From positions 1 through 64,000 of the forward strand of contig JADFSH010000005.1 in the NCBI GenBank assembly GCA_022560875.1: a stretch of 64,000 nucleotides of DNA. The letters are read 5' to 3'. Within the stretch, counting starts at the first letter, position 1; each line of letters opens with the position of its first letter. The stretch is from Planctomycetota bacterium. GTDB taxonomy: Bacteria > Planctomycetota > Phycisphaerae > Phycisphaerales > SM1A02. Under the pieces are notes generated by a model, which ran no database searches, was not told where the DNA came from, and worked only from the letters and a program-made list of their open reading frames with translations. Both the position numbers and the translations under genes were made by a program. Of this stretch, positions 1-64,000 are shown one piece after another.

Positions 1-1
1 G

Positions 2-23
2 CCCTCCCCTTCGAGGGGGAGGG
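2..23. repeat. GC-rich hairpin at the window edge
   Basis: An 8-bp perfect stem (2-9 with 16-23) closes a 6-base loop. It lies about 25 bases before the start of the TPR/YggX gene. No T-run follows on the plus strand, so it is not a canonical intrinsic terminator. It may be the end of an upstream transcript or a leader structure. Confidence 0.4.
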
Positions 24-47
24 GATCAAACCCGGAGACTTTCGCAC

Positions 48-680
48 ATGACCACGATCACCGAGCGCATCGCACAATTTGAAAACATGGCCGAGGCCGA
101 TTCCAACAATGACATGGCTCACTTCAGCCTGGGCAATGCCTACCTCCAGGCCGATCGTTTCGCGGAGGCGGCCAAGAGCCTGCAGAAATGCGTCGAGATC
201 AATCCCGACATGAGCAAGGCGTATCAGCTCGCGGGCGAAGCGATGATCAAGGCCGGATGGGAGGACATGGCGGTGGATGTGCTCATGCGGGGCTTCGAGG
301 TCGCCTCATCCAAGGGTGATCTCATGCCTAAGAATGCCATGGGCGACCTTCTTCGCTCGATCGGACGCGAGCCGCCCCAAACCGATGCGAAGAGCGATGA
401 TGCTGCGGAAAAACTGATCGCATCCGGGGCGTTCATCTGCAAGCGAACCGGTCGTCCGGGCCGGCAATTGGAAGAACCGCCCTTTCGCGGCCCGATCGGC
501 GAGTGGATTCAAAAGAACATTGCCGCCGAGACCTGGCGGGAGTGGATCGAACAGGGCACGAAGGTCATCAATGAGATGCGACTGGACTTCTCCCGCGAGG
601 AGGACCAGGCAACCTACGACACCTACATGCACGATTACCTCGGCATCAACCCCGAAGAAATCACCGGCGGCTCATCGTAA
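48..680 (+). CDS. TPR protein fused to a YggX-like iron-trafficking domain
   Basis: 210 residues. Residues about 20-90 form two to three tetratricopeptide-like helical repeats (HFSLGNAYLQADRFAEAAKS). Residues about 128-200 resemble the YggX family (Fe(II) trafficking, oxidative damage protection): FICKRTGRPGRQ with Cys131 in the place of the N-terminal YggX Cys, then GPIGEWIQKNIAAETWREW and KVINEMRLDF, matching the family pattern of W-x-x-W followed by hINE-x-x-L. Stand-alone YggX is about 90 residues, so the TPR part is an added module. The ATG at 48 has GGAG at 34-37. The likely role is cytoplasmic handling of iron or iron-sulfur damage, with the TPR as partner-binding part. The YggX assignment rests on motif recall, not on a search. 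Confidence 0.75.
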   Translation: MTTITERIAQFENMAEADSNNDMAHFSLGNAYLQADRFAEAAKSLQKCVEINPDMSKAYQLAGEAMIKAGWEDMAVDVLMRGFEVASSKGDLMPKNAMGDLLRSIGREPPQTDAKSDDAAEKLIASGAFICKRTGRPGRQLEEPPFRGPIGEWIQKNIAAETWREWIEQGTKVINEMRLDFSREEDQATYDTYMHDYLGINPEEITGGSS

Positions 681-760
681 GAGATTCACCACGGAGAACC
701 GAAGAGACAAGGAGGGGGGAATGGTTCAAACGCTCAATGCCTCGATGCCTTCTTCCTCTT

Positions 761-795
761 CCCTAATACCAAGTGCCTAGTCCCAAGTCACACTC
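761..795. repeat. Copy 1 of a short dispersed intergenic repeat
   Basis: A pyrimidine-rich run leads into 761-777, which matches 35896-35912 at 16 of 17 bases. Both contain the core CTAAT-R-CCAAGTGCC and continue as degenerate 8-10 base steps of the AAGTGCC type. It lies between the convergent ends of the YggX and BatA-like genes. See the copies at 35408 and 35896. Confidence 0.6.
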
Positions 796-798
796 TTC

Positions 799-2790
799 TC
801 AAATCATCATCTTCCGGTGATAAATCCACCATTCGATCATCATCACACTCAGGCAGAGTCCCACGGCCCAGGGCCACAAGGGGGTGTATGACCCTTCGTG
901 CGAAGAAAGTCCTTCTCTTTTCTCCTGACCGATCGTGATTTCTTCCCGGGTGGCGATATTGCCTTCAGTCCCGCTGAACAGGTTCACGGCAAACTGGCGT
1001 TGGTACGTTTCCTGGGATCCGGGCAACTTCCAGGATACGACATGCAAACCGGATTCCCGGATCGGCCCCCAACTGAACATCGTGGGGTCGGTCGGGGAAA
1101 GGGGCACACGTTGTCGGTTTGGCAACTCAAGCGTTATGTCCTGCGCCGCCGGGGGAAGCCGCGTGGTGATTGCCTCGCCGGGGATGAACCCCCGTGACAC
1201 CAACCCTTCACCGTAATGCCCCAGGTAATCGATGGCATTGACGATGAAGGTCACGAAACTCCGCTTGAACGGCCAGTTGCTGTCGAGGGGGTCAAAGGTC
1301 ACATACAACACCTGCAACGGGCCGCGTGAATACTCGATGATCAAGGGCACACCGTTCGCTCCCTCTGCCAACACTTTCACCTCGTCGGAAGGCTGGATCA
1401 GCTTGAGTTTCGAGATGTAAAGATAATCGAGCGTGACAAAACGCAGGATCGGGTGCTCATCCTTTGAGTTGAGCACAATCTGGTCCTTGCCCTCGCCGTA
1501 GGGATTGAGTCCTTCCAGCGGGGGAGTTTCACCAAAGATGAGATACCGGCCCGGGGGCAGCGTCTCAGTGCGATAGTTGTCCAGCACCACCACGTCGTAC
1601 TGCTCCAACGAGCCTTCCTCGGCAAATCGATCGAACCGAACCGGTCGGAGAAGTTCGATGGATTCCAGCGCCATGCCTTCCAGCACGGTGCGAATCAGCG
1701 AGCGCCTTTGAGATACCAGTGCGACTTTCAAGCGCTTCGGAGGCGGGACAATGAGTTGCGCGACGTTGTCGGCCGCCAGGTCATCCACCCGAAGATTGGC
1801 AACTTCGATCACCGCCCCACGCGGTTGCTCGAAGGGAGTGAAGACCACCGTATTGCGTCCGGGTATGAGTTCACCGGTTCCCGGATGAGTTTCCGCCGCG
1901 GGCAGGTCGAGTGATTCAATTCCTCGGGCCACCCCATCGACCGAAAGCTGAAGGTCGCACGTCACCGGCATCGGGTTCATGTTCAGAAGGGAAGCGAATA
2001 CCGCCACCGCCGACGGCCGGTCATACGGTCGATCGACGGAGACCGCATTGATGGCGACGTTATCAGCGTCCAGAGAGCCGATGCGGTGATAAACCAGCGA
2101 TTCGCCCCTCAACACCTCCTCGGCCAGACCAATGATGCGCCCGTCACTGAACAGTTCCAGGGCGGCGGGGGCGGCGATGGGCCGGTTCTGCTGGTCGGGA
2201 TTGACGTTGGTGGTATAGGCACGGGCGAGCTTGAGGGCCTCCTCCATGTTCGTTTCGCCGTGCGTGGGACGAATGCGATCGATGGCGGCCAGGAGTTGAG
2301 GTTTGGAGTCGGTGAACCGGGAATAAATTTCGGCGCGATCGGAAAAGGCGATGATCATCGTCTCGCTCGCGTTCGATCCGAACAGGCCCCCGCCGTAGAT
2401 CGTTTCAATACGCTCGCGGGCGCGGCGTTTGGCATCCTCCAGGCGGGTGACATCGGACCTGCCTTCCTCCCCGTCGATCGCGGTCATCGACGCGGAGTTG
2501 TCGATGAGCAGGATCGTCCTTCTTCCCTTGTTCTGATTTCCCTGAATCTGAGGCTGCATGAGGGCCAGGGCCAGAAGTATCAGGGCGAGCAATTGCAGGA
2601 AAAGGAGCAGGCTCCTGCGCAATCTCTGGAACGGGGCATTGGCCCGAAGATCCTCGATGGACTTTTTCCACAGCAGCGTGCTGGCGATGGCATGGGGCCG
2701 GCGACGAAGCTTGAGAAAATATAACAGGATCAGCGGCGGAATCACGCACGCCGCCAGAATCAGGCCGGCCATCGGCGACAACCATGTCAC
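799..2790 (-). CDS. BatA-like VWA membrane protein
   Basis: 663 residues. It starts with the BatA-type N-terminal region: helix 1 at about 8-26, a basic loop (LKLRRRPH), and helix 2 at about 60-80. A von Willebrand A domain follows, whose metal-ion (MIDAS) motif is visible as D97-N-S-A-S101. A long region with extracytoplasmic beta-rich character follows, and a last helix lies at about 637-656. Its start overlaps the DUF58 stop by 4 bases (ATGA), so the two are translationally coupled. In Bat/MoxR systems such proteins sit in the membrane and work with the MoxR AAA+ ATPase, probably in assembly or activation of envelope complexes. The family is clear; the substrate is unknown. Confidence 0.85.
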   Translation of the reverse strand: MTWLSPMAGLILAACVIPPLILLYFLKLRRRPHAIASTLLWKKSIEDLRANAPFQRLRRSLLLFLQLLALILLALALMQPQIQGNQNKGRRTILLIDNSASMTAIDGEEGRSDVTRLEDAKRRARERIETIYGGGLFGSNASETMIIAFSDRAEIYSRFTDSKPQLLAAIDRIRPTHGETNMEEALKLARAYTTNVNPDQQNRPIAAPAALELFSDGRIIGLAEEVLRGESLVYHRIGSLDADNVAINAVSVDRPYDRPSAVAVFASLLNMNPMPVTCDLQLSVDGVARGIESLDLPAAETHPGTGELIPGRNTVVFTPFEQPRGAVIEVANLRVDDLAADNVAQLIVPPPKRLKVALVSQRRSLIRTVLEGMALESIELLRPVRFDRFAEEGSLEQYDVVVLDNYRTETLPPGRYLIFGETPPLEGLNPYGEGKDQIVLNSKDEHPILRFVTLDYLYISKLKLIQPSDEVKVLAEGANGVPLIIEYSRGPLQVLYVTFDPLDSNWPFKRSFVTFIVNAIDYLGHYGEGLVSRGFIPGEAITTRLPPAAQDITLELPNRQRVPLSPTDPTMFSWGPIRESGLHVVSWKLPGSQETYQRQFAVNLFSGTEGNIATREEITIGQEKREGLSSHEGSYTPLWPWAVGLCLSVMMIEWWIYHRKMMI

Positions 2791-3716
2791 TTAAGCAGTC
2801 CCCGTTTTCTCAGATAGTCAAGCAGCAGTGTGCCCATGTCCGTGCTGGTGTCAACGGTAAGGTGCATCATCCCCCGCCTCACGCAGAACTCCCGCAGTTT
2901 GCCGCAATACGCGTTGAGGTTGTCCTTGTATTTTTTCAATAACGCCGCGCTGACCGTGACGTCGGCGACATCCTCATCCTCAATGTCGGTCATCCGCAGA
3001 TCACCCGCGAGTCCGTGCTTGCCGGGGTCGATTTCCTCCGGACTGAGAACCTGGAGGCAATAGGTGTCATAGCCCCCGCCCGCTAGATAACGCAGACCCT
3101 TTTCGTAGCCCTCCTTGAACATGAAATCCGAGAGGATCACCATCACCCCCTTGCCCTGCCTATTGAGCGCGATGCTGCGCATGGCATTGTCGAACTCGCT
3201 GGAACCGCCGGGTTCGAGAGCCAGCAACCAGTTGCCCATTTCTCGCGTTCGCCTGGTGCCGCGGAGGTTCGGGATCGGCCTGACGCCCTCGCTGTCGAAG
3301 GCGTACAACGAAACTCGGTTGTGGTTGACCAGCCCGATGTAGCCCAGGGCCATGGCCAGCCTCTGACAGAATACAAACTTGCCGGGGTTGCCCCAGTTCA
3401 TCGAGGCGCTGGCATCGACGGCGATGAGAAGGGAAAGATCCTCCTCCTCGATGAACAGCTTGAGAAAGAGCTTGTCGAGCCGGGCGTAGATATTCCAGTC
3501 CACGAAGCGCAGGTCGTCGCCGTGCGTGTAGTGACGGTAGTCGGCGAATTCCACACTGATGCCCCGCTTCTTGCTCCGGCGCTCTCCCTGGAGCTTCCCC
3601 GCAAAGATCTTGCGCGACATGACATCGACCTGATCGAGCTTGGCCATCAATTCACTGTCCAGCAGTTCGTCGATGCGCTCGGGGCGGGGTTCTGTGGTCA
3701 CACCAAATGGGGGCAT
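2787..3716 (-). CDS. DUF58 domain protein
   Basis: 309 residues with no signal peptide. It carries the DUF58 signature (DYRHYTHGDDLRFVDWNIYA, residues 60-79) followed by a VWA-like MIDAS motif D101-A-S-A-S105. DUF58 proteins are almost always encoded next to MoxR ATPases and are thought to act as their cytoplasmic partner or adaptor. It lies 26 bases downstream of moxR and overlaps the BatA-like gene by 4 bases, as expected for a moxR-DUF58-batA module. The family is certain; the molecular role is inferred from that pairing. Confidence 0.9.
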   Translation of the reverse strand: MPPFGVTTEPRPERIDELLDSELMAKLDQVDVMSRKIFAGKLQGERRSKKRGISVEFADYRHYTHGDDLRFVDWNIYARLDKLFLKLFIEEEDLSLLIAVDASASMNWGNPGKFVFCQRLAMALGYIGLVNHNRVSLYAFDSEGVRPIPNLRGTRRTREMGNWLLALEPGGSSEFDNAMRSIALNRQGKGVMVILSDFMFKEGYEKGLRYLAGGGYDTYCLQVLSPEEIDPGKHGLAGDLRMTDIEDEDVADVTVSAALLKKYKDNLNAYCGKLREFCVRRGMMHLTVDTSTDMGTLLLDYLRKRGLLK

Positions 3717-3742
3717 GTCTCGCTCATCCAGGTCGTGGTGAA

Positions 3743-4786
3743 TTATTCCGGCTCGTGAGGAAGGTGCTCCAGGAGCCGCTCGATGATAGCGTCCGAGGTG
3801 ATGCCGTCTGATTCGGCTTCGAAGCTGCGAATGATCCGATGCCGCAGGGCGGAGGGGGCGATGTCATGGATATCGCGGAAGGACACGGCGTAGCGACCGT
3901 CCATCAACGCCCGGACTTTCGCCCCGGTAATCAGGGCCTGAGCACCGCGGGGACTGATCCCGACGTGAATGTACTTGTTCATCTTGTCACATGAATGCGG
4001 GCTGCCGGGGTGGGAGGCGAGAACCAACCTAATCGCGTAATCCTGGACGTGCGGAGCCACGACGATTCGCCGGGCGAGCTGCTGGGCCTTGAGAATGTAC
4101 TCCCCGTCGAGAACCGGCTCGACGTCGTCAGTGATGTTTTTCGTGGTCCGACTCACAATCGTGTTCAACTCTTTCCGGGTCGAGTAGGGAACCACGATCT
4201 TGAAGAGAAAGCGGTCAAGCTGGGCTTCGGGAAGCGGATAGGTTCCCTCCTGCTCGATCGGGTTCTGGGTGGCCATGACGAAAAAGGGCGTGATCAGGTG
4301 ACGCGTGACCCCCCCCACCGTCACCGTTCGCTCCTGCATCGCCTCCAGCAGCGCCGACTGGCTCTTGGGCGTGGCCCGGTTGATTTCATCGGCGAGGACG
4401 AGCTGGTTGAAAATCGGTCCGGGACGGAACTGGAACGAGCGATGACCGGTTGCCTCATCTTCCACCACCACGTTCGTGCCCGTGATATCCGCCGGCATGA
4501 GATCGGGCGTAAACTGAATGCGGGAAAACGACAGGGTCAATACCCGCCCCAAAGTGGAAACCAGCAGCGTCTTGCCCAGGCCCGGCACGCCTTCGAGAAG
4601 GACGTGCCCGTTGGCGAACAGCGATGTAAGCGTGAGATCCACGATCTCCTCGTAGCCGACGATGACCTTCGCGATTTCGTGCTGAAGTCGGGTGAACACC
4701 TCCCGGAACGATGCGCAGGCGGTCTTCGCAGACTTGACATCGTCGAACATCAGATCGAGATCGGGCAACTGAAGCGTATCAGGCAT
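3743..4786 (-). CDS. MoxR-family AAA+ ATPase
   Basis: 347 residues from the chosen start. It has Walker A GVPGLGKT, Walker B LVLADEINRA, the sensor-1 region MATQNPIEQEGTYPLPEAQL, and an arginine-rich C-terminal lid, the usual MoxR layout (about 320-350 residues). The open frame extends up to 4864, inside the upstream gene. ATGs lie at 4792 and 4786, and AGAAGG stands 9 bases before 4786 but only 3 before 4792, so 4786 is preferred. The start overlaps the stop of the 1008-residue VWA gene by 8 bases. It is predicted to be the ATP-driven chaperone of this operon, acting on the VWA proteins. Confidence 0.93.
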   Translation of the reverse strand: MPDTLQLPDLDLMFDDVKSAKTACASFREVFTRLQHEIAKVIVGYEEIVDLTLTSLFANGHVLLEGVPGLGKTLLVSTLGRVLTLSFSRIQFTPDLMPADITGTNVVVEDEATGHRSFQFRPGPIFNQLVLADEINRATPKSQSALLEAMQERTVTVGGVTRHLITPFFVMATQNPIEQEGTYPLPEAQLDRFLFKIVVPYSTRKELNTIVSRTTKNITDDVEPVLDGEYILKAQQLARRIVVAPHVQDYAIRLVLASHPGSPHSCDKMNKYIHVGISPRGAQALITGAKVRALMDGRYAVSFRDIHDIAPSALRHRIIRSFEAESDGITSDAIIERLLEHLPHEPE

Positions 4787-7700
4787 CGCCATCGCCCTTC
4801 TTCCCGTCAGTGTCGGATTCCTGCGCGCGACGCCTTGCGGCGAGTAGCCTGGAAGTGAAGTCACCTTCGTCCTCCGCCTCCTCGGGTTTTTTCGAGACGC
4901 GGGAAGGTTTCACGGCATCTGATTCACGAACATCCTGCGGCAAGTCGGATTCCACGTCGATGGCATAGCGACTCGATTCCTCATCCGCCTCAAACTTCTT
5001 CTGGCGAATCATTTTCACATCGGCGGTTTGTATCGTCGAAACCGACTTCTCCTGACGGTGTGAAACCTGGGCTTTGGCCCGCCGCCACGCTGCGACCGTG
5101 TCCATGGAAGCGTCCTCACGCGACTTCACCGCACGGCCAAACAATGCCGCAACCCATTTCGGATCGACGGATATGCGTCGCGCGGCAATATCAAGGAGGA
5201 ACAACGATGCCGCGATAATCGTCAGGAGATCCCAGATGTACTTCGGGCTTTTGGGAATCTCCAGATCATCGCGATTGAAGAGATCGACCAGGGCCGCATT
5301 CGTGCTCTGAATCATGCGGCCGCCGGTGCGCTCCGTGAGCTCTTCCATCAGCGCGGCATTATGCCTGACCGCCCGGAACTCACGTGAATACGGCACGGTG
5401 ACCGCCGCCTGCAAATTACCCCGGATGGGCGACTCCACCGAACCACCGGCATAATTGATGTTGATCAGGTACGCCCCGGCCTTGTCGGTCTTGAACTCGG
5501 CGCGATATCGCCCGGGGCCGGTCTGCTGAAGGTCAAGTGATGTCACTTCGCTGTCAGGATCAAGGACGACGGCCTGCGTTTGAAGGAAATCGAGGAATGA
5601 GGCATCCGCTTCCAGCGCTTCTATCTCGACAATCGCCAGCTCCCCTTCCATGCGGGTGTTGACGATCATGTTATGGGGCGAACTCGGTCGCATCGTCCAC
5701 CGGATCGACTGCTCCCAGAAATTCTTGAACTCCGACCAGCTCACCCAGCGACTTCCCCAGCGCCCCGTGATGTCCGATGTCCAGGCGACGGACTTGCCGA
5801 GACCGTAGTTCCAGTAGGCGAAGATCGGATCGTTGCCTTCCGAGGTGGCGTTGACCATCGGCACCTGGGCCAGACCCTCGCGGGGGGCGGTCAGGACGTA
5901 TCCGTCGATGGAAGGAACCAGGTCGAATCCCTCAAGCGGGCCCGGCAGCCGGCTGATGATCACCGGCTGATAGATTTCACCCTCCTGGATGAGCGAGCGG
6001 GAGACGAGCTGCGCCTCCTTGATGAAGATCTGCGGCAGATTTTTCGGGTTGGTGACGTTATAAAAGTTTCCGCCGGTTATATCGGCGACCGCCTTCATGT
6101 TGTTGCGATCGATTGCGCTGCCATGCCCGGCGACCATGACCGTGGTGACGGTGATCTGAGCGTCAACATAACTCTGTAGAAGCTGCTTTGACGGTGGGGA
6201 AGGATCACCGTCGGAAATAATGATGGCGTGTTTCTGGCCGGCGCGAATGCCGGTGAGTCCCTGAAGCGCGAGCTGCATGGAGGAGCCGAAATCCGGCATG
6301 TCGCCCACGACCATGGTTTTGGTCGCGGACATCGCCGCCGACTTGTCGCCGACGATCTGCATGGGGAAGGCCCAGGACGTGCCGTTGTTCTGCCCAACTT
6401 GCCAGTTGAACTCAACGATGCCGCAGTAGTCGAGGCTGCTGAGGGCTTCAATGGCGGACTGGGCGACCTTCTGGCCCCAGAAATTACCCTGGGGCATTTC
6501 GCAGGAGTGCATGATGAGGGCGAGCGCCCCGCGCACCATCTGTCGCGACTGAGGAGGATCCAGACGCACCGGCAACGCCTTGGCGAGATCGGAATCGATC
6601 CATCCCCCCGCCCCGAATGATGTCGGCCCCCCCAGCATGACCAATCCACCCCCAAGATCATGAATATAGGCGTGCAGGTCACGAACCTGATCATCATCGA
6701 ACGACCAGCGGGGAATATTGGCGAGCACGATGCAGTCATACGCGCTGAGTTCAACCAAATCTCCGACGCCGGCCGGGCTCGTTCGATCAACCGTAATCTC
6801 ACTTTCCTCCAACGCCCGGATGAGGTGGTCCGCTTCGTCCGGACTGTTCTCGACCACCATGATCTTGCCCTCACTGCCGACAAATGTCACCGCCACGGCG
6901 GTGTTGTTGCGATCGATGCGATCCGAGGAAAGATCATCCGGCACGAAGACCGACTCGAATTTTTGCGGGCCCGGGGAGTCGAGGCTGATCGTCACGGGCA
7001 ATACCGTCGATCCCGGCGGCAAGGTGATGTGAAGTCCGTTACCGGGCTGCTCACCGTTGAGATCAAGCTGCACGCCGCCCATGCTGAGAAAGACGGTGCC
7101 CGTCGTCTCCGCCTGGCTGTGGAGTACAAGTTTAATGTTGGCCGACTGCCCCAACCGGGCTCGGGCGGGGGCGACGATGCGCTCAAAGATCACTTCCTGG
7201 TCATGCACATACTTGATCAGTATTACATCGATGGGAACCTTGTTGGCCTGGGCGATCTGGGCCGCTTCGAGCACGGAATCCTCAGTCTCGTTGCCGTCGG
7301 TAACCAGCACGATGCGGTTGGCCGTATCGTCGGGCATGATCGCCAGCGCAAGCCTGACCGCGCTGGCAAGGTTGGTGGCGGTGCGATCCTCCACATCCTG
7401 CCCGGGGGTGACCGCGGTATAGCGATCCGGCATGGCGGCGATGCTGGAATCCCGGGCCACGGTGATCACCGCCACCCGGTCCTCCGGTTTCCTGGTCTCG
7501 GGCGCATCGGTTGCAATTCTCATGAAATTGAGAAAACTCGCCATGAGAGGAAGCGGAATTGACTGACTGCGATCGAGGATCACGGTGACCGTCAAGCCCT
7601 CGCCGCGTTTCTCCCAGATGGGCTGAGCCATGGCCAGGGAAAGCAAGAGGATGACGAATACGCGGAGGGCGAACGTCAACGTGGCCTTGGCCCGCGACAA

Positions 7701-7805
7701 TCCTCCGATGCTTTTTCGCGCGAAAAGATACGTGGGCACAATCAACAGCAGTAGCAGCAGCCAACCCGATCGATCAAATTGAAGCGGTAAAAAATCCATC
7801 TTCAA
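4779..7805 (-). CDS. Large VWA membrane protein with a GATase1-like domain (BatB-related)
   Basis: 1008 residues. Two N-terminal helices (about 13-30 and 41-62) lead into a VWA domain with MIDAS motif D-R-S-Q-S near residue 80. An extracytoplasmic beta region follows. Next comes a class-I glutamine-amidotransferase-like fold (YDCIVLANIPRWSFDDDQ and GGGLVMLGGPTSFGAGGW), here without a catalytic Cys in the elbow. A second region then has VWA-like text (AIIISDGDPSPPSKQLL). A helix near residues 850-870 (YIWDLLTIIAASLFLLDIAA) precedes a charged, low-complexity cytoplasmic tail. This architecture is common in planctomycete moxR operons. It is probably a membrane scaffold that senses or assembles envelope components; the substrate is unknown. 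Confidence 0.8.
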   Translation of the reverse strand: MKMDFLPLQFDRSGWLLLLLLIVPTYLFARKSIGGLSRAKATLTFALRVFVILLLSLAMAQPIWEKRGEGLTVTVILDRSQSIPLPLMASFLNFMRIATDAPETRKPEDRVAVITVARDSSIAAMPDRYTAVTPGQDVEDRTATNLASAVRLALAIMPDDTANRIVLVTDGNETEDSVLEAAQIAQANKVPIDVILIKYVHDQEVIFERIVAPARARLGQSANIKLVLHSQAETTGTVFLSMGGVQLDLNGEQPGNGLHITLPPGSTVLPVTISLDSPGPQKFESVFVPDDLSSDRIDRNNTAVAVTFVGSEGKIMVVENSPDEADHLIRALEESEITVDRTSPAGVGDLVELSAYDCIVLANIPRWSFDDDQVRDLHAYIHDLGGGLVMLGGPTSFGAGGWIDSDLAKALPVRLDPPQSRQMVRGALALIMHSCEMPQGNFWGQKVAQSAIEALSSLDYCGIVEFNWQVGQNNGTSWAFPMQIVGDKSAAMSATKTMVVGDMPDFGSSMQLALQGLTGIRAGQKHAIIISDGDPSPPSKQLLQSYVDAQITVTTVMVAGHGSAIDRNNMKAVADITGGNFYNVTNPKNLPQIFIKEAQLVSRSLIQEGEIYQPVIISRLPGPLEGFDLVPSIDGYVLTAPREGLAQVPMVNATSEGNDPIFAYWNYGLGKSVAWTSDITGRWGSRWVSWSEFKNFWEQSIRWTMRPSSPHNMIVNTRMEGELAIVEIEALEADASFLDFLQTQAVVLDPDSEVTSLDLQQTGPGRYRAEFKTDKAGAYLININYAGGSVESPIRGNLQAAVTVPYSREFRAVRHNAALMEELTERTGGRMIQSTNAALVDLFNRDDLEIPKSPKYIWDLLTIIAASLFLLDIAARRISVDPKWVAALFGRAVKSREDASMDTVAAWRRAKAQVSHRQEKSVSTIQTADVKMIRQKKFEADEESSRYAIDVESDLPQDVRESDAVKPSRVSKKPEEAEDEGDFTSRLLAARRRAQESDTDGKKGDGDA

Positions 7806-7838
7806 TGCCTCTCCGCTAATGCGACGAAGGAGTGAAAC

Positions 7839-10400
7839 TCACACCGGACTCCTGATCTTCTGCACTCGATTGTTGCCGGAATCCACGACGAAAATGTACT
7901 CATCGGTCCCGTCCACTCCCCAAGGATACTGCAATTCACCCTCGTCGAAACCCAGCCGACCGTAAATGCCCAGCGATTTTCCCTCCGGGGTGACCCGCTG
8001 CAGGCGGTTGTTGCCGAATTCACACACCAGAAGTGTGCCGTCTTTAAGAATCATCAGATCATAAGGATAGGCAAACTGTCCCGGCTCGCGGCCTGCGGTG
8101 CCGAACTGCCTCAATATGTTCCCTTTTCGATCTGTTACCACGATACGGTGGTTGCAGGCATCGGCGATGAACAACTCGCTCTTGTCGGCGTTGAACGCCA
8201 ATGACTGGGGACGGTTGAATTGACCTGTTTCCGATCCAAACGATCCGAAGCCATAGAGAAATTCTCCCTGGGGGGAAAAGACCTGCACCCGATCATTCCC
8301 GCCGTATTCGGAGACGAACAACTCCCCGTCCGGCCCGAACTCGATATCGGTGGTATAGATGAACTGACCGGGCTCCTGGCCGTAGCTGCCGAATCGAAGA
8401 AGCTCCTCACCCTGAGCGTTGTAGGCTATCACCCGGAAATAGTGCGTGTCGGCGACAAAGATAGTTCCGTCCGGGGCAACATTGAGCCCGGTGGGCTTGC
8501 CCATCTCCCATTCAGGCATTCGCCATTGCGAGAGCGGCGTGCCCTGGAAGTCAAACCGCTGCACCCGCGCGGTCTTATCCACGACATACACAAACTCGCG
8601 CTGCGAATCCACGGCAATCGCCCGGGGATAATTAAACTGCCCCATCGCCTGACCAGCCGAGCCAAACAACAGCCTTGTTTTCAGAGGCGTCTGTCCGTCC
8701 GAGTCCGCGGAAGAGCATCCCGGGATGCACAACAATGCAAGCAGCGGGATTAATGCGAGCGTGGCCGTTCGCGTGAACCTGCCTGCCGCCCGCCAGGCGA
8801 TGATGGCTACTACGGCTGCGCTGAGGGCGAATCCGATCAGGGCCAGGGATGCGATCATGACCGTGTACGGGCGCTGGTAGTGCATGGCGTTCAGTATGGC
8901 CAGAGCGATCGGCTGGCGGTTTGATGGCGGGCTGACTTGCCCCGTCACGGTTATCTCACTCAACGCAAGCACGAAAACGATAGCCAGCGATGACACTGCC
9001 ACCGCCAACAGCCTCGGCCTCGCCGAGACAAGCTGGGCGTGCAGGGTTTCCGCACCGTCGAGTCTTCGTAAGTCCTTCAACACTTTTGCTTCACGCAGTG
9101 CCATCCAGCGGCTCAGCAGGGCTGCCACGAATCCGAAACGAGCCAGATGACCCAGAACCAGAATTGCCGGAGTCAGATAGATCAGATTCGTCACTGTACT
9201 TTCCAATGTACCCAGCGTCGCGCCAAACGACTCTTGGGTACTTTGCCCCGATTTCCCGAAAATTGTGGTCAGGTTGTACGCTGATTCCAGTGCGACGCCC
9301 ACCAGCATCCCGGGGACTGCCGCCGCGATCAGCCAGCCCACGGCCTGCAGGTGTCCAGCCCCTCGTACCCAGGCCCGTGAATCGGTCCAGAGGATTGAAA
9401 GCCCCAGCGCTACCATCGCGGCACAAACACCTGACACCAGAGCCAGGAGGATGGTGGAAACCAGATCGGGTCCGTAGATGGTGGCGAATTCCTGGATCGA
9501 TCCGAAACCCCCTCGCATACTGCCTCGGATCAGAAACCCCAGGGGCAAGGCAACTGCAACCAACCAGATCGTGGCGACGAACACCTTGGTCATCAGGTGT
9601 GCATGACCGCTGCGCAAAGGGGGCAGCGTCTGTCTCGATCCAAGTAGCATCCAGATCGCACCCGCCCCCAGTATCGACAGCAGGGCCGCTCCGCTGCCCG
9701 CTTCCAGTATGTCGCGTGAATTTGCGCCCAGGGCATCGAGGGCGCGTAGTTCGTTGCCGAACGTGTATATCTCCGCAAGATCGAAGCAGGTGGTGTTATT
9801 GAAGGTCATGATGAAGACGACCAACCCGCCGATGGCCAATCCCGCCCAATCCTGTCGAAATCGCTCCCGGATTCGAACTCCCCACCCCGCCCCGTCAAGG
9901 CGGAGCATTTCTTCCCGGCGTGCGGAAGCGGATGCCCCCGTGCCGGCCACACACCACGACACCAGCGGCCACGACCAGCAGAGCAGTCCCAGAAAAAGCG
10001 TCAGATCCTTGAGAAGACGAACTCGCGCCGCGCCCCCGGCGATCGCCCACTCATGCAAAATCGAATCCGCCGGCCAGGTCTGCCACCAGGCGTAGAAAAT
10101 GACATAAGCGGGAAGACAGACCGGGGCCAGCATGAGAATCGCCAGCGGAAGAAATCCTTTTTTATGCACCGCCTTACCGAGCAGGACACCCGGCATCCAT
10201 CCGACCAGCATCGCTCCCAGAGCGACTGCAATCGCCCAGCGACTGCTGGTCAGCAACAGTTCTCCAAGATTCCGGGTTGCCACGTCCGTTGATGGTGGGA
10301 GTGAAACTTTTGTCCAGATCGCCGCGACGATCGGCCAGCCCACTGCGGCGACCCACAGGCCGAGCGCCAGAACCCCAAGCAGCCAGCCACTACGGCGCAT
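7839..10400 (-). CDS. ABC-type permease fused to an NHL-repeat beta-propeller
   Basis: 853 residues from 10400. Residues 1 to about 545 are a double-length, 12-helix binding-protein-dependent permease of the iron (FbpB) type, with two copies of the permease fold separated near residue 270. An additional hydrophobic stretch ends in LLCIPGC-SS, a lipobox-like motif with Cys562. After it come about five NHL repeats (for example GQFNRPQSLAFN, GQFAYPYDLMIL, GELQYPWGVDG) forming a propeller. The start at 10400 is chosen because GGTGAGGG lies 6 bases upstream; an upstream in-frame ATG at 10436 lacks one. It overlaps the solute-binding gene by 11 bases. No ATPase gene is in the operon. The fusion is directly visible; its function is inferred. 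Confidence 0.85.
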   Translation of the reverse strand: MRRSGWLLGVLALGLWVAAVGWPIVAAIWTKVSLPPSTDVATRNLGELLLTSSRWAIAVALGAMLVGWMPGVLLGKAVHKKGFLPLAILMLAPVCLPAYVIFYAWWQTWPADSILHEWAIAGGAARVRLLKDLTLFLGLLCWSWPLVSWCVAGTGASASARREEMLRLDGAGWGVRIRERFRQDWAGLAIGGLVVFIMTFNNTTCFDLAEIYTFGNELRALDALGANSRDILEAGSGAALLSILGAGAIWMLLGSRQTLPPLRSGHAHLMTKVFVATIWLVAVALPLGFLIRGSMRGGFGSIQEFATIYGPDLVSTILLALVSGVCAAMVALGLSILWTDSRAWVRGAGHLQAVGWLIAAAVPGMLVGVALESAYNLTTIFGKSGQSTQESFGATLGTLESTVTNLIYLTPAILVLGHLARFGFVAALLSRWMALREAKVLKDLRRLDGAETLHAQLVSARPRLLAVAVSSLAIVFVLALSEITVTGQVSPPSNRQPIALAILNAMHYQRPYTVMIASLALIGFALSAAVVAIIAWRAAGRFTRTATLALIPLLALLCIPGCSSADSDGQTPLKTRLLFGSAGQAMGQFNYPRAIAVDSQREFVYVVDKTARVQRFDFQGTPLSQWRMPEWEMGKPTGLNVAPDGTIFVADTHYFRVIAYNAQGEELLRFGSYGQEPGQFIYTTDIEFGPDGELFVSEYGGNDRVQVFSPQGEFLYGFGSFGSETGQFNRPQSLAFNADKSELFIADACNHRIVVTDRKGNILRQFGTAGREPGQFAYPYDLMILKDGTLLVCEFGNNRLQRVTPEGKSLGIYGRLGFDEGELQYPWGVDGTDEYIFVVDSGNNRVQKIRSPV

Positions 10401-11520
10401 CGGAACCCTCACCCGGCGCATCCGCCTCGGTTTCAACCGATTTATTCATGAGGAAGCGCAGGGCTTCTTCCAAAGCCTGATCTCGAAGATGGGCCACTCG
10501 CACATAATTGATCCGCAAAGGATCGTTCACCCCATACTCGGGATACGCATCGGCCAGTGAAGGTCTGAGCGGAATATTGTGGGATGACGACTCAGCCAGC
10601 ATGCGTTCGACTTTTTCGGAGAGAAGAAAGTCAATCAGACGATGGGCCTGCTCAGGATGCGGCCCGCCTCGTACGCGGGCCACGGTGTTCGGGATCAAGA
10701 GCGTGCCGTTTCCGATCTCGCTCTCATCAGAGGTATGCAGAGGATAGATGAGTTCGACCCGATGGCCCTGCGCCTGAGCGGCCCAGACATCGTCGGCATC
10801 AGTCATGCCGATATCAGCTTCACCGCTCACCACCGCCCGCACGACCCCGGCGTTGCCGGAGGGGAGCAGGCGAATTTCATTCTCGGCCAGACCCAGAAGA
10901 AACGCGGTGTAGATTCCCGGCTGGTATTTTCCGTCCCAGTAGGATTTCATCGCCGCCAGATGCCCCCCGGTAGTGCCGAACCTCGGGTCGGCCATGACAA
11001 TGCGACCTTTGAAGGTATCCCAGGTCAGGTTCATCCACGACTTGGGAATATCCTGCGGCACGATGCGCTGCGGTGCATACACGATGACCCGGGGCCGGGC
11101 GGCGAATCCGTACCAATGACGCTTGCCATCGCGAAATTGATCCGGCCAGTCCCTGGTCGCCTCGGAAACGTGCTCCTCGAAAACGCCCTCCTCGGCAAGT
11201 TGAATGGTCATGAAGATTTCCGAGGACCAGAAGACATCCGCCTGGGGATTGTCCGCTTCGGCCCGAAGTCTATTGACCAGCCCGGCGGTTTTCATCGCCT
11301 CCGTATCCCCGACGAATCGAACCCGGATCCCGGTCTCTTTTTCAAACTCCGCCATGACCTGACGGGCGATAAATTCATCCGCGGACACGTACAGCACAAC
11401 GTCAGGTCGATTGTCCGTCTCCCTGCAGGAGTTAACGCACAGCGGCATCACGATTGCGAGGACCAGCAACGCCATCATGACCATACGAGATGGTAACCGG
11501 GACAATTCTTTGATTGGCAC
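10390..11520 (-). CDS. Extracellular solute-binding lipoprotein, iron(III)-type
   Basis: 376 residues with a GTG start. An N-terminal signal (MVMMALLVLAIVMPLCVNSC) ends in a plausible lipobox Cys. The mature part begins VVLYVSADEFIARQVMAEFE and continues with FEKETGIRVRFVGDTEAMK and ADVFWSSEIF, the pattern of FbpA/AfuA-type periplasmic iron(III)-binding proteins. It directly precedes and overlaps the permease gene, so the two form a transporter pair. The substrate could be ferric iron, or another ligand such as a phosphonate or thiamine, since this fold is shared. It lies 5 bases downstream of the coiled-coil membrane protein gene, within the same operon. Confidence 0.82.
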   Translation of the reverse strand: MPIKELSRLPSRMVMMALLVLAIVMPLCVNSCRETDNRPDVVLYVSADEFIARQVMAEFEKETGIRVRFVGDTEAMKTAGLVNRLRAEADNPQADVFWSSEIFMTIQLAEEGVFEEHVSEATRDWPDQFRDGKRHWYGFAARPRVIVYAPQRIVPQDIPKSWMNLTWDTFKGRIVMADPRFGTTGGHLAAMKSYWDGKYQPGIYTAFLLGLAENEIRLLPSGNAGVVRAVVSGEADIGMTDADDVWAAQAQGHRVELIYPLHTSDESEIGNGTLLIPNTVARVRGGPHPEQAHRLIDFLLSEKVERMLAESSSHNIPLRPSLADAYPEYGVNDPLRINYVRVAHLRDQALEEALRFLMNKSVETEADAPGEGSDAP

Positions 11521-11525
11521 GTGAC

Positions 11526-13238
11526 TCAGTCGTCCGTTTCCGTCTGAGATGATTCTTCCTCTTCGCTGGAGGAGGATTCTTCATCCTCGGTCTCGCTCGC
11601 TTCGGTGAGTTTTTTCAGTTCGCCGAAGTAGTGCTTCTGGGTGTCGTGATAGCGCCGGGGCAACTGATCTTCGGCAAGGGCTTCATCGAACCCCTCGGTT
11701 GCCTCCGCCGCCACCTGCTTGAATTTGGCTTTCGATTCACCGACAACCTGAGGACCATCGAAAAGCATGCGGGCGATGATATCGCCTTCGGTGGTCTTGA
11801 TGTTGGCCTTGATCTGCTTGTAGCCGGTGGGAGTCGGGGCGATCGGGGCTTTGCCGCCCCGTCCCTGGCCGCGATTACCAAATGCGCCACCGGACATCAT
11901 CGCAAGTCCCTGGCCGAGACTCAGACCCTGACCCATGCAGGCATTCTGTGCGGCTCTCGCTTCCTGCAGCAGCATTCGCATGGCTTCCATCTGGCTGAGT
12001 TGCTGGCCGAGTTGATTGGCCCCCTGGCCGAACTGACCATTCATGATTCCCTGCCCCATCTGCTGCATGGCCTGTCCCATGCCCTGACACATCTCATTGG
12101 CCGCCTGCTGGGCCTGCGCCATTTGCATGAGCTGTTTTTTCTGTTGCTCGTTGAGGTTGGGATTGTTCTGAATCGCCTGCTGAAGGGCCTGTGGATTCTG
12201 GGCGAGTTGCGGGTCGAGACCCGCCTTCTTCAGCGCCGCCTCAAGCTGCTCTTTTTTCTCGGATAGTTGTTTGAGCTGCTCGGCCAAATCATTGAGCTGC
12301 TTTTCGAGTTCCTTTTTTTGCTCTTCGGTCAGATCACCGTCCTTGAGCTTGGCTTGCAGTTCATCAAGCGCCTTGAGAGCCGCCTGGAAATCCCCCCTGG
12401 CCACGGCATCCGCGAGATCCTTCGCCGGACCATCTTTCGGAGTCCTCAACTGACTCAAGGTTTTATCAATCGACTGACTGGTCTTGCTCTTTTCGCCGTT
12501 GATCAGTTCATCAAGCTTCTTGTTGAGATCAGTCACCTTTTTCAAGGCGTTTCTCTTGATGTCCTTTTCCGAACGCATGGCGTCGGGATCTATGCCTTCC
12601 AGAGTCAACTCTCCGATCAGGTCTGACAGCTCCTTGCTGAGTTGAGGCTTTTCCTTGATGATCTTGACCAGATCATCGATTGACTGCTCGGCATCCAATC
12701 GGGCCTGCTGAAGGTTAGCCTGGTCTTGTTCATCCTCGCCGCTGAAAAGATCGAAAGGCGGCAGATAGGAAATTGCCAAGGCAAGAAGAAGAAGCATGGG
12801 ACTCAACCACCAGCCGCGGGGGGCGGTGACTTTGAACTTCCTGCCCACGAGTTCGCGAGATCGGGCATCTTGAGCTGTTTTCACGGCATCCTCGATCGCA
12901 GCCTGGGCAAAGACATCGTCCCGCCCCTGGCAGTGCAGGGCGGTGGAGAGTTTTTCGCGGAGATCAAGTCGCTCATCAACCGCCATCGCCACCTGAAGTT
13001 CGGTCTTGATTCGACGACTCCAGAGAACCAGTGCGACCAGGAGAAGAAGGACAGAAGCGATGGGGATGATCCAGGCCCAGGGGAGAAATTCCTGAGCGGG
13101 GGCCTTGTCTATGACCATCAGAATCAAAATCAATCCCCCCAGAATCAGGGCGACCTTGTGGGCACACCTGAGAAAAGTGGAGGTTTCAAGCCTGCGACGT
13201 GCGATCCTGAGAAGATTACGAATGTCATTCATAACCAA
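11526..13238 (-). CDS. Membrane-anchored coiled-coil protein, first gene of the moxR operon
   Basis: 570 residues, no named family recognised. Helices lie at about 27-45, 52-73 and 147-168. A long, highly charged coiled coil follows (about 175-340, rich in KxxLEKQLNDLAEQLKQL-type heptads), then a Gln/Met/Gly-rich stretch (about 360-455, for example AMQQMGQGIMNGQFGQGANQ), a small folded region, and an acidic Ser/Glu tail. Two starts are possible, 13238 and 13232 (MNDIRN). It heads the seven-gene minus-strand operon, with spacing of only 5 bases to the next gene. It looks like a structural envelope component served by MoxR. The coiled coil and tail are seen; the role is a guess from context. 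Confidence 0.75.
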   Translation of the reverse strand: MVMNDIRNLLRIARRRLETSTFLRCAHKVALILGGLILILMVIDKAPAQEFLPWAWIIPIASVLLLLVALVLWSRRIKTELQVAMAVDERLDLREKLSTALHCQGRDDVFAQAAIEDAVKTAQDARSRELVGRKFKVTAPRGWWLSPMLLLLALAISYLPPFDLFSGEDEQDQANLQQARLDAEQSIDDLVKIIKEKPQLSKELSDLIGELTLEGIDPDAMRSEKDIKRNALKKVTDLNKKLDELINGEKSKTSQSIDKTLSQLRTPKDGPAKDLADAVARGDFQAALKALDELQAKLKDGDLTEEQKKELEKQLNDLAEQLKQLSEKKEQLEAALKKAGLDPQLAQNPQALQQAIQNNPNLNEQQKKQLMQMAQAQQAANEMCQGMGQAMQQMGQGIMNGQFGQGANQLGQQLSQMEAMRMLLQEARAAQNACMGQGLSLGQGLAMMSGGAFGNRGQGRGGKAPIAPTPTGYKQIKANIKTTEGDIIARMLFDGPQVVGESKAKFKQVAAEATEGFDEALAEDQLPRRYHDTQKHYFGELKKLTEASETEDEESSSSEEEESSQTETDD

Positions 13239-13448
13239 ATCCCCTATTGTGAACCCTGGCGGCCGGAGGTTCGATCAAATCGTTTCGGTTCAAAAAGACC
13301 GGGGAAATCAATAACCCCTGATTCGCAAACAGAAACGGGTTTTTCGTTGCTTCAATGATATGATTTAAACGCATGAGTCGCCAAAATAACAGCGATTCAT
13401 TGTCAGATATTGCCCGGTTTCCCAGTGCCGGGTCTCCAGAAGAAAGTG

Positions 13449-14252
13449 ATGAACATGCCAGGAACCCACCACAACTTGTTTGCCCTAACTGTCTCATTAA
13501 TAGTTGGTTACGCCAGTTTGACCACCTCTGTGATCGCACAGGACGCAACTGATCTGAAGCAGGAAAACGAGCAACTTAAAAACCAGGTCCGAAAGCTCAC
13601 CGAAGAGCTTAAATCCGCCCAAAACCGAATTGTCACCCTCGAAAGGCAGATCGAACAACTGAAGTTGACTTTGGATCAGGCCTCGGACAAGGGGTCCGCG
13701 GCGTCTTCTCCCCCGACCCCCACTACTCAAGGAATGGACCCGGCAAAGCCTCAAGACAATCCGCAGGCACTTTTCAGGGCCATGAAAAAGGATTATGCCG
13801 AAGCAACCCGGGACTTTGAAATCGGTGTGCAGGGCGACCGGAACCGTGCCGCATATCTCCGCGTCGTCGAACGCTGGATCGCTTTCACCAATCGTAACTA
13901 CAAGTCCAAAATCGAATGGCATGTGACGATATTCGAGGGACCACTGTCTCCACGTCCGTCGAGCCTCAAGCTTCTGGCCGTGGACCCATCGACCGGCGAA
14001 AAATTTGATCAGCCGTTTTCGATTGCTCTCAATCGACAATTGACTCGACGCCTCAGTCAGCTTGAACAAAAGGATGAATTGGATACTTTCATCCTGATCG
14101 GTGTCCTCACCCCGAAGTTGAAACTGACAACCCAATCCGATACCTCGGACCCGTTTCATAATCCCAGACTGGTCGGGCCGTTTGCCGAATTCGGCTTTTC
14201 GATTGATGTGAAAACCATCGTCCCGATCGAGAAGGAAGACGATGCCCGCTGA
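13449..14252 (+). CDS. Secreted coiled-coil protein, unknown function
   Basis: 267 residues from 13449. A signal peptide (HHNLFALTVSLIVGYASLTT, cut near SVIAQ-D) is followed by a leucine-zipper-like coiled coil of about 55 residues (QENEQLKNQVRKLTEELKSA). A Ser/Pro-rich linker and a globular C-terminal domain of about 140 residues follow. The frame opens at 13410, but that start would put a non-hydrophobic leader before the signal. AGAAAG lies directly upstream of 13449, favouring it. It is divergent from the moxR operon and convergent with nrnA. I recognise no family. Confidence 0.7.
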   Translation: MNMPGTHHNLFALTVSLIVGYASLTTSVIAQDATDLKQENEQLKNQVRKLTEELKSAQNRIVTLERQIEQLKLTLDQASDKGSAASSPPTPTTQGMDPAKPQDNPQALFRAMKKDYAEATRDFEIGVQGDRNRAAYLRVVERWIAFTNRNYKSKIEWHVTIFEGPLSPRPSSLKLLAVDPSTGEKFDQPFSIALNRQLTRRLSQLEQKDELDTFILIGVLTPKLKLTTQSDTSDPFHNPRLVGPFAEFGFSIDVKTIVPIEKEDDAR

Positions 14253-14306
14253 GCCGTGGTCGAGATTGCTGCCGGATTTGTAGCGAACGGGATAACGGCT
14301 CGCCGC

Positions 14307-15329
14307 TTATTCCAGCACGCTCAAAATCGCGGCTTTCGCTTCATCGATATTCATATCCAGACGAGCGCCCGCTGCATGGCAATGCCCCCCTCCGCCGAAA
14401 TGCTTCGCCAGCTCATTGACATCGGTTGCGCTTCGATCAGCGCATGCGGGTTTGGATCTGAAGCTGATCTTTGTCGTACCCGGGTTCACCTGGGTAAGTA
14501 AAATAGAGACTTGGACTGCCCCGACCTGCATGGGAGTGTTCACCAGGCCGGTCAAATCATTCAGCGATCCCCCGGTGGCCTGAAAATCTTCCTCTCTCAG
14601 GAGCATGATCACGATGGTGCCATCCTTGAAATACTCCACCGAAGACAGTGACCGGGCTTCAAGCGCAAGCCGTGACGGGGCGGCAGTCTCCTCTATGACC
14701 TGATACAGACGCGACTTATCGACGCCTGCTCCCAGCAATCTGGAGGCGACGCGAAAGGCTTCGGCATCGGCATTCTGAAACTTGAACCATCCCGTGTCCG
14801 TCGCCAAGCCGACAAAGAGCGCTTCGGCCACGCCCCCACGATCACCGACAAGCTTGATTTCCAGTTCATCCATCAAATCAACGAGAATCTGGGTCACTGA
14901 AGCCTTGGAGGTGTCAACGATGCGCTTCATCGCAACTTCCTCGCCCGCGGCATGGTGATCGAATCCGATGACGCGCTCGTGATGCTTCTTCAGCCAGGGA
15001 GCAAGCGGCTCGAGTTGCACCCAGGCTCCCGTGTCGGTCACAATTACCAGGTCATACGAGTCATCCGGTTGCCTCTCCTCGACGACATACAGCGGCGTGT
15101 CTTCCGCCAGAGACCGGAGTGACGGTTCGATCGGACCCATCAACCAGCCGTCTGCCTTCTTGCCCATGGATTTCAAGGCCCGCACGAGAGCGAGCACCGA
15201 ACCTATGGCATCTCCATCGGGCTTGGCATGACTGGTCACCAGGATGCGTTGCGCCTTCCTGATGAGACTCGCCAACTCACTCATGGTGGCATTCGATTCA
15301 TAATGGTAAGTCATTGGCAGAGTTTTCAT
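14307..15329 (-). CDS. nrnA: DHH/DHHA1 phosphoesterase, NrnA-type
   Basis: 340 residues from 15329. DHH-family motifs are visible: SHAKPDGDAIGS (metal motif), LVIVTDTGAW (Asp), FDHH (the DHH signature), and a C-terminal DHHA1 domain ending in FGGGGHCHAAGA with the GGGH substrate-binding loop. NrnA proteins degrade short oligoribonucleotides (nanoRNA) and 3'-phosphoadenosine 5'-phosphate in the cytoplasm. The start at 15329 overlaps the ribF stop as ATGA, and nrnA next to ribF is a common arrangement. The open frame extends to 15431, but that part lies inside ribF. The symbol is assigned by family resemblance. Confidence 0.88.
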   Translation of the reverse strand: MKTLPMTYHYESNATMSELASLIRKAQRILVTSHAKPDGDAIGSVLALVRALKSMGKKADGWLMGPIEPSLRSLAEDTPLYVVEERQPDDSYDLVIVTDTGAWVQLEPLAPWLKKHHERVIGFDHHAAGEEVAMKRIVDTSKASVTQILVDLMDELEIKLVGDRGGVAEALFVGLATDTGWFKFQNADAEAFRVASRLLGAGVDKSRLYQVIEETAAPSRLALEARSLSSVEYFKDGTIVIMLLREEDFQATGGSLNDLTGLVNTPMQVGAVQVSILLTQVNPGTTKISFRSKPACADRSATDVNELAKHFGGGGHCHAAGARLDMNIDEAKAAILSVLE

Positions 15330-16240
15330 CCAGTCATCACCGGGGCCAGCGTTTTGGTTTCCTGGAGATCTCGATGCATTTGGGACAGAAGTGCATCGAC
15401 ATCCGAAAAAGTAATCTGATCTCGCAACCACTCATGAAACTGCAAACGAATCGTCCACTCGTAATGATCCAGGGGACCGTCGTATCCGATCAGGTGTGCT
15501 TCACAAACCCGCGGGTGTTCGCCGAACGTCGGCTTGGTGCCGACGCTGACGGCCGCCGGGTACTCCGAACCATCGGGCAACCATGCGTGACCAGCATAAA
15601 TGCCATCTGAAGGAAGCATCATCTCCCCGTGATCGAGGTTGGCAGTTGGTATTCCCAGGGTGCGTCCCCGTCGATCACCTTCAACCACCATCGCCCGAAT
15701 CTCATAGGGATGGCCCAGAAGACATATGGCATCCCGGACACGCCCCTGCCCGATGAGCCACCGAATGAGGGAGCTGCTGACCTGAACGAGACTGCCATCC
15801 GAAAGACTTGCTTCCACCGGTTCAATCACCACGGTCTCAAACTCATACTTCCCCTGGAGTTTCCTGAGCGTTTCAATGGTTCCTGAGCGCTCGCTCCCGA
15901 ATCGAAAATCAGGCCCTTCAACGATGATGGAAGGTTGATGATGTCCCACCAGCCACCGGATGAATTCTTCAGGAGAAAAACTGAGAAACTCTGATGTCGG
16001 CTGGAGTCGGATCACTTCGTCCGCACCGAGACTTTCCAACCATTCGGCGCGTTGCCTGAACGTAGAAAGTCTCAATGAAGCAGACCGGGGATTCAGGACG
16101 GTGGAGGGATGGGGATCGAAAGACAGCACCCGGACGATGCCCTCGTTTCCGATCGTACGCCGGGCCGTGCGGACCAACTCGGCGTGTCCGAGATGAACTC
16201 CGTCAAAATTACCAACTGTGATGGCGGTTAGGCTTGACAT
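15326..16240 (-). CDS. ribF: Bifunctional riboflavin kinase / FAD synthetase
   Basis: 304 residues from 16240. The N-terminal FAD synthetase (nucleotidyltransferase) domain shows TVGNFDGVHLGHAELV, with the H-x-G-H signature, and later VQVSSSLIRWLIGQGRV, the ISST..R-like motif. The C-terminal riboflavin kinase domain shows GRTLGIPTANLDH and DGIYAGHAW. It converts riboflavin to FMN and FAD. The frame remains open to 16408 but homology begins at MSSLTAITVGNFDG, and the ATG at 16240 has GGTGG upstream. It is divergently transcribed from the glutamate dehydrogenase gene 55 bases away. Confidence 0.95.
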   Translation of the reverse strand: MSSLTAITVGNFDGVHLGHAELVRTARRTIGNEGIVRVLSFDPHPSTVLNPRSASLRLSTFRQRAEWLESLGADEVIRLQPTSEFLSFSPEEFIRWLVGHHQPSIIVEGPDFRFGSERSGTIETLRKLQGKYEFETVVIEPVEASLSDGSLVQVSSSLIRWLIGQGRVRDAICLLGHPYEIRAMVVEGDRRGRTLGIPTANLDHGEMMLPSDGIYAGHAWLPDGSEYPAAVSVGTKPTFGEHPRVCEAHLIGYDGPLDHYEWTIRLQFHEWLRDQITFSDVDALLSQMHRDLQETKTLAPVMTG

Positions 16241-16295
16241 GACAGGTGTCCACCATAGGCTTCCCACCCATTTCGGCCAAGTCCCCTTCATTCTG

Positions 16296-19200
16296 ATGGT
16301 GGATTCTGGTCTCAAGAAAGTGCGGCGCAGAACCACTCGCGAGGAAATATCCGCCATCATGCTTGAAAAAGCCTCCACAATCGTCGGCGACATGCTGGAC
16401 GATCCCAAACTGTTGATCGAAGAACTTGTTGAGGGCCTTCGCAGGACGGCGGAGGATACCGTGCCGTGGTTTCTGGAAAAGATGCCCCCGATGTATTTTC
16501 AGGATACGGATCATGCCTCACGGCTCAGTCACTTGCGGGCCATCATTGCCGCCCGGGCTTCCGGTCGTCCGCTTGAGTTGATGCTGAGGAGTGAAGACGG
16601 GTCGGAATGGACATTCATGCGCCCCCTGGACTATCCGGGCGTCCTGGCGGATCTGGTACGGGAACTGCCCAATGACCGGCCGCTCCGCAAAGCGAAAATC
16701 CACACCGCAACCGATGGCCAACTCGTGCTGGACACTTTCGAGTTCGGCGATTACGCGCCGTTCGATCCCGAAGATCCGGATCAGGCGGAAAAACTCAGTC
16801 AGACCATTGAGTACGCCTCGAAAAACCTGCCGCAATGGTCGCCAAAAGAGATGACGGATTTCTTTCATCGCTGCAGCGCCGATTACGTCATGACGCTTAC
16901 CCCGCTGCGAATGTGCCATCACTGGGAATTGTTCAAACTCGTTTCGGGAACAGACGGCACGGCGGTCTCGATGGAACCCGAGATCGATCCCAATCTCTGT
17001 CGCATCGTCGTCGCGACCGGCAACGCCACCCGCCGCACCATGCTTGAGCGCATCGCCATCCGCCTGAGCCGATCTGATGTCAACATCCACCGGGCCTATC
17101 TCGATACCATAGACGATCGGGAAAACGGATGGATCAGCGTCCTGGGATTCGTCGTTCAGGGGCCGGACGGCAAGCCGCTCAATCCGGACAGCGAACTCTG
17201 GCACACGCTCCGTCGAGACCTGATCCGACTGAAGTGGCTGGATCAACACTCGCTCGATTTTGCCTATCGTCATCCCGAACTTTCCTTGACCCGGGCGGAG
17301 ATCATCGACGGGCTTTGTGATCTCATCCATCAGACCCTGGTCAAGGTCAATCCCTTTGCCTTCAACCAGGACCGTATCCGTAATCTCGCCGAAAAAAACC
17401 TCACCCTGGCGGTACAGATCGCGGATCTGTTTCTGGAGAGATTTCATCCCGATGATGCGCTCACTGATGATGAATATCACCGCCGGTCATCGGCGATTGA
17501 CCGGGAAATCGACAACAAGGTCGATCTTGAGGACGCCCGCATCGTTCTCAGGCGCATGATCGACGCGATCTCAGCCACGCTCCGCACCAATGTGTATCTC
17601 GAAGATCGCTACGGCCTGGCCCTGCGCATTACTCCATCCTTCCTGACCACCCCGGAACGATCCGAACTGCCCTTCGGCGTTTTCTACGTTCACGGTCGCA
17701 ACTTCAACGGCTTTCATGTTCGTTTCCGTGATATCGCACGGGGAGGAATTCGTGCCGTCAGACCTCGGGGCGTCGATGAGCATGCCCGGGAAGCCGAGCG
17801 TCTTTACGACGAGGCATACCAACTCGCCCTGGCCCAGCAACTCAAGAATAAGGACATTCCCGAGGGAGGGTCCAAAGCTGCGATCCTGTTAGAGCCGGAT
17901 GCGAAACTCCCCCGCAGCGTCAAGGGCTTTGTCGATTCAATCATCGATCTGATCACCCCCGACGAGAATACCAGGAAATTCATCGTTGACCGCTTCGGGC
18001 AGGAGGAACAGATCTATCTCGGTCCGGACGAAAACATCACCCCCGATCTCATCGAGTGGATCGTTGATCGCGCCCGCCGACGCGGGTGCCCGGCCCCGAC
18101 GGCGCTGATGAGTTCCAAACCCGGGGCGGGTATCAATCACAAGCAGTACGGTGTCACCAGCGAGGGAGTCAACATCTTCCTCAATGTCGCGCTCAATAGC
18201 CTCGGCATCGATCCGAAAAAACAGGCCTTCACGATTAAAATGACCGGCGGCCCTGATGGTGATGTCGCCGGAAACATGATCAAAATTCTGCATCGTGAAT
18301 ACGGCGAGAACGCCCGCATCGTCGGGATTGCCGATCGCAACGGCTGCGGCGAAGATCCGGACGGCCTCGATCATGAAGAACTGCTCTCGCTTGTTGAGCA
18401 ATCCCGAACCATTGCAGATTTCGATCGCTCCAAGCTCGGGGCGAAAGGGCGCATTGTCGCCCTCGACGAAAAGGACGGCGTCCACCTGCGCAACTCACTG
18501 CATAACCGGGTGCTTGCCGACGCTTTCATCCCCTGTGGGGGCCGACCGAACGTCATTCATGGGGGGAACTGGCGTGATTTTCTCACCTCCGAGGGCAAGC
18601 CCAGCAGCGGCCTCATCGTTGAAGGCGCCAACCTCTTTCTCACGCCGGAAGCACGGACGAAACTCTCCGAGTGCGGGGTGGTGATTCTGAAAGATTCTTC
18701 CGCCAACAAATGCGGGGTTATCTGCTCCAGCTTCGAGATCATCGCCAGCATGCTGCTGAGCGAGGAGGAGTTTCTTCGGATCAAGGACCGGTTCGTCGAG
18801 CAGGTTCTGGAAAAACTAAAGGAACTCGCCCGACGCGAAGCCGAACTGCTCCTGCGTTTCCACCACCATCGACCACAGACCACGATGCCGGAAATCTGCA
18901 TCCGCCTCAGCCGGGTGATGATTCGCACGTCTGATGCGATCGAAGCGGCGATAGATTCGCTTCAACAACACGATGCCGAACTGCTGAAATGTCTGGTCAT
19001 CGAGTATCTTCCACCCGTGCTGGTGGAAACCGTCGGTGAGCAGCTGTGGAAAAAGACGCCCAGATCCTATCTCAAATGGATCATGGCGAAATCGCTGGCG
19101 GCTCGCATCGTCTATCGCGAAGGATTTGAGTACCTCGATTCCATGCCGACCGAGGCGATTGCCCAACTCGCCTTGAAGTATCTGAAACTTGAACTGGAGC

Positions 19201-19301
19201 GGAAGATGCTTATCGAGGAGGTTGATCAGTCCACGCTACCCAACCGGACGCGTCTCATCGAACTCCTCAACGAGGCGGGTATTCTTTCCACCCTGGACTG
19301 A
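16296..19301 (+). CDS. Large NAD-dependent glutamate dehydrogenase
   Basis: 1001 residues from 16296. The catalytic region is unmistakable: FHVRFRDIARGGIRAVRP, KNKDIPEGGSKAAILLEPDA (with the catalytic/substrate Lys), SSKPGAGINHKQYGVTSEG, and a nucleotide-binding section with KMTGGPDGDVAGNMI. A regulatory N-terminal region of about 450 residues precedes it. The size corresponds to the roughly 115-kDa class rather than the 50-kDa or 180-kDa classes. It oxidatively deaminates glutamate to 2-oxoglutarate. The frame opens at 16218, but that would overlap ribF; 16296 (MVDSGLKKVRRR) avoids this, although no clear ribosome site is seen. It converges on the PiT gene with only 26 bases between. Confidence 0.92.
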   Translation: MVDSGLKKVRRRTTREEISAIMLEKASTIVGDMLDDPKLLIEELVEGLRRTAEDTVPWFLEKMPPMYFQDTDHASRLSHLRAIIAARASGRPLELMLRSEDGSEWTFMRPLDYPGVLADLVRELPNDRPLRKAKIHTATDGQLVLDTFEFGDYAPFDPEDPDQAEKLSQTIEYASKNLPQWSPKEMTDFFHRCSADYVMTLTPLRMCHHWELFKLVSGTDGTAVSMEPEIDPNLCRIVVATGNATRRTMLERIAIRLSRSDVNIHRAYLDTIDDRENGWISVLGFVVQGPDGKPLNPDSELWHTLRRDLIRLKWLDQHSLDFAYRHPELSLTRAEIIDGLCDLIHQTLVKVNPFAFNQDRIRNLAEKNLTLAVQIADLFLERFHPDDALTDDEYHRRSSAIDREIDNKVDLEDARIVLRRMIDAISATLRTNVYLEDRYGLALRITPSFLTTPERSELPFGVFYVHGRNFNGFHVRFRDIARGGIRAVRPRGVDEHAREAERLYDEAYQLALAQQLKNKDIPEGGSKAAILLEPDAKLPRSVKGFVDSIIDLITPDENTRKFIVDRFGQEEQIYLGPDENITPDLIEWIVDRARRRGCPAPTALMSSKPGAGINHKQYGVTSEGVNIFLNVALNSLGIDPKKQAFTIKMTGGPDGDVAGNMIKILHREYGENARIVGIADRNGCGEDPDGLDHEELLSLVEQSRTIADFDRSKLGAKGRIVALDEKDGVHLRNSLHNRVLADAFIPCGGRPNVIHGGNWRDFLTSEGKPSSGLIVEGANLFLTPEARTKLSECGVVILKDSSANKCGVICSSFEIIASMLLSEEEFLRIKDRFVEQVLEKLKELARREAELLLRFHHHRPQTTMPEICIRLSRVMIRTSDAIEAAIDSLQQHDAELLKCLVIEYLPPVLVETVGEQLWKKTPRSYLKWIMAKSLAARIVYREGFEYLDSMPTEAIAQLALKYLKLELERKMLIEEVDQSTLPNRTRLIELLNEAGILSTLD

Positions 19302-19327
19302 CGCGTCTGAATCCTTTGCGTGGTCAC

Positions 19328-20443
19328 TCAGATCAATCCGGCCCCCAATGCGATCAGGAAAGCGATGGTCGCGGCAATCGGCAAGGTCACCAGCCAGGCC
19401 AGGAGGATCTCGCCCACGACTTTCCAATCCGAACGCCCCGTCCACACCCCGATGCCGAAGATCGCCCCGGTGGAGACATGTGTCACGGAAACGGGCGACC
19501 CAATCAGCGAAGCCCCAATGGCCAGCCCGCTGGCAATGAAGTTGGCGATGAACCCCTGACCACGGTTCATCGCGGTGATTCGACGGCCCATCGTTGAGGC
19601 GATACGCGCGGAGTGAAGCAGGCCTCCGAGACACATGGCCGCAGCGATGATGACCAAAGACAAGCGACTGTTGATACCCGCCCAAGTCACCGCCATGAGA
19701 AGGGCCATGATCTTCGGGGTGTCGTTCAGGCCCCGTGCAAAACCGAGTGACATACCGGAGAAAATATGCGCCCAATCGACGATCCGGTGGGCGGGGATAC
19801 CGATGAGCGACCCAAGATAGCGGCGTTCGCATTGCTCGGCCTGCTCGACGGAGAGTTCCAGTCCGGTGCGAGCCGCGACCATGGCTCCCTCACTGGTGAT
19901 GGCCACCGGCTCGATCGACTTGCCGACACAAAGGCAGGTGACTTCATCGATGTTGAGTTTCTTGCGACACATCCGCGCGATCGGATACAACGCAGCGGCA
20001 CCAAACGTGGCGAGAAACGGGGTGAGTAGAAGCGGCAAGAGAAACTTCGCTCCCAAACTGCTCCAGATCAACTCTCCCGGGGCCAGGGCCAGGGCGGAAC
20101 CGACCAGTCCGCCGATCAGGGCGTGGGTGGTGGAGATGGGCATTCCCAGACGTGTCGCCATCAGAACGGTAATTGCCGCTCCGGCTCCGACCGCAAGCAG
20201 GAAAGTCGGATCCCCGGCAATTGCCTCCGGAACGAGTCCTTTGCCGCTGAACGCCTTGAGCAGGGCACCCGCCAGGATGACCGATGTCAACGATCCCAGA
20301 ATCTGGGCAATGGAGGCCAGCAAAAGCGAACTGCGGTAATTCAGCGTTGAAGAGCCGTACAGGGTCGCCATCGCCTTGAAATTGTCGTTTGAGCCGTTGG
20401 CGTAAGCGAGGATGACAACAACAAGAAAGAGGATGATCAGCAT
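19328..20443 (-). CDS. PiT-family inorganic phosphate transporter
   Basis: 371 residues, 10-11 predicted helices. The PiT signature appears twice: ANGSNDNFKAMATLYGS near the N-terminus and ARGLNDTPKIMALLMAVTWA in the second half, the duplicated G-x-N-D motif. A helix with TRLGMPISTTHALIGGLVGS is also typical. It is expected to be a cation-coupled phosphate symporter in the inner membrane. The gene stands alone on the minus strand, divergent from the MuiA-like gene, with a 229-bp AT-richer intergenic region. Confidence 0.93.
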   Translation of the reverse strand: MLIILFLVVVILAYANGSNDNFKAMATLYGSSTLNYRSSLLLASIAQILGSLTSVILAGALLKAFSGKGLVPEAIAGDPTFLLAVGAGAAITVLMATRLGMPISTTHALIGGLVGSALALAPGELIWSSLGAKFLLPLLLTPFLATFGAAALYPIARMCRKKLNIDEVTCLCVGKSIEPVAITSEGAMVAARTGLELSVEQAEQCERRYLGSLIGIPAHRIVDWAHIFSGMSLGFARGLNDTPKIMALLMAVTWAGINSRLSLVIIAAAMCLGGLLHSARIASTMGRRITAMNRGQGFIANFIASGLAIGASLIGSPVSVTHVSTGAIFGIGVWTGRSDWKVVGEILLAWLVTLPIAATIAFLIALGAGLI

Positions 20444-20632
20444 GGTGGTACACAGAACCAGCGATGGCCGGTGATTCTTCCCGGAAAAATGTCAAAAACC
20501 CACCTCCACCCCTCTATCGACGAACGTCTGATTTACAGGACAATGCGAATAAGAAATGCTCAGGTCAATCGTTTCACTATCATGGGCTATCGACGGAGGT
20601 AACGCGGGATGATCTCGTCATTTATGACTTAT

Positions 20633-20638
20633 TATACT
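20633..20638 (+). promoter_or_regulatory. Possible -10 element (TATACT) upstream of the MuiA-like gene
   Basis: TATACT sits about 35 bases before the ATG at 20673, in a locally AT-rich stretch. The -35 region at about 17 bases upstream (TGATCT) is a poor match. Weak evidence only. Confidence 0.25.
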
Positions 20639-20672
20639 GACCCCTTCAGTTCGGTTTCATCGGAGCCCTGAT

Positions 20673-22364
20673 ATGAGCACGCTCACAAAGTCATGGATTC
20701 TGACCCTGATCCTGCTGTTCATGCAGTCTGCATTGGCCCAGCAACTCGATTTGCCACCAGTGACTCCGATCGATATGAAAGCGAGCGTTACCGGGGTGAC
20801 GGTCTATCGTGGTCGTGCCTCCGTGACCCGAAGCGGATCGCTTCAGCTCGAACCGGGTCTGTATGATTTACGATTCTTGAATCTGCCCGAGACAATTCAA
20901 CCGGAAACCCTGCAGGCGCGGGTGAGCAAACAATGCAAGGTTCTTGAGGTTCAGTACGACCAGGTCGCGGCGGCAGACGTCACCCTGCCGGAAACGGAAG
21001 CGATCGATCGTCATATCGAGGAACTTCAGGGATTCATCTCAACACTCGATCAGCAACTCAAGCTGATCAGGATGCAAGAGGACTTTCTCAACCAAGTCGG
21101 GGTGCGGGCGGCAAGTGATGCGACCGACCAAGGCGGAACCAGCGCTCTTGACCTCGATGCCATACGCCAGCAACTTCAGTTCATCATCGACGAGCAGACC
21201 AGGCTCAATGCGGCCCACAATGAAGTCGATCCCGAGAGAAAGCGTCTGGAAAAAGAACTACGCGCCGCCCGGAATCGTCGAAAGGCGATCGCAGGGTCAT
21301 CGCAATTCATGCGGATCGCCACCGTGACGATCATGGTCGCCGCCCCGAGTGAGACGAGCATTGAACTGTCCTACCTTGTCACCGGGGCGACGTGGCAGCC
21401 CAGCTATAACATCCGCACGGCAACGGACGGTGACACCGTAGACATTGAATACGATGCCCAACTCACGCAGCGCAGCGGGGAGGACTGGAATCGTGTTGAC
21501 CTGACGCTGAGTACCGCCCAGCCCACCCTCGCCGCTAACCCACCGGTATTAGACCCGCGCTTTGTGGATGTCCTTGTTCCGCAACCCTCGTCACGCAGGC
21601 CGCTGGCGACAAGTGGTGAAGCAGATACTTCCAGACCACGGCGAAGAAATGCATTATTTTCAGCGGGTGCTCCGATCCCCACGCTCGAAACCCAGGTCTC
21701 CGGCGAAGGCCCGGCGGTGACATATCATCTGCCGCGCCCCGTCACCCTGAAAACGAATATCCAGAAGCAGCAGCGCAGCCGCATTACCACCATTCAGTCC
21801 CGCGGTGAATTCATCCATGTCGCCATGCCCATCCTTACCGAAGCGGTGTATATCCGCGGCGCGCTGACGAACAACAGTTCCTTTCTGCTGCTTCCCGGCC
21901 CGGTATCCATCTTTGTCGGCCAGGATTACGTCGGCCCGACCCAGCTTGCGACGGTGCCTCCCGACGGCACGTTTGAACTATATTTCGGTATCGACCAGTC
22001 CATAAAAGCCACCCGGCAACTCATCACCAAGAAGACCACCAAAACCGGGCTGCTCGGAGGCGGGCTCAAGACCAGCTACGATTACCGCATCGAGATAGAA
22101 AATGGTGCGGGCAAGGGCATTACCCTGGAGTTGTGGGACCGCTACCCGATCTCCCGTAGCGATCAAATCACGGTCGATCTGGTCGGGTTGAGTCATCCCC
22201 TTGCCGCCGATGCCGAGTACCTTGAGGAGCAGAAGCCTCTCGGACTTCTCAAATGGGATCTGGCCATCCCCCCCGCGAACGGCAACAACACGGCATTCAT
22301 CGTCGAATTCGGGGTACGCATCAATCGTGCGAAAAACGTTCCGATCTCTGGTTTGCCGGATTGA
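20673..22364 (+). CDS. MuiA-like protein (DUF4140/DUF4139), secreted
   Basis: 563 residues. A signal peptide (WILTLILLFMQSALA-QQ) is followed by a DUF4140 domain (TGVTVYRGRASVTRSGSL). A coiled coil covers about residues 105-200, and the DUF4139 domain covers about 210-555 (SYLVTGATWQPSYNIRT, QRSGEDWNRVDLTLSTAQP, YIRGALTNNSSFLLLPGPVS). This is the order of the 'mucoidy inhibitor A' family, envelope proteins of unknown biochemical role named from a cosmid effect on exopolysaccharide. It has no obvious operon partner. Confidence 0.85.
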   Translation: MSTLTKSWILTLILLFMQSALAQQLDLPPVTPIDMKASVTGVTVYRGRASVTRSGSLQLEPGLYDLRFLNLPETIQPETLQARVSKQCKVLEVQYDQVAAADVTLPETEAIDRHIEELQGFISTLDQQLKLIRMQEDFLNQVGVRAASDATDQGGTSALDLDAIRQQLQFIIDEQTRLNAAHNEVDPERKRLEKELRAARNRRKAIAGSSQFMRIATVTIMVAAPSETSIELSYLVTGATWQPSYNIRTATDGDTVDIEYDAQLTQRSGEDWNRVDLTLSTAQPTLAANPPVLDPRFVDVLVPQPSSRRPLATSGEADTSRPRRRNALFSAGAPIPTLETQVSGEGPAVTYHLPRPVTLKTNIQKQQRSRITTIQSRGEFIHVAMPILTEAVYIRGALTNNSSFLLLPGPVSIFVGQDYVGPTQLATVPPDGTFELYFGIDQSIKATRQLITKKTTKTGLLGGGLKTSYDYRIEIENGAGKGITLELWDRYPISRSDQITVDLVGLSHPLAADAEYLEEQKPLGLLKWDLAIPPANGNNTAFIVEFGVRINRAKNVPISGLPD

Positions 22365-22572
22365 CACGCAGGGCGGACGCATAACCGGACACCGCTGAAA
22401 CAAGGGCTAGTCGAGCAGAAAAACCCGATCTGATGAAACTCCTCCCGATAATCTGCGGATCTGATGATATTGCCGCCTTTGACCGGTTATGCGGACGTCG
22501 GGAAGATGGATTTCGTTCGCAACGCCATAACGACCGTTGACCGATCCGATAGAGATCTGAGACAATACCTAG

Positions 22573-24015
22573 ATGCGTATTCGACATCCACTTTGGATCA
22601 TGGTCTGGCTGATCACCCTCGGCTCAATGCTGGTGGCGCTGGCTCCCTTTCCCGATGACGACAAGCTGCCTCAGCGCGTCATTCTCCGTGTCAGTCGCAA
22701 CCTGGTTGTCATGGGCATTGTCGAACTGGAGGAAGACGATGTCATTGTCGTCCGCGATCTCGCGGGTGAAGTTAAGAGCTATTCCAAATCCAGAATCAAC
22801 CGGATCATCAGGCTCGTTGATCCCGCCCCAGAACAGGACGGCATCATTGTTCTCCTGAACGGACAATCGCAGGAAGGCCGGATCATCGAGGATTCCTTCA
22901 CCCGGGTTGTCTTTGAAATTGAAGGCATTCGGAGCGAGTTCCGGCGCGATGTGGTGGATTATGTTCTGCTTGAGCCGACCACCGAGGAAAACTATCGACG
23001 TTTCAAGGAATCCCTGAGGCCGAACATGCAGGCGCGTCATTTCCGTCTCTGTCAATGGCTCTTTGAGAAGAAACAATATGAATTGGCGAGAAAGGAGCTT
23101 GCGGAGCTCCTTGGTCATTCAAACATGGACGAAGCCCGGAAACTGCTCACGTTTGTTGACGCACAACTGACAATGATGAATCGTGATACCTCGCCCCCGA
23201 AAGCTGACGCCTTCCGGGGTGATGGTGAATCTGAAAACTCCAACAAGCCGGCCGCGACCGGCATCGTGCCTCTGAAGGATCTGCTGCCGGACCAATTGCT
23301 GACCAAACGGGATGTCAATATCATCAAGGTGATGGAAATCGATTTCCGTCAGCCTCCGGCAATCAATATCTCACCGGATACGGTACGAAAACTCATTGAG
23401 ACATACCGCATGGACGATCGCGTGCCGGTCTCGCCTGATGGGCAGACGCGTCTGTTTCGCGCAGCGGCCGAGCGGCCCCTGGAAGTCCTGCGCCTCTTAT
23501 TCGAGCTTCAAGCCCGTGATCTCTACCCCGAGGTCAAGGTGCTCACGGAGCCGCGCTCGCTCAATCTTTTTCGGCAACGCATACACAACACGTGGCTGAT
23601 CAACAGCTGCGCCACCCGGCGGTGTCATGGCGGTCTGGAAGCGGGCAGGTTTTTCCTCCATCGCAAAGGCTACAAAAACGAGCGGGTCCGCTATACGAAC
23701 TTCCTCATCCTGGATAGGCTGGAACTGGATCCCGAATGGCCGCTGATCAATTACCAGCAACCCCGAGATTCACTGATTATCCAGCATGGACTCCGCCGGG
23801 ACATGGCGAGAAAACCGCATCCTGACGTCAGGGGCTGGAGAGCGGTATTCACCAAGGGCAACAGTCGCTTGCTTGAAAACACCATCCTTTGGATCCAATC
23901 CATGATGAATGATCCCCGTCCGGCGTACCCGGTTGAATACATTCCTCCGGGATCATCCGAACCGGTCAAGAACCAAAGCCCATCGCCTGAGAACCCCAAT
24001 CGAACATCCCGGTAG
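22573..24015 (+). CDS. Secreted protein with a CX4CH (possible haem c) motif
   Basis: 480 residues. An N-terminal signal-like helix (WIMVWLITLGSMLVALAPFP) precedes an N-terminal beta-rich region of about 100 residues (VVMGIVELEEDDVIVVRDLA), a helical region, and a C-terminal region. The last holds INSCATRRCHGG, with Cys346, Cys351 and His352. C-x4-C-H is a recognised variant of the CxxCH haem c attachment motif, and no other CxxCH is present. A distal Met or His ligand cannot be chosen by eye. The protein may be a monohaem cytochrome of the planctomycete type, or the Cys pair may be structural. Otherwise no family recognised. It lies in an apparent run of plus-strand envelope genes. Confidence 0.65.
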   Translation: MRIRHPLWIMVWLITLGSMLVALAPFPDDDKLPQRVILRVSRNLVVMGIVELEEDDVIVVRDLAGEVKSYSKSRINRIIRLVDPAPEQDGIIVLLNGQSQEGRIIEDSFTRVVFEIEGIRSEFRRDVVDYVLLEPTTEENYRRFKESLRPNMQARHFRLCQWLFEKKQYELARKELAELLGHSNMDEARKLLTFVDAQLTMMNRDTSPPKADAFRGDGESENSNKPAATGIVPLKDLLPDQLLTKRDVNIIKVMEIDFRQPPAINISPDTVRKLIETYRMDDRVPVSPDGQTRLFRAAAERPLEVLRLLFELQARDLYPEVKVLTEPRSLNLFRQRIHNTWLINSCATRRCHGGLEAGRFFLHRKGYKNERVRYTNFLILDRLELDPEWPLINYQQPRDSLIIQHGLRRDMARKPHPDVRGWRAVFTKGNSRLLENTILWIQSMMNDPRPAYPVEYIPPGSSEPVKNQSPSPENPNRTSR

Positions 24016-24061
24016 TCTGGGTAATCTGCAAGACGATACCCCGGTCATCAGCGGTAATTTC

Positions 24062-24089
24062 TTTCCAATGAGCCGGATACTGATACAAT
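24062..24089 (+). promoter_or_regulatory. Possible sigma-70-like promoter
   Basis: TTTCCA at 24062-24067 and TACAAT at 24084-24089 are separated by 16 bases, and the lipoprotein start codon is 39 bases downstream. It fits a housekeeping promoter moderately well. No other evidence. Confidence 0.3.
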
Positions 24090-24128
24090 CAGGTTTTAAG
24101 ACCACAACTCAACTATGAGACGATCCCC

Positions 24129-26105
24129 ATGAGAGAACGCATGAGAATGACTGGTTTGTTCACGACCTGCCTGGTGGCAGGTTTCGGCTTCACCGGCTGC
24201 CAGGACCAGGCTGCCCAGGAGAGAGTTGAGGTCCAGGAGATCATCCGCAAGGAGAACACGGCTTTTCAATTGGCAAGGGTCGGAGCTCCAGTTCCCGGCA
24301 CGAAGGAGTTCGATACAAAAAAACAAGAGCTTGACGTTCTGGCCGGTCGCCTTTCCAGCATCCGTGGCGGCAATGCCGGACAGCAAGGCACCAAGTCTGT
24401 TCTGCTGGCGAATACCATGACGGAATTGGCGAGCATGGACATGGCTCATGCTGAAAATTATGAAAGGATAAATGCCTCGATCAGCGCCCAGGTGATCGGC
24501 ATCATCCAGGGGGGCATGAATCTGAACGGCATGCTTGAAAGCCGCCAGGTCATTGATCTTCAGACGAGTCGATCGCAATTGAATCGTGATATGGAGACTG
24601 CCGAGGAGAAACTCGGTCAACTGAATGAACAACTGGCTGAACTCGAGGGACCGATTGCTGACCGCGAGGGTCAGAACACCCGCGATGCCGAGGAGGTCAA
24701 TGCCCTGCGAAAGAGTTCGGATGAACTGTTCCGGAATGCTCGCGAACAGGGATATGCTTCGGGATTCAACTCCTTCGAGGAAGCCATCCAGGCTCGTCGT
24801 GCCGCCGATCGCATCGAATATGAAATAGCCCAGCGTGAAATCGTCCTGGACTTGAACCTGAAGGCCGAACAAGGCTACATCAACCTCAACACTCAGCAGA
24901 TCAACAAGGCCATTGAAGCTATTTCTGACGCCCAGGCCGCCATTGATACTCATGAGCAAACCGGGAGGGAGGATCTCCGCAACACGGAGCAGTTGATTGC
25001 CACCCTGCGAGGCGATCTCGATGCCCTGCTTCAGAAACTTGCCAATACGACCAACAACGAACTCAACCCCCACTATGATTCCGCTCAGGAATACCTCGAA
25101 AAATCAGCGCGTGAAGCCCAGACCGCCGCTAGCAAGGCCGGGCGAAACGGTGATACCAACGGGCCTCACCTGATCGGCGCCCGCGCACATGCAAGTCTGG
25201 GCAAACTCCATTGGACGAAATCCCGCGGCATTTCAATTCGTCTCAAGCTGTATGAATTGATACATCAGGCCCGCGAGGTGTTTAGCGAGGATTCCGTCCT
25301 TTCGAAAATCGAACAATTGAATCAACAGCATGCCGACGCCGTGGAAAAGGCGAAAGCGGCATATGCCCAGGCGATTCAACTGCTGAGTCAGGTGAACAAC
25401 CCTAAGGCGCAGAACGAAATCAATGCGTTCAAACAGAGTCTTGACCTCGCCCTCGCGTCACTTGAAGGCAAGGATGTCAGCGCGATGATGCAGCCCGCAC
25501 CTGCTGCAAAGCCGGAAACTTCGTCGCCCGACCCCGACACGAGCGAGGCGCGTTTCCCCACCCCCGAAGCCCTGATCAGCCACCTGCAGAATCTCCTCGC
25601 CAGCGGGGATATCACTTCCATGGCCGATCTGACGCACGCCGAGACTCCCGCTGGCAAACGCCTCCTGAGCCTGGGTCGCGATGCTGTTTTTGCCATGAAC
25701 CGGTTCATCAAGGCCGCCGAGCAGAAGATGGGCGATGAGATAGGCCCGATGCTGGAGAGCATGAAGGCTTTAATGCAGATGGGCGGGGGCATTCCCGATC
25801 TCAGCAGCGCCAAGGTGACGGAACGATCCGACGATCGCGTCGTGTATGAAACTTCCGCCTTCGGGCAGGCCTCGCAATTCGGCCTCGTCCGCGTCAACGG
25901 CTCATGGATGATTGACGGGGATATACAACTCCAGAGTATGGGCGGTGAGGGGCCGATGCTCGATGCCGCCGAAAAAATGATAAAGAGCGCGGCAGAGATG
26001 TATGACGAGTTGGCCCGGAAGATCAACAGCGGCGAGATCACGACCATGGAGCAGATGAGCGCCGAGATGATGAAGTTCGGTGAGAGCATGATGGGCAACA
26101 ATTAA
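24129..26105 (+). CDS. Coiled-coil lipoprotein, unknown function
   Basis: 658 residues. The signal peptide ends in a lipobox (AGFGFTGC), so the mature protein should be lipid-anchored at Cys near residue 21. The region about 30-460 is almost entirely helical with long coiled-coil stretches (for example TAEEKLGQLNEQLAELEG). A compact C-terminal domain (about 470-610) resembles small periplasmic cystatin-like or NTF2-like domains only vaguely (FGLVRVNGSWMIDGDIQ). A Met-rich helix ends the protein. Clustered Met codons at 24129, 24141 and 24147 leave the exact start uncertain. I recognise no family; envelope location is the only firm inference. Confidence 0.7.
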   Translation: MRERMRMTGLFTTCLVAGFGFTGCQDQAAQERVEVQEIIRKENTAFQLARVGAPVPGTKEFDTKKQELDVLAGRLSSIRGGNAGQQGTKSVLLANTMTELASMDMAHAENYERINASISAQVIGIIQGGMNLNGMLESRQVIDLQTSRSQLNRDMETAEEKLGQLNEQLAELEGPIADREGQNTRDAEEVNALRKSSDELFRNAREQGYASGFNSFEEAIQARRAADRIEYEIAQREIVLDLNLKAEQGYINLNTQQINKAIEAISDAQAAIDTHEQTGREDLRNTEQLIATLRGDLDALLQKLANTTNNELNPHYDSAQEYLEKSAREAQTAASKAGRNGDTNGPHLIGARAHASLGKLHWTKSRGISIRLKLYELIHQAREVFSEDSVLSKIEQLNQQHADAVEKAKAAYAQAIQLLSQVNNPKAQNEINAFKQSLDLALASLEGKDVSAMMQPAPAAKPETSSPDPDTSEARFPTPEALISHLQNLLASGDITSMADLTHAETPAGKRLLSLGRDAVFAMNRFIKAAEQKMGDEIGPMLESMKALMQMGGGIPDLSSAKVTERSDDRVVYETSAFGQASQFGLVRVNGSWMIDGDIQLQSMGGEGPMLDAAEKMIKSAAEMYDELARKINSGEITTMEQMSAEMMKFGESMMGNN

Positions 26106-26143
26106 ACTTATTTTACGTCTGTACAATCTGGCATTTCAGACGA

Positions 26144-26533
26144 TTGCGGCCTCTGTTGGAACAGAATCTCAAAAAACGATCACATTGGAATATCTTGAGC
26201 GGCGTCATGCATCTGCTGACGTCGATCCTCTGCATGGGCCTGGGTACCTTCGTCATTGGAAAACTTTCGGACATGGCCCTTGATCCCCGGAACAAAGGGG
26301 CCATCGCTCTCGATGAGATGCCTCGATTCTTCGCGGCCATCATCGAACGCCCCATGCTCTACATACTGGTTTGCCTGCCCGCACTCTGCTGCGGCATCAT
26401 GCTTCTGGCCGGAGCCCGCCCCCGTATCCTCTGGAATGTCCTTGGCATTCTGGCTTCGCTCATGATGATCGGCACGTTCCTCGCCAGCTTTATCTACTGG
26501 CTCGCCCCGCTGTATACCTATCAGGAACTGTGA
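26144..26533 (+). CDS. Small three-helix membrane protein
   Basis: 129 residues if the TTG at 26144 is used, or 108 from the ATG at 26207. Hydrophobic helices cover roughly residues 18-40, 70-87 and 94-118 (YILVCLPALCCGIMLLAG and WNVLGILASLMMIGTFLASF). No ribosome site is convincing for either start. The 3' end overlaps the convergent queG gene by 13 bases. No family recognised. Coding is supported by length, hydrophobic pattern and position. Confidence 0.5.
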   Translation: MRPLLEQNLKKRSHWNILSGVMHLLTSILCMGLGTFVIGKLSDMALDPRNKGAIALDEMPRFFAAIIERPMLYILVCLPALCCGIMLLAGARPRILWNVLGILASLMMIGTFLASFIYWLAPLYTYQEL

Positions 26534-27585
26534 TCGGACGCGAGGACCGTCCGGGCGGTCAACCTCACGATCTCATCCTCGCTTGGATCGGATGCGATCT
26601 CCTCCAGCCGCAATCGCAACTCGGGCCGATCGTGATCGCGCAACTCGTTCCCTGCCGCAATCAGGGCGTTGCGTTTCATCATGTTCAGTTTCGCCCGCTT
26701 CATGGATGACCGGGCGAACGATTTCCTTCGCGCGTCTTCATCCCAGTTGAGAATTTCCAGCAAATCGAAGCTGTCAAGCCTCGGCGTGTACGCCTCATGG
26801 ACCACCGCTTCCCGGGTGCGCTCGGTGGGCTGGTTGTGGGGACAGACCTCCTGGCAGATGTCGCAGCCGAAGATCCAGTCCCCCATCGGTTTATGAAACC
26901 GCTCGTCTATCTCACCCCGATGCTCGATGGTGAGATAGCTGATGCACTTTGTCGCATCGACCGACCAGGGGGTGATGGCATCCGTGGGACAGGCGTCGAT
27001 GCAGCGGGTGCAGGTGCCGCATGGATCGTCTGCCTGCGCCGACTCTGACGGGTCCAGTTTGAGCGTAGTAATGACCTCCCCCAGCAGCAGATAGCTCCCC
27101 ACCCCCGGCTCAATGAGCAGTGTGTGCTTGCCGATCGCCCCCAGCCCCGCCCGCGTCGCGTGCTCGCGCTCCAGCACGGGGGCGGTGTCCACACACCCCC
27201 GGAAGTTCTCGTCGGGAAAGGAAATCCTAAGGCTGTCGCACAACTCATGCAGACGCTTTTTCATGACGGAGTGATAATCCCCGCCCCGTGCGTATCGGGC
27301 GATGCGCCCTCTTCCCACTGCTAGGGGTTCATCCGCCGTCCCGTCGTGATACCGGTCCGCGATACAGATAATCGACCTTGCCCCCGGCAGCATCTTGCCG
27401 GGATCAATACGCAGCGCGGTGTTGCGATTGAGATACTCCATCTCCCCGTGCCGGCCCGCCTCGAGCCAGTGCATCAGCTCCGTCGCATAGCTCGTCTGCC
27501 GGGCTTCGCAGATTCCGGCCAGGGCGAAACCGAGTTCATCGCATTGCTCCAGCACCTCCCGAGTTGTCTGTGCTTGATCGGGCAT
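26521..27585 (-). CDS. queG: Epoxyqueuosine reductase
   Basis: 354 residues from 27585. Two [4Fe-4S] motifs are visible, CGTCTRCIDACPTDA and CDICQEVCPHNQ. The cobalamin-binding N-terminal domain shows REHATRAGLGAIGKHTLLI and ARYARGGDYH, typical of QueG. It performs the last step of queuosine synthesis in tRNA, reducing epoxyqueuosine with cobalamin and iron-sulfur clusters. The open frame runs up to 27648, but the family begins after MPDQAQTTREVLEQCDELGF. A C-terminal HEAT-like segment (about 300-354) is also normal for the family. No other queuosine gene is in the window. Confidence 0.93.
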   Translation of the reverse strand: MPDQAQTTREVLEQCDELGFALAGICEARQTSYATELMHWLEAGRHGEMEYLNRNTALRIDPGKMLPGARSIICIADRYHDGTADEPLAVGRGRIARYARGGDYHSVMKKRLHELCDSLRISFPDENFRGCVDTAPVLEREHATRAGLGAIGKHTLLIEPGVGSYLLLGEVITTLKLDPSESAQADDPCGTCTRCIDACPTDAITPWSVDATKCISYLTIEHRGEIDERFHKPMGDWIFGCDICQEVCPHNQPTERTREAVVHEAYTPRLDSFDLLEILNWDEDARRKSFARSSMKRAKLNMMKRNALIAAGNELRDHDRPELRLRLEEIASDPSEDEIVRLTARTVLASDHSS

Positions 27586-27608
27586 GTCCAGTAAGAGAGT
27601 GTACCCGT

Positions 27609-27669
27609 TACCACTGACGCAACCCGCACGGTACCACTGACACTTCACGCGCAGCGGGAAATGTCAGTG
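27609..27669. repeat. Direct repeat plus 8-bp inverted repeat between uvrD and queG
   Basis: The decamer TACCACTGAC occurs at 27609-27618 and 27632-27641. Its core CACTGACA at 27635-27642 is inverted as TGTCAGTG at 27662-27669, and the stem can extend to 11 of 12 pairs around an 11-base loop. No T-run follows on either strand, so a regulatory or processing role is more likely than intrinsic termination. Confidence 0.55.
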
Positions 27670-27753
27670 CGATGAGCGACGATTCTGCACATGCATTGAT
27701 TTTCCCTCCCGTTGGTCGCGAGAATCAGCGGCACCAAGTACCCACATTGACAT

Positions 27754-30108
27754 TCACTCCACCCTATGGAGCTTTGCGTACTCCAGAATCAACGTCTTGG
27801 TTCCCGCCCGGGTGAACTTCACTCTCGCGCTCGATCCCGCGGGTCGTCTCGTAATCGACTCCACCAGGCCCAGTCCAAATTTCGGGTGCATCACCCGACA
27901 GCCGACCGGAAACTCGTTGTCATCCCTACCACCCCGACCCGCCCCCCGAGGCGACCAGGAACCAAAATCCTTGTCTCCGCCTTCCCCGAACGGATCACCC
28001 CCCCCGGAATCTCCCCCGGAACCGTCGCCATAAACGTATGCATCATCCACCCCCGCCTTATCGAGGGTAATAATCGCCTCACATGGCAATTCCCCGATGA
28101 ACTGGCTCTCGATTGTCCGCTCCCGCAGTCCCCGATGAGTCCTTACTGTCGCCTGAGTCAAAAGCAGGTGCCTTCGCGCCCGGGTTATGCCCACAAAACA
28201 CAGCCGCCTCTCCTCCTCCAGTTCCGCCTCCGCCTGTGCGGCCCGCTGATGGGGCAGCAATCCCTGCTCCAGGCCCGCAATGGCAACAACATTGAATTCC
28301 AGCCCCTTCGCCGCGTGGAGGGTCATGAGCGTCACCGCTCCATTGGCGGGATCGACCATGTCCGCATCACTGACCAGGGCCACGGACTCCAGGTACGCGC
28401 TGAGCATGTCCAGCAGGGTCGGATCGGGGAGATTTGCGCCTTCGGCCTCATCCTCAAAACCATCGTTGGCCGGGAACACAAAATCCGCGGCTGCGCTGAC
28501 CAACTCGCCGAGATTTTCCAGCCGCTCGAAATCTTCATCCGTTCGCGACTTTTTATACATCGCCTCCAGCCCCGACTCCCGCACCACCCGGTCCATCAGT
28601 TCGGCAAGCCCTCCGGCCCCCCCGGTTTCCCCGGTCCCCCCGGTCCCCCCGGAAATGGCAATCAGACTCGAATTGCCGTTCATGCTCCGCCACGAATCGA
28701 ACATCGAATTAAACTTTCCGATCGCGGTGACCGCCCGGGCGCTGACGCCCTCGACCCGGGACGGCTCGCGCAACGCCTCCACCAGTCGAATCTGGTTGCG
28801 TAGCGCATACATCTCGATTCGATCAAGGGTCGTCTTGCCGATGCCGCGGGTCGGGGTGTTGATGATGCGCCGGAGGGAAACCTCATCGTTGGGGTTGGCG
28901 GTGAAACGGAGATACGCCAGGGCGTCCTTGATCTCCTTGCGATCATAAAACGCCGTCCCCCTCGCTATCACATACGGCACATGCGAGTCGCGAAACGCCT
29001 CTTCCAGCACCCGACTGAGGGAATTGACGCGATACAGCACCGCCATGTCCTTCCAGGCGATGTCATCCTCCTCGTGTCTTTTCCTGAACTCCTCCACGAT
29101 CTGCCCCGCCTCGTGATGCTCGTCCTGACAGATGATGACCACCGGCTTGTCGCCCTCGGGAAGCCTGGTAAAGAGTTTCTTTTCCTTGCGCCGTTTGTTG
29201 TTGCTGATCAGAGCCGCCGCAACCGCGACGATGTGGCCGGTGGAGCGGAAGTTCTGCCCCAGAGCAATGGTGATTGCCTCGGGATACTGCCCCTCGAATT
29301 CGAGAATGTTGCGGATATCCGCCCCCCGCCAGCCGTAGATGGCCTGGTCAGGATCACCGACCACGCAGATGTTGGAATGCGCGGAGGCCAGGCTGTGGGC
29401 GATGATGAACTGGGCGTGATTGGTGTCCTGGTATTCATCGATGAGCAGGTATTGGAAGCGGGCTTGTAGTTCCTTGCGGACTTCCTGCCTTGAGCGCAGG
29501 AGATTTGCCGTGAACAGAAGCAGGTCGTCGAAGTCCAGGGCGTCGTTGGCCTTGAGGATGCGCTCGTACGCCACGAACGCCCTGGCGATGCTGCGGGTAT
29601 AAAAATCGCCGGCCGCCTTCGTGTACGCGTCGGCGTTCATGAGCAGGTTCTTGGCATTGCTGATCGCCGCCCCGATGGAGGCGGGCGTCCAGTTGCTGGA
29701 ACTCAGGTCGACTTCCTTCATCGCCTGCTTGATCGCATCGCGCTGGTCCGCCGCATCGTAGATGGTGAAGCGTTCGTTGATGCCCGCTTCGGATGCGTAA
29801 TGACGCAGCAGTCGCACACAGAAAGAATGGAACGTCGCCACGGTGAGTCCGCGCCGGCCCGGCAGGTCTTCAGAGACGAGCTTGTCGATCCGCCCCCGCA
29901 TCTCGCCCGCAGCCTTGTTGGTGAAGGTCAGGGCGAGAATCTGCCAGGGAGGAATGCCGTTGGCGATGAGGTTGGCGATGCGGCGGGTGACGACGGTGGT
30001 CTTGCCCGAGCCGGGACCGGCCAGCACCAGCAACGGGCCGTCGAGATGCGCTACGGCTTTCTTCTGGGCCTCGGTGAGATCGGAAAACAGTTCAGACGGT
30101 GTGTTCAT
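27754..30108 (-). CDS. UvrD/PcrA-family DNA helicase
   Basis: 784 residues from 30108. Superfamily 1 motifs appear in order: Q-motif and Walker A (LTEAQKKAVAHLDG, AGPGSGKTT), motif Ia (ALTFTNKAAGEM), motif II (LLIDEYQDTN), motif III (VVGDPDQAIYGWRGAD), motif IV (LGQNFRST), motif V (VTLMTLHAAKGLEF) and motif VI (EERRLCFVGITRAR). It is a 3'-5' repair helicase. Two oddities: a glycine-rich insertion near residues 495-510 encoded by a C/G-run repeat, and a glycine-rich linker before the C-terminal PcrA-type tail (VGCRVMHPKFGLGLVESI). AGGGG lies 5 bases before the chosen ATG; the frame opens further up at 30195 without homology. Confidence 0.93.
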   Translation of the reverse strand: MNTPSELFSDLTEAQKKAVAHLDGPLLVLAGPGSGKTTVVTRRIANLIANGIPPWQILALTFTNKAAGEMRGRIDKLVSEDLPGRRGLTVATFHSFCVRLLRHYASEAGINERFTIYDAADQRDAIKQAMKEVDLSSSNWTPASIGAAISNAKNLLMNADAYTKAAGDFYTRSIARAFVAYERILKANDALDFDDLLLFTANLLRSRQEVRKELQARFQYLLIDEYQDTNHAQFIIAHSLASAHSNICVVGDPDQAIYGWRGADIRNILEFEGQYPEAITIALGQNFRSTGHIVAVAAALISNNKRRKEKKLFTRLPEGDKPVVIICQDEHHEAGQIVEEFRKRHEEDDIAWKDMAVLYRVNSLSRVLEEAFRDSHVPYVIARGTAFYDRKEIKDALAYLRFTANPNDEVSLRRIINTPTRGIGKTTLDRIEMYALRNQIRLVEALREPSRVEGVSARAVTAIGKFNSMFDSWRSMNGNSSLIAISGGTGGTGETGGAGGLAELMDRVVRESGLEAMYKKSRTDEDFERLENLGELVSAAADFVFPANDGFEDEAEGANLPDPTLLDMLSAYLESVALVSDADMVDPANGAVTLMTLHAAKGLEFNVVAIAGLEQGLLPHQRAAQAEAELEEERRLCFVGITRARRHLLLTQATVRTHRGLRERTIESQFIGELPCEAIITLDKAGVDDAYVYGDGSGGDSGGGDPFGEGGDKDFGSWSPRGAGRGGRDDNEFPVGCRVMHPKFGLGLVESITRRPAGSSARVKFTRAGTKTLILEYAKLHRVE
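28612..28655. repeat. C/G-run microsatellite inside uvrD
   Basis: Imperfect tandem 9-base units of the CCCCCCGGT type encode repeated Gly-Gly-Thr triplets in the helicase. Runs of six to seven C are present. Such tracts are slippage-prone. The frame is open here. Confidence 0.7.
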
Positions 30109-30618
30109 GTGTCCCCTGATCCTACGTCCAGCCTCCGGAAACGAAACCAATCGAATGCGGCGATCCCCACGATTATGGAGCTTTTCTGACTTCACAAAGG
30201 CGAAAACACTACATATAGCATAGTAGACACTATTTTACAGGTTCTCCACACCAGAGATAGCGGTTTGCACTCCCGAATAATTGACTCTAACCTCCTGTCC
30301 ATCAAATGCTTAGAACAAGTTGCATTAAACTCAAGATTATGTGGTCAGATTTGTGTCAAATACAACATATTGGGGTATGATACCCTTCCTCAGTCGTCGC
30401 TCAATGTTGAGCATACTGTCGTCGGATGGCTTTTTCAGTTCGGTCTCGTCAGGCCTTTGGTGGGCAAGAGACCACGCCGATCTGGCCCGTCACCTCGGGG
30501 CGACCACGACAGCGAGCAAGTTGGCGACGATGGGATTGGTGGAGTGCGAAGCCGTGCCGATCGCCTTGTCCAGGCACAAAACCGTTTGACGCTCACGACG
30601 AGCGAATGAGGAAAACTC
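30109..30618. other. 510-bp intergenic region between divergent uvrD and dcd
   Basis: No convincing gene. The part nearest uvrD (about 30195-30245) is AT-rich and could hold promoters. Two short perfect palindromes lie in it: 30373-30385 (six-base arms around one base, GGGTAT-G-ATACCC) and 30399-30412 (six-base arms, GCTCAA-TG-TTGAGC). They could be operators. Small open frames (for example 30341-30589) show no recognisable protein and no good ribosome site. Confidence 0.5.
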
Positions 30619-31191
30619 ATGGCTGTCCTATGCGATACACAGATTCGGGAACTCGTCGGCATCGAGCCTTTCGAGGACAACGTCAAACGCCCCGGCCGCG
30701 TCAGCTTCGGCGTCTCCAGCTACGGCTACGACGTGCGGGTGGGAACGCTCTTCAAGATCTTCACCGCCGTGTCGCGTGATGGCGGACAGGGCATCGTCGA
30801 TCCCAAGCATTTCGACGACCACAACTTCATCACCATCGACACCGCCGAGACGGGACGCGATCACATCATCATCCCGCCCAACAGCTTCGCCCTCGCCGAG
30901 ACCGTCGAGACCTTCGACATCCCCCGCGATGTGCTGGCGATCTGCCTGGGCAAATCGACCTACGCCCGGTGCGGCATCATCGTCAACGTCACGCCGCTGG
31001 AACCGGAATGGCGGGGCAAGGTCACGATGGAAATCTCCAACACCACCCCCCTGCCCGCCAAGATCTACGCCAAAGAAGGCATCGCCCAGATGATCTTCAT
31101 CAAGGCCGACCGCGTCTGCGCCATGAGCTACGCGGACAAGGGAGGGAAGTATCAGGACCAGAAAGGATTAGTGTTGCCGATGGTGGACTAA
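30619..31191 (+). CDS. dcd: dCTP deaminase
   Basis: 190 residues. It has the Dcd/dUTPase trimeric fold motifs: [14 protein letters not shown], a central [16 protein letters not shown], the substrate loop [23 protein letters not shown] with the catalytic Glu in PLEPEW, and [11 protein letters not shown]. It deaminates dCTP to dUTP for thymidylate synthesis. GAGGAAA precedes the ATG at good spacing. It lies 204 bases before the ribonucleotide reductase gene on the same strand, so both may serve deoxynucleotide supply. Confidence 0.96.
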
Positions 31192-31192
31192 A

Positions 31193-31363
31193 CGTGATGC
31201 GAATCACGCATAACCAAGAGCGACAACATTTTAGGATTCATGCCAACAAGTATGTTCGATACATGAATTGATGCGACAGACTTCTACAGGATTTGAACAA
31301 ATTTCGGCCTGCCGTGGATAAGCAGACTCGATGACGAAAAAACTCGCAAACAAAAAGTTTGCG
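31193..31363 (+). promoter_or_regulatory. Structured leader of the ribonucleotide reductase gene
   Basis: Three inverted repeats lie in the 204-bp gap. They are 31193-31208 (six-base stem, GCGA loop, just after the dcd stop), 31236-31268 (seven-base outer stem ATTCATG/CATGAAT with an inner GTAT/ATAC stem), and 31345-31363 (CGCAAAC/GTTTGCG around AAAAA). None is followed by a T-run. I could not find a B12-box or a clear NrdR box pair, so the regulator is unknown. Confidence 0.45.
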
Positions 31364-31395
31364 GCTAAACAGACATGGATGTTTGAGGTGGATGC

Positions 31396-34300
31396 ATGAA
31401 AATTACACGACGTTTCACAAAGCCCGGCCAGAACGTTTACCAATCCGTCGAGTGGGAGAGGCGATCATCCCGAATCTCCAACGCCGACGGGTCCGTCGTG
31501 TTCGAGATGAACGATGTGGAGATTCCCGCCCAATGGTCCCAGCTCGCCACCGACATCATGGTGAGCAAGTATTTCAGAAGAGCCGGCGTCCCCCAGCGCA
31601 CGCCGGACGGCACGCCGCGGCTCGACGCGGCTGGCAACCCCGTCACCGGACCGGAAACCTCCGTCCGCCAGATCGTCCATCGCCTTGCCGGGTGCTGGAA
31701 GCACTGGGGCGAGACCCACAACTACTTCAATACCCCCGAGGACGCCCAGGCCTTCTACGACGAGCTGGCCTACATGCTCCTGCATCAGATTGCCGCCCCC
31801 AACAGCCCCCAATGGTTCAATACCGGCCTCAACTGGGCATACGGCATTTCCGGCCCGCCCCAGGGGCACTGGGTCAACCACCCCGCCACCGGCGAAACGA
31901 AACTCGCCGATGATGCCTATTCCCATCCCCAGCCCCACGCCTGCTTCATCCAGTCCATCAAGGACGACCTCGTCGGCGAAGGCGGCATCATGGACCTCTG
32001 GACCCGCGAGGCGCGGCTTTTCAAGTACGGCTCGGGCACGGGAACGAATTTCTCCACCCTCCGGGGCGAGGATGAGCCACTCTCCGGCGGCGGCAAGAGT
32101 TCCGGCCTCATGAGCTTTCTCCGCATCGGCGACCGTTCCGCAGGGGCGATCAAATCCGGCGGCACGACCCGACGCGCCGCCAAGATGGTCTGCCTCGACG
32201 CCGACCACCCCGACATCCAGGCGTTCGTCACCTGGAAGGTGCGCGAGGAACTCAAGGTCGCGGCGATGGTCGAGGGCATGAAGCACCTCAGCGATGACCA
32301 GAAGCAGCTCGCCGAATCGCTCGGCCTCACGCTCAGCCACGACTTCAACGGCGAGGCGTACTACACCGTTTCCGGACAGAACTCCAACAACTCGGTGCGT
32401 CTCACCGACGACTTCTTCAGAGCCGTGAAGAATGACCAGGACTGGAACCTCATCCGGCGCACGGATGGCAAGGTCCACAAGACCATCAAGGCCCGCGACC
32501 TGTGGGATCAGATCTGCTCCGCCGCATGGCACTGCGCCGATCCGGGCCTGCAGTACGACACCACGATCAACGACTGGCACACCTGCCCCGAGTCGGGGCG
32601 CATCAACGCCAGCAATCCTTGCAGCGAGTACATGTTCCTCGATGACACGGCGTGCAATCTCGCGTCGATCAACCTGCTGACGCTTTACGATCCCGAGACG
32701 CGGGTATTCGACGTGGAGCGTTTCGAGCACGCGATCAGCCTGTGGACGATCGTGCTGGAGATTTCGGTGCTCATGGCGGCGTTCCCCTCCCGCGAGATCG
32801 CGGCCCAGAGCTATAAATTCCGCACCCTGGGGCTGGGTTATGCGAACCTCGGGGCGATGCTGATGCAGGCGGGGATTCCCTACGACTCGGATGAGGGCCG
32901 GGCGGTCTGCGCATCGATCACCGCGATCCTCACCGGGCGTTCGTATGCCGCCAGCGCGGAGATGGCGAGAGAACTCAAACCGTTTATGGGTTTCGCGGAC
33001 AATCGCGAAGCGATGCTGAGGGTGATCCGCAACCACCGTCGCGCGGCCATGGGCGTAGCGAGGGACTCCGGCGATTACGAAAATCTCGCCATCGCCCCCG
33101 TGCCGATCGATCACAAGCAATTCGAGAGCGTCGAAAAGCACATCACCAACGCGAAGCGAATCCTGAAACGCGCCACCGACTGCTGGGACGATGCCTTGCA
33201 TCTGGGCGAAAAACACGGCTATCGCAATGCCCAGACCACCGTGATCGCCCCCACCGGCACCATCGGCCTGCTCATGGATTGCGACACCACCGGCGTGGAA
33301 CCTGATTTCGCCCTCACGAAATTCAAGAAGCTGGCCGGAGGCGGCTACTTCAAGATCGCCAACCAGTCGCTCCGTCCCGCGCTGAAAGCGCTGGGGTATG
33401 CCACCGACAAAGTGGATGGCATACTCCGCTACGTGATGGGTTCATTGAGCCTCAATGTCCCCATGCCGCTGGATGCACAGGACAGCGGCGCGACTTTCCG
33501 CGAGTTCCTGCTCGCCAAAGGTTATTCCTCCGAAGATCTGGTCAGTGTGGAGAATCAGCTTCCCGCAGTGTTCGAGCTGGCCTTCGCATTCAGCGCCTGG
33601 TCGATACCGGAGGCCGTGATGAAAACGCTCGGCCTTGACCCGAACGAAGCCCGGGAGAACACCTCGTTCAACGGCTTGATCGCCTTTGGACTCAGCCATG
33701 CCCAGATCAAGGAACTGAACCAGGCGATCTGCGGCACACAGACCATTGAAGGTGCGCCGCACATGAAAGACGAGCACCTGCCCGTGTTCGATTGTGCGAA
33801 CAAGTGCGGCACGATCGGCCAGCGGTTCATCGCCCCCACGGGTCACATCCGCATGATGGCCGCGGCCCAGCCGTTCGTTACCGGCGCGATCTCCAAGACG
33901 ATCAACCTGCCCCACGAGGCCTCAGTGGAGGACATCGCCTCGTCCTACTGGCTGAGCTGGGAACTGGGGCTCAAGGCCAACGCCCTCTATCGCGACGGCT
34001 GCAAGCTCAGCCAGCCGCTGAATACGAAATCCGACATGGATACGGTCATCGAAACCGAGGAAGATCATGCCGACGCACTGGAGGCCGCACTGGGGGAAGT
34101 ATCAATCGAAGTTGCGGAAGCGGGGTTTGTGATATCGACCTCATCGCCATCTTCCGACGCAGATTCCCCGACCGGGGTTGAGATCAAAGCCGAGCCGCAA
34201 TATGTCGAACGGATCGTGGAGCGGATTATCGAGCGTCCGATGCGCCGTCGCCTGCCCGACACCCGTCAGAGCGTGACGCATCACTTCAACGTGGGGGGCC

Positions 34301-35037
34301 ACGAGGGCTACCTCACGGTGGGGATGTACGAGAGCGGCGGCCCCGGTGAGTTGTTCATCACCATGTCCAAGGAAGGCTCGACCATCGGAGGCCTGATGGA
34401 CTCTCTGGGCACGGCAATCAGTGTTGCCATGCAGTACGGCGTACCGATAGCTAGCCTGGTCAAGAAGTTTGAGCATGCCCGCTTCGAGCCGATGGGCATG
34501 ACCACGAATCAGGAGATCCCCTTCGCCAAGAGCCTGGTGGATTACATCTTTCGCTGGATGGGCATGGAGTTCATTCCCGGATACCGGGAAGCGAACGCGC
34601 CGCCGCGAACGAAATCCGACAAACCAAAGAATAAGGACAGCATCACCCAACCAGTCAAGGAGGACAAGGCATGGTCCGAAGGAAACGGACATACGCACGC
34701 AGACGTCAGGGAAGACGTTACGAACTATACGAACCGGCTTGCCATCAATGGGACCGCCAGCCGCATCGAGCCCGACGGCGGGGCGAGGATCGACGGTGTT
34801 TCACCGGAGATCTCGACCGGCCGGCCGATCGAGCCGGCCATGGTTATCACCGAACCCGCTGGCTTCGGTTTCACGATGATCGAAAGTGTGGGCGAAGCTG
34901 GCGTCAGCGCGCTCGACCAATCAAACGCCTCACTCATGGGCGATGCGCCGGCGTGTGATGTCTGCGGATCGATCACGGTGAGAAACGGCAGTTGTTACAA
35001 GTGCATGAACTGCGGCAATTCAATGGGCTGCAGCTAA
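31396..35037 (+). CDS. nrdJ: Vitamin B12-dependent (class II) ribonucleotide reductase
   Basis: 1213 residues. The barrel is typical of the class II family: FRRAGVPQRTPDG near the start, QPHACFIQS (first redox Cys), LFKYGSGTGTNFSTLRG, NPCSEYMFLDDTACNLASIN (radical Cys and partner), and APTGTIGLLMDCDTTGVEPD. A TSCPD domain follows (about 965-1055), and a C-terminal zinc ribbon has CDVCG and CYKCMNC. It reduces ribonucleotides using adenosylcobalamin, independent of oxygen. GAGGTGG precedes the ATG. A variable linker of about 100 residues separates TSCPD from the ribbon. A strong terminator lies 330 bases downstream. Confidence 0.95.
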   Translation: MKITRRFTKPGQNVYQSVEWERRSSRISNADGSVVFEMNDVEIPAQWSQLATDIMVSKYFRRAGVPQRTPDGTPRLDAAGNPVTGPETSVRQIVHRLAGCWKHWGETHNYFNTPEDAQAFYDELAYMLLHQIAAPNSPQWFNTGLNWAYGISGPPQGHWVNHPATGETKLADDAYSHPQPHACFIQSIKDDLVGEGGIMDLWTREARLFKYGSGTGTNFSTLRGEDEPLSGGGKSSGLMSFLRIGDRSAGAIKSGGTTRRAAKMVCLDADHPDIQAFVTWKVREELKVAAMVEGMKHLSDDQKQLAESLGLTLSHDFNGEAYYTVSGQNSNNSVRLTDDFFRAVKNDQDWNLIRRTDGKVHKTIKARDLWDQICSAAWHCADPGLQYDTTINDWHTCPESGRINASNPCSEYMFLDDTACNLASINLLTLYDPETRVFDVERFEHAISLWTIVLEISVLMAAFPSREIAAQSYKFRTLGLGYANLGAMLMQAGIPYDSDEGRAVCASITAILTGRSYAASAEMARELKPFMGFADNREAMLRVIRNHRRAAMGVARDSGDYENLAIAPVPIDHKQFESVEKHITNAKRILKRATDCWDDALHLGEKHGYRNAQTTVIAPTGTIGLLMDCDTTGVEPDFALTKFKKLAGGGYFKIANQSLRPALKALGYATDKVDGILRYVMGSLSLNVPMPLDAQDSGATFREFLLAKGYSSEDLVSVENQLPAVFELAFAFSAWSIPEAVMKTLGLDPNEARENTSFNGLIAFGLSHAQIKELNQAICGTQTIEGAPHMKDEHLPVFDCANKCGTIGQRFIAPTGHIRMMAAAQPFVTGAISKTINLPHEASVEDIASSYWLSWELGLKANALYRDGCKLSQPLNTKSDMDTVIETEEDHADALEAALGEVSIEVAEAGFVISTSSPSSDADSPTGVEIKAEPQYVERIVERIIERPMRRRLPDTRQSVTHHFNVGGHEGYLTVGMYESGGPGELFITMSKEGSTIGGLMDSLGTAISVAMQYGVPIASLVKKFEHARFEPMGMTTNQEIPFAKSLVDYIFRWMGMEFIPGYREANAPPRTKSDKPKNKDSITQPVKEDKAWSEGNGHTHADVREDVTNYTNRLAINGTASRIEPDGGARIDGVSPEISTGRPIEPAMVITEPAGFGFTMIESVGEAGVSALDQSNASLMGDAPACDVCGSITVRNGSCYKCMNCGNSMGCS

Positions 35038-35112
35038 TCCCCCAGGAGTATGACCCCCCGGAGTATGACTTGCCCGCGGCTTTTCGCTCCGAGAGCCGCC
35101 GGTCAATGAACA

Positions 35113-35261
35113 GCGATGGGAAACGATCACGGAAGGTTGAACATGAAGGTTGGCGAGTGGATGGATCTTACTTGCGACGGTTGGGCTGGCACGGAGTTGA
35201 GCGATGCCCAATCACAGTGTTCATACGGCACGACCGACTCACGCCGGTCGTTTCCCATCGC
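35113..35261. repeat. 14-bp perfect inverted repeat spanning 149 bp
   Basis: GCGATGGGAAACGA at 35113-35126 is exactly inverted as TCGTTTCCCATCGC at 35248-35261. The enclosed 121 bases include most of a 48-codon open frame. It could fold as a long-range stem in the nrdJ 3' untranslated region or be a remnant of an insertion. Confidence 0.55.
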
Positions 35262-35289
35262 ATTTTCTTTTCTTCTCTCGGAGCGCTGA
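35143..35289 (+). CDS. Possible small protein downstream of nrdJ (48 residues)
   Basis: An ATG at 35143 preceded by GGAAGG at 6-base spacing opens a 48-codon frame (starting MKVGEWMDLTCDGWAGTELS) that closes before the terminator. It has two Cys and no membrane segment. No family recognised. The good ribosome site and position between nrdJ and the terminator are the only support, and the overlap with an inverted repeat argues for caution. Confidence 0.3.
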   Translation: MKVGEWMDLTCDGWAGTELSDAQSQCSYGTTDSRRSFPIAFSFLLSER

Positions 35290-35364
35290 CAAAGCCACGG
35301 CACCTGGAGAAGTCCGCGTTCGTCTCACGACGAAAGCAACCAGGACTTCTTCTCTTCCCTCCCT

Positions 35365-35402
35365 CCCCGAAACGGTACCCACCACCGTTTCGGGGTTTTT
35401 TG
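35365..35402 (+). terminator. Strong intrinsic terminator after nrdJ
   Basis: A 12-bp perfect stem (35365-35376 with 35384-35395, CCCCGAAACGGT pairing with its complement) with a 7-base loop is followed directly by six T. This is a textbook rho-independent terminator for plus-strand transcripts, ending the dcd-nrdJ unit. Confidence 0.92.
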
Positions 35403-35407
35403 AGAAT

Positions 35408-35440
35408 AGGCACTGGGCACTAGGCATTTGGCACTGGGGA
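35408..35440. repeat. Copy 2 of the dispersed intergenic repeat (left flank)
   Basis: 35409-35428 matches the reverse complement of 35900-35919 at 19 of 20 bases. It is built of degenerate GGCACT and GGCATT steps. With the copy at 35896 it brackets the four-helix-bundle pseudogene as an inverted pair. Confidence 0.7.
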
Positions 35441-35462
35441 AAGACAGGAAGAAAGGATGGTG

Positions 35463-35837
35463 TCAGGGAGATTTGGGTTGGAGGCTTTTTATGAGGCCGC
35501 CGAGAATACGGCTGCATTCGGCGATTTGGGATTCGAGGTCTTCTACGCGTTGAGAATTCAGATAGCCCAACTCAGCCGCAAACAGGATTTGCGATTCGAT
35601 TTCATACAGTGCGCCTCAGGCCACCTTGAGAAAGCGGATGTAATCAGTTCGTGAGCCACGCCCGTATCACTCGGCGATATTGCTCGGCACCGATACCGCC
35701 CCGCGCCGAAGTTGAGAAATCAAGCCAAACCGCTCATCAGCAGGAAACGATTTTGTCAGCTCATAGACATGAATCCCCAATCGAAACGCCTTCTGCCATG
35801 CCACCAAATCCTGAAATGATTTAATTTTCTGACCCAT
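35463..35837 (-). pseudogene. Four-helix-bundle (S23/IVS-type) protein, two in-frame stops
   Basis: Reading the minus strand from the ATG at 35837 gives MGQKIKSFQDLVAWQKAF, then ELTKSFPADERFGLISQLRR and GAVSVPSNIAE. The next codon is TGA (35667-35669) where the family has Gly (IAEGYGR). The frame continues YGRGSRTDYIRFLKVA to a second TGA (35616-35618) where the family usually has Arg. It then runs GALYEIESQILFAAELGYL to a normal end at 35463. All 124 sense-length codons stay in frame with no indel, so decay is recent. The family is the four-helix-bundle proteins first seen in 23S rRNA intervening sequences. Each stop is one substitution from a sense codon (GGA and CGA). Confidence 0.88.
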
Positions 35838-35895
35838 CAGAATCCCCTATCAAAGAACAATCCCTATTACCACTCCCATTCTCCTCTTGGCTCTC

Positions 35896-35931
35896 CCCTA
35901 ATGCCAAGTGCCCAGTGCCAAATGCCTCCCC
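35896..35931. repeat. Copy 3 of the dispersed intergenic repeat (right flank)
   Basis: 35900-35919 is the inverted counterpart of 35409-35428 (19 of 20), and 35896-35912 matches copy 1 at 761-777 (16 of 17). It ends next to the nuoA stop. Confidence 0.7.
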
Positions 35932-35932
35932 A

Positions 35933-36328
35933 TCAATCCCACCTGAATACCCCCTTCCTCCATGCGTAGATGTAGGCGATGACCGACGTGCCGATGAAGA
36001 AGGAGATGCGGGCGAGAAAGAGACCTGCTTCGGGGCTCTGGGGGGTCATCTTGGTGAAAGTGACCGCCCAGGGGTAGAGGAAGATGATTTCCACATCGAA
36101 GACGAGAAACGTCATCGCGAGGATATAGAAGCGGATGTTGAAGCGTTTGCGGGCGGAGCCGATGGGGTCCATACCTGATTCGTAGGTCGACTGCTTTATC
36201 TCACCACGCCGGGTGGGCCCGAGGAGGTGCGTCATCATGATGTTGGCCACGACAAAGATGATCGCCATCAGCACCAGTAATCCCACCGGGATGTAGCCGG
36301 ACAAGTCCGTGGCAAGCATTGTCAACAT
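35933..36328 (-). CDS. nuoA: NADH-quinone oxidoreductase subunit A
   Basis: 131 residues from 36328. Three helices and the subunit A signature are present: a loop with YESGMDPIGSARKRFNIRFY, including the conserved Glu and Cys/Gly region, and MTFLVFDVEIIFLYPWAV. It is a membrane subunit of complex I near the quinone site. The frame is open to a TTG at 36355 and an ATG at 36340; 36328 is chosen because GGAG lies 6 bases before it. No other nuo gene is adjacent on either side, which is unusual since nuoA normally heads the nuoABCD run. Confidence 0.93.
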   Translation of the reverse strand: MLTMLATDLSGYIPVGLLVLMAIIFVVANIMMTHLLGPTRRGEIKQSTYESGMDPIGSARKRFNIRFYILAMTFLVFDVEIIFLYPWAVTFTKMTPQSPEAGLFLARISFFIGTSVIAYIYAWRKGVFRWD

Positions 36329-36486
36329 GTCGGGCTCCATTGGGGGTCCAAGCAAGCGTCAATCCGGAGGTTCTGGCTTCCGGGGATCCAGCTTCCGGGG
36401 GGTGAGAATACGACGGATCGCCCCTTGCGGCAACTTGGCGCAAGGGCGACACTACCCCCATGCCCTGTTTCATCGGATGCCTGGCC

Positions 36487-36780
36487 ATGAGTTTTCCGCG
36501 GCTGGCGATCGTGCTGGTGGTGATCTTCTCCGACTATATCGGTACCGTGTACACCTCTATGCTCCTGCCCCTGCTGGGATTCTTTTTCTTGCCCCTGACC
36601 ACCCTCGCCTGGGCCTGGGCGTGGCACCAGTCCGTTGCCGCGGGAGGCGGCGGCACTCCCCAGGGCCTCGGGCTGGTTATGGTCGTCTTCGCGGTCCTCA
36701 TGGATCTCGGCCTGATCGGCACCAGCGCCAACAGCGGCCGCAAGACCGTGATCTACCAGCGTGCCGTGAAACGGGTGTAG
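36487..36780 (+). CDS. Small membrane protein, three helices
   Basis: 97 residues from 36487, or 106 from the ATG at 36460. The hydrophobic segments are FPRLAIVLVVIFSDYIGTVY, LLPLLGFFFLPLTTLAWAWA and GLVMVVFAVLMDLGLIG. No family recognised. It is divergent from nuoA and 25 bases before the methyltransferase gene, so it may be co-transcribed with it. Neither start has a strong ribosome site. Confidence 0.55.
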   Translation: MSFPRLAIVLVVIFSDYIGTVYTSMLLPLLGFFFLPLTTLAWAWAWHQSVAAGGGGTPQGLGLVMVVFAVLMDLGLIGTSANSGRKTVIYQRAVKRV

Positions 36781-36805
36781 GGGTCTTTCTCATACGGAGC
36801 CAATC

Positions 36806-37714
36806 GTGACAACTTTACACGACGAACCCGTTTCCGACACCGATGCACTCATGGCATCAAAGGCGTCGAATCGAGCCCCGGTCATCGTGCCGGGTCCGCA
36901 TCGCGACTGTCCCATCTGCGATACCGACAATGCCAATGGTGAGCCCGTTCGCTACTCCCGCGATCCCTGGCAGCTTAAACAGTGCCGCGACTGCGGCCTG
37001 GTTTACCTCGAGAATCCGCCGGGCTACGAGGCCTTGTCCGTCGATCTGGCGTGGGAAAAGTCATACACGATGGAAATGCAGCGCCGCCGCAAGGGACACC
37101 GTCTGCATTATTTGATCAGCGATCCTCTGAAGCGTGTGCGGGTTCTCTTTCGCGGTGGGGGTGTGCGTCGCAAGGAGCAGGCCTGGATAGCACGGCATGT
37201 CGGCTCCGGACGTCTGCTCGACGTGGGCTGCGGTACAGGACGCACGCTGATGGAGTTGCCCAAGTCAATCATCCCCTACGGCATTGAGATTTCCGAACAT
37301 CTTGCCGCCGAGACCAATAAGTTGTGTCGGTCGCGTGGCGGATACGTCGTGGAAAACAACGCCGTAGATGGCATGGGCCAGTTCGAGGCAGATTTCTTCG
37401 ACGGGATGATGCTGCGGGCGTTCCTCGAGCACGAGACGCAGCCGCGCCTGCTTCTGGAGGCAGCGCAACACGCCCTCGCCCCCAAAGGGAGAATTATCAT
37501 CAAAGTGCCGAATTACAGCAGCGTCAATCGCGTCGTGCGCGGCGGCAATTGGTGCGGCTTCCGGTTCCCGGATCACGTTAACTACTTCACGCCCGAGACA
37601 CTGCGACGGGTGGTGGAGATGACGGGCTTCCGCGTAACGCAGTTCGGCGTACTCGACCGTTTCCCCTTCAACGACAACATGTGGCTGGCGGCGGAAAAAC
37701 CCGCGGCGAGGTGA
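36806..37714 (+). CDS. Class I SAM-dependent methyltransferase with a zinc ribbon
   Basis: 302 residues. The N-terminal zinc-ribbon-like Cys pairs are CPICD and CRDCGLVY (about residues 36-68). A Rossmann methyltransferase domain follows with motif I LLDVGCGTGRTL, an acidic post-motif (YGIEIS), and motif IV region ADFFDGMMLRAFLEHE. This 'ribbon plus methyltransferase' form is common among enzymes that modify sugars, lipids or polysaccharide intermediates. The substrate cannot be told from sequence alone. It follows the small membrane protein gene closely and ends before tRNA-Pro on the opposite strand. Confidence 0.85.
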   Translation: MTTLHDEPVSDTDALMASKASNRAPVIVPGPHRDCPICDTDNANGEPVRYSRDPWQLKQCRDCGLVYLENPPGYEALSVDLAWEKSYTMEMQRRRKGHRLHYLISDPLKRVRVLFRGGGVRRKEQAWIARHVGSGRLLDVGCGTGRTLMELPKSIIPYGIEISEHLAAETNKLCRSRGGYVVENNAVDGMGQFEADFFDGMMLRAFLEHETQPRLLLEAAQHALAPKGRIIIKVPNYSSVNRVVRGGNWCGFRFPDHVNYFTPETLRRVVEMTGFRVTQFGVLDRFPFNDNMWLAAEKPAAR

Positions 37715-37785
37715 GAGATGGGGGAAGCCGAAGCCCCCTCGCAACTCCGGCAATGGTCGCGGCGCTTCCCCGCTCGTCTTTAAAG

Positions 37786-37859
37786 TCGGGGTGACAGGAT
37801 TTGAACCTGCGACTTCCTGCTCCCAAAGCAGGTGCTCTACCAAGCTGAGCTACACCCCG
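37786..37859 (-). tRNA. tRNA-Pro (anticodon TGG)
   Basis: On the minus strand a full cloverleaf can be drawn: acceptor CGGGGTG/CACCCCG, D stem GCTC/GAGC, anticodon stem CCTGC/GCAGG with loop TTTGGGA (anticodon TGG), and T arm GCAGG-TTCAAAT-CCTGT. The discriminator is A. The 3' CCA is not encoded (CTT follows), so a CCA-adding enzyme is needed. It overlaps no real gene. Confidence 0.96.
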
Positions 37860-37939
37860 CCTGTGACTTGCTCACCAGTATAGGCCAGATCGGCACTCGA
37901 ACGGGACGGCCCGAGTTGAAAGTCCTTATCATTCGGGCC

Positions 37940-38326
37940 ATGAGAGGCTCTTTTGCCACAGTCCTCAACTGCATGGATGGACGGATCCAGGTGCCTGTCA
38001 TCCTCCATCTTCTGGACCGTTTTGGCGTCGAATACATCGACACCATCACCGAGGCGGGAATAGTCCGCTGTCTCTCTGACGAAATAGATTCGCCCCAGAC
38101 CGAATCGACGCTACACAGCATTCTGATCTCGATCGAGAAGCACGGTTCGCGGCAGATCGCAATCGTCGCCCACGATGACTGTGCCGGCAATCCGATCCCC
38201 GCCGAGATGCAGCAGGACCAGGTCCGGGTGTCTGTAATGTGGCTGAAGGAGCATTTTCCCCACTGCGAGATATTGGGCCTCTGGGTGGATGCGGACTTGC
38301 AGGTCCAAGAAATCGCCCAATCGTAA
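37940..38326 (+). CDS. Small beta-carbonic-anhydrase-like protein
   Basis: 128 residues from 37940. The beta-class zinc pattern is seen as NCMDGR (Cys-x-Asp-Gly-Arg) near the start and AHDDCAG (His-x-x-Cys) further on, with a helix between. True beta-carbonic anhydrases are usually 170-220 residues, so this is a minimal version, and activity is not assured. It probably binds zinc in the cytoplasm. The open frame reaches back to 37832 through the tRNA, which is not plausible. A TTG at 37916 is another possible start. No operon partner is evident. Confidence 0.72.
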   Translation: MRGSFATVLNCMDGRIQVPVILHLLDRFGVEYIDTITEAGIVRCLSDEIDSPQTESTLHSILISIEKHGSRQIAIVAHDDCAGNPIPAEMQQDQVRVSVMWLKEHFPHCEILGLWVDADLQVQEIAQS

Positions 38327-38497
38327 GTGCCTTGGAATCAGTCCTCCGCTATGGAATCCGACCATTTACTACCGGAAGCCTTAAGTGGCCTCCCCTCCAG
38401 TCTCTTGCTGGGGCATTCAATGAGATGGCTCACCATGGATATGGAGAGATCCGGCATTTCAGGCGAGATTGTTGTAAATGTGCTAGGATGAAGATCT

Positions 38498-38914
38498 ATG
38501 GCTTTGCCCAAACAATCAACAACGGTAGAACTTTTAGCCGCCACTCTCGAGTGCGACAAAAAGGCGATAAAGAAGCAATTGGATGCCAAAGTCGATATCA
38601 ATGCCCCGACGGCGGCAGGCAACACCGTGCTGCACGCCGCGGCCCTCGGCAAGGATCCCGCTATCGTCGGATTCCTGATCGATCATGGCGCGGACGTCAA
38701 CGGTCGGGACAAGTACGGGAAGACCCCCCTGCACTGTGCGGCCCGACAAGGAAACATGGAGATCGCCAACCAGCTCATCGACCATGGCGCCACCATCAAC
38801 GCCATGGCCAAGAACGGCTCGCATCCCCTGGACTGGGCGATCAAGTTCGAGAACGAGGAATTCGCCGCCCTGCTCCTCAAGCACGGCGGTGAAAACGGCA
38901 AGGCGCTGAAGTAA
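38498..38914 (+). CDS. Ankyrin-repeat protein
   Basis: 138 residues, no signal peptide. Three to four ankyrin repeats cover nearly the whole length: AAGNTVLHAAALGKDPAIVG, KYGKTPLHCAARQGNMEIAN and KNGSHPLDWAIKFENEEFAA, each followed by the usual LLxHGA turn (LIDHGADVN, LIDHGATIN, LLKHGGEN). AGGATGAAG lies just before the ATG. It is probably a cytoplasmic protein-binding module; the partner is unknown. It is 49 bases upstream of the SDR gene and may share its transcript. Confidence 0.9.
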   Translation: MALPKQSTTVELLAATLECDKKAIKKQLDAKVDINAPTAAGNTVLHAAALGKDPAIVGFLIDHGADVNGRDKYGKTPLHCAARQGNMEIANQLIDHGATINAMAKNGSHPLDWAIKFENEEFAALLLKHGGENGKALK

Positions 38915-38963
38915 TACCGCTTCCGCGCTGCCTGATCTGGGACTTTTTCTGTGCAGATGAGTC

Positions 38964-39935
38964 ATGCCTGAAACCGCTCCGGACTCGCCGATTATCCTGA
39001 TCACGGGTGCCGCCGGGAATCTGGGAAGCCTTCTGGCGCGTCATCTCATACAGCATGCGCATCGTCTTCGCCTGATGGTGCACAAGACTCCCCTGCCGCC
39101 TGATGTAGAGGCCGCCCCGAATGTCACGCCTCTGCACGCCGATCTCGCTGATCCTTCGACCCTTCCCGCCGCCCTTGCGGGCGTGGATGTCGTCGTGCAT
39201 TTCGCAGGCATCCTCTTCGCCCCGCGGCCGGAGAAATTTCTGCCCCGAACAAACACGCAATGGTTTCGCCATCTCCTCGAAGCCTGCATCGAGGCCGGCG
39301 TGAAACGAGTGATACTGATCTCCTTTCCTCATACGGAAGGCCCGACCGAACCGGAACATCCCGCCACCGGTCGAATCGATCGCGAACCCGTATCCGTCCA
39401 CGCCCGGACCAGGCTGGAAGAGGAGCGACTGCTGATGTACATGACCAAGGGCAAAGCCACCACGCCCGTCATCCTGCGTCTGGGCATGATCTACGGGCGA
39501 GGCATCCTCATGATCGACGCGGCCCGCCGACTGGCGCGATGGCGGCTGCTGGGCGTCTGGAAAGAGCCGACCTGGATTCACCTCATCTCCACCGCCGACT
39601 ACCTTGCCGCCACGGAGGCGGCGATCGCAAAGCCGGGGATCGAGGGCATTTACAACATTGGCGATGACCAGCCGGTGACACTGCAGCACTTTCTGGATAA
39701 GGCGTGCCAGGAGTGGAACTGTCCGCGTCCTTGGCGGATGCCGTTATGGCTCATCTATACTGCGGCCTGGCTGTGCGAGTTGTTCGCCTTGGTTTTCCGC
39801 ACCAAATCACCTTTAACGCGAGATTTCATCCGGATCGGCCGCGTACCGTACGCTTGTGACACGCGGCGTATGCGTGAAGAGTTGATCCCCACGCTCCTGC
39901 ATCCCACATTAGAGAGCGGATTGCCCACACTTTGA
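38964..39935 (+). CDS. Atypical SDR (epimerase-like) protein without the Tyr/Lys pair
   Basis: 323 residues. The NAD(P)-binding motif is ILITGAAGNLGSLLARHL at the N-terminus, followed by LHADLADPSTLPAALAGVDV and VVHFAG, as in extended short-chain dehydrogenases. The catalytic YxxxK position reads HARTRLEEE (His and Arg in place of Tyr and Lys), so ordinary SDR catalysis is doubtful. The C-terminal part has RLGMIYG and the IYNIGDDQPVTLQHFL segment of the family. A hydrophobic helix near residues 258-275 (LWLIYTAAWLCELFALVF) may associate with membrane. The substrate is unknown. Confidence 0.85.
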   Translation: MPETAPDSPIILITGAAGNLGSLLARHLIQHAHRLRLMVHKTPLPPDVEAAPNVTPLHADLADPSTLPAALAGVDVVVHFAGILFAPRPEKFLPRTNTQWFRHLLEACIEAGVKRVILISFPHTEGPTEPEHPATGRIDREPVSVHARTRLEEERLLMYMTKGKATTPVILRLGMIYGRGILMIDAARRLARWRLLGVWKEPTWIHLISTADYLAATEAAIAKPGIEGIYNIGDDQPVTLQHFLDKACQEWNCPRPWRMPLWLIYTAAWLCELFALVFRTKSPLTRDFIRIGRVPYACDTRRMREELIPTLLHPTLESGLPTL

Positions 39936-40007
39936 GCGCGTATTGGACTCATACTGAAAGCGACGTGTCAGGCATATACCTACCGGGAGTGTTGAGCGGT
40001 CGTCCGA

Positions 40008-41363
40008 TCAACGTCGCCCTCTCGGCTTGGATCCTGCCGATTGCCGAGTGCGTCCGCCTTGTGATCGGCCTTTCCAGCCACGGGGCTTGCCGGCGGTCGA
40101 TTTCGGTGGGGATTGATGCTTGCTTCGTCGCTGAGGCTTCATGGGAGTGTCGAAAACGAGGTCGGGTTCGTCCTTGATGACATCCAATTGCATACCGATC
40201 AGTCGCTCGATCGCTCGAAGATCATTGAACTCGTCATGATCACAGAACGACAAGGCAATACCTGAAGCACCGGCCCGAGCCGTACGCCCGATGCGGTGAA
40301 TATAGGTCTCAGGCTCGTTGGGGATATCGTAGTTGATGACGTGGGAAATTTCGTCAACATCGATCCCGCGTGAGGCGATATCGGTTGCGACGAGCACGGG
40401 CATCCTGCCTGACTTGAACCCATGCATGGCGCGGGTTCGGGCGTTCTGGGTCTTGTTGCCGTGAATTGCCCCCGCCTCGATCCCCGCCCGATGCAAGATC
40501 TTGACCAGCTTGTCGGCACCATGTTTGGTGCGGGTGAAGATCAGCGTACGTTCCATGGTCTCATGACGAAGCAGTCGCGTGAGCAGGATCGGTTTGTTTT
40601 GTCTGGTGACCAGATAAACGGATTGGGAAATCGCCTCGACCGTGGATGCTTCGGGATCCACCGCCACGGAGACCGGATCGTTGAGAATGGAGTCGGCCAG
40701 GCGACGGATATCGGCGGGCAGGGTGGCGGAAAAAAGCAGGGTCTGGCGACGTGTGGGCATACACTCGACGATTTTTCGGATGTCGGGGATGAATCCCATG
40801 TCGAGCATGCGATCCGCCTCGTCGAGCACCAGCACCTCGATCCCGCCCAGGTCGATGTAACCCTGGCCGATCAGGTCGAGCAGGCGACCGGGGGTGGCCA
40901 CCAGCACGTCAATCCCGGCCCGAAGCTGCTTTACCTGTCGAAACTGGCTGACGCCGCCAAAGACGACGGTATGTCGTAGCGGCAGGTTGGCCCCATAGGT
41001 ATTGAAGCTCTCCAATATCTGGGTTGCCAACTCGCGGGTCGGGCACAGGATCAGGGCCCGAGGATTACGGCTGGCCTGGCCATTTTGGTGACGCTTCCCC
41101 TTGCGATAGAACTTCCCGTGGCGAGCTTTCTTGCCATTTTGGGATCGATGGCCGTTCTGGGTAACTGCTTGTGTCAGTCGATGGAGAATGGGAAGGGCGA
41201 ATGCCCCGGTCTTCCCGGTGCCAGTCTGGGCACAGCCGAGTACATCCCTCCCGGCGAGAGCCTCCGGAATGGCCATTCTTTGGATGGGGGTCGGGGTCGT
41301 GTAGCCTTCAGCGGCCACCGCGCGAACGATGGGCTCTGCAAGCCTCAAGTCATGAAATCTCAT
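40008..41363 (-). CDS. DEAD-box RNA helicase, RhlE-type
   Basis: 451 residues. All motifs are present: Q motif (GYTTPTPIQRMAIPEAL), Walker A (CAQTGTGKT), PTRELATQI, TPGRLLD, VLDEADRML, SAT (LFSATLPADI), and the C-terminal ATDIASRGIDVDEISHVINYD and HRIGRTARAG. A basic insertion of about 35 residues (QNGHRSQNGKKARHGKF...) follows motif I. The C-terminal tail is a Lys/Arg/Ser-rich extension that probably binds RNA. It belongs to the RhlE branch by layout. The role would be RNA remodelling, for instance ribosome assembly or cold response. Confidence 0.93.
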   Translation of the reverse strand: MRFHDLRLAEPIVRAVAAEGYTTPTPIQRMAIPEALAGRDVLGCAQTGTGKTGAFALPILHRLTQAVTQNGHRSQNGKKARHGKFYRKGKRHQNGQASRNPRALILCPTRELATQILESFNTYGANLPLRHTVVFGGVSQFRQVKQLRAGIDVLVATPGRLLDLIGQGYIDLGGIEVLVLDEADRMLDMGFIPDIRKIVECMPTRRQTLLFSATLPADIRRLADSILNDPVSVAVDPEASTVEAISQSVYLVTRQNKPILLTRLLRHETMERTLIFTRTKHGADKLVKILHRAGIEAGAIHGNKTQNARTRAMHGFKSGRMPVLVATDIASRGIDVDEISHVINYDIPNEPETYIHRIGRTARAGASGIALSFCDHDEFNDLRAIERLIGMQLDVIKDEPDLVFDTPMKPQRRSKHQSPPKSTAGKPRGWKGRSQGGRTRQSAGSKPRGRR

Positions 41364-41564
41364 ACGTGGTTGTTCTCTGATTCCGGAGTGTTCGGGCTTC
41401 CGGTGCCCTCGAAACCGGAATGTCTCCGAACGCGGATCGCGTCCTCAATAAAGCCACCGGCATCTAATTCTCGTCCAGTGGTCTTTATCGTCCATGGAGT
41501 CGGACAAAGATTAGGTGGCCTGGAGCCGGAAGTCCAGAATCCTGCCGAATGGGTAATCGCAGCG

Positions 41565-43286
41565 TTATGGACACCCGCCCCAGGATGCAAGCAGCGCCAG
41601 CAGATCCGTCACGTTCACTTCGCCGGAGAAATCACTATCGCCGGGGCAGCCATTCGGTCCGGCGAGGCAGGTTCCCCAGTTTCCCAGCATTTGCAGCAGG
41701 TCGGTGACGTTGACCATGCCGTTGAAATCCGTATCGGACGGGCAGGGTATGAGAGCAGCGCGATAGGCATTGACCATGCCGTATCCCCGAATGAACAGCG
41801 GATCGGCCTCTCCATTGGCGACAAAATCATCGGCACTCTGAAAGAGGAAGTTGCGCATCTGGCTCACCGTCCATGAAGGGTGCGTCTGGGCAAGACACGC
41901 CACCGCCCCCGCGATAAGCGGCGTGGAAAAGGAGGTGCCGCTCACACCGACGAAGTTCGCGTCATTGGTGGGCGAGACGGTCTGGGTTGAGACGCCTCGG
42001 GCCAGCAATTCAGGCTTGATGCGTCGATCCTGGGGGGACAACGCCCAGGTCGGTCCATCGGAGCTGAAGCCGGCAATAACCCCCGCCGAATCCGCCGCCC
42101 CGCAGGTAATCACCCCGAAGGCGTCGGCGGGCGCAATGAGATTCGAGGTGGCGGGATCGCTGTCATGCCCCGAATTCCCCGCGGCATTGCAGCAGATCAA
42201 TCCCTGGGAAATCGCGATGTTGACGGCAATGGTCGTGATGGCGGTCAGGCCGTCAAGATCGGACTGGGTGTACCAGTCAATGTAGCCCAGCGAGGATGTG
42301 ACCACATCACCCCCATTAAGCTCGATGAACTCAAGCCCGGCGACGAAGTTGTCTTCCTCGGCGATGACTTCCTGGGTGACATCCTCAGTCTTGCAGAGTA
42401 TGAACGAAGCGTCGTAAGCCGCGCCGACATACTGATTAGGCAGGTAGGCTCCGAGCGTGCCGAGAATGTACGTGCCGTGGTTGTGCTGGCTCGGATCATC
42501 GCCCAGTTCGTTGGCGGTATTGCCATCGTTGTTCACAAAGTCCTTTTCTGCGACGACATTAAGCACATGCCCGGGATCATTGAAAGCGTTATGGGTAAGT
42601 TTGAATCCCGTATCAAGGATGCCGATGACGACTCCCGCGCCGGTCATGCCCGCATTGTGGAGGGCGATCAGATTGATCTGGGCGAGCTGATCCTCGGCGC
42701 TGCCATAAAATCCGGCGAGAGCTTTAGTAAACGGATCGCGCCCAGCCAGTCCTACCGGGGGATCCGGGTCAGGCAGCCTGTTGCGACCTTTCCTGACCGG
42801 TTCGAGAGAGCGAACGAATGGAAGCCGGGCCATCAGCTTTACTTGTTTCTCCGTGGCGTAAACACTGATCGCATTGAGCCAGCGACTCTCGATGTGCAGC
42901 TTCACCCCGGTTTCCGTTACCGTCTTTATGTACCGCTCTGCGACAGGCAGATCGATTTCATCGAAGAGTGTGGGGCGGGTGCCGCGCTGTCTTCGACGCT
43001 CGATCGTCCTGGGGAGATAGGTACTTTCAATTTCCCGGAGGGCGGTTTTCCGGGCCGCTTCCTGAGGATACCCCTTGTCCCGAAAAAACACCCAGGTCTT
43101 CACCGGCTGATCGCTCCGGGCGAAGATCGCGTCAAACGACGGGTGCAATTCAGCCCGGGGCGGAACGCTTCCCGGAGCGGACAAATCCGCGGCACCGCTG
43201 AGGGTGCTCCCGGTCGTGCTGATCAATACACATGCCAGAGAGGCGATTGAGGTTCGCCAAGAAACCCCGCGGGACGTAAATCGCAT
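41565..43286 (-). CDS. Secreted subtilisin-family protease with dockerin-like tail
   Basis: 573 residues from 43286, chosen because GGAGG lies 8 bases upstream. A signal peptide covers about residues 8-35, and a propeptide-like region lies at about 45-190. The S8 catalytic triad is Asp225 (IGILDTG), His270 (HNHGTYI) and Ser452 (SGTSFSTP), with oxyanion Asn371 (AAGNSG). The last about 50 residues carry two calcium-loop repeats, DTDFNGMVNVTDLLQMLGNW and DSDFSGEVNVTDLLALLASW. These resemble dockerin repeats and are a common C-terminal module in Phycisphaerae secreted proteins. It is a periplasmic or extracellular peptidase. Confidence 0.92.
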   Translation of the reverse strand: MRFTSRGVSWRTSIASLACVLISTTGSTLSGAADLSAPGSVPPRAELHPSFDAIFARSDQPVKTWVFFRDKGYPQEAARKTALREIESTYLPRTIERRRQRGTRPTLFDEIDLPVAERYIKTVTETGVKLHIESRWLNAISVYATEKQVKLMARLPFVRSLEPVRKGRNRLPDPDPPVGLAGRDPFTKALAGFYGSAEDQLAQINLIALHNAGMTGAGVVIGILDTGFKLTHNAFNDPGHVLNVVAEKDFVNNDGNTANELGDDPSQHNHGTYILGTLGAYLPNQYVGAAYDASFILCKTEDVTQEVIAEEDNFVAGLEFIELNGGDVVTSSLGYIDWYTQSDLDGLTAITTIAVNIAISQGLICCNAAGNSGHDSDPATSNLIAPADAFGVITCGAADSAGVIAGFSSDGPTWALSPQDRRIKPELLARGVSTQTVSPTNDANFVGVSGTSFSTPLIAGAVACLAQTHPSWTVSQMRNFLFQSADDFVANGEADPLFIRGYGMVNAYRAALIPCPSDTDFNGMVNVTDLLQMLGNWGTCLAGPNGCPGDSDFSGEVNVTDLLALLASWGGCP

Positions 43287-43557
43287 CCGATCTTCCTCCA
43301 TCCTTTATATATCCCCCAGCTATTTCCCTTGGAAAAGCATCCCCTCCACAGTATCACGTCATCAGGCCCCATGCGAGTGAGATTCGGCAGCCCGGCCCTC
43401 AATCAACCGGGGTCCGATAGGAAACAAAGACCTTTGATTCATGGTTCCCGGCATCTTTCCACCCCGACCTGAATCGCTCTCGTGATGTGAAGCTGAATAC
43501 TTCACCTCGCCTCAACGGTTATGCTAAGAGAACATCTCCTGCTCATGCGAGGCTAGC

Positions 43558-44883
43558 TTGGCTGAAACGAATTCAACTGAACGATTCTCATCCCTCACCA
43601 CCATGATCATCGCCACCGCGGGGGTCGCCATCGGCCTGGGCAACATCTGGCGTTTTCCGTACATGATGATGGACTACGGCGGGGCGGCGTTTCTGCTGGT
43701 TTATCTCGTCATCGTGTTCCTCATCGGGATTCCGGCGCTCATGGCCGAGTTGGCGCTCGGACGACACACGCGACACGGACCTATGGGGGCTTTTGCCGAA
43801 GTCAGAATGCCGGGCTCCTCTCTCATCTCCGGAGTGCTGCTGCTGACCATCTTCATGGCCTGTTCATATTACGGGGTCATCCTGGCCCAGGTGTTGGCAT
43901 CCGCATTCGAATATTCCCGTCATGTCCTGCTCGCCCGGGATGCCCCAATTTTCGACGCATCGAAAATTGGTTTCTGGCACACCATGACGTTCGTAGCCGT
44001 AACCTCCCTTCTATGTTGTGGAGCGCTGATGTTCGGAGTGAAACGCGGGATTGAACGCCTGAGCATGATCGCGCTTCCAGTGTTCTTCCTGATGTTTGTC
44101 ATCCTCATCATCCGGGTTCTCACGTTGCCCGGCGCTATGGCGGCTTTAACAGATTATCTCAAACCCAACATGAAGGCGTTTCAACCCGAGACATTCCTTG
44201 CCGCCCTGGGACAGGCGTTTTTTTCGATGGGGCTGGGGGGAACTCTCATGGTCACCTATGGCAGCTACATGCGCCGCGAAGACGCCATCCCCAAGGCGGC
44301 GGTGGTCACGGCCATGACCGACATGCTGGCCGCGGTCATGGCGGGCATGATCGTCATCCCCGCGGCGCTCGCGCTCAGTGTCAATCTTGGCGGCGGCGGT
44401 CCGAGTCTTTTCTTTGTAGTCATGCCGCAGGTTTTCGAAGTCATGCCCTCCGGCACCCTGTTCAGTTCCATCTTCTTTGTGTCGGTGTTCATCGTCGCCC
44501 TGCTTTCGCTGATGGCGGGATACGAAGTGATCGTCAGCGCCGCCAATCAAAAGCTGGGGCTATCGAGACGAACCACCCTGAGCATTATCTTCGTATCGCA
44601 GATCCTCCTGGCGATCCCCGCCCTCACAATCGGAAGCTACATCCAATACAGCGACCTTATCTGGGGCTCGACAATGCACCCCGTGGGATGCGCCTTCGCG
44701 GTCATCGCCTTCGCGTGGTGCCTGAATCGCGCCACGGCACTCCAGGCGATCAGCCCCGGGTCGGAACTTCCCTTCAAGAATCTTTTAATCGTCTGGCTTC
44801 GATATGTTATCCCGGTCACCATCATCGTCATCATCGTCGGCGGCTGGTGGCCGACGGTTTCAAGCTGGCTCAGCGGCGGATGA
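43558..44883 (+). CDS. Sodium:neurotransmitter-type (NSS/SNF) symporter
   Basis: 441 residues, about 11-12 helices, with a TTG start supported by GAGG 6 bases upstream. The NSS signature ATAGVAIGLGNIWRFPYM is at the N-terminus, followed by GGAAFLLVYL and ELALGRHTRHGPMGAF. Bacterial NSS members (such as TnaT and LeuT) import amino acids with sodium, and the family includes tryptophan transporters. It is the first gene of a plus-strand block ending in an amidohydrolase, which suggests it feeds the enzymes that follow. The exact substrate is not visible. Confidence 0.92.
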   Translation: MAETNSTERFSSLTTMIIATAGVAIGLGNIWRFPYMMMDYGGAAFLLVYLVIVFLIGIPALMAELALGRHTRHGPMGAFAEVRMPGSSLISGVLLLTIFMACSYYGVILAQVLASAFEYSRHVLLARDAPIFDASKIGFWHTMTFVAVTSLLCCGALMFGVKRGIERLSMIALPVFFLMFVILIIRVLTLPGAMAALTDYLKPNMKAFQPETFLAALGQAFFSMGLGGTLMVTYGSYMRREDAIPKAAVVTAMTDMLAAVMAGMIVIPAALALSVNLGGGGPSLFFVVMPQVFEVMPSGTLFSSIFFVSVFIVALLSLMAGYEVIVSAANQKLGLSRRTTLSIIFVSQILLAIPALTIGSYIQYSDLIWGSTMHPVGCAFAVIAFAWCLNRATALQAISPGSELPFKNLLIVWLRYVIPVTIIVIIVGGWWPTVSSWLSGG

Positions 44884-44944
44884 AAGATGAAAACAACCTC
44901 TTCCCAAGCCAACATTGTGTTTGATTTGTTACTGTGACGCATCC

Positions 44945-45463
44945 ATGCCCGTCTCCAAACCCAACTCGCAGATCATCTACGACGCGCTGAAGGCGTGTGA
45001 TATCAGAATTATCTCCGCCCTGCCGGAGACCTGGCTGGTGCATCTGATCCGCATGGGCGATGACGACCCGGACATGACGCTGGTTCGTCTCGCCAAGGAG
45101 GAGGAGGGGGTAGGCATCTCCGCCGGGGCGCATCTGGCCGGGGTCAAGTCCGCCATGCTCATGCAGAATCACGGCTTCCTCGCCTCCATCAACGCCATCG
45201 TCTCCTGCGCTCAGCTTTATCGCATCCCCCTGCTCATGATCATCAGCCATCGTGGATGGTTCGGTGAAAAGGATCCCTGGCAGACCGAGGGCGGGCTGGT
45301 GACCATACCCGTGCTTGAAGCGCTCGACATTCCTCATACCACACTCGATGATCCCGACACTGTCGAACTTCGGATTCACAAGGCTCAAACCCTTGCCGAA
45401 GCCTCCAGCCGACCCGTTGCATTGCTGCTCGATCGCGATCTGATGTGGGAGGATGACGCATGA
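44945..45463 (+). CDS. TPP-dependent decarboxylase, alpha (Pyr-domain) subunit
   Basis: 172 residues. It matches the alpha subunit of split thiamine-diphosphate enzymes such as sulfopyruvate decarboxylase ComD and phosphonopyruvate decarboxylase. The segment LAKEEEGVGISAGAHLAG carries the conserved Glu that activates the cofactor, and QNHGFLASINAIVSC is also typical. The start at 44945 (MPVSKPNS) is chosen over an upstream Met at 44915. Its stop overlaps the next start by 4 bases (ATGA), so the alpha and beta chains should be made in equal amounts. The substrate is probably a 2-oxo acid; which one is unknown. Confidence 0.85.
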   Translation: MPVSKPNSQIIYDALKACDIRIISALPETWLVHLIRMGDDDPDMTLVRLAKEEEGVGISAGAHLAGVKSAMLMQNHGFLASINAIVSCAQLYRIPLLMIISHRGWFGEKDPWQTEGGLVTIPVLEALDIPHTTLDDPDTVELRIHKAQTLAEASSRPVALLLDRDLMWEDDA

Positions 45464-46836
45464 AGCGACTTGATGCGCTCAATGCCATTTACCCGCAAAT
45501 TGAGCGTTGCGTGGTGGTCACGATCATGGGAGCGGTGTCCGCGGAATTGCAGTCCATCGGCCACAAGCCAAATTTCTTTTATCTCCAGCATGCGATGGGG
45601 CTGGCGTCCTCAATGGGACTGGGCATCGCCCTGGCCCGCCCGGAACTGAAGGTCGTGGTCCTCGATGGCGATGGCTCGGTCCTCATGAACCTCGGCGGCT
45701 ACACCACCCTGGCCCGCTACCACCCCCGGAATCTCCTGCATGTTGTTTTTGATAACGAAAGCCTCCTCTCGGTGGGCGGTTTTCCCACGGCGACCTCGAC
45801 GGGAAGCGATCTGGAGAAGATCGCAAAGGGGGCGGGGATCCCTCGGGCATCAACGGTACACAACCTCGAGGATTTCACCGCCGCATTCGATGAAGCGTTG
45901 AATGCCGATGAACTGACTTCCCTCATCGCCAAGGTCGAGGCGGTCGGCCCGGCGGCATTCGTCACCGACCTGCCCCTGCTGGAGAACCGTTTTCAATTCC
46001 AACGATGGCTGCGGGACGAGGCCCACACGATTGCCCGCAATAAAAAGGAGTCGGATGTGTCGAATGTGCTTACGCAGCTTGCCGAGGAACTGGCTTCGGG
46101 ATCATTAAAGGTGGTCGATCTCACCCAACCGCTTGGCCCGGATACGCCGGTGATCGGCCTCCCGCCGGAGTTCGCCCCGTCGCCGGGCGTGAGTATAGAT
46201 GAGATCTCGCGTTATGACGACAAGGGGCCAGCGTGGTACTGGAACATCCTCCGTTTCGGCGAACATACCGGCACGCACTTCGACGCCCCCGTTCACTGGG
46301 TCACGGGGAAAGATCTGCCCGACAATGCCTGCGACACCATCGACCCGAATCGATTCGTCGGCCCGGCGTGCGTCATCGACTGCGCCCTGGAATCGCAGGG
46401 CGATCCGGATTTCCTTCTCACCCCGGAGCGTATCGAGGAATGGGAGAGCGAGCACGGCAGCATTCCCGCCGGCTCGTGGGTTTTGCTGCGTACAGACTGG
46501 TCGAAACGAAGCGGCGCTGATTCGTTCATCAATGCCGACGATAACGGCCCCCACAGTCCGGGGCCGAACAAGGAAGCCGCCGAATTGCTGGCGATTGACC
46601 GCGATGTGCTGGGCTTCGGGGTGGAAACCATCGGCACGGATGCCGGGCAGGCCCATTCCTTCGACCCGCCCTTCCCTAATCACACCATCATGCATGGGGC
46701 GGGCAAGTTCGGCCTGGCGAGCCTGACCAACCTCGATCAACTCCCGGCCACCGGCGCGATCGTAATTGCCGCCCCCCTGAAAATAGTGAACGGCAGCGGC
46801 AGTCCCCTTCGAGTGCTGGCGATCACAAAGGCTTGA
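45460..46836 (+). CDS. Fusion of TPP-dependent beta subunit with a cyclase/hydrolase domain
   Basis: 458 residues. Residues 1 to about 190 are the PP domain of a TPP enzyme: LQHAMGLASSMGLGIALARP, then G70-D-G72-S followed by Asn99 in FDN, the GDG-x26-N cofactor motif. Residues about 205-458 are a PF04199-type cyclase domain with H269-T-G-T-H273-F-D275-A-P-V-H279, the metal motif of kynurenine formamidase and isatin hydrolase. The linker (about 190-205) is charged. Overlap with the alpha gene is 4 bases. One polypeptide thus joins ring or amide hydrolysis to 2-oxo acid decarboxylation. The domain calls are firm; the pathway is inferred. Confidence 0.87.
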   Translation: MKRLDALNAIYPQIERCVVVTIMGAVSAELQSIGHKPNFFYLQHAMGLASSMGLGIALARPELKVVVLDGDGSVLMNLGGYTTLARYHPRNLLHVVFDNESLLSVGGFPTATSTGSDLEKIAKGAGIPRASTVHNLEDFTAAFDEALNADELTSLIAKVEAVGPAAFVTDLPLLENRFQFQRWLRDEAHTIARNKKESDVSNVLTQLAEELASGSLKVVDLTQPLGPDTPVIGLPPEFAPSPGVSIDEISRYDDKGPAWYWNILRFGEHTGTHFDAPVHWVTGKDLPDNACDTIDPNRFVGPACVIDCALESQGDPDFLLTPERIEEWESEHGSIPAGSWVLLRTDWSKRSGADSFINADDNGPHSPGPNKEAAELLAIDRDVLGFGVETIGTDAGQAHSFDPPFPNHTIMHGAGKFGLASLTNLDQLPATGAIVIAAPLKIVNGSGSPLRVLAITKA

Positions 46837-46900
46837 ACTTCCCAATGGCTCTGACTATTTGTAGCAATACGCGGAGGAGTCAGATCGAATTTCAGAGGGT

Positions 46901-46916
46901 AGGAGGATAGACACTG
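46901..46916 (+). promoter_or_regulatory. Perfect Shine-Dalgarno pointing to a CTG start
   Basis: AGGAGG at 46901-46906 is followed by 7 bases and then CTG at 46914, in frame with the permease. A TAG at 46908 closes the frame upstream. Between 46914 and the ATG at 46962 no ATG, GTG or TTG is in frame, and the ATG has GGAG directly abutting it, too close to serve. The site therefore favours CTG. Confidence 0.65.
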
Positions 46917-48260
46917 TCTGAAAGCGAATCGCTTTCGAAGAACGAATCATCCGCGCCGGAGATGCGCCGGGCGATTCGCCTGCCCCACGCGACCGCGATG
47001 GTGGTCGGCACTATTATCGGTGCGTCTATCTTTGTACAGCCTTCCGAAGTCACCGGACTGATCCCCTCGATTCCGGGTGCGTTGCTGGTGTGGGGATGCG
47101 CGGGAATTCTGACCCTCATCGGCGCCCTGGTTTGCGCTGAGCTGTCATCGATATTCAAGGAATCGGGGGGGGTTTATGTCTATCTTCGTGAATCGTATGG
47201 TCCAGTGCTGGGGTTTCTGTGGGGCTGGGCGATGTTCTGGATCATGCACTCGGGGATCATCGCCGTCATTGCCGTGGTCTTTGCCCGGTACACGGCCTAC
47301 CTGTTTCCCATGGGTGAATCCGGCAAGATAGCAACCGCCATCGGGTCCATCTGGGTACTTTCCATCATCAATTATCTCGGGGTCAGGCATGGAAGCACCC
47401 TCCAGACATTGTTCACGCTGGGAAAGCTCCTGGCCATCGCATTCATCATCATCGTCGGGTTCGCCTGGGGCTCAATGCTGCCTGAGCATTTCGTCACCCC
47501 GAGCCATCCCGGGCCGGTGACAGTGAGTCATTTCTTCACGGCACTGGTGGCAGGATTGTTCGCCTTCGGCGGATGGCACATGGTCACCTACAACTCGGAG
47601 GAAACCGTCGATCCTCAAAAGACGATTCCGCGGGCCCTGATCATGGGCACGTTGATAGTCACGGCGTGCTACATCGCGATGAACACGGTGTACCTGTACG
47701 TTCTGCCCCTGGAAACCGTCGCTGCCTCGAAACAAGTTGCCGCCGACGCCGCTGAAATCGTCATTGGAAGTGGCGGCGCAAAAATCGTATCCGGCATCGT
47801 CATGTTCTCAACATTCGGGGCTCTGAGCGGCATCGTGCTCGCCGGCCCCCGCGTGTATATGGCCATGTCCCGCGACGGTTTGCTGTTTCGATGGTTCGGC
47901 GATATTCACCCGGTTTTCCGCACGCCTCATAAAGCTATCCTCATGCAGGCGTTGTGGGCATCCACGCTGGTGGCGACGGGATCGTTTCGAACCCTGTTTA
48001 CCAGGGTGATCTATACGGAATGGATATTCTTCGGTCTCATGACGATCGGGTTGTTCATCCTGCGTCGAAGAAATATTCGGGGGAGTTATTCCGCCTGGGG
48101 CTATCCCATACTTCCGGCAATTTTTGTGGCATCATCATTCGCCATCGTCATCAACCAGATCATCGTCGATCCGAAAGAGAGCAGCATCGGCCTCGGCTTC
48201 GTGCTGCTCGGACTGCCTGTCTATTACCTGTGGACGTACTTTTCACCCCGGAGCCGGTAA
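46914..48260 (+). CDS. APC-family amino-acid permease (apparent CTG start)
   Basis: 448 residues if begun at CTG 46914, 432 from the ATG at 46962. The longer form adds a polar N-terminus (SESESLSKNESSAPEM). About 12 helices. APC features include VGTIIGASIFVQPSEVTG in helix 1 and ELSSIFKESGGVYVYLRESY in helix 2-3, followed by FAFGGWHMVTYNSEETVDPQ in helix 6. The family includes LAT-like exchangers and amino-acid/polyamine carriers. It is the second transporter in the operon, which suggests both uptake of a substrate and export or exchange of a product. It lies 3 bases before the amidohydrolase gene. Confidence 0.88.
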   Translation: MSESESLSKNESSAPEMRRAIRLPHATAMVVGTIIGASIFVQPSEVTGLIPSIPGALLVWGCAGILTLIGALVCAELSSIFKESGGVYVYLRESYGPVLGFLWGWAMFWIMHSGIIAVIAVVFARYTAYLFPMGESGKIATAIGSIWVLSIINYLGVRHGSTLQTLFTLGKLLAIAFIIIVGFAWGSMLPEHFVTPSHPGPVTVSHFFTALVAGLFAFGGWHMVTYNSEETVDPQKTIPRALIMGTLIVTACYIAMNTVYLYVLPLETVAASKQVAADAAEIVIGSGGAKIVSGIVMFSTFGALSGIVLAGPRVYMAMSRDGLLFRWFGDIHPVFRTPHKAILMQALWASTLVATGSFRTLFTRVIYTEWIFFGLMTIGLFILRRRNIRGSYSAWGYPILPAIFVASSFAIVINQIIVDPKESSIGLGFVLLGLPVYYLWTYFSPRSR

Positions 48261-48263
48261 CGC

Positions 48264-49244
48264 ATGACCATCATCGACTTTCATAATCATTTCTATCCGC
48301 CCCAATACATTGAAGCTCTCAAGTCCGGATCGAGCCACTACAAGATCACCGTTGATGACGACGGGAATCCGGTGCTTCATTCACCGGGAGACATAAATTA
48401 CATTGTCCCCGGCCATCGTGATATCGACTTCCGGCAAAACGTACTCGATGAGATGGGCATAGACCGGCAGGTGATCACCTTCACCGCCCCGGGTACGCTC
48501 ATCGAAACGCCCGAACGCTCCGTCGAACTTTCCCGCCTGGTCAATGATTGCCTGGCCGCCATCGTACGGGATCGCCCTGAGCGTTTCTCTTCGCTGGCCA
48601 CTCTGCCCCTGAACGATCCGGAGGCGTCAGTGGCCGAGTTTGAGCGGGCGACGGGAGAATTGGGATTCCCGGGGGTCATGCTTTATAGCAATGTCAACGG
48701 GGTGGCGCTGGCCGATGAACGCTTCTGGCCGATCTACGAGCGCGCCAGCGACGCCAAGACAGTCCTTTATATACATCCGACCTATCCCGTCGGGGTGGAG
48801 GCGATGCAGGAGTATTGGCTCATGCCGTTGGTGGGCTTTCTTTTTGATACCACCCTTGCCGCGACCGCCCTTGTTTTCAGCGGGGTGGTCGAGCGATTCC
48901 CCGGCATCCGCTGGGTGCTGAGTCATCTCGGGGGGGCGATCCCCTATCTCGCGGAACGGCTTGATCGAGGATACGAGGCGTTTCCGGACTGCCGCGCCAA
49001 CATCAGCAAACCGCCTACGGAATACCTGAAGAAATTCTATTACGACACCGTCAATTTCGATCCGAATGCCCTGCAACTCGCCATTGATTTTGCGGGTTCC
49101 GATCACATCCTCGCGGGAAGTGACTATCCGCATCAGATCGGATCCCTTCAGAAAATGGGGGAAAGCCTTCAGTCACTTGATGTATCGGAAGAGGACCGCT
49201 CGATGATTCTCGGCGGGAACGCCGCTCGATTGCTGGGATTGTGA
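48264..49244 (+). CDS. ACMSD-like amidohydrolase (amidohydrolase_2 family)
   Basis: 326 residues. The metal site reads DFHNHFYPPQYIEAL (His-x-His), then YIHPTYP, LSHLGGAIPYLAERLDRGYE, and GSDYPHQIGSLQ (catalytic Asp). This is the TIM-barrel family of 2-amino-3-carboxymuconate-6-semialdehyde decarboxylase (ACMSD), resorcylate decarboxylases and some hydratases, so it likely decarboxylates or hydrates an aromatic-derived acid. GGAG precedes the start. It ends the catabolic operon before a hairpin with T-run. Together with the cyclase domain it recalls parts of the kynurenine route, but other kyn genes are absent. Confidence 0.85.
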   Translation: MTIIDFHNHFYPPQYIEALKSGSSHYKITVDDDGNPVLHSPGDINYIVPGHRDIDFRQNVLDEMGIDRQVITFTAPGTLIETPERSVELSRLVNDCLAAIVRDRPERFSSLATLPLNDPEASVAEFERATGELGFPGVMLYSNVNGVALADERFWPIYERASDAKTVLYIHPTYPVGVEAMQEYWLMPLVGFLFDTTLAATALVFSGVVERFPGIRWVLSHLGGAIPYLAERLDRGYEAFPDCRANISKPPTEYLKKFYYDTVNFDPNALQLAIDFAGSDHILAGSDYPHQIGSLQKMGESLQSLDVSEEDRSMILGGNAARLLGL

Positions 49245-49247
49245 TCG

Positions 49248-49271
49248 AGTCGAAGCCGGGATCGACTTTTT
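49248..49271 (+). terminator. Likely intrinsic terminator after the amidohydrolase
   Basis: A 6-bp stem (AGTCGA at 49248-49253 with TCGACT at 49262-49267) and an 8-base loop are followed by a T-run to 49271. It starts 4 bases after the stop codon. The stem is short, so strength is moderate at best. Confidence 0.45.
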
Positions 49272-49388
49272 GAGCGGGACCGGGTCGTGACTTCGTAGAT
49301 GGCAATTCATTTGTGCTACACTGATCGAAAGCCCCAACCATCACCGACGGGACCGGGGTCGGTATGGGAAAGCAGGATCGGTTTATAG

Positions 49389-51368
49389 ATGATGCAGCCA
49401 CATTGGAACCTCCCTGACGAATATGCGGCCATACCGCTGGACGCCACCGGGACTCCGGGATCGCTGCGCATTTGTGTGATCGTCCGTCGTGAGGCCGAGC
49501 CGATCGGAGGACATTTCATCTCCATCGCCAATCATCTGGACGCCAGAACCGTCCTGGGTTGTCTCGGTGATGCCGACGGGAATGTACATCAATGGCTGGA
49601 GATTTCGATCCAGGATGCCGATCGTATGGTCGAGTCGCTCTCCGCCTCTCGGCGGGTCTTGAACAATAAAATTCTCGATGAGCGTTGGAAGCGTCAGAGC
49701 ATTGCCGAAAACAATCCGCCCTACGGCCCCCTGCTGACCTGCGGCTGGGAGCAGAATCACCCTCCCCCCCTCCTGCTCGACCTCAAGAACTCCCGACCGA
49801 TCACCCCGACTGACATGACTTCGGGAGAGATCTGGCAACTCTGCGAAGATGACGCGGCGCTCAGTGGAGCGGGACTCGAACCCTACAGTTCATCGCTTCA
49901 TCGTTATCTCTGGCTTCCGAACCAGGCAGAAGAGTCAACCTTCCTTCCCGTCACCGCCAACGCGCCGACGAATGAGCGATGCGTCACCCCTGAGTCGGCC
50001 ATCAAGGACTATGCCGAACTCGAACCGCTTAATCTCGGGGGGGGGCTGCTGCGGGTGAGGGAATTTCTTCCTATCCGGTATGAAGCATTCAATGATGTTC
50101 TGAGCGGCGAAGCCTGGAAAGGCGTGCGTCACGGACGGATCGATATCGACCTGGGACAGAATCTCGAAAAGCTCAATACGGTGACCGATGATCACAAACT
50201 TGGCGACGGGTGGCTCTTTCAGGGACATCATGGTCGCTGGGGTCGTCTGGTGGAGACGCTGCATCTGAAGCTTCGCGCCCTCTCCAACGCCTTTGAATCG
50301 GTCCGCGAGACCGTCCGTCGTACTCAGACGCCTCTGCTGAATCTGGAAGCGGAAAGTTTCAATATCAGGATGGGCGAATTCGGCAGTGGATTGCCCTTTC
50401 TGTGGTCGGCGAAGACGGTACTCACCAATCCGGGCGAAGCGGTCGCCCTGCCGATCGAATCCAGTGAGCTTCAGTACTTCCTGCAACCGGACTCCGAGTC
50501 TTCTTCGATCTATCAACAGGCCTCAGCCATATCGCGCACCCGCGGGCGCGCGATGGTTCGCATCCGGGAACTGATCGCCGATTCGGAAACGGAATCAATC
50601 GTGGCGGGAACGCTGGTGACCCAGGAGCGTCTGGAGTTTGCCCGCAATGATCTTCTGTGGCTCCGTATGGAACTTAAAAAGGGGCACTTCGACCTCTTCG
50701 TGCATCTTGATGAATCGGAAGCCATGGCCGGCGGCGAATGGCGGTTCCGCACGATATCCCAGCATTTCTCGGAAGATGTGCGAGACATGCTCAAGGAGGC
50801 GACGGGCGTTCCCATTTCCGATGTCCGTTTCGAGATGCTCCCCCTGCTCAGCACCCCGTATGACCTTTATGCGCTGGCGGTGTTGGGAGTACGAACGCTA
50901 CTTGTGGACAAGGACAATTCACTTCCCATCGCGCTTGACGAAGTAATGAGCCTGGCCCGCCAGGTGGCGATCGAGCATGAGGAAAGCGTTTCGCTCCGGG
51001 ACCGCATCGACACCATTTTCCAGCGTGATCCCCGCTGGGGGGAAGTCATCGGGCCCCACCGCATCACCCACCGGCCCCTGACCCCGGAGGAAGCCCTGGA
51101 CCTCATCCCCAGCGAACTGTGGTACGACACGCTGGGCATGCTGGTGCGTCTCTTCCCCGGGGTGGGCGCCGACTCGATTTGTCGTGATTTTGCCGACGCA
51201 CCGATCGGAGGCATTCATCGGATCTTCGATCCCGCCATTCATGATCTTGGCGGCCTGCTTCTGCGTACCCGCAGTCTGATTGTGATAGACTGGCGATACA
51301 ATCGTGAGATTAATGCCATCATTCGCCGCTTCGCCACGGGTCATGAAGGGGCGATGCTGGTATCATGA
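49389..51368 (+). CDS. Unrecognised 659-residue protein heading the T6SS-like operon
   Basis: 659 residues, no signal peptide or membrane helix. The text is rich in acidic residues and Trp, with segments such as YFLQPDSESSSIYQQ and LRTRSLIVIDWRYNREINAI. No family recognised. It is not obviously TssB, C, E, F, G or A. AGGA lies 11 bases before the start. The gene lies immediately upstream of a lipoprotein and the rest of the T6SS-like genes, all on the same strand and close together, so it is likely a cytoplasmic accessory or baseplate-like component of that system. That role is an inference from position. Confidence 0.6.
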   Translation: MMQPHWNLPDEYAAIPLDATGTPGSLRICVIVRREAEPIGGHFISIANHLDARTVLGCLGDADGNVHQWLEISIQDADRMVESLSASRRVLNNKILDERWKRQSIAENNPPYGPLLTCGWEQNHPPPLLLDLKNSRPITPTDMTSGEIWQLCEDDAALSGAGLEPYSSSLHRYLWLPNQAEESTFLPVTANAPTNERCVTPESAIKDYAELEPLNLGGGLLRVREFLPIRYEAFNDVLSGEAWKGVRHGRIDIDLGQNLEKLNTVTDDHKLGDGWLFQGHHGRWGRLVETLHLKLRALSNAFESVRETVRRTQTPLLNLEAESFNIRMGEFGSGLPFLWSAKTVLTNPGEAVALPIESSELQYFLQPDSESSSIYQQASAISRTRGRAMVRIRELIADSETESIVAGTLVTQERLEFARNDLLWLRMELKKGHFDLFVHLDESEAMAGGEWRFRTISQHFSEDVRDMLKEATGVPISDVRFEMLPLLSTPYDLYALAVLGVRTLLVDKDNSLPIALDEVMSLARQVAIEHEESVSLRDRIDTIFQRDPRWGEVIGPHRITHRPLTPEEALDLIPSELWYDTLGMLVRLFPGVGADSICRDFADAPIGGIHRIFDPAIHDLGGLLLRTRSLIVIDWRYNREINAIIRRFATGHEGAMLVS

Positions 51369-51424
51369 ATCGACTCAGTTTTTCAAGTAGCACACCATCA
51401 CCATGTGTCAGGGAGACTCACTTC

Positions 51425-51958
51425 ATGAAAATCCACTGCCGAATCGTACGACTGGGCGTTCTGTCATTCGTCCTGATGTTCACCCTGGGCTGCAGCCATT
51501 CACCGACGATGGGCAAGTACACCTATCGTGTCACACTGGACAGCGCATTACTCGACAAAAACACAAATATGATGCCTTCCATTGAAGTCGATTTCGTCGG
51601 CGTCAATGAATCTGAAAGCGATCGCTGGATCGGTTATAATATTGACGACTACTTCACGCCGGGCAATCCGCAACGTGCAAATGCCGATCGCTACACGATG
51701 CCGTTCACAAACGATAAGTCTTCAGCCCAGACGCTTTCCGCCGGATCCAGCAACTGGAATAGTTGGCAGGGATCCGGCGCGAAAAACATGATCATTCTCG
51801 CCAGTATTCCCCTCTCCAGCAGCCAGTTTGCCGTCGATCCCCGCCGACTGGTACTCCCGCTGGACCGGGCGCGATGGGGACGCGGCATGACCATCGAGTT
51901 GTTGATCAAACCCAGCGGAATCGTGTTGATGACCGCCATGAGACCGGTGAAAGAATAA
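51425..51958 (+). CDS. T6SS-associated lipoprotein in the TssJ role
   Basis: 177 residues from 51425 (GGGAG lies 9 bases upstream). The signal ends in a lipobox LGC-S, giving a lipid-anchored Cys near residue 21. A beta-rich mature domain follows (YTYRVTLDSALLDKN, SIEVDFVGVNESESDRWIGY, AKNMIILASIPLSSSQF). TssJ is the outer-membrane lipoprotein that contacts TssM, and a small beta-sandwich lipoprotein in the same operon is what one expects. Direct similarity to TssJ is weak by eye. The frame also opens at 51365, overlapping the previous stop, but that start would bury the signal peptide. Confidence 0.6.
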   Translation: MKIHCRIVRLGVLSFVLMFTLGCSHSPTMGKYTYRVTLDSALLDKNTNMMPSIEVDFVGVNESESDRWIGYNIDDYFTPGNPQRANADRYTMPFTNDKSSAQTLSAGSSNWNSWQGSGAKNMIILASIPLSSSQFAVDPRRLVLPLDRARWGRGMTIELLIKPSGIVLMTAMRPVKE

Positions 51959-51985
51959 AACCCCGTCGTACCGAGAGGCCGCATC

Positions 51986-54900
51986 ATGAATGAGTACGGC
52001 GATTTTCGGATTGTCGAACCGATTCATAGTGACGGGCTGGTCACAACGTACCACGCAAGCAAACTTGGGGCCGATGGTTCGGAGTTGTTTGTTCTGAGGG
52101 TCTATCGACCTCCCGACGCCATCATGGGATCGCCGCGCGCCGCGATGGACATGGTGAGGTTTCTCGAGGCCGGGATTTCTCATCGGGAAGCCGCGAAAGA
52201 CGCTCGGTTCATCGTCAGCGTTCATGATCACGGCAAGGCCCACGGCGGCGCCTATATCGTCACCGACGGATATCGCTACACCCTCCAGTCACTGATCGAT
52301 TACCGCATCCGACTTTCTGCGGATGACCTTCGATCGTTGGTGGAAAAAATCATCCGAGGCTTGATTGAATACCAATCGAAGGCCTTACAGCCCCACGACA
52401 ATCTCATCGCCTCGACGGTCATGCTGAATGGGATGCAAGACCTCACGTCATCGCATGTGGCTCTTGCCGAGCCCGGAATGCCGACTGCTGATGTTGCTGA
52501 GAACCCAAGTGTGGACGCTGCGGCTCTGGGTCGATTGATACACGCCCTGGTCGAATTCCGGCCCGCTTGGGCGCCGATTCGCTGGCCGGTCCCCCCGTCC
52601 GACGCGTGGAGGAAGTTGGGTCGCAGCGGCGAGCACTGGCGGGAACTGACCAATCGCCTGCTCGATCCCAATGCCGCCGAGAACGGTGATGACCTCGATC
52701 TTGAGGACATTCTGAGAAGTCTTCCGATCGAGCCCCGGGATTACAGGAAACCGATCGGCCTTTCCGCGGCGGCGATCGTCATCGCCGCCCTGGGTGGATT
52801 TCTGTTCTGGCAATTCTTTTACGATCCGCTCATCAGCGAAAATGAGGTCAGGCCGCTGAGGGACAACATCACTTACGTCAGCAAGGAGCATCAGGCCTGG
52901 CTGACTGATTTCAAAGACTCGGTAAGGGATGATGATCCTCTTGCCGACTTCCTCGAAGAGGCCGACCTCAAGGACGATGTGGCATACCTCGATGAAAATG
53001 TGCTCGGTAAGATCAGGAAAGCAGAAGGCAAGACGTATTTTGATTCGAGGAATTACTTTCCAGACAATCCAACAAACTGGGGCAATCTCGATCAATACGT
53101 CAATGGTGAGAGTGTTGATTTGACACTTTTCACACGCAGCCAGTTTGAAGAGATCGAGGATATCAGTGAACTCATCCAGAAACTTCGGAAAGATTTCCTT
53201 GAATGGAAAACAAAAGCGTTTTCAACTTCCGTGCAGAAGTTTGCTGAACGGAATTGGAATAAGGCAAGCGAATCGCTCCAGCACGAGATCGGTGATGACG
53301 GTGACCCTCCCCGTATCGAGCAACTGAAGAATCTGCTGGAAGCCCGACGGCATCTTTTGGCCATCGACAGTTTGTGGGATCACATTGATAACGTCTATCA
53401 GGACGTTCCGGTAAACGGCCAGGATGTCCTGCGTCGTTTTCAGCCGATTATGCAGGATCTGATGGCCCCGCTGAACTCCGTCGAAGCAATTCATACGGAA
53501 CTCGCTAAGGAAAAGAATAAGGATCTGGTTGCGCGTATGTTGGGGATCGCCCGCGATGAAGACCCCAAGATCGAGTGGGTTCTTTTTGAGAAAGATGTCG
53601 GTCCGCCGGCTGAAGATACCTTTGAGGCGTTCGATGCCTGGTCGCGAGAGGCGGATCAGTACCGGCGCCTCCCCCCGGAAACCCGGATTGACAAGCAACA
53701 ATATCTCACTGATCTTAAGACGCTTCGGGATAACATCGGCTACCTGATGGATTTTGAAGCTACCGAGGAAGCTGAAAGATTCCGGCGTAATCAACAGGCT
53801 GTCGAAACCGCCTTCCAGTTGACCAGGGAACTTGACCGCATCATAAAGAACGAATCCCAACTCGACGGTGCGGTCAATGAAGTCCTGAAATTGGCAACCT
53901 ATGCCGAGGATTGCGAGGAGCAATATCGCATCGTGGCCATTCCCGCGAACGAATACTTGGATGAACAGCGGCTTCTGAGTTACCAATCGACCTCTCTGGT
54001 TTCGTCATGGAACAACGCAATCGATTCGGTGGGATCGGCGGCGACTCTGGACAGTGATCGAAAAAAGTATGGTGCCGCCCGCAAGCGCCTGAAAGGGACA
54101 CAAGCGATCTTCCAGCATCTGGACGAGACGGCGCTTTCGATTCAGCCCGAGGACTTGCCGGTACGATCCTCGGGCTGGGACCCGGATGTCGCGCTGGGCA
54201 TTCTGAGTCAGAAAAGGGAACTGGCCATCGGCCGGGTTGCCCGCAAGGTCGAGTCCAGCGATTCCCCGCCGACTCTCGAAACGACTGAGATTGTCCAAAC
54301 CCTCGAAAGTGAAGAAAACATCTTCGGCGACTGGTACGGACAGGCCCAGAGGATGTTCACGTGCTACCTCAAAATCGAGCGGATGTTCGATGAGGGACAC
54401 CGCCCGGATGAACCGGATCAGGCCAGTGGCGAAACGGTCCTTTCCCTCGTCAGTGAATGGGAAACGGATCAATCAGAGTCCAGCGCGCTGCTCCGGGAAT
54501 TCAGACCCGCGCTGACGGGAATCATCGACCGCATCGACCTGAGCCGAAATGTGATGAAATTAGACAACCCCCAGGAAGTGATGTCCATCGTCGAAGGACG
54601 CGATCCTTCAGTACAGCCTGAATTGTATCGCACCGCGTGGAACCGGCTGGGTGAGCTTGCGGATGCGAATCATGTCACCGCGATCCATCAAGATCATCAG
54701 CTTCTGGTGGCGATCACCGGATGGCTGGAATCGTTTGACGGAAATCCGGAACGCCAGCAGTTCGTGAAGGACAGTCTTGAGAGCGAAGCGCATGATCGCT
54801 GGGTTTCCCGAATGCAAAAACGACCCTTGCCCGCCGATGACAAGGATGAGGAATTGGAACAGTATGAAGCGGCGCTTCAACTCTACGAACCATTCCACGT

Positions 54901-56278
54901 CAGAACCGGCGATCTGGCAACTTGGCTGCAATGGAACCTCAATATCTCCAGGTTCCGCTCCGAGATGAAGGAGATGGACAAGGAAGTTCAGCATGAAGTC
55001 GCCGCCCGAAAGGCAGTTACTGATTTGCAGTCTGGCTTTGACGCTTTCGGACCCGAAATCACGGGACTCGATTCCATCAAGACGATGACTGAAGAACTCA
55101 TCCTGATCGCCAATGAAGAGAAGACGACGGTTGACTTCAATGTGATCGGGCCGGCCGGCACCGATCTTCGCTGGACCTATGACATGGATCAGGAAGTTCG
55201 CAACGAGGAGCGCCCAAACTATCCGCCCAAGGAGATCGTGTATTACTACATACCACCGCGCCAGAAGAAAATTGAGTTGCGATTCAAACTTCTCGATCGA
55301 GACAAGCATTCTGATCTGTCAGATCACGTTTATGTCAGCACGGAAGAAGTGTCATTCAAAATGTTCAAGCGTGTCGCTGAACATCCGAAGCACATGAAGT
55401 ATCTTGAAAATATGATCGAACTCGGGATTGGCAATGATGATGGTCGAGATGGTCCGCACGTCTGGGAGCAGGCCCAGGCCGTGCCACAAGGCATGATCGC
55501 GCTGAAGGCCCCCAGCCAATGGCTAGTGGAAGATCCCAGTCGACCTACCCCGGATCAGGGACCACGTCTTCTGCCGAGTCTCGATCATCCGGTCCAACAT
55601 GTTTCAGCAATTGTCGCCATGTATGTCGCCAACGTCTTCGGCTGTCGACTGCCGACGACCGATGAATTTAAGGCGGCAATCGTGGAACAATACGGCGATC
55701 TGGATTTCACCGAATTACTGAACAAGATCAACAGCAATAATTTCGCAGGCCACATCCCTAATCTCAGGGACTCGAATTTCACCAAGTACCTGGACTTTGC
55801 CGTGACGGAAATGGCTGAAGAGAGGAAACTAAAATACTTCTCTCCGGAAAACGGAGCCTTCCTCCCTGATCCGGATCGGGATCATTCATATCCATTCAAT
55901 GATAACAATCTCTGGTTTGATCACACCAGAGCCGAAATCGGCAACGGGTTTCAGCATCTGTACGGCAACGTGCAGGAGTGGGTGTATGATGATCCCGACT
56001 CGGTAACGCCCGCCGAGGACGAGCCGCTCTTGTCCCCGCAGGAGATTCTCCGCAATCTCAAGATAAAGTATCTTGGCGTAATCGGGGGCTCGGCGCTCTC
56101 CTCGACCCTGTTATCGCCTAGCGAACGCCAAGATGCCGAGGATCTTGTTATCCCCGAGGATCTCCTCAAGATGACCTATGCCGATGTTGGTTTCCGACTC
56201 GTCATCGCGGGCAAGTTCGACACCGTCGCCCAGCAGGTGCTCGCCGCGACGAGCAGGGGTTATGTCAATCTCAATTGA
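51986..56278 (+). CDS. Pseudokinase - membrane helix - helical stalk - FGE-like domain protein
   Basis: 1430 residues. Residues 1 to about 245 have a protein-kinase-like layout but lost every catalytic feature: the VAIK lysine reads FVLRVY (Arg38), the HRD loop reads LQPHDNLIASTVML, and DFG reads AEPG (161-164). A membrane helix lies at about 257-278 (IGLSAAAIVIAALGGFLFWQ). A helical region of about 850 residues follows. The C-terminal about 250 residues resemble the formylglycine-generating-enzyme/sulfatase-modifying-factor fold: YVANVFGCRLPTTDEFKAAI, HLYGNVQEWVYDD, VIGGSALSS and ending DVGFRLVIAG. The FGE active-site Cys pair is not seen. GAGAGG lies 8 bases before the start. It probably links cytoplasmic signalling to the envelope part of the T6SS. 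Confidence 0.75.
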   Translation: MNEYGDFRIVEPIHSDGLVTTYHASKLGADGSELFVLRVYRPPDAIMGSPRAAMDMVRFLEAGISHREAAKDARFIVSVHDHGKAHGGAYIVTDGYRYTLQSLIDYRIRLSADDLRSLVEKIIRGLIEYQSKALQPHDNLIASTVMLNGMQDLTSSHVALAEPGMPTADVAENPSVDAAALGRLIHALVEFRPAWAPIRWPVPPSDAWRKLGRSGEHWRELTNRLLDPNAAENGDDLDLEDILRSLPIEPRDYRKPIGLSAAAIVIAALGGFLFWQFFYDPLISENEVRPLRDNITYVSKEHQAWLTDFKDSVRDDDPLADFLEEADLKDDVAYLDENVLGKIRKAEGKTYFDSRNYFPDNPTNWGNLDQYVNGESVDLTLFTRSQFEEIEDISELIQKLRKDFLEWKTKAFSTSVQKFAERNWNKASESLQHEIGDDGDPPRIEQLKNLLEARRHLLAIDSLWDHIDNVYQDVPVNGQDVLRRFQPIMQDLMAPLNSVEAIHTELAKEKNKDLVARMLGIARDEDPKIEWVLFEKDVGPPAEDTFEAFDAWSREADQYRRLPPETRIDKQQYLTDLKTLRDNIGYLMDFEATEEAERFRRNQQAVETAFQLTRELDRIIKNESQLDGAVNEVLKLATYAEDCEEQYRIVAIPANEYLDEQRLLSYQSTSLVSSWNNAIDSVGSAATLDSDRKKYGAARKRLKGTQAIFQHLDETALSIQPEDLPVRSSGWDPDVALGILSQKRELAIGRVARKVESSDSPPTLETTEIVQTLESEENIFGDWYGQAQRMFTCYLKIERMFDEGHRPDEPDQASGETVLSLVSEWETDQSESSALLREFRPALTGIIDRIDLSRNVMKLDNPQEVMSIVEGRDPSVQPELYRTAWNRLGELADANHVTAIHQDHQLLVAITGWLESFDGNPERQQFVKDSLESEAHDRWVSRMQKRPLPADDKDEELEQYEAALQLYEPFHVRTGDLATWLQWNLNISRFRSEMKEMDKEVQHEVAARKAVTDLQSGFDAFGPEITGLDSIKTMTEELILIANEEKTTVDFNVIGPAGTDLRWTYDMDQEVRNEERPNYPPKEIVYYYIPPRQKKIELRFKLLDRDKHSDLSDHVYVSTEEVSFKMFKRVAEHPKHMKYLENMIELGIGNDDGRDGPHVWEQAQAVPQGMIALKAPSQWLVEDPSRPTPDQGPRLLPSLDHPVQHVSAIVAMYVANVFGCRLPTTDEFKAAIVEQYGDLDFTELLNKINSNNFAGHIPNLRDSNFTKYLDFAVTEMAEERKLKYFSPENGAFLPDPDRDHSYPFNDNNLWFDHTRAEIGNGFQHLYGNVQEWVYDDPDSVTPAEDEPLLSPQEILRNLKIKYLGVIGGSALSSTLLSPSERQDAEDLVIPEDLLKMTYADVGFRLVIAGKFDTVAQQVLAATSRGYVNLN

Positions 56279-56409
56279 AGCAGAAAGACGAACTCCTCCG
56301 ACGATCCCAGAACCGCGTTCAATTCATCCGGTACCGAGCTTTCACCGTCCAGCCCGGCCCAACCGTATGAACCAGGCCCACGATTCTTTCGGAATCCAGG
56401 GTTTTGCTC

Positions 56410-56415
56410 TATACT
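56410..56415 (+). promoter_or_regulatory. Possible -10 (TATACT) in the internal operon gap
   Basis: The 195-bp gap before the next gene is the largest in the T6SS-like operon. TATACT lies about 60 bases before the start; no convincing -35 is seen. It could be an internal promoter. Confidence 0.2.
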
Positions 56416-56473
56416 CTTTCCGCCCCAGACAACACGGAATCATCCGAGCACAAATCATGGGAGTCGGGAGCAC

Positions 56474-57397
56474 ATGAGTAACCTCAGTGGGGAAACCTCA
56501 AAACTTGTCATCGCCACGGCGAACCGGCTGAGGCTTGTGCAGACGGATCTCGCCGATGAAGATCCCGAGGTCCGTCAGCAGTATCTCGCTGATGAACTGG
56601 AGCGGGCCCTCACCAAAATAATTCCGGCGGATCGAGCCGGTTTCATGGCATCGCTTCAGGAATGGTTTCCCACGTGGGAGCGAGTGGAGCTTTCCGGTAG
56701 TTCGGAGGAGGGTATGGGACAATCAGCTGCCGATGAACGAGATCTCCGAGACGCCAGCTTTCTCGTGGATCGACTGATCGATATCGCACCGACGCTTTCC
56801 GAGCAGGAACGCGAAGCCGTGGCAGCAAAGCTGCGCGATGCGGGCCTTTCCACGGCCGGACGTCAGGTCTGGCCGGAGCATGCCGCGGAGAAACTGCGGG
56901 CTCACCTGAAAATCCCCGAGGGAACGGAGCTTGATCCCATTCGAACCGTGGAACTGCTCCAACTCCAACTTGAGTTCACGCTCAGCCTCGACCAACTGGT
57001 CTGGAGCACCTGGAAAGCCATCTCCCCGCGGTCGGACATCAGAGGCGCCGGGGAGCTCAAGAAGACGATCTCCCCGTATCTCCAGGGCGACCAGGATGTG
57101 GCGCGAGGCGAGGTCAAGATGCATCTGGAAAAACTCCGCCAGCTCACCGCCGCCCTCATATCCGCCATCAGCCAGACGGGACGCCAGTTTGCGCAGCAGC
57201 ATTATGCTCGCTTCAATCCTGACAATATTGAAGACGCCGCCAAACAGGAGAAAAAGGCTCTCGAAAATCTCGGAGTGGCCGCCTGGCGAAAGTACAAGGA
57301 ACTCCTGGGAACAACGGATCAAGCGACCATCGAGAGGGAGATCATGCAGTTGATCGCCGAGTATGCTGACCGACTGATGAAAGGATTGAGCCACTGA
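56474..57397 (+). CDS. T6SS FHA-protein C-terminal-like protein, lacking an FHA domain
   Basis: 307 residues, cytoplasmic, all helical by appearance. The C-terminal half (about 130-270) resembles the C-terminal domain of T6SS FHA-domain proteins (TagH/ImpI/Fha type), which ends with a run like AAL...LLARFDP. Here it is ISAISQTGRQFAQQHYARFN followed by PDNIEDA. No FHA domain (GR...SRxH) is present. Fha proteins link phosphorylation to T6SS assembly. In this operon the pseudokinase protein stands two genes before TssK, so this protein may be its partner. The call is tentative. Confidence 0.45.
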   Translation: MSNLSGETSKLVIATANRLRLVQTDLADEDPEVRQQYLADELERALTKIIPADRAGFMASLQEWFPTWERVELSGSSEEGMGQSAADERDLRDASFLVDRLIDIAPTLSEQEREAVAAKLRDAGLSTAGRQVWPEHAAEKLRAHLKIPEGTELDPIRTVELLQLQLEFTLSLDQLVWSTWKAISPRSDIRGAGELKKTISPYLQGDQDVARGEVKMHLEKLRQLTAALISAISQTGRQFAQQHYARFNPDNIEDAAKQEKKALENLGVAAWRKYKELLGTTDQATIEREIMQLIAEYADRLMKGLSH

Positions 57398-57416
57398 CCG
57401 TGGCTGATACTGAGGC

Positions 57417-58793
57417 ATGACCAACACAAGCCAAGTTCACTGGTATGAAGGACTCTTTCTGCAACCTCACCATTTGCAGCAGATGCAGAGCAATCTGCTG
57501 AATAATTTCACCGCGGAGCGACGATCTTCACGCCCCTACCCCTACGGGTTGCTGGATTCCCGAATCTCCAATGATGGCCTGGAAAACATGCTGGTTCAGT
57601 TTGATCGCCTCCACGTCATCATGCCCAGCGGAATCGAGCTGAACTACCCAGGAAACACAAGTCTCCCACCCCTGAACATCAAGGAACGATTCAGCTCCAG
57701 CGGTGACGCAATCAATATTCTGCTGGGCGTTCCTCTCTGGTATGCCGAGCGCGGTAATTCGATAGAACCGTCCAGTGAAGACGACTGGCGCGCCAAACGC
57801 ATATACAAGGTCGTGGAAATCGAACGTCCGGATGAAAATACCGGCGAGAACACTCAACCGATGCTGATAAGGCAATACAACGCGCGGTTGATGTTCGAGG
57901 ATGACGACCGGACGGACATGGAGGTGCTTCCCCTGCTCCGCATCGTCCATGCCGCAGGGGAGAGTGTCGGTTTGCCCGCCCAGGATCCAAGTTTTCTTCC
58001 TCCCTGCCATCTGCTCACCGGCAGCCCGACGCTCAGAGATCTTGTTCGCGACCTCACCAACCAGGTGGAAGCCAGCCGGCGCGAGCTTGTCGTGCAGATG
58101 ACGAGGGCGGGTTTCAGCGTGGATGCCATGCGGGGACCGCAGTTTCAACAGATGCTTCGCCTCAAGACGCTCAATCGGTTCAGCGCCAGGTTGCCATCTC
58201 TGGTCGAGGCGCCCGCCATAACCCCGTTTGAGATTTATCTCGAACTGCGTGAACTTCTGGCCGAACTCGCCGCGCTTCATCCCGATCGCGATCTGTTTGA
58301 AGTGCCTCCCTATGACCATGACCAACCTGCCGTGGCGTTCCTGGATCTGGCGGAGAAGATTCGCGGAATGCTCAAGCCTTTGAAGGGTGACGTATTCCAG
58401 AAGGCGGCCTTCACGAGAGACGGTCCCATACTCGCGGCCACGCTCTCTGACGATAACCTCAACATTCCCAACGAGTACTATCTCGGCATCAAATCCCGTA
58501 TGGACCCGCGAGAAATCTCCACCCTCATCGAGGATGAGGATAAATTCAAGCTCATGGCCAAATCCATGTGGCAGAACAGGATTCGCGGCGTCAAGATCGT
58601 TGAAGAGCGACATCCGCCCCTTCAGTTTCCTGCGGAAACAGGCCTTCACTACTACCGGCTCATGCGGGATGAAAGCAAGAGAATGTGGGAGCGTATTGAG
58701 CAGGAGAAGATCATCGCCCTCTGGTGGCCGGACCTTGAGACGTCTGATTTCAACGTGACCCTATATATGACCATCCCGGAAGGGAGTGGATAA
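57417..58793 (+). CDS. tssK: Type VI secretion baseplate protein TssK
   Basis: 458 residues. The N-terminal motif HWYEGLFLQPHHLQQMQ is the TssK signature, and the rest has the expected length (about 440-460 residues). TssK is a trimeric adaptor that joins the baseplate to the TssL/TssM membrane complex. Further family-like text includes AARLPSLVEAPAITPFEIYL-type and PLQFPAETGLHYYRL segments. It is followed 3 bases later by TssL, and TssL overlaps TssM, the classic K-L-M order. Confidence 0.9.
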   Translation: MTNTSQVHWYEGLFLQPHHLQQMQSNLLNNFTAERRSSRPYPYGLLDSRISNDGLENMLVQFDRLHVIMPSGIELNYPGNTSLPPLNIKERFSSSGDAINILLGVPLWYAERGNSIEPSSEDDWRAKRIYKVVEIERPDENTGENTQPMLIRQYNARLMFEDDDRTDMEVLPLLRIVHAAGESVGLPAQDPSFLPPCHLLTGSPTLRDLVRDLTNQVEASRRELVVQMTRAGFSVDAMRGPQFQQMLRLKTLNRFSARLPSLVEAPAITPFEIYLELRELLAELAALHPDRDLFEVPPYDHDQPAVAFLDLAEKIRGMLKPLKGDVFQKAAFTRDGPILAATLSDDNLNIPNEYYLGIKSRMDPREISTLIEDEDKFKLMAKSMWQNRIRGVKIVEERHPPLQFPAETGLHYYRLMRDESKRMWERIEQEKIIALWWPDLETSDFNVTLYMTIPEGSG

Positions 58794-58796
58794 CCC

Positions 58797-59513
58797 ATGT
58801 CGCTGCTAGTCGTTTGTGAACCGGTTTTTCAATACGTGTGTCGCTTGAACCGTTCCGCCCGGAAAGGTGGGCAGATCGATTCGGTTTCGGTCCGCAACTC
58901 GGTTCTCACTATCCTGGAAGATGCTGAAAAAACCGCAGGTACGGATCCCGATCTTCTCGCGCAATTCGAGAAAATCAAGATGCCCCTGTTATTCTTCATC
59001 GACTACATGATCAAGGAGAGTACGCTTTCCTTTGCCGATAGCTGGGATGAAATCGCCCGAGAGTATGGCGAACATGCGGGTGATGAGAAATTTTATGACC
59101 TGCTTGATGAAACTCTCGAGGAAAACACCCCCGCGGCAAACGAGCGGCTGAGTGTCTTCTACACCTGCCTGGGACTCGGCTTTACGGGTTTCTATACCGG
59201 CCAGCCCGAATATCTCCGTCGTAAAATGACGGAAATATCCGGACGTATTCGCCAGATGATGGACATTGATGAGACAATACCGCTCTGCCCGGAAGCCTAT
59301 GAGCATGTGGACACCAGTGACCTGATAGAACCGCCGGCCAAGAAGCTGGTGGGAATCGGGATCCTCATGGTCGGGATGATCCTCGTTGTCTTCGCCGTCA
59401 TCATCACGCTGTTTGTGCAAAGCAAGAGTGATTTGGGCAAATCGCTTGATTCCATCATCGAACAATCATCCGCGCAGAACACCACTGATGTCGTCAAGGA
59501 GCAGAATCCATGA
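58797..59513 (+). CDS. tssL: Type VI secretion membrane protein TssL (DotU family)
   Basis: 238 residues. The DotU/TssL fold appears in order: a helical N-terminus (LVVCEPVFQYVCRLNRSARK), FFIDYMIKESTLSFADSWDE, DEKFYDLLDETLEE, and LSVFYTCLGLGFTGFYTGQP. A C-terminal tail-anchor helix lies at about 185-207 (VGIGILMVGMILVVFAVIIT). TssL binds TssM in the inner membrane and TssK in the cytoplasm. No C-terminal peptidoglycan-binding (OmpA-like) extension is present. GGAAGGGAG precedes the start. The stop overlaps tssM by 4 bases. Confidence 0.92.
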   Translation: MSLLVVCEPVFQYVCRLNRSARKGGQIDSVSVRNSVLTILEDAEKTAGTDPDLLAQFEKIKMPLLFFIDYMIKESTLSFADSWDEIAREYGEHAGDEKFYDLLDETLEENTPAANERLSVFYTCLGLGFTGFYTGQPEYLRRKMTEISGRIRQMMDIDETIPLCPEAYEHVDTSDLIEPPAKKLVGIGILMVGMILVVFAVIITLFVQSKSDLGKSLDSIIEQSSAQNTTDVVKEQNP

Positions 59514-62500
59514 AAAACATGGGAACTCCAATGAAAATTGTTCTCGGACTGGTCGCCGTACTGATCCTGATCGGATTGATCTGGTTCGTGGTTGGTTTCA
59601 ATCTGTGGGCCCTGCTTATTCTGATTGTGGGAGTGATCGTCGTTCTGGTCATCTTCCTGATGTTTCTGGGTTTACTGAAGTGGCTTCAGAAACGAAAATC
59701 CGATCCGTTCGAGCGAGAACTGGCCAGCAATACCGGCGCGGTTCCAGGTGGTGTCACCGAAGCGTCCAGCCGGGCCCGGCTGGACGACCTGAGACAGAAA
59801 TTCGAGCAGGGCATCGAAACCTTCCGCGCGAACGGCAAGGATCTCTACAGCCTTCCCTGGTATGTCATCGTTGGTGAGCCCGGCTCCGGAAAAACCGAAG
59901 CGTTGCGACACTCAAACATAGGCTTCCCCCCGGGCCTGCAGGATGAACTCCAGGGATCGGGCGGCACCATTAATATGGACTGGTGGTTCACAAACCACGC
60001 GATCATTCTGGATACGGCAGGGCGACTCCTTTTCGATGAGGCGTCCACCACCTCGAATCCCGAATGGACGGAATTCCTCAAGCTCCTGCAGAAGCATCGC
60101 ACCAATTGCCCCATCAACGGGCTCATGCTGGTGATTCCTGCCGACAGCCTCATCCGCGACACCGCCGATGAGATTCATGAGAAAGGCGGGCGCATCGCCC
60201 GTCAATTGGACCTGATCCAGCGCACCCTGGGCGTTCGATTTCCCGTGTTCATCCTGATCACAAAGAGCGATCTCATCAACGGTTTCCGTGAATTCTTTGA
60301 TGAACTCAGCGATCCGCAACTGCAGCATCAGATCATGGGCTGGTCGAACCCCGGTAACCTCGATGATCCCTTCGATCCTGAGGATGTGATCGATCACATC
60401 TACACCGTGCAGGAACGGCTCGAGCGCCGGCGACTCGGACTTCTGCTTGATCCCGTTAGCAAAGAAGGGGCCATGTCGAGAAGGACCGACGAAGTCGATG
60501 CGATGTTTGCCTTTCCCGAGAGCATCACCGGCGTCGTGCCACGATTGCGACGATATCTCGAACTCATATTTGTCAGTGGCGAATGGTCATCCAAACCGCT
60601 GTTCCTGCGGGGCATCTATTTCGTGTCCGCCATGCGGGAAGGGTCCGCCCTGGACGCGGACCTGGCGGAAGTGCTGGGCGTGCCGGTCGAGCAACTGCCC
60701 GAGGGTCGCATCTGGGAGCGCGATCGCAGCTTTTTCCTCCGCGACCTCTTCCTGAAGAAGATATTCCGCGAGCGGGGGCTCGTGACGCGAACCTCCAACA
60801 CGTCCCAACTCAAACGCAAGCGAAGAATTATCCTCATAGGTACGGGCATTGCCGCCAGTCTGCTGCTGCTGGGCTTGACCATGCTTCAAATCCAGAAACT
60901 GAACAAGACCATTGTTCAGCCTCAAAAAATATGGGAGACAGCTGCGAATATCTATACTCAGCCGGCCGATGGTGACACGTTTCCCGTCATTGTCGGCGGA
61001 TTCCAAAATCATAATGCCGATGAAAAACTGGTCTATCTCGGCAATCAGCCTGCAGACTTGAAATACGGCTTTACCCTTGAGGATGGAACCAATGCCACGA
61101 TTAGCAAGGCCACCGAGGAAATTAACCGGCAGGTTAAGCGTCGCATCACGGTGCCGTTATTGTTCCGTCCAGTCAACTTGTTTTTGCGGGGATCAAGCAA
61201 GAATCTCTTAGACGCCAAACGGCTCGATGCCGGCAGGGTGATTTTTGAACTCAGCGTGCTGCACCCTCTCACCAGCAGAGCCTTGAAGGGAATGGCTAGT
61301 ACCGATCCGAAGGATCTCTGGTCGCCCGCTGCAACCGCGGCATTGACGGAGTTGCTCCGCATCTACGCTCTGAATGATGAAAGCCTGGTCCGATCAGAGA
61401 AAATCAATCTCGCCCCTCTGTTTGAGTATGTCCTCAGACCTTCATCTACAGAAACCAGGGATGACACCGCCTTCAAGGAGGCGGCCCAGGACATTGAGGG
61501 ACTACAGGCAACGTTTGATGCGTTGTACAACAACCGGCTTTCGAGTGATCGATGGCCTGGTAAAATATTCGACAGTAATCATCCCCCTGTGGCCCGCAAC
61601 CTCTCAACGGGCATCGACCGATTTGTCGCCTTTGTCGTAAATATATGGAAAGGCGAAGGTGAAGGTGAAGGCGAATTCATGGAAGCGATTCGGGGGGGTC
61701 TCGCTCTGGATAAGTTCAGTCGAGTTGAGAAGGAACTGTGGGATACCTACGCCCCCGATGAAGAAAAAGCCCCGCGCATGGATCTTACCGATTGGGTAAG
61801 GCTGTATCCCCAACTTGGCATTAACAGGCCCGGTTATCCGCATAGCACACTCTCCAATATCCTGCCTAAATTACAAAATAGGGATTTTTCCGATTGGTAT
61901 ATGGAGATCGTTGAGGAAGGGCAAGCCAGACTCAAGGCCAATTATGATGCCATGATCGGGATCATGCCTCTCCTTCCCGATGACGATGTGGAGACATCTG
62001 ACGATACTGTCATTCATAGTTCCCTGCTGGGATTCAAAAGGCAGCTCGAAAAAGAGCGAACCACCTTTGAAGGGATGCTGGACCCGGAAGTGGAACGTGA
62101 GCGGATGACAATTTTGCAGAATGATCTGTTTGGCACCAACCCGCGAAGCCAACAACGCGCTTTCGCGGAGCGGGCGGGAATGTACGCCGAAGTCGAGAAA
62201 CATCGATTACTCACTCGGACCTCCTCGAACCTCGTTGCCTTGTCCAACTCGATTTTTTCCATGAAGTCGGACTCGGAACGGCTCACATCGGAATTTGTGA
62301 CCCACCGCACCGCCAATCGTGAAGATCGAATCAATCGCACGGTGAACGTGGCGACTCATGTCCTTTCCCTCGCCGATAGTGATCAGACGGAAGGCCTGGT
62401 CGCCGAAACGCTGCGCACATCGAGTCCCCCCCAATCCCCACGCGAGGTCGAGGAACTGGTCGCCCTGATCGTCGAGCAAAGTCCGAATTATGAACCCTTT

Positions 62501-63955
62501 TCGTGCCCTCGCCTGGAAATGACCGTCTGGGCGGATGGCAACGCGACGTTGAACACGGATTACCACCATGAGGCGGCCCCCGCGTGCCTCGACATGCTGA
62601 TTCACATAGAAAATCATCTCCGTCTTCGATCCGCCTCACCGGCGGAGGCGGAAGCCGTGCGTCGCGCGCGTCACAATTACATCCGTAATTATCTTGCCCA
62701 CTGGAAGACCCTCCTCCGGGACGGTCGTTTGTTCAAGGAATACGACGGTGACTGGCGACAGTTTCGAAATGATCTCAATTTCGCCTACAGCACAGTGAAT
62801 GAAAAGCTACGCCAGCTCGCCCTGCAGCGACGTGATGCGATCGACGCCCTGCCCCGCACCGATGACTGGACCCCCGATCTGGTCCAGGAACGGGATGACA
62901 CGATCCAATGGATCGAAATGGACCTCACTGCCCTCAGCCCGAGCCCCGCCTTCGATCGCAAATGCGGAAAATGGTTCGACAGTTGGCGCAAGGACCGCAC
63001 CGGATCCTTTGATTTCGATCGTCGGAGTATTCTTCAACTCGATTCCACCGACTTCCTCGAGGGCTTTCTTTCGTTGTATGGCGCAGCGTCCAACGAACAC
63101 TACGTCGATTTTTGGCGATCTCTCACTGACTCAGGACTGAATGTGCTTGCCCAGGCCAGTGAGAAGAAGACCGACGAAGCCCATGCCGTCCTGCAGGATC
63201 TCCGGTGGTTCCCACTGGCCCCGCTTCATGAAAATGCGAATCTCGATCAACTCGGCGAGATCAACTCACCCGAGCAGCGAATCCTGAGTTGGGAGGATGT
63301 CCTGCAGGCGCGTGAAGCGATGCAGAATATTCGCCCCGAAAACACGTCCGGAGACGACGGGGTCGGTAGGTATGCAGAAGGGGAAATAGGCAATCCGGGC
63401 ACTGATTTCAAGGTAGCCGAGATCGACAATGCCCTGGGCAAGATTCGCGGCAAACGGATGACCCCCGATGAGCGAAGGCGATTTGACAGTCTCTCGGCAC
63501 TTCTTCGCGCCCTGCCCAGCGATCCCAAAGCCCCGCCCCTGAACTGCAAACTCACCTACCTTGGGGAGAAAGAGGCGACCGGGGGGCGATCGCTGATTTG
63601 CCTGCCGCTACCCCTGCTGCGTCTGGAACGCCACCGGAATGGCAATGTCCAGAGCAATCCGTACCGCCTCGACCGGCGCAACAAGGCCCTGGCGACGGCG
63701 TTGTATCCCGGTGGCGACAAGATTGTGCTGGTCTTCGGCACAACCGAGCAGGCTGGCGAGGAGGTCCCCATCGAGATCAACGGCCCGTGGTCCGTCCTCG
63801 CCCTTCTTCACAAATTCCAGGGGCAACGGACACCGGAAAATCCGCTGATCTGGCAAGTTGAAATGATCGTCCCTTACAAAAATTCCTCATTATCGTTTTG
63901 GCTGCAACTCGAATTCGACACGCAGTTTCCAACTCTTGATGAGTGGCCACAATAA
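59510..63955 (+). CDS. tssM: Type VI secretion membrane protein TssM (IcmF family)
   Basis: 1481 residues, larger than the usual 1100-1300. N-terminal helices lie at about 7-29 and 33-58, and a third at about 439-460. The cytoplasmic domain between them has Walker A G122-EPGSGK-T129, Asp168 in ILDTAGRLLF, and TKSDLI, as in IcmF GTPase-like domains. The periplasmic part of about 1000 residues ends in a beta domain (PYKNSSLSFWLQLEF) typical of TssM C-termini that contact TssJ. A GGY-GAA hexamer repeat at about 61653-61676 gives GEGEGEGE. Together with TssJ-like, TssK and TssL proteins it forms the T6SS membrane core. Confidence 0.93.
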   Translation: MKNMGTPMKIVLGLVAVLILIGLIWFVVGFNLWALLILIVGVIVVLVIFLMFLGLLKWLQKRKSDPFERELASNTGAVPGGVTEASSRARLDDLRQKFEQGIETFRANGKDLYSLPWYVIVGEPGSGKTEALRHSNIGFPPGLQDELQGSGGTINMDWWFTNHAIILDTAGRLLFDEASTTSNPEWTEFLKLLQKHRTNCPINGLMLVIPADSLIRDTADEIHEKGGRIARQLDLIQRTLGVRFPVFILITKSDLINGFREFFDELSDPQLQHQIMGWSNPGNLDDPFDPEDVIDHIYTVQERLERRRLGLLLDPVSKEGAMSRRTDEVDAMFAFPESITGVVPRLRRYLELIFVSGEWSSKPLFLRGIYFVSAMREGSALDADLAEVLGVPVEQLPEGRIWERDRSFFLRDLFLKKIFRERGLVTRTSNTSQLKRKRRIILIGTGIAASLLLLGLTMLQIQKLNKTIVQPQKIWETAANIYTQPADGDTFPVIVGGFQNHNADEKLVYLGNQPADLKYGFTLEDGTNATISKATEEINRQVKRRITVPLLFRPVNLFLRGSSKNLLDAKRLDAGRVIFELSVLHPLTSRALKGMASTDPKDLWSPAATAALTELLRIYALNDESLVRSEKINLAPLFEYVLRPSSTETRDDTAFKEAAQDIEGLQATFDALYNNRLSSDRWPGKIFDSNHPPVARNLSTGIDRFVAFVVNIWKGEGEGEGEFMEAIRGGLALDKFSRVEKELWDTYAPDEEKAPRMDLTDWVRLYPQLGINRPGYPHSTLSNILPKLQNRDFSDWYMEIVEEGQARLKANYDAMIGIMPLLPDDDVETSDDTVIHSSLLGFKRQLEKERTTFEGMLDPEVERERMTILQNDLFGTNPRSQQRAFAERAGMYAEVEKHRLLTRTSSNLVALSNSIFSMKSDSERLTSEFVTHRTANREDRINRTVNVATHVLSLADSDQTEGLVAETLRTSSPPQSPREVEELVALIVEQSPNYEPFSCPRLEMTVWADGNATLNTDYHHEAAPACLDMLIHIENHLRLRSASPAEAEAVRRARHNYIRNYLAHWKTLLRDGRLFKEYDGDWRQFRNDLNFAYSTVNEKLRQLALQRRDAIDALPRTDDWTPDLVQERDDTIQWIEMDLTALSPSPAFDRKCGKWFDSWRKDRTGSFDFDRRSILQLDSTDFLEGFLSLYGAASNEHYVDFWRSLTDSGLNVLAQASEKKTDEAHAVLQDLRWFPLAPLHENANLDQLGEINSPEQRILSWEDVLQAREAMQNIRPENTSGDDGVGRYAEGEIGNPGTDFKVAEIDNALGKIRGKRMTPDERRRFDSLSALLRALPSDPKAPPLNCKLTYLGEKEATGGRSLICLPLPLLRLERHRNGNVQSNPYRLDRRNKALATALYPGGDKIVLVFGTTEQAGEEVPIEINGPWSVLALLHKFQGQRTPENPLIWQVEMIVPYKNSSLSFWLQLEFDTQFPTLDEWPQ
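61652..61676. repeat. Hexanucleotide tandem repeat in tssM
   Basis: Four GGY-GAA units in tandem encode Gly-Glu repeats. In-frame unit changes would lengthen or shorten the loop without breaking the gene. Confidence 0.7.
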
Positions 63956-63960
63956 ACGTA

Positions 63961-64000
63961 GTGAGTCAAATCTCATTCCACATGTCAGGAAAGGCGACAC
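63961..64000 (+). CDS. Possible start of a further gene, cut by the window
   Basis: A GTG at 63961 (or ATG at 63982) opens a frame to the window end (MSQISFHMSGKAT), 5 bases after the tssM stop. Too short to identify. In many T6SS loci tssM is followed by tagF or by tssA; this cannot be judged here. Confidence 0.25.
   Translation, partial: MSQISFHMSGKAT

What the first reader, a model, noticed from the sequence alone, without database searches (positions are those of the whole stretch)
51986..56278. Pseudokinase tethered to an FGE-like domain within a T6SS locus
Known T6SS control uses an active kinase (PpkA) and FHA protein. Here the kinase fold has lost Lys, HRD and DFG residues, spans the membrane, and carries a long helical stalk with an FGE-like domain that lacks the active Cys. 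Kinase-FGE pairing recalls chlamydial Pkn1. It may be a sensor without catalysis.
Basis: partly seen in the sequence, partly recalled or inferred. Interest (0 to 1): 0.7.

Follow-up and report, generated by a model that had tools for sequence, protein, structure and literature searches.

The report
Dead-kinase receptor controlling type VI secretion
In one branch of planctomycete bacteria the toxin-injecting type VI machine carries, in place of its usual signalling kinase, a long membrane protein whose kinase end has lost its catalytic residues and whose outer end looks like an inactive enzyme, so its firing may be controlled by shape change or protein binding rather than by phosphorylation.

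Summary
The 1,430-aa ORF (51986-56278, +) has an N-terminal protein-kinase fold (AlphaFold pLDDT 85; Foldseek E about 1e-10), one TM helix (residues 257-275), a roughly 800-residue stalk without recognisable domains and a C-terminal FGE/SUMF1-like domain (Pfam E 5e-8) lacking the FGE cysteines. It sits directly upstream of tssK-tssL-tssM. I found 21 further homologues, nearly all Planctomycetota (mostly Phycisphaerae), nearly all in one gene order: 659-aa protein, lipoprotein, pseudokinase-FGE, ~310-aa protein, tssK, tssL, tssM, TagF-like. None of the 21 readable kinase domains keeps Lys + HRD-Asp + DFG-Asp together. About half keep the beta3 Lys and an Asp, so some may still bind nucleotide; the window copy lacks both. 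The ~310-aa neighbour remotely resembles the C-terminal domain of T6SS Fha without its FHA domain, and no canonical kinase or FHA gene adjoins these T6SS islands in the four best-assembled relatives. In one genome TagF, another T6SS regulator, carries the same TM-stalk-FGE ectodomain. Best reading: a phosphorylation-free receptor in the PpkA position; function is inferred. Kinase-FGE fusions as such are ordinary; the T6SS use, family-wide loss of catalysis and exchangeable head appear new.

The parts
49389..51368 (+). 659-aa conserved protein of unknown fold, first gene of the conserved block
   Evidence: 47% identical to the G145 copy; its family was used to find 20 loci; no Pfam, NCBIfam or PDB match; AlphaFold pLDDT 71 and no convincing fold match
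51365..51958 (+). Lipoprotein (TssJ-like by position only; true start perhaps 51425)
   Evidence: lipobox-type start; conserved between the 659-aa gene and the pseudokinase in nearly all loci
51986..56278 (+). Pseudokinase-TM-stalk-FGE protein, 1430 aa
51986..52735 (+). N-terminal kinase-fold domain (about residues 1-250), cytoplasmic by topology
   Evidence: AlphaFold and Foldseek; family profile against PDB
52097..52099 (+). beta3 lysine position: Arg38
52394..52402 (+). HRD position: His137-Asp138-Asn139 (catalytic Asp replaced by Asn)
52466..52474 (+). DFG position: Ala161-Glu162-Pro163
52754..52810 (+). Single transmembrane helix (residues 257-275)
   Evidence: hydropathy and charge bias, one TM at the same place in all homologues that reach it; AlphaFold helix 258-279
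52841..55150 (+). Long stalk (about residues 286-1055), periplasmic by topology
   Evidence: no Pfam domain; secondary structure not predicted
55313..56215 (+). FGE/SUMF1-like C-terminal domain (about residues 1110-1410)
   Evidence: PF03781; PDB profile best hits SUMF2 1y4j and FGEs
56084..56101 (+). GGSALS motif in the region where FGE enzymes have their catalytic cysteines
   Evidence: the FGE cysteine motif itself is from general knowledge
56474..57397 (+). 307-aa protein; C-terminal part distantly related to the Fha C-terminal domain, no FHA domain
   Evidence: PF20232 hits 2 of 6 family members, best 5.2e-4, not the window member itself; hhalign 85-90% probability, E about 2e-6 to 6e-6, reversed control 0.4%
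57417..58793 (+). tssK
   Evidence: PF05936 E 1.3e-64
58797..59513 (+). tssL (DotU)
   Evidence: PF09850 E 2.1e-22
59510..63955 (+). tssM-like 1481-aa inner-membrane protein
   Evidence: size, order and conservation; not itself run against Pfam. The TagF-like gene follows just outside the window, contig C83 64007-64963

Best explanation
It is a membrane receptor in the position that the kinase PpkA holds in other T6SSs, working without phosphotransfer. The FGE-like domain on the periplasmic stalk binds a ligand or an envelope/T6SS partner (inferred; TagR acts on PpkA as a separate protein). That binding, passed through the single TM helix (inferred), changes the conformation or clustering of the cytoplasmic pseudokinase, which acts as a docking platform for the FHA-less Fha-like protein, TssL/TssM and TagF and so licenses or blocks assembly of the membrane complex and baseplate (inferred). 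Shown here: kinase fold, loss of the catalytic set across the family, topology, FGE-like domain without its cysteines, conserved gene order with the Fha-C-like gene and tssKLM, and one TagF carrying the same ectodomain.
For: Kinase fold. 0 of 21 homologues keeps Lys + HRD-Asp + DFG-Asp, while kinase-FGE fusions elsewhere in two of the same genomes keep HRDIKPxN and DFG, so the loss is specific to the T6SS lineage. Order 659-aa / lipoprotein / pseudokinase-FGE / Fha-C-like / tssK / tssL in 12 of 13 named loci whose held DNA reaches tssK. All five TssK-bearing genomes of the window's class in the sample have it. The neighbour resembles the Fha C-terminus without FHA, whereas other planctomycete T6SSs have an FHA-bearing Fha near tssK. 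No PF00069 or FHA gene next to the islands of G311, G384, G368; the nearest kinase in G095 is about 19 kb past tssC; no PP2C_2 hit in those four genomes. TagF-TM-stalk-FGE fusion in G384. Literature: TagR activates PpkA, probably through its periplasmic domain (PMC6082577), and TagQ/TagR are needed for TssK assembly (PMC6657622); PpkA binds TssW in the envelope and Fha foci form without Fha phosphorylation (PMC12607579); TagF represses through Fha independently of phosphorylation (PMC5995506).
Against: No biochemical or genetic data. About half the homologues keep the beta3 Lys and a DFG-position Asp, so some may bind nucleotide or have residual activity. In A. citrulli active PpkA is required and kinase-dead PpkA binds Fha less well (PMC12607579). 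The Fha-C match is remote. L117 has the cluster without this gene, so it is not essential. The TagF fusion is seen in a single genome. The sensory role of the FGE-like domain rests on analogy.
Confidence: 0.5

Rival explanations
1. Nucleotide-sensing pseudokinase: in the lineage with Lys + HGN + KxxN + DP the domain binds ATP without transferring phosphate (HER3-like, from general knowledge), and nucleotide binding is the switch; the window copy is a later, more degenerate derivative.
For: beta3 Lys in 12 of 22; of 21: HRD-Asp replaced by Asn in 10, catalytic-loop Lys in 9 and Asn in 10, DFG-position Asp in 11.
Against: The window copy and the Glu/Arg lineages (10 of 22) lack the Lys yet keep architecture and gene order; the DFG Phe is absent in all 21.
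Confidence: 0.2
2. Structural scaffold of the T6SS envelope complex rather than a sensor: the stalk bridges the periplasm and the FGE-like domain docks on the lipoprotein or outer membrane.
For: Very long ectodomain (full-length proteins of 1340-2104 aa); gene order with lipoprotein and TssLM; a TM-stalk-FGE paralogue without a kinase head in L112 and a TagF-headed one in G384.
Against: L117 keeps the cluster without it, so it is not a core structural part; the heads are regulator-type domains.
Confidence: 0.2
3. Atypical but active kinase (for example WNK-like displaced Lys).
For: Top Foldseek hits are WNK3 and WNK1; relatives retain parts of the active site.
Against: HRD Asp absent in 19 of 21 and the DFG motif in 21 of 21; no FHA reader in the cluster and no PP2C_2 hit in four genomes.
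Confidence: 0.06
4. Ordinary planctomycete kinase-FGE gene that decayed and sits by T6SS genes by chance.
For: Kinase-FGE fusions occur elsewhere in these genomes.
Against: Intact long ORFs in the same position in about 20 genomes of divergent planctomycetes.
Confidence: 0.02

Closest known systems
PpkA (T6SS Thr kinase of the TPP pathway; P. aeruginosa, S. marcescens, A. citrulli)
   Same: N-terminal kinase fold, one TM, C-terminal periplasmic domain, encoded with tss genes and an Fha-type gene
   Different: Catalytic residues lost across the family; ectodomain is a long stalk plus FGE-like domain; the Fha-like partner lacks FHA
TagR (periplasmic activator of PpkA in P. aeruginosa)
   Same: Periplasmic factor acting on the T6SS kinase-type regulator; FGE/SUMF1-like family by memory only
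   Different: Here the FGE-like domain is part of the same chain; homology to TagR could not be tested
Chlamydia trachomatis Pkn1 and other kinase-FGE fusions
   Same: Kinase plus C-terminal FGE-type domain in one protein (PMC3581485)
   Different: Examples in these genomes are catalytically intact and most have short linkers; no T6SS link; no ~800-residue stalk
SUMF2 / pFGE
   Same: FGE fold; best PDB profile hit (1y4j); natural paralogue without FGE activity (from memory)
   Different: Soluble eukaryotic protein
TagF (ImpM)
   Same: Downstream gene of the same cluster; in G384 fused to the same TM-stalk-FGE ectodomain
   Different: Free-standing in the other clusters where it was seen; below the Pfam cut-off here, identity rests on hhalign and position
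T6SS Fha C-terminal domain (PF20232)
   Same: Remote similarity of the 307-aa neighbour and a position just before tssK
   Different: FHA domain absent

Membership tests
Protein kinase superfamily (fold) | Bilobal kinase fold | tested here: met
Active Ser/Thr kinase | beta3 Lys, HRD Asp and DFG Asp | tested here: not met
   R38, HDN, AEP in the window; 0 of 21 homologues complete; control fusions keep HRD and DFG
PpkA / TPP pathway | Membrane-anchored kinase encoded in the T6SS cluster | tested here: inconclusive
   position and topology met, catalytic residues not met
PpkA / TPP pathway | FHA-containing Fha partner | tested here: not met
   Fha-C-like neighbour without FHA; no FHA gene at the islands of the well-assembled relatives
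PpkA / TPP pathway | PppA-type phosphatase | tested here: inconclusive
   no PF13672 hit in G368, G384, G095, G311; two hits in G000 on contigs other than the T6SS one; other phosphatase families not searched
FGE-sulfatase (PF03781) superfamily | Score above the gathering threshold | tested here: met
   33.4 bits versus 23.3
Formylglycine-generating enzyme | Active-site cysteine pair | tested here: not met
   GGSALS and no conserved cysteines in that region
TagR | Sequence or fold homology to PA0071 | not testable with these tools
Pkn1-type kinase-FGE architecture | Kinase fold plus FGE in one chain | tested here: met
   the architecture is also found in L154-L157
Type VI secretion locus | tssK, tssL, tssM adjacent; tssC in the genome | tested here: met
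   TssM by size, position and conservation

The most novel reading that the evidence does not exclude
A T6SS post-translational switch rebuilt without phosphorylation: pseudokinase receptor, FHA-less Fha and TagF, with the TM-stalk-FGE ectodomain serving as an exchangeable input module placed on either of two regulators, the PpkA-like head or TagF.
Probability: 0.4. Interest if true: 0.75.

Novelty: new variant of a known kind. Interest (0 to 1): 0.6.

Why it matters
Post-translational control of T6SS firing is understood mainly as Thr phosphorylation (PpkA, Fha, PppA). A conserved lineage that keeps the layout but has lost kinase catalysis and the FHA reader would separate scaffolding from catalysis in that pathway and give a natural test of whether recruitment alone can trigger assembly. 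It would also be a bacterial receptor pseudokinase with a defined machine to read out. I found no paper on it in the held library.

Tried and rejected
(1) The 659-aa protein as a second pseudokinase, suggested by eye: no Pfam or PDB profile match, and the AlphaFold model (pLDDT 71) has no kinase among the 50 listed fold matches; not supported. (2) The G134 hit: FGE-like motif only, in a fragment on a contig with no tss gene seen; dropped. (3) Direct comparison with TagR: sequence and paper not available. (4) The first hhalign of Fha against the 307-aa family was spoiled by three wrong-strand ORFs; redone cleanly. (5) Other divergent and one canonical planctomycete T6SS loci carry no homologue of either domain. 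(6) Stalk repeats: self-BLAST of the G145 stalk found none beyond the identity hit. (7) Kinases near canonical planctomycete T6SSs: output truncated, inconclusive. (8) The MAFFT alignment of three full-length proteins misplaced the N-terminus of G145; domain-wise alignments were used instead.
Full report
Check of the observation. The window holds an uninterrupted 1,430-aa ORF at exactly 51986-56278. Pfam finds only the FGE-sulfatase domain (E 5e-8, residues 1116-1232). The N-terminus has no Pfam hit on its own, but a six-member family profile finds bacterial and eukaryotic kinases in the PDB (StkP E 2.7e-6), two members hit Pkinase, and the AlphaFold model of residues 1-285 (pLDDT 84.8) matches kinases with E about 1e-10 and TM about 0.6. 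A single TM helix follows at 257-275, at the same place in all homologues that reach it, mostly with positive-inside flanks.

Relatives. A search with the whole protein found few. The more conserved 659-aa gene upstream found G368, G384 and G311 and then 20 named loci. These are MAG contigs labelled Planctomycetota or Phycisphaerae groups, apart from one labelled only 'bacterium' and one labelled Cyanobacteria, the latter probably misbinned. Of 19 loci whose DNA continues downstream, 18 carry the pseudokinase gene and L117 lacks it. Two of these (L107, L114) are the same contigs as G145 and G384, so 22 distinct proteins were compared, one of them a short fragment.

Conserved gene order. 659-aa protein, lipoprotein, pseudokinase-FGE, ~310-aa protein, tssK, tssL, tssM, then a TagF-like gene. 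Twelve of 13 named loci that reach tssK have the pseudokinase between the lipoprotein and the Fha-like gene. In G311 the first three genes lie about 30-40 kb from tssK. In the 392-genome phylum sample 82 have TssK; all five of them in the window's class, plus G145, carry the gene, whereas the 19 other planctomycete T6SS loci fetched did not show it (in G033 only the lipoprotein was found).

Catalytic residues. Over 22 sequences the beta3 Lys position is K in 12, E in 7, R in 3. Over 21 sequences the HRD Asp position is N in 10, D in 2, other in 9; the DFG Asp position is D in 11, and the next residue is Pro rather than Phe in 20. No sequence has Lys, HRD-Asp and DFG-Asp together. The window is among the most degenerate (R, HDN, AEP). 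As a control, four kinase-FGE fusions elsewhere in G095 and G145 have intact HRDIKPxN and DFG. The loss is therefore specific to the T6SS lineage, and the ancestral state of that lineage may have been an HGN/DP pseudokinase able to bind nucleotide (inference).

FGE domain. The best PDB profile hits are SUMF2 and FGEs. The FGE cysteine region reads GGS-A/S-x-S in most of the 19 C-termini, and no cysteine column there is conserved. A ligand-binding role is inferred; FGE-type enzymatic activity is unlikely.

Partners. The 307-aa neighbour is related at a distance to the Fha C-terminal domain (PF20232, best family member E 5e-4; hhalign 85-90%, reversed control 0.4%) but has no FHA domain, whereas Fha genes in other planctomycete T6SSs have one and lie near tssK. 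Near the islands of G311, G384 and G368 there is no Pkinase- or FHA-family gene, and in G095 the nearest kinase is about 19 kb beyond tssC. PP2C_2 phosphatases were not found in those four genomes; only this one phosphatase family was searched. The TagF-like gene scores below Pfam cut-offs but matches a TagF profile (hhalign 83%, E 9e-6).

Exchangeable head. In G384 TagF is fused in frame to a TM, a stalk and the same FGE-like domain (1,506 aa; family FGE profile E 1e-44). In the seven other loci where a TagF-like gene was seen it is about 300-345 aa, in G145 cut by the contig end. L112 has a second TM-stalk-FGE protein without a kinase head directly after the pseudokinase gene. The ectodomain thus looks like a module attached to T6SS regulators; this rests on one fusion and one paralogue.

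Mechanism. PpkA is activated through its periplasmic domain, by TagR in P. aeruginosa and RtkS in S. marcescens (PMC6082577), with TagQ and TagR needed for TssK assembly (PMC6657622). In A. citrulli PpkA binds the outer-membrane protein TssW, forms foci, and Fha foci form without Fha phosphorylation, although catalytically active PpkA is still required (PMC12607579). TagF represses through Fha without phosphorylation (PMC5995506). A receptor that has kept recruitment and dropped catalysis fits these facts. Shown here: anatomy, conservation, residue losses, neighbours. Inferred: ligand, signal transfer, binding partners, effect on assembly.

Limits. The stalk was not modelled, TagR could not be compared, most relatives are MAGs, and absence of kinase, FHA and phosphatase genes was judged by Pfam family searches in a few genomes.

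Noticed in passing
L153:1982-6502 (G384 contig C5, about 218982-223502): TagF fused to TM, stalk and the same FGE-like domain (1506 aa), a second T6SS regulator on this ectodomain.
   Followed up: partly
L112:18069-21863: TM-stalk-FGE protein (1265 aa) without a kinase head directly after the pseudokinase-FGE gene.
   Followed up: partly
L117:9956-21424: The same T6SS cluster with Fha-like gene, tssKLM and TagF-like gene but no pseudokinase-FGE gene.
   Followed up: partly
window 49389-51368: 659-aa family strongly conserved with this T6SS (43-51% between several genomes), no known family; a remote relative (604 aa) sits by the canonical T6SS of G188.
   Followed up: partly
L116 (RHKP01000012.1): A contig labelled Cyanobacteria carries this planctomycete T6SS cluster; probably misbinned.
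   Followed up: no
window 45460-46836: One ORF joins a TPP-enzyme C-terminal domain (sulfopyruvate/phosphonopyruvate decarboxylase type) to a putative cyclase domain.
   Followed up: no
G000:C34:23659-24519, also in G368 and G384: A second, divergent TssC (VipB) homologue besides the high-scoring one.
   Followed up: no
L007:3477-9791 (G145): The stalk is about 650 residues longer than in the window and repeats a motif near residues 559 and 1248 (WLxxAxxYYxLxPDP-like); protein length varies widely in the family (1340-2104 aa).
   Followed up: partly
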